Virus record (IMG/VR): IMGVR_UViG_3300042367_000097
Coordinates: 1 to 20,072 of that record
Reading direction: 5' to 3' (one strand)
DNA length: 20,072 bases
From: a virus
Below, piece by piece: positions 1 through 20,072 of this stretch. How positions within the stretch are numbered: the first letter of the stretch is position 1; each line of letters opens with the position of its first letter. Position numbers and translations under genes: made by a program. The notes beneath the pieces were generated by a model, which was given only the letters and a program-made list of their open reading frames with translations, made no database searches and was not told the DNA's origin.

Positions 1-138
1 AAGGTCATTAATGACCGCAAACCGATTGGTCGCATTGGGAGACGGAGCGGTATTCAGAGCATCAACGATACCCTGCGTAACCTCCGTGCCAATCTCAACT
101 ACATTGGCTGGAATCCCTGTTTCGATGTCTGCTCCCAT
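1..138 (-). CDS. Unknown phage structural-region protein, N-terminal part (runs off left edge)
   Basis: The frame opens with ATG at 138 and stays open for 46 codons to the window edge. Its start overlaps the stop of the 101-aa gene upstream (TAATG), the same coupling used elsewhere in this operon. The visible residues begin MGADIETGIPANVVEIG and contain APSPNATNRFAVINDL near the edge. I do not recognise a family. Position after the capsid genes suggests a virion or tail-region protein, which is inference only. Confidence 0.6.
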   Translation of the reverse strand, partial: MGADIETGIPANVVEIGTEVTQGIVDALNTAPSPNATNRFAVINDL

Positions 139-443
139 TAGACAGAGCCGTAGGCGATATGAACAGGAGTACCAACAGCGGTAGCAACTACACGGACAGT
201 GCCAGCGTAGTTGTCGAGCGAGAACGAGCCAAGCGGGGCGAGCAGGATGCCATCAGTACCAGTAGAGTTAAAGATGACCTTGATGTTAGCCGTAGAAGAC
301 TGGTTCTGGATAATCACAATGACTCTACGCTCAGGGAGCGTGGGAGGCGTAAGAACCTCAACAGCAGTAAGGCCAACAGTAGCGTTGGCGTGAACCATCC
401 GTCTAAGAGTCGGAGTGGAGAAAGAATTATAGGATGCGGACAT
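138..443 (-). CDS. Small conserved-type phage protein (101 aa), probable virion-associated
   Basis: This 101-aa protein lies directly downstream of the 256-aa gene. Its ATG at 443 shares a base with that gene's stop. It is rich in V, T, A and S, with a central ERRVIVIIQNQSS stretch followed by a G/L/S-rich segment and a C-terminal VHIAYGSV, which looks like an all-beta domain. Small beta proteins in this place are often capsid decoration or fibre-type proteins, but no motif identifies one here. There is no signal peptide or membrane segment. Confidence 0.7.
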   Translation of the reverse strand: MSASYNSFSTPTLRRMVHANATVGLTAVEVLTPPTLPERRVIVIIQNQSSTANIKVIFNSTGTDGILLAPLGSFSLDNYAGTVRVVATAVGTPVHIAYGSV

Positions 444-1213
444 TAGGATTTGTAGGGGTTAAAGAATTTAATTTTGCCGTTTTGGTTCTGCTGTTTTAGA
501 ATCTTATCGAGTTCAATTTGAATCATTGACTGAGCCTTGCCGTCAAGTCCAGCCGCTTCTTGCAGTTGGCCTTCGGAAACCAACCAGTTAGCGGCGGCTC
601 CCCACGCACAATAGTTGCCAAAGATGTAAGGAATTGCAATCCTAGTCCAAGAAGAGGTAGTCGGAAGATTGCCAGCCGTAGCAGAAGTAGTGTTTAAATA
701 ATAAAAATTACCGATATGCGGTCTGCCAGCCATAGGGGTGTATGTTGCAGAGGCAGAGCCAGCGTCATAATACGCCTGTGCGTTCTGGTAATAAGGGATG
801 CTAGCGTCCCATAGGTCACCAAGTAGGGGACGGAAAGCAGTTCTGTAGTAGTACCAGCCAGTGGCGTGAGCATTGCTATCAAGAACAATTCTAGTCGCTG
901 AACCTGTGTCATAAAGTTGATAATTTAACTCAACAGCCCTAGATGTTGTTTGAGGGTTCTTGTTATAAACTCCAAGCACATCTACATTTGTAAGCGGTGT
1001 AAAATATGCTACCTGCGTTACAGGGTCAATGGTTGTGGTGAACTCCGCAAGTCTGCAAAGGTCAGGCCACTCCTCCATCTCCCAGACTTCACGCATTCTA
1101 GCCGAGATGAAGTCTCTAAATTGAGCGAATGTTTCGCTGTTAATGTTATGCCTGTCGTTGCCAGAATACTGCAACGCATTGAACATAATTTCTGAAAAAT
1201 CAATAGTTCTCAT
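443..1213 (-). CDS. Putative head-completion (adaptor) protein, 256 aa
   Basis: Not firmly recognised. The N-terminal ~60 residues are helical and include FRDFISARMREVWEMEEWP. Helices with an aromatic W..EEWP element are common in phage proteins encoded just after the capsid gene that act as head-tail adaptors. Residues ~60 to 190 are rich in Y, T, A and G and look beta-rich (YFTPLTNVDVLGVYN). The C-terminus returns to helix and ends in a lysine/asparagine-rich tail (KQQNQNGKIKFFNPYKS). The ATG overlaps the preceding stop (TAATG). Gene order MCP, 121-aa, 256-aa supports a head-tail connection role. A tail protein is the main alternative. Confidence 0.7.
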   Translation of the reverse strand: MRTIDFSEIMFNALQYSGNDRHNINSETFAQFRDFISARMREVWEMEEWPDLCRLAEFTTTIDPVTQVAYFTPLTNVDVLGVYNKNPQTTSRAVELNYQLYDTGSATRIVLDSNAHATGWYYYRTAFRPLLGDLWDASIPYYQNAQAYYDAGSASATYTPMAGRPHIGNFYYLNTTSATAGNLPTTSSWTRIAIPYIFGNYCAWGAAANWLVSEGQLQEAAGLDGKAQSMIQIELDKILKQQNQNGKIKFFNPYKS

Positions 1214-1578
1214 TATGTGAGAAATCCGTCAGCGGTAAAGACCGCACCTTGAACAACTGTCTTTTTACAATAATTGCGGACAGCGAGTTCGGGATTGTCA
1301 CGAAGGTACTCACGCATAAATTGCTTGTCCTTCCAACATTCGTAACCGAGTCGCTGTCCCCAATAGTGATAAGCGTCAGCAGGGATTTCGGCAATCTTTC
1401 GTCCGAGGCCAGCAATGTCGTTTGCCTCGTGAGTATGACCGAAATGTGCAATCTGCTTTGCTTCAGCCCTAGCGTATGCTTCCTTCTTCCTCCAGCCGTG
1501 GATGAGTTCCAACTCCATCTGTTTGTGCAGATGGGGCGGGATAATCTCAACCAGCGACTGGACGAAGTCGTTAGCCAC
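1213..1578 (-). CDS. Unknown virion-region protein (121 aa)
   Basis: The gene starts with GTG at 1578, a few bases after the capsid stop (sense TAATAGTGGCT), with no SD. The product is basic and helical. It contains ELIHGWRKKEAYARAEAK near residues 25-42 and a tryptophan- and aromatic-rich centre (AYHYWGQRLGYECWKDKQF). No catalytic motif or membrane segment is visible. Its place between the capsid and the putative adaptor suggests a head-completion or host-specific virion accessory role, which is inference. Confidence 0.65.
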   Translation of the reverse strand: MANDFVQSLVEIIPPHLHKQMELELIHGWRKKEAYARAEAKQIAHFGHTHEANDIAGLGRKIAEIPADAYHYWGQRLGYECWKDKQFMREYLRDNPELAVRNYCKKTVVQGAVFTADGFLT

Positions 1579-1580
1579 TA

Positions 1581-2627
1581 TTAGGCGGTGAAGTCGAACT
1601 TAGCGAGACCGAGCGGGTTCTTGACGATGCAAGTAGCGACAGCCTCAACGAGTCGGGCAGGGCCACCACCATTGTCGGTGAGTTCCTTGACCTGAGCGAT
1701 GTTGCCACCATAACCAACGCCAACCAAGTCCATATTCAGCAGGTAACCGCAGAAGTTGTTCTTGAGGAAGAGCGAGGTATGCAGACGGATAGAACCGAAG
1801 TCACCTTCAAACACATCGATGCTCGACTTGTAGGAGGTCTGACCCTGCTCTCTGTTAAGAGTGCGAATCTGGCTCGCAGTGTTGTCATCGAGGTTCTGGC
1901 GGGTCGTGTAAGTCAGGGCTGTGAAAGCCTGCTTCAGTTTGTAGCCAACAAGACCATCGAAGGACTGAGTTCTGCCAGTCTGGTTGTAAACAGAAGCCAG
2001 AATGTTCTGACAGGTGTTTTCGTCAAGGGCGGCAGTGCCGACAGTCGAGATGGAGTCCGTAGGAGTACGGAAGTTAGACGGAACAGCGAGGTAGGTATCG
2101 CCAGTGAAGTCGTTCTTAATCCACGAGTCGAGACCACGAGTAGCGTAGCCCTGAGCAACGCCATTGTCAGCCTTAGGCAGGTTAGCGGAGCAAAGGGTCT
2201 TCTCCATCTTACGCTTAAGGATTTCAGTGGCCTTGGACACATTGTTCGACAGTTCAGACTTAACGCCAGCAACGACAGCGATGTCGGTGGTCAGCGGAGA
2301 AACACGAGTGGCTTCTCTGAAAATCTGAATGTGGTTGGACAGTTCGTAGCGGTACTGGACTTCCTGAGGAGTACCGACATTGTCACGAACGAAGTTCTTG
2401 ATAGAAGAGCCGTTCGGGTCAACATCCGTACCATCAACGATACCAGCCTGTTCAGCGGAGACCGAGGGGAGAGAGTCAACCTGCCAGCGGAACAGAGTGT
2501 TGCCAGGTTTAGCAACCTTCGGAGCCATCGAGGTGAAGGGGGTGCTCTTCGCATCAATCATCGAGATGAGGTCAGCGAGGGCTTCCCGCTTACCAGAGTT
2601 AATATTTCTTTCTGTGAGACTTGCCAT
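1581..2627 (-). CDS. Major capsid protein, SU10-like (HK97 fold)
   Basis: This 348-aa protein sits where a capsid gene is expected, directly downstream of the scaffold gene. The N-terminus (DLISMIDAKSTPFTSMAPK) and following segment (NTLFRWQVDSLPSVSAEQAG) match the pattern of the SU10/DUF5309 major capsid family: a 'TPF' turn, a tryptophan strand (W-Q-x-D) and an acidic loop before a conserved R-N stretch (FVRDNVGTPQEVQYRYELS). Length fits the family (about 300-370 aa). The ATG at 2627 has no SD; the 18-nt gap after the scaffold stop is A/T-rich. It should self-assemble into the procapsid on the scaffold. Family assignment is from memory of motifs, without a search. Confidence 0.85.
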   Translation of the reverse strand: MASLTERNINSGKREALADLISMIDAKSTPFTSMAPKVAKPGNTLFRWQVDSLPSVSAEQAGIVDGTDVDPNGSSIKNFVRDNVGTPQEVQYRYELSNHIQIFREATRVSPLTTDIAVVAGVKSELSNNVSKATEILKRKMEKTLCSANLPKADNGVAQGYATRGLDSWIKNDFTGDTYLAVPSNFRTPTDSISTVGTAALDENTCQNILASVYNQTGRTQSFDGLVGYKLKQAFTALTYTTRQNLDDNTASQIRTLNREQGQTSYKSSIDVFEGDFGSIRLHTSLFLKNNFCGYLLNMDLVGVGYGGNIAQVKELTDNGGGPARLVEAVATCIVKNPLGLAKFDFTA

Positions 2628-2645
2628 AGTATTTTATATTAGGGG

Positions 2646-3617
2646 TTACAGGTAATCCTCCATAAGTTTTGAGAGGTCATCGGTCTTGCCAGATTTGGCA
2701 AACCTAGCGTATGCTTCCTGTCTGTGGATATCCTGCTTTTTTGCAGTAGGGGCTACGCTATTAGAACGAGGCTGGATGGGTGCTTTCTGAACCTGCGAGT
2801 GACCTCTTGCAGATTCTCTTGCTCTGACTCCCCGAAGGTAGTCACCAATAACCATCTTGTAGTCAGGAAACTTCTTGATGTGCGGGAAAGCGTTCAGGAA
2901 CTGTTCAGCAATCTGACGCTCCTTACTGGTCTTATCCTTCCACCACGGATATTCCTTACCTACGAGGTTTTCAATTCCGTCTCTGGCCTGAACATACTGG
3001 TATCGCTGGGGTAGGGTAGTTTCAATCGCCTTCATAGCGTTGATTTTAATCTGTCTAACCTGAGCGGGGTCGTAGTGCGTTTCATTGCCTTCTTCATCGG
3101 TAGCGGTATAACCATCAGCGTTCGCTTCAGCCCAATCACGAACAGACCTTGCTTGGGCAATCTCTGCCTCGATTTCTGCAATGCTGTTCAAATCGGAATG
3201 GGGAACATCTGGAAGTAGTACTTCGCTTCTCTGAGAATTCGTGTTCTGCTTAAGGTCATCGACTTCCTTTCTCAACTTAGCGATTTCGTCTTCTGCTTCT
3301 TTTCGCTTGGCTGTCAGTTTATCGATTCTCTTCTGCACTCCACGAGAGACATCACTGTCATCATCCTCGGACTGTGAATGAACTTCGTTGCCATCATTGT
3401 CGGTGTCAGTGTTCGTTTCCGACTCACTGTCCGTATGTTGGGCTTCAGGCTGATTACTATCGTATTCGCCACCTTCCGTCTGTCCGCTAGGCTCTTCGTC
3501 GAACAGAATATTGTTTAGTCTACTGTTTAGTTCAGCCTGACTAGGATAGTTGCCATCCATTTGAGAACTGTTATTGCTGGCTTCGTTCTCTGCTCCAGTT
3601 TGATTATTGTCTTCCAT
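2646..3617 (-). CDS. Capsid scaffolding protein
   Basis: This 323-aa protein has classic scaffold architecture. Residues 1 to ~90 are a very acidic, N/Q/S/D/E-rich disordered region (SESETNTDTDNDGNEV, SEDDDSD). Residues ~93 to 125 form a charged coiled coil (KRIDKLTAKRKEAEDEIAKL), with a second helical segment near 145-165. A more basic C-terminal part (RGVRARESARGHSQVQ) ends in KLMEDYL, where scaffolds usually contact the capsid protein. It lies between portal and major capsid genes in the normal phage order. The ATG at 3617 lacks an SD. There is no protease-like motif, so processing is not predicted. Confidence 0.82.
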   Translation of the reverse strand: MEDNNQTGAENEASNNSSQMDGNYPSQAELNSRLNNILFDEEPSGQTEGGEYDSNQPEAQHTDSESETNTDTDNDGNEVHSQSEDDDSDVSRGVQKRIDKLTAKRKEAEDEIAKLRKEVDDLKQNTNSQRSEVLLPDVPHSDLNSIAEIEAEIAQARSVRDWAEANADGYTATDEEGNETHYDPAQVRQIKINAMKAIETTLPQRYQYVQARDGIENLVGKEYPWWKDKTSKERQIAEQFLNAFPHIKKFPDYKMVIGDYLRGVRARESARGHSQVQKAPIQPRSNSVAPTAKKQDIHRQEAYARFAKSGKTDDLSKLMEDYL

Positions 3618-3724
3618 TAGATTAGGTCTAAAGTGCCTTTTGTAGGTCAGGGTTTTGACAGACTCCCAGAAACTGTTGTCCTTTTATTTGACACTCTTTT
3701 TACAAGTGTCAAGCGAAAGTAAAA
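3618..3724 (-). promoter_or_regulatory. Only sizeable gap in the capsid operon; dyad with consensus -35 at 3688-3712
   Basis: This 107-bp gap separates the 81-aa gene from the scaffold gene. It contains a perfect 8-bp inverted repeat, TTGACACT (3688-3695) and AGTGTCAA (3705-3712), with a 9-nt loop. Read on the minus strand, its first arm opens with the consensus -35 TTGACA; no good -10 follows at 16-18 bp. It is not followed by a T-run, so it is a poor intrinsic terminator. It may be an internal promoter with an operator, or an RNA element that adjusts scaffold/capsid expression. Confidence 0.4.
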
Positions 3725-3970
3725 TTATTCTGGCGTTAGGCCAGCCTGTACTCTGGCCTTCTTTCTTTCTTCAAGAAGCAACGCCTTAAAGTCGGTCATA
3801 GAATTGGCTCTTCCGCACTGATGAATGCGTGTTTCGCCAGAAATGTCAGGAGCAATAGCCCTTTGCGTTTCAGCCTGAATGTTCAGGTCGATAATGTACA
3901 TAATGTGTTCCCACACTGCGTTTGTTTCAGAAAACGCAAAAGTACTAATGTTATAATCAGTATCCTTCAT
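3725..3970 (-). CDS. Small unknown protein between portal and scaffold (81 aa)
   Basis: The start ATG at 3970 lies inside the end of the portal gene (14-nt overlap), so translation is probably coupled. The product begins MKDTDYNISTFAFSE and ends with a charged helix (FKALLLEERKKARVQAGL). It contains a single cysteine (HQCGRAN) and no membrane segment. Small proteins of this size are common between portal and scaffold in related gene orders, but the function is not recognised. Confidence 0.7.
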   Translation of the reverse strand: MKDTDYNISTFAFSETNAVWEHIMYIIDLNIQAETQRAIAPDISGETRIHQCGRANSMTDFKALLLEERKKARVQAGLTPE

Positions 3971-6134
3971 TAGACTGTTGCTGGGGTTCAGGCATACCTT
4001 CCTGTTGAATCTTATCTGAAACAGGGCTTACGCCAACTCTGCCGATTTGCTTGTTCTGCTGTTGCATAACAGACATCTGAAGGTTTTTAATGTAATTCTG
4101 CAACAGGGCTTGGAACATCGGGTCGGCCTGTTGAGCCTGTTGAGCCTTCATATTCTTTTGCATAATCTGTTGCAAATACATCATCTTGGTTTCCGCTGTC
4201 GGGTCATTCTCGACATAGGTAGGCTCGTTACCAAGCATCATCATACCAAGTTTAGTTTGGACATCCTCGTAAAGACGCTGAGACGCAGACTGAGGATTAA
4301 GAATGATTTCCTTGGCAGTGTCAGGGCTGATGGCCTCAACAGCCTTTTGCACCAACTTAGCCTTGTCAATGATACCACCGCTATCCATCGGAAGCACAAA
4401 CTGAGCGATAGCCTGAAGTTTTTCAAGGACTAGGTCGCTGTACAGATTTCTGACATCAAACTTAACTTCAAAATCAAACTGGTTAGTAATGTCATCTAGG
4501 TTCTTAGGAAGGGAGATGCCAGTGACTCGTTCAATTTCAACGATATCCATATACTGGATGCTCAGTTGGAGCATCTGCGTATAGACTTCAGACCAAGCGG
4601 TAAGCCAGTTGTCCACGGAATTCTGCTGGAGCATTTGTGCAAGTGCTGGAGGAGTTTCTTCTCTGGTAAGACCAAAGTAACCAGCCGCATTCTTTTCAAC
4701 CTGTTGAGTAACAAACTCAGCAATTGTAGGAGTACCCTTGGGCGGCTCCATCCACTTGTAATCGTTGACATCAGAAACAGGGAGTAGCATCGCAGGGCCA
4801 ATACGGCCTGTACCACCTACACGCCTCTTATACATCAATGGCGGCACAGTCTCAAAGGCCGTTCGGTCTCTCATCGAGTCGTGTTGAGCCTTAAGTTCTG
4901 CTTGGTCAGTTGATAGGATGTCGGTGATGCCTCGGCTTTCGTAGATGGCCTTGCGGATGTACTCCCTGCGAAGAACAACAAATGGGTATTTGCCGTGAGC
5001 ATAACCCAGTTTGCCGTGCTTCAAATATGTGTTAGAAGAAGCGTTAGGGCAGAACACAGTATAGTATGTGCAAGGATTGCCCTGTTCGTTCAACTGCTTG
5101 TAATAAGCGTACACAACCTCGATAAGGTTGTTTGTTCTAAGTCTATAGTCTTGGTTAAGTTTGTTTGTCGGGACAATGTTAGGGTCTCTGTACCAAGTAA
5201 ACATACCCTTTGTCTTGACCGCTTCTTCAACGCCACCTTCCATCCATTCATCCGTGTTAATCATAGCACGGACTTCCAGTTCGGTCATAAAGACCTTGCG
5301 GAAAACAACACGAGCCTTCTGAAGGTCGATAGTTTCTGGGGGGAAAGAAATCTCGTCATACGGCTTAAGCGTGGTGACAGTCGGAAGATTCTTCATCAGA
5401 ACTTCTTCGTAAAGCGTAGTGTAGCCCTGACCTCTAAGTTCTCTAACGGCCTTTTTGATAAAATTTTCAGTTTTATCGGGCATCAATCCCATAATCAAAG
5501 AAACAGCGATGTCTTCCATTTCTTTGTCCGCAATGTAGTTCGGAAGAGCCAAAAGCGGAGATTCAGGATTTCCCTGAGCAAGTTCGTTAACAGTCTGGAT
5601 AAGGTCAGAAATCGTGAACTTTTTCTCACGAGTACCCATTTCCTGCTCCCAGCCGATGTGCATTACAGCCCAACCAAACTGATTAGCATACTGACCCCAA
5701 AGTTCGGCTTCCTTTCGCATCTCCTGCTTCATTCTTCCTGAAGCCACATATTCAAGAAGCGTAGACATCGCACCAGCGTGAACTCCGTCTTCAATGGTTC
5801 TTCCAGACACGCCAAGTTTAGCGGCCTTAAGAGCGTTCATCCAAAGAGCGGTCTGCTCGTTGATGATTCTATCAATCAATCTAATTCTAGCATCAGACGC
5901 ACCTTCAAACGGAAGAGCAGGGTCATCTTCGTCCCTGTTAGAAGAAAACTTCTTGCCATCGGGGGTCTGTCCGTTCCAACGGCAAAATCTCAGGTCATCG
6001 TTATCGTTCAGTTCTGTGGTATTAGCACCAAACAGATAAGAGCGGTTAAGTTCGTGGACAAGTTCCTGAATGTTAGGCGTGTCAGAGCCGTAAAGCAGTT
6101 TGTCCTGAGATTGGTCTGAAGTGTAATTATCCAT
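3957..6134 (-). CDS. Portal protein
   Basis: This 725-aa protein follows TerL directly and precedes scaffold and capsid genes, the normal place for a portal. Its length matches the large portals of P22-like and similar podovirus-type phages. The N-terminus carries an RFCRWNGQTPDGKKF stretch and ALPFEGASDARIRLIDRII, the 'PF.GASD' type pattern found in large portals. The middle has VVLRREYIRKAIYESRGI and STDQAELKAQHDSMRDR, like the portal clip/stem region. The last ~120 residues are Q- and M-rich helical (QQIMQKNMKAQQAQQAD), consistent with a barrel or tail extension. It should form the dodecameric DNA channel. Start ATG overlaps the TerL stop (TAATG). Confidence 0.85.
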   Translation of the reverse strand: MDNYTSDQSQDKLLYGSDTPNIQELVHELNRSYLFGANTTELNDNDDLRFCRWNGQTPDGKKFSSNRDEDDPALPFEGASDARIRLIDRIINEQTALWMNALKAAKLGVSGRTIEDGVHAGAMSTLLEYVASGRMKQEMRKEAELWGQYANQFGWAVMHIGWEQEMGTREKKFTISDLIQTVNELAQGNPESPLLALPNYIADKEMEDIAVSLIMGLMPDKTENFIKKAVRELRGQGYTTLYEEVLMKNLPTVTTLKPYDEISFPPETIDLQKARVVFRKVFMTELEVRAMINTDEWMEGGVEEAVKTKGMFTWYRDPNIVPTNKLNQDYRLRTNNLIEVVYAYYKQLNEQGNPCTYYTVFCPNASSNTYLKHGKLGYAHGKYPFVVLRREYIRKAIYESRGITDILSTDQAELKAQHDSMRDRTAFETVPPLMYKRRVGGTGRIGPAMLLPVSDVNDYKWMEPPKGTPTIAEFVTQQVEKNAAGYFGLTREETPPALAQMLQQNSVDNWLTAWSEVYTQMLQLSIQYMDIVEIERVTGISLPKNLDDITNQFDFEVKFDVRNLYSDLVLEKLQAIAQFVLPMDSGGIIDKAKLVQKAVEAISPDTAKEIILNPQSASQRLYEDVQTKLGMMMLGNEPTYVENDPTAETKMMYLQQIMQKNMKAQQAQQADPMFQALLQNYIKNLQMSVMQQQNKQIGRVGVSPVSDKIQQEGMPEPQQQSNEGY

Positions 6135-7744
6135 TAATACGAGAAAGGCTTGTTAAGGGGTTGGTTTTTAACATCTAGAAAGTCAGGGGACATTACAACC
6201 AAATAACGCAAACAATCAATGGGGTCTTTGGTTGCCCCTTTGTCTCCATCAGCATTTGTCCATTCTTTAAGCGAGTAAATCAAGTTTTGGCACTTGTCGC
6301 TGACATAAAGTTTAGGCTGGTTGAGCGGAGATAGCGGTTGATTAATGTCATATGCCAACAGGTCATTAATCATTGCAACGCCTTGCTCGATTGCAACACC
6401 AGCGGCAGGTGCAAAATACATCGGGTCTTCACCCGAATCAAGCAGTTCAATAACCGATGTCCCGCCATCCTTACCTACTGCCTGTGTTGCACCAGCCCGA
6501 GGGTCGATATAGCGTTCTAGTATCTCCTCGTTGCCCTCTAAAGTCTTAATGAGTTTCTTAATATCATCAATACCCATACCAGCACCATTGCGTTGAGCCA
6601 TACCTTCCTTGCCGTCTGGCTTTTCTGAAGGCAACGCCCAATCCCCATACGAAATGTCTGGGAATTCACGATAAACATAAATATTACCTTCCTTGTCAAC
6701 CCTAGCCCAAATCATAAACCAGTTTCTAGCCCCAGCAGGGTCAGTCACCATATAATTTGTACCCTCTTCTGGAATCATATCGTGTTTAACAATATGGTTA
6801 TCTCCAAACCTTGGGAATTGGTTACCTACTGTATTGTCAGCCCATCCGTAAGCACGGATTTTCTTCTCGTAGATATTCTTTCCGTCCAACTGTTTAACAA
6901 GTTCGTCAAAAGGATTGTAAGGATTAAGTTGAGAGTGAAACCAAATAGCCGCTCCGTTGTTGCGATGGCACTGAGCCATATACGGCATATGACCTTTAGG
7001 ACAGCCGCCAACATAGTATGTGTCCTTGTCAAGGATTGAAGCAGGAAGGGTTTTTGTAAATTTAGAACCAGCGACAAACTCCTTAACAACCTGCGAATAA
7101 CCAGCAATAGGAGTAAAAGTAATCGCTAGTTTTCCTCTGCGGGTAACAAGACGATAACGCAGGGTTTCAACCCAGTCCAGCGGCACAAGTTCATCGCACC
7201 AAATAAGGTCACATTCGCCACCTTCGATGACATCACGCTTCTGAGCGTAATTCATAAACACACATTGAGACCCATTAGGAAGAATAAACGATTCTTCAGA
7301 GAAGCCGTTCTTCTGTGAGTATGCGATGTTTGTAACCTTGGTCTTTTTGCAATTTTTTAATTCTGGAGGCATATACTTCCAGACTACATTCTGTTGCATT
7401 TGGATGCTGGACTTTTGCGTTGTATGCAAGCACCAGACCATCGCTTTCTCTTTGTTGATAAGCGTTTGAATTACACGCTTTGCCATCCACTCAGTTTTAC
7501 CAGCACGATTGCCACCAAGAACAAGGATTTCCTGCTTATCTTTTAGAAGAGCATCTGCGTCCTTCCAGTGGTCAGGCTCAAAGCCGTGACGATAAGGGTC
7601 TAGAGATTCTGCTAGAATCTTATCTTCTCTGAGTTCAAGAATCTCTGCCGTCTTCTCAATACCGACTTTCTCGACCAGCATCTTGATGTCGGGCATCTTG
7701 ATGACTGGGTGAGGAGTCGGTTTAAAAGACGATAGTTCGCTCAT
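6134..7744 (-). CDS. terL: Terminase large subunit (ATPase plus nuclease)
   Basis: This 536-aa protein has both terminase domains. The ATPase carries Walker A GGNRAGKTE (77-85), Walker B CDLIWCDE (178-185) with the catalytic acid E185, and a TFTP motif III (209-212). The RNase H-fold nuclease carries three acidic positions: D335 in TDPAG, D424 in RYIDPRAG, and D507/D510 in KDPIDCLRYL. It packages genomic DNA through the portal encoded next. The start ATG overlaps the upstream stop (ATGA). No small terminase subunit is recognised next to it; the HTH protein at 17679 or an upstream unknown could fill that role. Confidence 0.95.
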   Translation of the reverse strand: MSELSSFKPTPHPVIKMPDIKMLVEKVGIEKTAEILELREDKILAESLDPYRHGFEPDHWKDADALLKDKQEILVLGGNRAGKTEWMAKRVIQTLINKEKAMVWCLHTTQKSSIQMQQNVVWKYMPPELKNCKKTKVTNIAYSQKNGFSEESFILPNGSQCVFMNYAQKRDVIEGGECDLIWCDELVPLDWVETLRYRLVTRRGKLAITFTPIAGYSQVVKEFVAGSKFTKTLPASILDKDTYYVGGCPKGHMPYMAQCHRNNGAAIWFHSQLNPYNPFDELVKQLDGKNIYEKKIRAYGWADNTVGNQFPRFGDNHIVKHDMIPEEGTNYMVTDPAGARNWFMIWARVDKEGNIYVYREFPDISYGDWALPSEKPDGKEGMAQRNGAGMGIDDIKKLIKTLEGNEEILERYIDPRAGATQAVGKDGGTSVIELLDSGEDPMYFAPAAGVAIEQGVAMINDLLAYDINQPLSPLNQPKLYVSDKCQNLIYSLKEWTNADGDKGATKDPIDCLRYLVVMSPDFLDVKNQPLNKPFSY

Positions 7745-9066
7745 CCACCTACTGGGAAAGTGGACAGAATCATATTGTCCATAAGAATATTTCTTTCTTC
7801 AGGAGTCATAGGACGGCCTTCTTTCTTTTCAAATTCAGACTGTTCTCTCTGGAGAAGACCTGTGTACATATTGCCAAAATTTTCAGGGGCATCATAAACG
7901 CCAAGCATTTCAGGAACATACCCTGTAAAAAAGTTTGCCGCAATTCTTGGAATAGCCGCACCAGAAGCAACATAAGGTCTAATTGCGGAGTCACTACCAA
8001 GTACGCTTCTAAGCAGAGAAGGTCTAGAAAGAGTAGAAACAGGGTCTGCTCTTTCTGCCGCCATCAGAGCCTGTTCGTCTCTAAATCTTTGGGGCATATT
8101 GTAAACTTTAGTTCCAACATCTAGAGCAGTAAGCGGTCTTTGAATCCAAGGATTAGAAAGAACATTTCCAGTCCAACGAAGAGCCTTTTGTGCAAAATTA
8201 AGTTCCTTACCAGCGGCGGCGGCTTCAGCGGCGGCTTTAGCGGCCTGTGCTTTAGTCAACTTGGGAGGAATGTTAGCCTTCCCAGCCTTAACATCAGAAG
8301 CCTTAACAGTGATGTTAGTTCTGGTTGCACCTTTTCCTCGTGTATCAACGCCAGTAACTCTTACATCCTTAACACCCTCAACAGCCTTTCCGTAACCAGA
8401 ACCAGCATATCTAGTCATTTGCTTTTTAGCCAAATCTTTAGCCAACTTTTTCTTTTCAGCATTGGTCATATCTGAAATAGCCTGACTTCTAACTTCAGGA
8501 GTTCCAGCAACTGCTGGCTTTGCTGGCGAAACTTCGTGCGTAAGATATCCAGTATTGTCACTGTATTCTCTAACAGCCGCTACAGCCGCTCGACCCGCTG
8601 TAGCGGCTCTAACAACACGAGAGGTAGGAGCACTAGCACCACGAACTTGGCTTAGTGTAGATTTAGCACCAGATTCATAAGGAACTAAGGCACGATTTCC
8701 ACTCTTAAGAAGTCTTGTCTTTTGAGCAGGAGACTTAGGCTGGTTTGTGATTTTAACACCGCTTTTTGCAAACGGCTGACCAGTCTGAACCTGCTTAATC
8801 AGTTTAAGTTCAGCATCAGCGGCCTTTCTAACAGCAACAAGATTTTGATAATATGTGCTTCTAGCCTTTCCGTGGATATACTTAGCCGCACCAAGGGCTG
8901 TAGCACCAGCCGCCATTTCAGGGAAATAACCTTCGTCCTTGGCTTCGACTGCCTGTGTCAAAAGACTAGGCGTACCCTTTTGAGCACGAGCGGCTTCCAT
9001 ATTTCTAAGTCTTCCTTCTGCTCCCTTGAAAAGGTCAGCAACATCTGGGGGTAAATCGTTTTCCAT
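7741..9066 (-). CDS. Unknown large protein before TerL (441 aa), Ala/Lys-rich
   Basis: The ATG at 9066 overlaps the HNH stop and the TGA overlaps the TerL start, so the gene is tightly coupled. Residues 1-110 are helical and charged (GAEGRLRNMEAARAQKG). A long basic, A/G/S/T-rich low-complexity middle follows, with Ala-rich helices (KAQAAKAAAEAAAAGKE). The C-terminal ~100 residues look more ordered (IAANFFTGYVPEMLGVYD, EEGRPMTPEERNILMDNM). No known domain is recognised. An internal virion protein or a packaging accessory are possible. A 12-bp perfect inverted repeat sits inside it at 8575-8608. Confidence 0.75.
   Translation of the reverse strand: MENDLPPDVADLFKGAEGRLRNMEAARAQKGTPSLLTQAVEAKDEGYFPEMAAGATALGAAKYIHGKARSTYYQNLVAVRKAADAELKLIKQVQTGQPFAKSGVKITNQPKSPAQKTRLLKSGNRALVPYESGAKSTLSQVRGASAPTSRVVRAATAGRAAVAAVREYSDNTGYLTHEVSPAKPAVAGTPEVRSQAISDMTNAEKKKLAKDLAKKQMTRYAGSGYGKAVEGVKDVRVTGVDTRGKGATRTNITVKASDVKAGKANIPPKLTKAQAAKAAAEAAAAGKELNFAQKALRWTGNVLSNPWIQRPLTALDVGTKVYNMPQRFRDEQALMAAERADPVSTLSRPSLLRSVLGSDSAIRPYVASGAAIPRIAANFFTGYVPEMLGVYDAPENFGNMYTGLLQREQSEFEKKEGRPMTPEERNILMDNMILSTFPVGG
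8575..8608. repeat. 12-bp perfect inverted repeat inside the 441-aa gene
   Basis: AGCCGCTACAGC (8575-8586) and GCTGTAGCGGCT (8597-8608) are exact reverse complements around a 10-nt loop. The encoded residues are Ala/Arg/Gly-rich (RAATAGRAAVAAV), so low-complexity coding explains part of the composition but not the exact symmetry. Confidence 0.75.
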
Positions 9067-9440
9067 TATTTTCTAAGTCCTGTTCTATAGGCGTGTAAAA
9101 GGTTTTCGCTAGGAGTGCAAGGTTCTAAATTAGAAATAGAATTATTTTCCTTGTTACCATCTTTGTGGTTAATCTGTAACTCCGAGTGAGAATGTTCGTT
9201 CCAAAAAATGATTCCAAATGTAATAGCCACAAGTTTGTGAGCATTTATGTTATGCCTAAACCCATCGTTGTACAACTTGTACTGTAAGTAGCCACCAGCC
9301 ACTTTGAATGGTGCTATAATCTTTTCTTTCAGTTTTCTACCATCGCTAGTAGTCTTTGGCAAAGCCTTAAGCCGTCCTAGGCTTGAAACTTCGTACAAGC
9401 CTTTGAACTGCTCAATTGGGACTGGTTTCCATTCTTCCAT
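9066..9440 (-). CDS. HNH homing-type endonuclease (NUMOD4 + HNH)
   Basis: This 124-aa protein is a complete free-standing HNH endonuclease. Residues 1 to ~45 match the NUMOD4 DNA-binding motif (EEWKPVP, FKGLYEVSSLGRLKAL). Residues 67-106 match the HNH_3 nuclease: AHKLVAITFG, then INHKDGNKENNSISNLE with H92 as the likely general base. Such genes are mobile and usually dispensable. The start is fixed by the NUMOD4 motif beginning at residue 2. Its ATG lies only 4 nt after the tRNA-Thr CCA end, with no SD. It has inserted between the 257-aa and 441-aa genes of the capsid operon. Confidence 0.93.
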   Translation of the reverse strand: MEEWKPVPIEQFKGLYEVSSLGRLKALPKTTSDGRKLKEKIIAPFKVAGGYLQYKLYNDGFRHNINAHKLVAITFGIIFWNEHSHSELQINHKDGNKENNSISNLEPCTPSENLLHAYRTGLRK

Positions 9441-9444
9441 AAAG

Positions 9445-9519
9445 TGGAGCCGCAGGACGGACTTGAACCGACAACCTACAGTTTACAAAACTGTTGCACA
9501 ACCATTGTGCTACTGTGGC
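9445..9519 (-). tRNA. tRNA-Thr(UGU), CCA encoded
   Basis: The minus strand folds as a 75-nt cloverleaf. The acceptor is GCCACAG/CTGCGGC with one A-C mismatch, the D-arm is GCAC/GTGC with GG in the loop, and the anticodon stem ACAGT/ACTGT carries loop TTTGTAA (anticodon TGT, reading ACA). The T-arm GTCGG/CCGTC has loop TTCAAGT and one T-T mismatch. Discriminator T is followed by an encoded CCA. The 5' end is 1 nt after the stop of the upstream gene and the 3' end is 4 nt before the HNH start, so it must be cut out of the capsid-operon mRNA. The two mismatches leave some doubt about how well it charges. Confidence 0.9.
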
Positions 9520-9520
9520 G

Positions 9521-10294
9521 TTATTTGATAAACCCATCATCTCCAAAAAGTTGAACCGATGGGTCTTCTAAGTAAGATTCAGCAGGATTGCCTTGTTGTA
9601 TTGCATCCCTTTCGTATTGAAGATACTCCTTGCTTCCAGTTTCTGCGGCTTTTTTGTACATTTCCATAATTTCTTTCATTGATTGCAAAGCAGGTGGAGG
9701 AGCGGCTTTAAACATATCAGTAAAGTCTCCAGTTAAATTATTATAGACCTTCATACCAGCGGCTTGTTGTTCAGGTGTTGAATTCCAAAAATCAGAAAGC
9801 GTACCCATCGCCCCAATGTTTTTTTCCTTAAAAGATTTCAAGAACTTGTCAATTCCTGTTCTGTCTTTAACCCCATAGGTTTTAACCATATCCATTGCTT
9901 CTTCCAAATCTTTAAATACTTGTTTTCCAAATGTTGGAACGCTCCAAGTGCCATCATCGTTTTGAATAGGATTAAACAATTCCTGCATTCGTTTTGCGTC
10001 CGCTTCACTTTCTCCACTGCCATTCTGGGTAAACGCTGGTACATAATCTTGTACAACAGAATCCCTCATTTTAAGCGGAATAAGCGGCACACCTTGATAA
10101 GAAAGGTTAAGGAAGCCTGTCTTTGGGTCAAAAGAATCAATCGTATGCCCCTGTGGAGTCTTTTGTCCTGCCTTAAGCCACCTTCCCCCCAACGAGTACA
10201 TCTGGTTGCCTCCTGAGCCAATCAGGCCACCCCAAGACGGAGGCATAGGCACTCCGTGTCTGGTAAGAAGGTCAGTATAATCTTTGTCGTTCAT
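9521..10294 (-). CDS. Unknown protein (257 aa) upstream of the tRNA
   Basis: I place the start at ATG 10294, where ATGA overlaps the stop of a 34-aa gene; a TTG at 10342 in the same frame would add 16 residues but lacks support. The product starts MNDKDYTDLLTRHGVPMPP. Residues ~15-75 are Gly-rich (SWGGLIGSGGNQMYSLGG) with beta-like strands, and the C-terminal half is helical and acidic, ending EDPSVQLFGDDGFIK. No catalytic motif is recognised. Place at the head of the packaging operon hints at a virion or packaging accessory. Confidence 0.7.
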   Translation of the reverse strand: MNDKDYTDLLTRHGVPMPPSWGGLIGSGGNQMYSLGGRWLKAGQKTPQGHTIDSFDPKTGFLNLSYQGVPLIPLKMRDSVVQDYVPAFTQNGSGESEADAKRMQELFNPIQNDDGTWSVPTFGKQVFKDLEEAMDMVKTYGVKDRTGIDKFLKSFKEKNIGAMGTLSDFWNSTPEQQAAGMKVYNNLTGDFTDMFKAAPPPALQSMKEIMEMYKKAAETGSKEYLQYERDAIQQGNPAESYLEDPSVQLFGDDGFIK

Positions 10295-10395
10295 CGCTTT
10301 GTATTGTTCGACCCGAAGGGTCGAACCGCTTTTGTCAACCAAATGAAGTCTAGAGGGTCGTATTCGTCCTCTTCCTCTTCATCTGGCTCTGACAT
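10291..10395 (-). CDS. Small acidic protein (34 aa)
   Basis: ATG at 10395 overlaps the stop of the 45-aa gene (TAATG) and its own TGA overlaps the next ATG (ATGA). An AAGGG stretch about 9 nt upstream could act as a weak SD. The product starts MSEPDEEEEDEYDPLDFIW and ends in a basic tail (KAVRPFGSNNTKR). Overlap at both ends is the main evidence that it is translated. Function unknown. Confidence 0.6.
   Translation of the reverse strand: MSEPDEEEEDEYDPLDFIWLTKAVRPFGSNNTKR
10306..10326. repeat. 9-bp perfect stem-loop just before the 257-aa gene start
   Basis: GTTCGACCC (10306-10314) and GGGTCGAAC (10318-10326) are exact reverse complements with a 3-nt loop; on the minus-strand RNA the loop reads UUC. 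It ends 11 nt before the ATG at 10294 and lies within the 34-aa gene. No T-run follows it. A related bulged hairpin (TCGACC...GGTCGA) occurs near 10436-10456. Confidence 0.7.
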
Positions 10396-10532
10396 TAGCA
10401 CTTACCCTTGGGTTTGTTTTCCTTTTTTTCGTTTTTCGACCCATTTTCGTGGTCGAGAGGCTTGAACTTAGGGATTCCTAGAGACTTTTCTAGGTTCTTA
10501 TACTCGTTTGCAGTCTTTGAGGGCTTTTTCAT
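10395..10532 (-). CDS. Small basic protein (45 aa)
   Basis: The frame opens with ATG at 10532 inside the end of the 167-aa gene (35-nt overlap) and its TAA overlaps the next ATG. The product starts MKKPSKTANEYKNLEKSL, has a short folded-looking segment (GIPKFKPLDHENG), then a Lys/Glu/Asn tail ending PKGKC. No SD is present, so coupled translation is likely. Function unknown; codon pattern and tight overlaps make it credible. Confidence 0.6.
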   Translation of the reverse strand: MKKPSKTANEYKNLEKSLGIPKFKPLDHENGSKNEKKENKPKGKC

Positions 10533-11001
10533 AGGATTTGTAAGGGGGTTTTCTGACACAGTGTCTCAAATTCTTAGAATCAACAACCACATACGAATGC
10601 ATCGAGTAGTTGGCGTTGTCCTTGCAGTTTACATTACATTTGTAGCCGATATCGTGTTCGACCATAATGATACGCTTGTTTTTATACTTATTCCTAACAA
10701 CCTTTCCAACCCACATCGTATTGTTGACAGTATTGTTAAAATCATCCTTGGACATCACCTCTAGGTCAACAGGAACGCTAGTTTCCTTGTTCCATTCGTC
10801 TTTGACCTTCAAATATGTACGAAGATAGTAAATTCCGACATCAGTCCAGTAGATGGCTCGCAGATGTTCGGGCTTTTTCGAGTCTTCCCTGTACCAGAGT
10901 ACGCCAAGGTCGTGTTTATCAGCCAAGTTCTTACGGATGATTTTGAATTCAGCCCTAGGAAGGCCAATTTCCTTAGATAGGTCGCTCTCCTTGATGTCCA
11001 T
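10498..11001 (-). CDS. Unknown protein (167 aa), first gene of the capsid operon
   Basis: I place the start at ATG 11001 (MDIKESDLSKEIG); a TTG at 11016 in frame would add five residues. The first ~30 residues (ESDLSKEIGLPRAEFKIIRK) look like a helix-turn-helix, followed by a region that could be a wing (LGVLWYRED). The C-terminal half has scattered cysteines and histidines (GYKCNVNCKDN, KNLRHCVRKPPYKSYEKA). It might be a DNA-binding regulator or small packaging protein; neither is established. It is the first gene after the repeat-rich intergenic region, so its promoter should lie at 11010-11250. Confidence 0.7.
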   Translation of the reverse strand: MDIKESDLSKEIGLPRAEFKIIRKNLADKHDLGVLWYREDSKKPEHLRAIYWTDVGIYYLRTYLKVKDEWNKETSVPVDLEVMSKDDFNNTVNNTMWVGKVVRNKYKNKRIIMVEHDIGYKCNVNCKDNANYSMHSYVVVDSKNLRHCVRKPPYKSYEKALKDCKRV

Positions 11002-11049
11002 ACGCCCACTTTTCAAATGAAAACCAATATGTCAACCTTGTTATCTATA

Positions 11050-11145
11050 ACCTATTCTATCCCCTATTCTATCTGTAGGAAATCCATAGCACCCCCCTCG
11101 GGAAATACATTACACCCCCCTAGGAAATAGATTTCCCCCTACCCA
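11050..11145 (-). repeat. Origin-like repeat module, intergenic copy
   Basis: On the plus strand, GGAAA begins at 11078, 11101 and 11123, with C-runs between (11092-11097, 11115-11120, 11135-11139); the period is 22-23 bp. Next to them are two exact 12-bp-period copies of CCTATTCTATC (11050-11073). Read on the minus strand the order is TTTCCTAGGG, TTTCCCG, TTTCCTACAGATAGAA, then GATAGAATAGG twice. The same order occurs inside the initiator-like gene at 19683-19767. It may bind the phage initiator, as a second origin or as an operator for the capsid operon. Confidence 0.7.
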
Positions 11146-11274
11146 TAACATTAAAATAACACTTTCCGCTTGACACATAGTACCATAAACCCCCCTAATA
11201 ACCCCCAACACAGACTTAATATAGTGGCTTTTACACATAAATTGTGTGTGTGTAAATGCGTAAGGATTCAAGGG

Positions 11275-11332
11275 AAAAAGAGGCGGTGAGACCCCCGCCC
11301 CCCACTTGCGTGAGGAGCGAGAGCGTCACCGC
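11275..11332 (-). terminator. Intrinsic terminator at the end of the accessory operon
   Basis: On the minus strand, GGCGG (11299-11295) and CCGCC (11286-11282) can pair around an 8-nt loop and are followed at once by TCTTTTT (11281-11275). An outer pairing GCGGTGA/TCACCGC (11332-11326 with 11289-11283) is an alternative larger stem. It lies 33 nt after the last small reading frame of this operon. Confidence 0.65.
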
Positions 11333-11364
11333 TTGTTACATACAATGCCGTGCGTGTGTACGGA

Positions 11365-11427
11365 TTACTTACCGCTGATAATGCGGCAGCAAGTCACGAG
11401 CACGAGGAGCGTGACAACTGCGACCAT
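11365..11427 (-). CDS. Possible 20-aa hydrophobic micropeptide
   Basis: ATG at 11427 overlaps the stop of the 61-aa gene (TAATG). The frame reads MVAVVTLLVLVTCCRIISGK, a single membrane-spanning segment with two cysteines and a basic end. It is the last possible gene before the terminator. Length gives no statistical support; the overlap and the clean hydrophobic segment are the only evidence. Confidence 0.35.
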   Translation of the reverse strand: MVAVVTLLVLVTCCRIISGK

Positions 11428-11612
11428 TACTTGGCGAGTTCCGTAATGCGTTCCCAGATACGCTTCCGCTTCTGCGTGCAGGCGTTGTACTTGTGGAACA
11501 GGTCGAAGAGCATCCGCACTTTGTCGGTGCGGCGATGCTCGCGGCGTTCACGAGCCTTGATGTGAGGAGCGAAGGCGAAGACCCGCTTGCACTTACCGAA
11601 GGGCTTGCTCAC
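11427..11612 (-). CDS. Small very basic protein (61 aa)
   Basis: GTG at 11612 overlaps the stop of the 139-aa gene (GTGA) and is preceded by a clear AGGGAGG SD about 7 nt upstream, one of the few good SD sites in the window. The product is rich in K and R (KARERREHRRTDKVR, KRKRIWERITELAK) with two cysteines. It could bind nucleic acid. No family is recognised. Confidence 0.65.
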   Translation of the reverse strand: MSKPFGKCKRVFAFAPHIKARERREHRRTDKVRMLFDLFHKYNACTQKRKRIWERITELAK

Positions 11613-12028
11613 TTGCTACCTCCCTTCTTTTCCTCGGCCTTGCACTTGATGCCAAGCGACTCCATCAGCGTGGCGATGTTCTTGAGCCGCTTCTTATGCT
11701 GGCTGAACACCGCATTGATGTCGCTCGTCTTCACCTTGCACTTGAGCAAGGGAGTGGTCGCAACATAGACGGACGCACGAGCCGAAGTTTTCGCATCCGA
11801 CTTGAGCACGGCCTTCTTGATGTCCTTCACACCGCTGACCGCTTCGGTCACCAACTTCTCACCGACCATCAGCCATTGCACGAGCGAGCCGATGTCCTTC
11901 GGCTTCACGGCCTTCGCGGCTTCTTCAGCGGCGATGACCTTGCTCACGATGGTGTTGATGGTTTCGGTCTTCACACCTTCGAGGTGAACGACCTTCTTCT
12001 GACGCACCGACTTCTTTTTCTTCGCCAT
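11609..12028 (-). CDS. Lysine-rich basic protein (139 aa)
   Basis: ATG at 12028 opens the first gene downstream of promoter-like element A. The product starts MAKKKKSVRQKKVVHLEG and ends CKAEEKKGGSK, with a central helical region (TINTIVSKVIAAEEAAKAV) and a predicted helix near residues 105-125. The strongly basic ends suggest DNA or RNA binding. It could be a nucleoid-like or accessory protein. It is co-transcribed with the 61-aa gene. I do not recognise the family. Confidence 0.72.
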   Translation of the reverse strand: MAKKKKSVRQKKVVHLEGVKTETINTIVSKVIAAEEAAKAVKPKDIGSLVQWLMVGEKLVTEAVSGVKDIKKAVLKSDAKTSARASVYVATTPLLKCKVKTSDINAVFSQHKKRLKNIATLMESLGIKCKAEEKKGGSK

Positions 12029-12162
12029 AGGCGTTGATGTCTCGGAGTGTAATCGCTTCGCACTTCGCTCGCACGATGTTGGGTTGGCTTGCTGATACGA
12101 TGATGGCGATGAGCGACACGCTCACACTTGGATAGACCACCAGCAACTACACTTCCTTCGAC

Positions 12163-12200
12163 ACATCTATTCTGTCGAGACACTTGGTGTCCGTAAATTT
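12163..12200 (-). promoter_or_regulatory. Bipartite promoter-like element A
   Basis: The minus strand reads AAATTTACGGAC, 17 variable bases, then AATAGATGT. The identical two boxes with the same 17-bp gap occur at 17556-17593. Spacing from ACGGAC to AATAGA equals that of a -35/-10 pair, but neither box is a consensus sigma-70 hexamer. It lies ~130 bp before the 139-aa gene. Confidence 0.65.
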
Positions 12201-12203
12201 GGA

Positions 12204-12231
12204 GCGGCTGGCCTGTTGCCAAGCCAACCGC
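12204..12231 (-). other. 12-bp RNA hairpin with GCAA tetraloop
   Basis: On minus-strand RNA, GCGGUUGGCUUG pairs with CAGGCCAGCCGC (10 Watson-Crick pairs and two U-G) around a GCAA loop. It ends just before element A. It may terminate or stabilise the transcript arriving from the right; no T-run follows. Confidence 0.6.
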
Positions 12232-12253
12232 TTATCAGGTCTTGCTCGCTGAA

Positions 12254-12287
12254 ACCTTGTGCGAACGAATGACCTTTTCTATGATTT
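12254..12287 (-). promoter_or_regulatory. Shared upstream block A
   Basis: The minus strand carries AAATCATAGAAAAGGTCA, 5 bases, then CGCACAAGGT, matching the block at 17652-17679 apart from the inserted bases and two substitutions. It lies 53 bp upstream of element A. It may be an activator site or an alternative promoter. Confidence 0.5.
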
Positions 12288-12290
12288 CGA

Positions 12291-12344
12291 TTACTTGCGT
12301 AATATCTTAAACATAGCGACCAACCAGATACCTACTGCTACCAC
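12291..12344 (-). CDS. Possible 17-aa membrane micropeptide
   Basis: GTG at 12344, 1 nt after the stop of the 151-aa gene, opens MVAVGIWLVAMFKILRK: a hydrophobic segment with a basic end. The start resembles that of the 20-aa frame at 11427 (MVAV). No SD. Evidence is weak and rests on position and composition only. Confidence 0.25.
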   Translation of the reverse strand: MVAVGIWLVAMFKILRK

Positions 12345-12345
12345 T

Positions 12346-12801
12346 TCAGGTAGGCTCGGCATCAGGCTTGGTCTCCCGAACGAAGAGAGGCTTACGCACC
12401 TTCAGCCTCTCGATTGTATCTTTGATGTCTCGCATATTCTTGGTGATGAACACCCTGTGATAGTATGCGTCCCACTTGGTGCGTGAGAGATGCGTCACAT
12501 TGGTGGTCAGACCCCAATAGGTCACGACATCGTTCAACTGAATGCGATACGCTGTGTCACCCTCCCAGATAGACGGAGATGTATGATGGAGGTCGATAAG
12601 AGCGATGCGTCTAGCACACTCAATCAACTTCTCATCGGTCATCTCGCCAGTCAGGTCGTGCTGTAACAACATCTGATACCAGATGAAGACTTCAGCACGA
12701 GGATGCCAGTACAGTTGCGGCTTATCGTCACCATCTCGCTTGGTCGAATACTCGATGAGCGAGCGGTCAATGCTGTCGGGGAACTTGAAGTTAAGGCTCA
12801 T
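12346..12801 (-). CDS. Unknown protein (151 aa)
   Basis: ATG at 12801 follows the preceding stop by 3 nt. The product starts MSLNFKFPDSIDRSL and is rich in aromatic residues and histidine (LYWHPRAEVFIWYQMLLQH, IDLHHTSPSIWEGD). The C-terminus is charged (IERLKVRKPLFVRETK). No catalytic motif that I recognise. It is the last sizeable gene before promoter region A and is probably co-transcribed with the DUF932 gene. Confidence 0.7.
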   Translation of the reverse strand: MSLNFKFPDSIDRSLIEYSTKRDGDDKPQLYWHPRAEVFIWYQMLLQHDLTGEMTDEKLIECARRIALIDLHHTSPSIWEGDTAYRIQLNDVVTYWGLTTNVTHLSRTKWDAYYHRVFITKNMRDIKDTIERLKVRKPLFVRETKPDAEPT

Positions 12802-12804
12802 AGG

Positions 12805-13212
12805 TTACCACCAGCAGGAGTACATAATCTCGTAACCCTCATCGATGAGTTTGAGTGCTCGCTCGATGAAGTAGTGGTCGTTCTCTATGTCCTCTGGTCT
12901 TGTTTCACCCCAGAAGAAGCCTTCGCCACGGACAGCGTAGGCGTTGCCGTTATCTTTCAGGTGTTGGCGAAGAGACAGCAAGTCATCACGCACAATAGGC
13001 ATAGTCACGAGGTTGAACACCTCCGTGCCACCCTTGCGGTGATACAGGTCTTCCATCCAAGCGTTAAGGTCAGCGTGCTTACGCCAGTTGGCGATAGCGA
13101 CACGGCCTTGCTCAAGGATTTCCATCTCTTCGTCCGTCAGTTCTCGCTCCGTGATGAGAGTGAGGTGTGCGACCTGCGGGGTCACAGCGAATGCGGTCTG
13201 GTCGAGTCCCAT
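12805..13212 (-). CDS. Conserved phage protein, 'MGLDQ...WRKH...WW' type (135 aa)
   Basis: The product begins GLDQTAFAV, has WRKHADLNAWMEDLY at residues 43-57, GFFWGETRPED near 98-108, and ends YSCWW. This pattern is a small family seen in many phages (N-terminal GLDQ/GLDN, central W-R-K-H, C-terminal aromatic W-W), where it is often mislabelled as a kinase. Its biochemical role is unknown to me. It lies downstream of the DUF932 gene across a hairpin-bearing gap, a typical accessory-gene neighbourhood. Confidence 0.75.
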   Translation of the reverse strand: MGLDQTAFAVTPQVAHLTLITERELTDEEMEILEQGRVAIANWRKHADLNAWMEDLYHRKGGTEVFNLVTMPIVRDDLLSLRQHLKDNGNAYAVRGEGFFWGETRPEDIENDHYFIERALKLIDEGYEIMYSCWW

Positions 13213-13222
13213 AGTGATAAGC

Positions 13223-13252
13223 GGGACGCACCACCTTGCGATGATGCGTCCC
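13223..13252 (-). other. 13-bp RNA hairpin with GCAA tetraloop
   Basis: In the gap after the DUF932 gene, minus-strand RNA forms a 13-bp stem starting GGGACGCA and ending UGCGUCCC, with two U-G pairs and a GCAA loop closed by C-G. There is no T-run, so RNA processing, mRNA stabilisation or partial attenuation is more likely than simple termination. Confidence 0.65.
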
Positions 13253-13258
13253 TGTGTA

Positions 13259-14188
13259 TCAGTTGTCCTTACCCGCTGGGGTCACCAGCGAGAGGAACTC
13301 GTTCTCGTTGACAGATGCACCACGAAGACTGGTCACGATGTTATGACCAGAGCGTTGCGTCATCTCGTACTTGGCGATGCCATAGTTGTGCGTGAGCACC
13401 TGCGTATGGGCATTGTACAAGTTCCAGATGTTGCGACCCTCGTCTTCACGATAGGACGGCCTAGCCCAAACATCGGTGACGGCCTTGGCGAAACGCTCGG
13501 CATAGATGCCACGCTTCGTAAGGTTCTCGATGATGGTGTAGCCCTGCTGTTGCGTAACATTGATGCGAGCCATATTAGCCCACACATTGTTAAGTTCAGC
13601 CCACTCGGACATCGCCTGTTGCAACACCTGATTGACGAAGGCGGGAGACACATTGGTAGTGTGTCGCACGGACATCGACAGGTCTTGCTTGAACGAGGTC
13701 ATACCATTGAGGCAGACCAGACGAACCGCACCAACGCTGATGGACGATTTGCTCGTGCCATCGAACGAGTTGCGAGCGATGATACGCAGAGCCACAGTAT
13801 CGCCCTTCGCCACGATAGCGGTACGAGTGTTGAACTCGTATTCGATATGTGAGCGAGCACCCCAGCGAGTGACGATAGCGTCACGCTTGGTGTACGACAG
13901 GCCGATATCACGGAAGCCATTCTCGATGGAGTCGGTGAATGCGGAGTTCTGCACGATGCCATAACGCTCGGATGTGACTCCGATGATGACACCAGTATCA
14001 GTACGCTGATTACCCCACGCATTGGCAGGCTTGCCATCCGCTGTGTAGAGCGGGACAGACTTGACGATGTAGTTGTGGGCATTCTGACCAGAAGAAATCT
14101 TCTGGCCGTAGGAGCGAGCCACTTGGGTTTCGCTCTCGTATTGCTGACGGAGTTTGGAGAGGTCAGCACTCTCGATGTCGTGAGACAT
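13259..14188 (-). CDS. DUF932 (phage/plasmid-like) protein
   Basis: This 309-aa protein has the features of the DUF932 family. An early segment leads into a 'Y.IVQN..F' motif (VTSERYGIVQNSAFTDSIE, ~residues 91-109). A strand-rich core follows with TVALRIIARNSFDGTSKSS, then RLVCLNGMTSF and a helical C-terminal part (AMSEWAELNNVWANM). Length agrees with the family (about 300-370 aa). It is widespread in phages and plasmids with no settled function; roles in DNA metabolism or anti-restriction have been guessed. ATG at 14188 has no SD. Confidence 0.85.
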   Translation of the reverse strand: MSHDIESADLSKLRQQYESETQVARSYGQKISSGQNAHNYIVKSVPLYTADGKPANAWGNQRTDTGVIIGVTSERYGIVQNSAFTDSIENGFRDIGLSYTKRDAIVTRWGARSHIEYEFNTRTAIVAKGDTVALRIIARNSFDGTSKSSISVGAVRLVCLNGMTSFKQDLSMSVRHTTNVSPAFVNQVLQQAMSEWAELNNVWANMARINVTQQQGYTIIENLTKRGIYAERFAKAVTDVWARPSYREDEGRNIWNLYNAHTQVLTHNYGIAKYEMTQRSGHNIVTSLRGASVNENEFLSLVTPAGKDN

Positions 14189-14220
14189 ATGCGTTGTGTT
14201 CTTGGGTTATGTGCTACTAG

Positions 14221-14247
14221 GCGTTCGCACCTTGGAGGAGCGTTCGC
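14221..14247 (-). repeat. Imperfect hairpin or direct repeat GCGTTCGC x2
   Basis: GCGTTCGC occurs at 14221-14228 and 14240-14247, between the 85-aa and DUF932 genes. The minus-strand copies (GCGAACGC) can pair with each other with two A-A mismatches. It is weaker than the other intergenic hairpins of this operon and may simply be a direct repeat. Confidence 0.4.
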
Positions 14248-14268
14248 TTTTCGCACAAAGGTTTGGGA

Positions 14269-14526
14269 TTACTGGGCAGAGATGGCGTTTAGGAGTGCGT
14301 CCACCTCGTGTTCGGATTGGCAGTTAGCGTTTACCACGCTGAACAGCCTATTGGAAACGCCTAGGTCAACCTTACGCCACGCTTTCGAGCCAGCGGAGAT
14401 GGCGAACATAATGTTGCCACTCGTAGGAGCGATGAAGAATGGGTATTGGTCAGGCGTGATGCTCTCGGGAATTTCGAGAGCCGCAACGAGTTCAGCCACT
14501 CGTTCAGGCGAAACCTTCTTACTCAC
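14269..14526 (-). CDS. Unknown small protein (85 aa)
   Basis: GTG at 14526 overlaps the stop of the 269-aa gene (GTGA). The product begins MSKKVSPERVAELVAALEI, a helix, then a compact hydrophobic core (YPFFIAPTSGNIMFAISAG) and an acidic C-terminal helix (SEHEVDALLNAISAQ). No family is recognised. Coupled translation suggests it works with the coiled-coil protein upstream. Confidence 0.68.
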   Translation of the reverse strand: MSKKVSPERVAELVAALEIPESITPDQYPFFIAPTSGNIMFAISAGSKAWRKVDLGVSNRLFSVVNANCQSEHEVDALLNAISAQ

Positions 14527-15332
14527 GACTGGCCTCCTTCCTTGATGTTGGCCTGTGCCGCTTTGTAAGACTGCTCCAGCAGGTCAGCGAGCGATGCCTT
14601 CACAGCGTGAAGGACAAAGCCGTTGAACCACTCGTCATAGGTTGCACCGAACTTGGACTGCAACTGCTCACGGATGAGTGCATCGACCTTGTGTTCGATT
14701 TCGTCATCGATGGCGTTGCGGCAATTGTCTTCCTCGGTGTCTCGGGCGGCGTACAGCGTATCCTTGAAGATACGAGCGACCTCGTCCTTGAGCAACGAAG
14801 AGAACCAATCACGCTTCAACTCATCGGTGACCATCGTGCCAAGGTCTTCACGAGTGACTAGGTCATCGTCAGACATATGCTCCGACTTGAGCATCATATC
14901 ATCGAAGTCGTAATCACCACGAGTGACGAGGTCGTTGTCGGAGACGATAGTCTCCCAGTCCAACTTTTCTGCGACCTTGTCAGCGACCTTGTCCCAGTCG
15001 ATGCTGTCACGCAGAGTGTAGTCCCAGTCCTTCTCATCGATGACACGCTCGGTGGTGTCCTCAACGATTGAGGAGTTACCGATTGCGTCTTCGACAGCAG
15101 ACTCGATGTTGTCTTCCAACACCTCCTCTGCGATGGCCTGTACCGCAGTCTTGAACGCCTTGCCTGTTACGAGGTAAGGCTTGTCCAGCGACAGCGTGTC
15201 GGACTTGTTAGCGGCTTCCAGTTCTTCGATACGCTTGGTGAGCGTAGCGACCTCTTGTTGCTGACGAGCGAACTCGCCAGCGTTGGTCAGCACGAATGCC
15301 AACCCTTTGAACCAACCAATGATGTTACTCAT
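14523..15332 (-). CDS. Acidic coiled-coil protein (269 aa)
   Basis: I use ATG at 15332 (MSNIIGWFKGLAFVL); an in-frame ATG 75 nt upstream would add a proline/phenylalanine-rich leader that overlaps the terminator hairpin and is unlikely. Residues 1-20 form an amphipathic or membrane-surface helix (IIGWFKGLAFVLTNAGEF), 21-42 a coiled coil (QQQEVATLTKRIEELEAAN), then a very acidic helical body. A short duplication, SDNDLVTRGD (131-140) and SDDDLVTRED (154-163), lies in the middle. It could be a DNA mimic or scaffold-like protein. The start is preceded by GAAAAAACATA and no SD. Confidence 0.72.
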   Translation of the reverse strand: MSNIIGWFKGLAFVLTNAGEFARQQQEVATLTKRIEELEAANKSDTLSLDKPYLVTGKAFKTAVQAIAEEVLEDNIESAVEDAIGNSSIVEDTTERVIDEKDWDYTLRDSIDWDKVADKVAEKLDWETIVSDNDLVTRGDYDFDDMMLKSEHMSDDDLVTREDLGTMVTDELKRDWFSSLLKDEVARIFKDTLYAARDTEEDNCRNAIDDEIEHKVDALIREQLQSKFGATYDEWFNGFVLHAVKASLADLLEQSYKAAQANIKEGGQS

Positions 15333-15353
15333 TATGTTTTTTCGGTGTGTATC

Positions 15354-15375
15354 CGCACAGCGGGATTGCCGTGCG
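15354..15375 (-). other. 8-bp leader hairpin before the coiled-coil gene
   Basis: Minus-strand RNA pairs CGCACGGC with GCUGUGCG (one G-U pair) around a 6-nt loop, 22 nt before the ATG at 15332. It follows the terminator-like hairpin at 15391-15417, so the gap carries two stem-loops in tandem. Confidence 0.5.
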
Positions 15376-15378
15376 AAA

Positions 15379-15417
15379 GGGAAAGGGAAAGGACGCACAG
15401 CCAACAACTGTGCGTCC
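15379..15417 (-). terminator. Terminator-like hairpin after the ribbon-helix-helix gene
   Basis: GGACGCACAG (15391-15400) and CTGTGCGTCC (15408-15417) are exact reverse complements, extendable by two U-G pairs. On the minus strand the stem is followed by TTTCCCTTTCCC (15390-15379). It starts 8 nt after the stop at 15426. The interrupted T-tract suggests partial termination, leaving read-through to the coiled-coil gene. Confidence 0.6.
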
Positions 15418-15425
15418 TAATAGTT

Positions 15426-15902
15426 TTACGACTTATCGGGTCGGGTGATGTAATCGAGCATCAACTCTCGGAGGACTTCCGTCCTCGTCTTGCTCTCGCT
15501 CTCGGCCTTGGCCTTGAACGCTTGGAGCAAGTCATCGGGAATGATGAAGTTGACGGAGGTGAGTCCGTGCTTATCACGCCACTTGTCCATCTGCTCCTTA
15601 CGCTTGCGACGCTTCGCCCAGTAAGCATCGAAGCCAGCCTTACGCTTGGCCTCGACATCTGGGAGTTGCAGACGCTCGATGTTAGTGAGCGGCTTCGGAG
15701 GTACGAGACCTTTGGCTCTCATACGCTGTTGGTCACGAACCATCGCCATATTCTTGGGAACAGGCATCTGGTTGTTGCTTTCGGTCTGCGAGACATTTCT
15801 GTCCGCAGTTACAGAAGTGTCTTTCGACACTTCGCTGGTCAGGCGGCGAACTAGTTCGCTCCTGATGTCAGACCACTTCTTGGTGGTCTTGGGCTTCCTC
15901 AT
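15426..15902 (-). CDS. Ribbon-helix-helix DNA-binding protein (158 aa)
   Basis: The C-terminal ~40 residues fit a ribbon-helix-helix domain: strand TSVNFIIP (114-121), helix DDLLQAFKAKAES (~123-135), then KTRTEVLRELMLDYI (~138-152). The N-terminal part is basic and largely disordered, with AYWAKRRKRKEQMDKWRD near 93-110. It probably dimerises and binds DNA as a repressor, and could control its own operon or elements A and B. ATG at 15902 overlaps the 74-aa gene by 35 nt. Confidence 0.75.
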   Translation of the reverse strand: MRKPKTTKKWSDIRSELVRRLTSEVSKDTSVTADRNVSQTESNNQMPVPKNMAMVRDQQRMRAKGLVPPKPLTNIERLQLPDVEAKRKAGFDAYWAKRRKRKEQMDKWRDKHGLTSVNFIIPDDLLQAFKAKAESESKTRTEVLRELMLDYITRPDKS

Positions 15903-16092
15903 CGTTGTTCTCTTTGGGTTTGTCTTTCGCCTTGTCGCTGTCGGCAGACAGCAACTCAGCGAGAAGGTTTTCGTGGGAGTCTTCCCAGATGGAGAGGCGA
16001 CTACGCTTCAGCGTTGCAATGCGTTCCTTGCAGTCAGCGACCTTACGCATATGCCTAGCAGCCCTGCGGCTGAACTTATTATGGGCGGTCAT
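15868..16092 (-). CDS. Small charged protein (74 aa)
   Basis: I use ATG at 16092 (MTAHNKFSRRAARHMRKV), which overlaps the GP88 stop by 14 nt; an in-frame ATG at 16134 would lie deeper inside GP88. The N-terminal half is basic and helical (KERIATLKRSRLSIWED), the C-terminal half very acidic and disordered (KENNDEEAQDHQEVV). No family is recognised. It overlaps the next gene, so it is translated together with the ribbon-helix-helix protein. Confidence 0.62.
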   Translation of the reverse strand: MTAHNKFSRRAARHMRKVADCKERIATLKRSRLSIWEDSHENLLAELLSADSDKAKDKPKENNDEEAQDHQEVV

Positions 16093-16879
16093 CGCTGTAA
16101 GGCTGGATGAACGATTTATCGTGAGCGACAACACCTACCGCTTTGCCTTTGGCACGAAGGCCAACGACATTGCCTTCCCGCATACCCTTGGGGAAGTAGT
16201 CGCTAATCTGCAACTCGCCCTGCTCTTCGGTCAGGAAGCGGATGTCGTGCTTATCTCCATCGATGACGGAGTAGCAACCACGCCAGTACTGCGGCAACTT
16301 ATCGCCACGCTTGATGCCGAACACAACGGACACATTGAAGCCGTTCTGCAAAACGATGTCGCAGAAATCCTTCGACTGCTCTGTGCCGCTGAACGAGTAG
16401 ATGAGGTAGTAGTTGCGAGGAAGTTCGCCACGCATATACGCCCTCATCCTGTCTGCATCCTTCGTGTAGTCGTAGAATTGCGTGGTGGGGTGACGATACA
16501 TAATCGTCTCCATCTCGCTATTCCAGATATCGCTCGTGCCGTTCAAGCGAACGCACGGACGGAACTTACGCTTGAGCCTCGTCTGCTGACGATGCGTAAG
16601 GTTCTCGTGGTTGGTAATCTCCCTGTCCACCTGTTGCCAGAATGCGGCAGGGTTCTGGAGCATCCACTTCGTCTTGCGAATGCGAGACTCTTGGATGTTC
16701 TTGAACACGCCAGCCATACCAGCGGTGTTGAGGCAGAGGAGTCTGCATTCAGCGGTGCTGTGCTTGCAGACATTTTCTCCCGACAGCGAAGCGGGAGCGA
16801 GATAGAGGATAGCGGTACGCCATCCGAACGCCTCACCCTTGTTGGTCTTGGCGTTGTTGAAGCAGAACAAGTTCTTCAT
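16079..16879 (-). CDS. GP88-family phage protein with cysteine cluster
   Basis: This 266-aa protein matches the 'gene product 88' family first named in mycobacteriophages. It has SLSGENVCKHSTAECRLLC with C38, C45 and C49, then LNTAG, RLNGTSDIWN (111-120), FYDYTKDADRMRAY (135-148), NYYLIYSFSG and NVSVVFGIKRGDKLP, and ends with GLRAKGKAVGVV. The spaced cysteines could bind a metal or an Fe-S cluster, and the fold has been suspected to resemble radical-SAM-like barrels, but no activity is known to me. The ATG at 16879 has no SD. Confidence 0.85.
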   Translation of the reverse strand: MKNLFCFNNAKTNKGEAFGWRTAILYLAPASLSGENVCKHSTAECRLLCLNTAGMAGVFKNIQESRIRKTKWMLQNPAAFWQQVDREITNHENLTHRQQTRLKRKFRPCVRLNGTSDIWNSEMETIMYRHPTTQFYDYTKDADRMRAYMRGELPRNYYLIYSFSGTEQSKDFCDIVLQNGFNVSVVFGIKRGDKLPQYWRGCYSVIDGDKHDIRFLTEEQGELQISDYFPKGMREGNVVGLRAKGKAVGVVAHDKSFIQPYSDDRP

Positions 16880-16898
16880 AACGAAGAATGGAGTAGAT

Positions 16899-16931
16899 GC
16901 ACCCGCACCACCGATGTGATGGTGCGGATGC
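16899..16931 (-). other. 14-bp intergenic RNA hairpin before the GP88 gene
   Basis: Minus-strand RNA pairs a 14-nt arm starting GCAUCCGCACCA with one ending UGGUGCGGGUGC. Two of the pairs are U-G, and the loop is 5 nt. It starts 8 nt after the stop of the 159-aa gene and lies 20 nt upstream of the GP88 start. No T-run follows. Confidence 0.6.
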
Positions 16932-16938
16932 GTTGCTA

Positions 16939-17418
16939 CTACTGCTTGCCCTCCTTCATCTCTTCGACCTTCGCCCAGAACTCAGTCGAAGCCTTTTCAC
17001 GGGCTTCAGCCTGTTCCATATTGAAGTGGCGAATGCCATCTTCAAAGGCGGTGCGAGGTTCGTAGCCGTTGCGTTCAGCGGACTCACGCAAGCCGTTGAC
17101 AACGACCTCGTCCTTGCCGAAGCCAGACGAGTGGCGGTGGAACTTCTCGTCAACGCTGACCACGCCGTGCGTCAGCAGTTCGTAGGCGAAGAACGCCATC
17201 AACTGCGTGAGCGACAGCGAGTTCTCGATGTCGTAGTCACCGACAGTCTTGATGGTGATGATGTCGTTGTGGCTCGACATCACCAGTTCACGATAGGCAC
17301 GGAAGAACTTGTCCTTGCCGTCGAACTTATCTTCCGAGACCCACGGCTTGGAGTACTCGCTGACATACACCTTGCTGACACGAACCGACTTAACCGAGTT
17401 ATAGACTTTGATGTCCAT
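16939..17418 (-). CDS. Unknown protein (159 aa), first gene after promoter B
   Basis: ATG at 17418 opens the first gene downstream of element B. The product starts MDIKVYNSVKSVRVSKVYV, a beta-rich segment. A central region follows (IITIKTVGDYDIENSLSL, LMAFFAYELLTHGVV), then an acidic helical C-terminus (EQAEAREKASTEFWAKVEEM). It ends with TAG at 16939. No domain is recognised. Being first after a strong-looking promoter suggests early, abundant expression. Confidence 0.7.
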   Translation of the reverse strand: MDIKVYNSVKSVRVSKVYVSEYSKPWVSEDKFDGKDKFFRAYRELVMSSHNDIITIKTVGDYDIENSLSLTQLMAFFAYELLTHGVVSVDEKFHRHSSGFGKDEVVVNGLRESAERNGYEPRTAFEDGIRHFNMEQAEAREKASTEFWAKVEEMKEGKQ

Positions 17419-17492
17419 AGTGTTGTTTCACGATGAGAGCAGATTGGCTTCCATTGCATTGCCTGTAAGTTGTGTTCAGCAATGCAACAGAT

Positions 17493-17532
17493 AGTCAGGG
17501 CAGAGCAAACGCTCTACCAAGTAGGGCTGACT
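17493..17532 (-). promoter_or_regulatory. Structured leader RNA with two exclusive folds
   Basis: Outer arms AGTCAG/CTGACT (17493-17498 and 17527-17532) are exact complements. Inside, GUAG (minus-strand RNA) can pair either with an upstream CUAC (loop UUG) or, as GUAGAGC, with the downstream GCUCUGC (loop GUUU). The two pairings exclude each other, as in attenuators. No known riboswitch is recognised. Confidence 0.4.
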
Positions 17533-17555
17533 GGCCGACCCGCTCCTTCTCGCTT

Positions 17556-17593
17556 ACATCTATTCTTACCAGCCGCCCTGCGTCCGTAAATTT
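17556..17593 (-). promoter_or_regulatory. Bipartite promoter-like element B
   Basis: The minus strand reads AAATTTACGGAC, 17 variable bases, then AATAGATGT, the same as element A. The 17-bp gap is conserved while its sequence is not, which is the signature of a promoter. It lies ~140 bp before the 159-aa gene and presumably drives the accessory operon down to the 151-aa gene. Confidence 0.65.
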
Positions 17594-17651
17594 TCGGAAG
17601 GCGAGGGTCGGACTGGACGCAAGGGGGTCACCTATTTCTTACTGACACCTT

Positions 17652-17679
17652 ACCTTGTGCGTGACCTTTTTTACGATTT
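17652..17679 (-). promoter_or_regulatory. Shared upstream block B
   Basis: The minus strand carries AAATCGTAAAAAAGGTCA followed directly by CGCACAAGGT, matching the block upstream of element A. It begins at the stop of the HTH gene and lies 58 bp upstream of element B. Confidence 0.5.
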
Positions 17680-18140
17680 TAATTTTCCGACTTTTCGGAC
17701 GGAAGGTCGATGACCTCACCGCTAATCAGTTTGTTAATGTCCTCGTGCTTCACACGGAGGCGATGCTCAGTAACAACGACAGGCTGGTCGTTGAGGGTCT
17801 GCACCTTATCAATGAGGATAGCCAGAGCGAGGGGCATCTGGGTGATGGGCAGTTTGTCAATCTCTGCATCGAGCCTGTTAGCACCCTTAAGGATGATGGA
17901 CTTAAACAGGTCGCTGGTCTTACGCTTGTAAGTACCAAGGTCGATGTCCTTGTCACCCATATCGTTTCTGACAGCCACGACAGTATGGCTGGAGACCTCT
18001 ACCTTGTCTTCGATTTCCTTCTGGGTGTGTCCCTGTTCGGTCATCCAGACAATCTGCTTCTTTTTTTCAGGGTCTAGTTTTTCTAGGGTCGTGGACTTGT
18101 TATCGGTCTTGACTCTCTCTGGGTTGGACTCATATTCCAT
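17679..18140 (-). CDS. Helix-turn-helix protein (153 aa); regulator or small terminase candidate
   Basis: Residues ~24-61 (LDPEKKKQIVWMTEQ, then TQKEIEDKVEVSSHTVVAV) form a clear helix-turn-helix. The rest is helical: residues 70-115 (TSDLFKSIILKGANRLDAE, MPLALAILIDKVQTLNDQ) and a charged end with VVVTEHRLRVKHEDINKL. Small terminase subunits share this N-terminal HTH plus helical oligomerisation layout, but so do phage regulators. Position next to the divergent promoter, far from terL, favours a regulator. ATG at 18140 is only 15 bp from the start of the RusA gene on the other strand. Confidence 0.75.
   Translation of the reverse strand: MEYESNPERVKTDNKSTTLEKLDPEKKKQIVWMTEQGHTQKEIEDKVEVSSHTVVAVRNDMGDKDIDLGTYKRKTSDLFKSIILKGANRLDAEIDKLPITQMPLALAILIDKVQTLNDQPVVVTEHRLRVKHEDINKLISGEVIDLPSEKSEN
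18109..18136 (+). promoter_or_regulatory. Sigma-70-like promoter for the recombination/replication operon
   Basis: TTGACT (18109-18114), a 16-bp gap, then CATATT (18131-18136), giving 5 of 6 and 4 of 6 matches to consensus. Transcription would start near 18143, about 13 nt before the RusA ATG. The promoter lies inside the start of the HTH gene on the other strand. Confidence 0.5.
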
Positions 18141-18148
18141 AAAAACAA

Positions 18149-18176
18149 CTAGTATATGGATTTACCAACAAGTCAA
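18149..18176 (-). promoter_or_regulatory. Sigma-70-like promoter for the HTH gene
   Basis: On the minus strand TTGACT (18176-18171), a 16-bp gap, then TACTAG (18154-18149). Transcription would start near 18142. It lies within the start of the RusA gene, so each of the two promoters sits in the transcribed region of the other. Confidence 0.4.
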
Positions 18177-18608
18177 TGCTGGCTTGAAGCCCCGATTGAG
18201 CCTCCCACCAGCACCCATCAGGCCAACCTTAGGGTCTTGAAGACCAAGACAGGGCGGCTGTTCGTAGGGAAGATGAAAAAAAACAAGGTCACCAAATGGG
18301 TAGACCAGATGAGGCCGTACCTTGTAAGGGGAAAGCCACTACAACCTATGGAGGGGGCGGTCAGGGTCTGTATTAGACTTTATTATACATCGCCCAAGTA
18401 CCTTTTACCAAAGATTAACAAGTGTAAAGAACTTGTAAAAACGACTAAACCAGATGTGGACAATGTTGTCAAGGTCATATTGGACGAAATGACAAAATGC
18501 GGATACTGGCTTGACGATAGCCAAATCTGGTGCATCACCATTGAGAAGTACTGGAGTGCTACCCCAAAGGTGTGCATCTACTACGACCAAAAAACCCAAA
18601 ACCAATGA
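18156..18608 (+). CDS. rusA: RusA-family Holliday junction resolvase
   Basis: This 150-aa protein carries the RusA signature KPDVDNVVKVILDEM (98-112), with catalytic acids D100 and D102 and further acid D110, then GYWLDDSQI with D120/D121. The N-terminal CWLEAPIEPPTST strand and basic stretch MKKNKVTKW are also typical. It should act as a dimer that cuts Holliday junctions and branched DNA before packaging or during recombination. The ATG at 18156 keeps the N-terminal strand intact. Its TGA overlaps the next start (ATGA), giving coupled expression with the exonuclease. Confidence 0.93.
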   Translation: MDLPTSQCWLEAPIEPPTSTHQANLRVLKTKTGRLFVGKMKKNKVTKWVDQMRPYLVRGKPLQPMEGAVRVCIRLYYTSPKYLLPKINKCKELVKTTKPDVDNVVKVILDEMTKCGYWLDDSQIWCITIEKYWSATPKVCIYYDQKTQNQ

Positions 18609-19399
18609 AAGACGCTACTGTTAGTACTATGTCGGAGAGCGAATATCGCTCTCTTCCCGCTTTGAATGCTTCCCGCTTCAAGGCGTTCTTCCGCTCGCCC
18701 TTCCACTTCTTTAACCAGAGGGAGGTCGAGGAAACCGAGGCTATGAGGATTGGCACTGCCATCCACACCGCCATTCTTGAGCCTGAGCAGTACCTGAGCA
18801 CCATCGCCTTCTACCCAGAGGCTGACGGACGCACGACTGAGGGTAAGGCCATCAAAAAGGCTTTTGAGGCTGGGGCTGTCGGCAAGACCATCCTTAAGGC
18901 TGACTCCAAGGAAATCGTGGAGAGGGCTGTTAAGGCCGTGACCACGCACCAAGAGGTCAGGCTCATCCTCGCCAACCCTGAGAACCGCAGGGAGCAGGTC
19001 TTGCTTACCAGCCTATGGGAGCAGGACTGCAAGGCTCGCCTTGACCTGATTAATGTCGAGACTGGCGTTATCAGGGATATCAAAACCTGTGAGGACGCAT
19101 CGCCTGAGCGGTTTAAGTACGAAGTCCGTGACCGCCTATACTGGGTACAGGCAGGGTTCTATGCCCTTGTCGCTGAAAAGGTGTTCGGAAAGCCTTTTGG
19201 CTTTGAATTCATCGCTGTGGAAAAAGGTGACCCGAGCACTTGCACCATCTACGATGTGGACGCTAAGGAACTTGAGATGTGGAAGCACATCGTGGACTGT
19301 AATCTGTCCCATCTGAAGGCTTGCACCAACACCAAGGCTTGGACTGGCTACAACAGCCAGACCCTAGGTAGCCTGAACTTGAGCCAGTACCTGTCGTGA
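18605..19399 (+). CDS. RecE-like exonuclease (PD-(D/E)XK superfamily)
   Basis: I use ATG at 18605, which overlaps the RusA stop; an upstream in-frame ATG at 18572 would lie in RusA. The 264-aa product has ALNASRFKAF (19-28), MRIGTAIHTAIL (47-58, H54), CKARLDLIN (142-150, D147), RDIKTCE (157-163, D158 and K160) and YWVQAGFY (169-176). This is the order of motifs in the exonuclease VIII/RecE nuclease domain (PDDEXK_12 type). It should resect double-strand ends 5' to 3' for annealing-based recombination. No RecT-type annealase is seen; it may lie beyond the right edge. Confidence 0.9.
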   Translation: MKDATVSTMSESEYRSLPALNASRFKAFFRSPFHFFNQREVEETEAMRIGTAIHTAILEPEQYLSTIAFYPEADGRTTEGKAIKKAFEAGAVGKTILKADSKEIVERAVKAVTTHQEVRLILANPENRREQVLLTSLWEQDCKARLDLINVETGVIRDIKTCEDASPERFKYEVRDRLYWVQAGFYALVAEKVFGKPFGFEFIAVEKGDPSTCTIYDVDAKELEMWKHIVDCNLSHLKACTNTKAWTGYNSQTLGSLNLSQYLS

Positions 19400-20025
19400 G
19401 CAAGCCCTCATTCACTGGTGTCTGGATTCCTGTCGAGGTCTTCCAGATGGAGACCCTTACCATCACCGAGAAGGTGGTGTACGGAATTGTAAACGCCCTC
19501 GATAACGAAGAGGGCTGTTACGCCTCTAACGGCTACCTTGCACAGACCCTGCAACTGAGCGACAGACAGGTCAAGAATGTCCTCAAAACGCTTATCGACT
19601 TCCAGTTGGTGGTACGCATCGAAGTGGACGGCAAACGCATCCTACGGACAGTAGAGAAGCAAGCCTTGGTGGGTGCTACAGATTTCCTAGGGAGGGGGAA
19701 GCCAGTTTCCCGCAGGGGGGGAAGTAGACTTCCTACAGATAGAAAAGAGGATAAGAAAGAGGATAAACCTACCCTAACCCTTCCTTACGAACAGCCTTTT
19801 TCGGATGCTTGGGACAAGTGGGTGGCCTATCGGAAACAGATTAAGAAGCCCCTGTCAGAGATGACGATGAAGGAGCAGTTGCTGATGCTCTCTGGCTGGG
19901 GGTCTGAACAGAACGCCATCGCCTCGATTAACAAAAGTATTGCTTTCGGCTGGCAGGGTCTTTTTGTGGTAACACCAAACATCAAGAAGACGCTCACCAA
20001 CCAAGACCACGCCAATGGCTTCTAA
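19396..20025 (+). CDS. Winged-helix replication-initiator-like protein (O/DnaD-type)
   Basis: GTG at 19396 overlaps the exonuclease stop (GTGA). Residues ~8-85 form a winged helix-turn-helix (LTITEKVVYGIVNALDN, YASNGYLAQTLQLSDRQVKN), as in phage replication proteins of the lambda O or HTH_36 type. A low-complexity linker (95-128: RGKPVSRRGGSRLPTDRKED, KKEDKPT) follows; its DNA is the repeat module at 19683-19767. The C-terminal 80 residues (FSDAWDKWVAYRKQIKK, LLMLSGWGSEQNAIASINK) resemble a helicase-loader contact domain. It probably binds the origin inside its own gene. Family is assigned from architecture only. Confidence 0.8.
   Translation: MSKPSFTGVWIPVEVFQMETLTITEKVVYGIVNALDNEEGCYASNGYLAQTLQLSDRQVKNVLKTLIDFQLVVRIEVDGKRILRTVEKQALVGATDFLGRGKPVSRRGGSRLPTDRKEDKKEDKPTLTLPYEQPFSDAWDKWVAYRKQIKKPLSEMTMKEQLLMLSGWGSEQNAIASINKSIAFGWQGLFVVTPNIKKTLTNQDHANGF
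19683..19767 (+). repeat. Putative replication origin: iterons plus A-rich tandem repeats
   Basis: TTCC cores recur every 23 bp (TTTCCTAGGG, TTTCCCGCAGG, CTTCCTACAG), the first two followed by G-runs. Directly after come A/G-rich 12-bp-period repeats AAAGAGGATAA at 19744-19754 and 19756-19766. Iterons next to an easily melted block inside an initiator gene are the arrangement of lambda ori. The same module is present at 11050-11145 on the other strand. Confidence 0.6.
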
Positions 20026-20072
20026 GTCCATCCACTGCAAAGCAGACGCAGTCCCTGTATGGGACGCAACGA
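20015..20072 (+). CDS. Start of next gene (partial)
   Basis: ATG at 20015 overlaps the end of the initiator-like gene and the frame is open to the edge: MASKSIHCKADAVPVWDAT. The 'IHCKADAVPV' start resembles the first residues of ParB-like/methyltransferase phage proteins, but 19 residues are too few to decide. Confidence 0.5.
   Translation, partial: MASKSIHCKADAVPVWDAT

Follow-up and report, generated by a model that had tools for sequence, protein, structure and literature searches.

A Noncoding Copy of the Repeat Module of the Initiator Gene as a Candidate Second Replication Origin in a Clade of Uncultured Phages

The window (the whole stretch of DNA analyzed here, 20,072 bp in length) is an IMG/VR virus record that represents a phage fragment; a near-identical relative is 46.7 kb long. 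Genes on the minus strand extend across 1-10.4 kb and include the large terminase gene (6134-7744; PF03237), and genes for RusA, an exonuclease VIII-like protein, and the replication initiator lie on the plus strand from 18.2 kb onward. In the relative L004, the initiator gene overlaps the start of a gene for an IstB/DnaC-like ATPase, and an ERF annealing protein is encoded next. The gene context of the initiator (RusA, the exonuclease VIII-like protein, the IstB/DnaC-like ATPase, and ERF) is replicative, and the loader, resolvase, exonuclease, and annealing genes are all present. A search of genome contigs for prophage or host relatives returned none. The features discussed below are as follows.

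19396-20025, plus strand: replication initiator gene, encoding an N-terminal winged helix (HTH_36), a disordered linker, and a helical C-terminal domain
19681-19769, plus strand: in-gene module (first copy), coding for linker residues ∼96-124
19696-19711, plus strand: in-gene dyad GGGAAGCCAGTTTCCC
19720-19733, plus strand: in-gene dyad GGAAGTAGACTTCC
19734-19769, plus strand: in-gene AT-rich 12-mers, codons for DRKEDKKED
11041-11141, minus strand: second copy of the module, intergenic, made up of three dyad/iteron units and their G-runs followed by AT-rich 12-mers; found by alignment and conserved in relatives
11123-11136, minus strand: iteron 1, perfect dyad GGAAATCTATTTCC, read directly
11100-11117, minus strand: iteron 2, partial dyad GGGTGTAATGTATTTCCC, read directly
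11078-11094, minus strand: iteron 3, partial dyad GGGTGCTATGGATTTCC, from direct reading and alignment
11041-11077, minus strand: AT-rich 12-mer repeats, GATAGAATAGGG twice, putative unwinding element
11030-11035, minus strand: TTGACA, resembling a -35 element, 5 bp beyond the end of the module and unchanged in 14 of 14 phages
10498-11001, minus strand: first gene of the downstream operon, coding for a conserved 167-aa protein; minus-strand genes then continue to the large terminase

The initiator matches the HTH_36 domain (E=2e-7) and the PHROG family “replication initiation O-like” (E=9e-16). In its AlphaFold model, a winged helix is joined to a helical C-terminal domain by a linker of low confidence (residues 96-123), which coincides exactly with the stretch encoded by the in-gene module. 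The fold matches of the model are weak and belong to the initiator, Rep-DNA, DnaD, and MarR types. The protein has the plan of an O-like initiator, namely, an N-terminal DNA-binding domain, an iteron-bearing linker, and a C-terminal domain. Synonymous differences amount to 0.12 in the module versus 0.32 in the rest of the initiator gene, and every other 28-codon window of the gene has at least 0.24; the in-gene copy is under strong synonymous constraint.

The in-gene dyads of the lineages examined are spaced 22 to 24 bp apart with G- or C-runs between them and are followed by AT-rich 12-mers, with half-sites that vary by lineage (GGAA/TTCC, GGCA/TGCC, GTGCA/TGCAC, and AGCCGA/TCGGCT). For the last in-gene iteron, chosen by its position beside the AT-rich repeats without regard to symmetry, 82% of the arm positions are paired among 28 distinct sequences, compared to a maximum of 70% when the arms are shuffled among lineages; since the lineages are not independent, this covariation is strong but does not yield a formal probability. 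Such covariation of the arms is as expected for binding by a dimeric winged-helix protein. Arrays of repeats with lineage-specific sites followed by AT-rich 12-mers were also seen in the initiator linkers of L043, L054, L059, and L033, of Pseudomonas phages Skulduggery and Cruim01, and of Oceanospirillum phage GJ44, so to judge from these sequences, in-linker arrays appear to be general for the initiator family. They could serve for reading initiator specificity.

Alignment of minus-strand positions 11141-11041 to 19681-19769 confirmed the claim of the preliminary description that the intergenic region repeats the initiator-linker module in order. Both modules present, in the same sequence, a TTTCC-G-run, a TTTCCCG-G-run, TTCCTACAGATAGAA, and a 12-bp tandem. 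In the intergenic copy, TTTCCTAGGGGGG occupies minus-strand positions 11127-11115, TTTCCCGAGGGGGG occupies 11105-11092, TTCCTACAGATAGAA occupies 11081-11067, and the tandem extends over 11073-11051. All the elements first listed for 11050-11145 are therefore present, although that list had left out the additional dyad GGAAATCTATTTCC at 11136-11123, with which the array begins a little upstream of the part described. The 15 exact bases it emphasized are real, TTCCTACAGATAGAA being identical to 19730-19744, but on its own such an identity is weak evidence within 20 kb. Together, the two modules form the longest inverted repeat of the window (48 nt, 79%). Their local alignment score is 57, versus no more than 26 for any other 110-nt stretch of the window, and it was approached in none of 20,000 shuffles under two null models: the maximum was 30 in 10,000 dinucleotide shuffles and 36 in 10,000 shuffles that kept homopolymer runs. 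The initial judgment that the match exceeds chance thus holds, and the objection that it might follow from G-run composition is answered by the run-preserving shuffles, all of which stayed below 57.

Each copy contains three dyad sites, with G-runs between them and a spacing of about two helical turns, followed by AT-rich 12-mers, an arrangement that, judged by its motifs, is the layout of a predicted origin. Iteron 2, a partial dyad in the window, is the perfect dyad GTGTAATAGATTACAC in the relative G041. The intergenic AT-rich 12-mers fall within the lowest 0.06 to 0.16% of the window in stability, and their in-gene counterparts are among the ∼1% least stable. No conserved RNA structure was predicted upstream of the intergenic module (RNAalifold energy of 0), and that region had no Rfam match.

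Relatives were collected from IMG/VR by the initiator (34) and by an alignment (80). Every one of the 14 relatives that could be read at the relevant position carries the intergenic copy, always inverted, on the minus strand, and 7.3 to 8.7 kb upstream of the initiator; those loci of the window's clade that do not show it end before reaching that distance. The near-complete records of ∼45 kb, among them G012, whose 127-bp end overlap gives a circular map of ∼45.6 kb, carry exactly two arrays per genome, one coding and one noncoding. Across the clade, both the iterons and the AT-rich repeats of the intergenic copy are conserved, and its flanks diverge. Phages with this copy form a single group in the initiator tree (50 sequences; support, 100/100), which is compatible with one gain or one loss, the tree being unrooted and readable in either direction. 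Searches of the sister phages G016, G022, G028, G030, G031, G034, and G036 for a second copy returned only noise-level matches (G016 and G031 were searched minus their last 1 to 1.5 kb, and G016 also as a whole). Related phages that lack one copy while keeping both functions, which the preliminary description had regarded as contrary evidence, are found between clades, among the sister phages, and not within the window's own clade. In five sister records (G030, G031, G034, G025, and G027), reading by eye shows a cluster of tRNA-like genes at the site of the module, ahead of the late-gene homologue.

The coding and intergenic copies resemble each other more within a phage than between phages: own pairs score 37.8, versus 30.4 for mismatched pairs (13 phages), a value reached in none of 50,000 permutations (P ≤ 5e-5), and with one phage per subclade, P is 4e-5. 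Most of this signal is carried by the AT-rich half, as the iteron half alone gives a P of 0.03 for the 13 phages and 0.10 for one phage per subclade. The two copies of L007 and L008 are not mutually closest. The coding and noncoding copies appear from these comparisons to have changed together over evolution. Because a single split followed by independent drift is unlikely to produce such paired likeness, it implies that gene conversion or selection common to both copies has been at work.

These observations are best accommodated if the intergenic element serves as a second origin, noncoding and bound by the initiator, at which forks either fire or stall, a reading that can be regarded as fairly probable. 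Binding of the initiator to the intergenic copy is very likely, and origin or fork-barrier activity of this copy reasonably so. The winged-helix initiator would bind the three dyad iterons at both sites, the one within its own gene and the inverted one at 11.1 kb, and would melt the adjoining AT-rich 12-mers, after which the neighboring IstB/DnaC-like ATPase could load the helicase. The modules are inverted, and their unwinding ends point outward across the intervening 8.6 kb; should loading proceed in one direction only, a pair of outward forks could be expected. The intergenic copy might then act as a late origin whose unwinding end points away from the one in the gene, or, bound by the initiator, it might stall forks and so lead to recombination-dependent concatemer synthesis, as has been proposed for oriR of phage SPP1 (see below). 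A bare binding site, whether an operator or a titration site, would also be conserved, albeit with no obvious need for the AT-rich half; with that half both copied and co-evolving, a second origin accounts for more of the observations than either. GC skew was considered as origin evidence and set aside: the cumulative minimum lies 77 to 162 bp from the module in three of seven genomes, but it falls at the same early/late boundary in the sister phage G022, which has no module.

The choice originally offered was between a second origin and an operator of the capsid operon. Of the two, the former is the better supported, as the whole module has been copied, is present clade-wide, and evolves with the in-gene copy. 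According to the latter, the initiator bound to the intergenic copy would activate or repress the TTGACA promoter, so that the virion genes respond to initiator levels or to replication. In its favor, the AT-rich end of the module adjoins the TTGACA element, from the first base of which the ATG lies 34 to 36 nt on in 14 of 14 phages, and minus-strand genes follow up to the terminase. The -10 region beyond TTGACA is, on direct reading, weak and unconserved, like those of activator-dependent promoters. The TTGACA-ATG spacing suggests a transcript start at or near the ATG, i.e., a putative leaderless transcript. With the module abutting a conserved TTGACA upstream of the virion operon, an operator is possible in the window's clade. 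However, the site is not retained wherever the promoter and the operon are: in the sister phages, the homologous gene and the terminase persist, in most cases together with a TTGACA-like element ∼36 nt ahead of the ATG, and the site of the module is taken by tRNA genes or other sequence. Late expression is therefore not generally dependent on the module, and the AT-rich 12-mers, strongest in the paired evolution, would not need to be copied for an operator, which makes this explanation rather unlikely. The product of 10498-11001 has conserved homologues of 160 to 175 aa; the window copy matched no Pfam or PHROG family, and its fold matches, to parts of proteasome ATPases, were poor (TM of 0.3) and are not believed.

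Both roles could also be combined, with initiator binding and melting beside TTGACA launching a fork away from the in-gene origin and at the same time turning on the virion operon, and with gene conversion, or common selection acting on the initiator, keeping the copies similar. Such a switch, in which replication would directly license late transcription, must be considered doubtful.

Alternatively, the intergenic copy could bind the initiator without firing and set the copy number or the timing of replication. A site of this titration or timing type, datA, is known for DnaA. The RctB/crtS pair offers a further precedent, a second initiator site that serves as a checkpoint (PMC11711613). A titration or timing site would share the binding-site evidence with the second origin but would leave the conservation and paired evolution of the AT-rich half unexplained, and a lytic phage (the lifestyle being assumed) has little obvious need of copy-number control; such a role seems improbable.

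Three contigs of the window's clade (L004, L019, and L056) break off, each at its start, inside the intergenic module or within ∼60 bp of it, which may reflect either failed assembly across the G-runs or some discontinuity, physical or in coverage. Such ends and the long G-runs would fit a signal for a factor other than the initiator, for example, one for packaging (pac) or a G-quadruplex. However, the same motif occurs in the initiator gene, distant from the packaging genes, the G-runs are ∼16 nt apart, beyond a canonical quadruplex, and the related initiators of L033 and L059 have a same-strand C-run spacer, so a signal of this kind is very unlikely. An inert relic of a duplicated initiator-gene fragment, to which the 48-nt ungapped similarity with coding DNA might point, is hardly credible given per-iteron spacing off by one or two bases, interrupting stop codons, clade-wide conservation amid diverging flanks, and continued pairing with the coding copy.

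A second origin of this kind has a parallel in SPP1, in which oriL lies within gene 38 and oriR in a long intergenic region, ∼12 to 13 kb apart in a ∼44-kb genome; each contains direct repeats and an AT-rich DNA unwinding element, both are bound by gp38 with nanomolar affinity, and stalling of forks at gp38-bound oriR has been proposed as the trigger of concatemer synthesis (PMC6316719, PMC3485210). The window's clade similarly has alike-built repeats with an AT-rich element in the initiator gene and in a distant noncoding region, as well as phage genes for a helicase loader, a Holliday junction resolvase, an exonuclease, and an annealing protein; binding and function have been shown for SPP1 only. 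Unlike those of SPP1, the copies described here are inverted and 7.3 to 8.7 kb apart, G-runs split the dyads, and a conserved promoter adjoins the intergenic copy. By analogy with the published layout, the phages of this clade likely work like SPP1.

The origin of phage lambda consists of iterons and an AT-rich region within gene O, with the helicase-loader gene adjacent. The window's clade shares the iterons and AT-rich region in the initiator gene beside a loader gene and differs by its noncoding second copy; to our knowledge, lambda has one such origin and no noncoding twin. Skulduggery, Cruim01, and GJ44 encode homologues of the initiator whose genes also contain repeats with AT-rich repeats after them, and in Skulduggery an annotated DnaC-like loader follows the initiator. 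Their repeat sequences differ from those of the window, and a second copy was not found in the complete genomes of Cruim01 and GJ44 or in the half of Skulduggery searched.

Laboratory documentation of dual origins with one copy inside the initiator gene has so far come mainly from SPP1. A clade of uncultured phages with an SPP1-like layout, together with sister phages that have no second copy, provides a natural comparison that bears on the purpose of this copy, be it a late origin, a barrier to forks that serves the switch to concatemers, or control of the late genes. The presence of two copies also offers an alignment-based route to the putative binding site of the initiator.

Two further sets of promoter-like sequences were observed in the window. 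At 11170-11207 on the plus strand, CTTGACA is followed 18 to 20 nt on by TAATAA within CCCCCCTAATAACCCC, directed away from the module. This element is conserved in 10 of the 14 relatives, is recognizable in the sister phages L046 and L048, and is possibly a divergent promoter; the adjoining genes are on the other strand, and no conserved RNA fold is associated with it. A 38-nt direct repeat (76%) at 12163-12200 and 17556-17593, ACATCTATTCT...GTCCGTAAATTT, falls in two intergenic gaps of the minus-strand early region and possibly represents early promoters.
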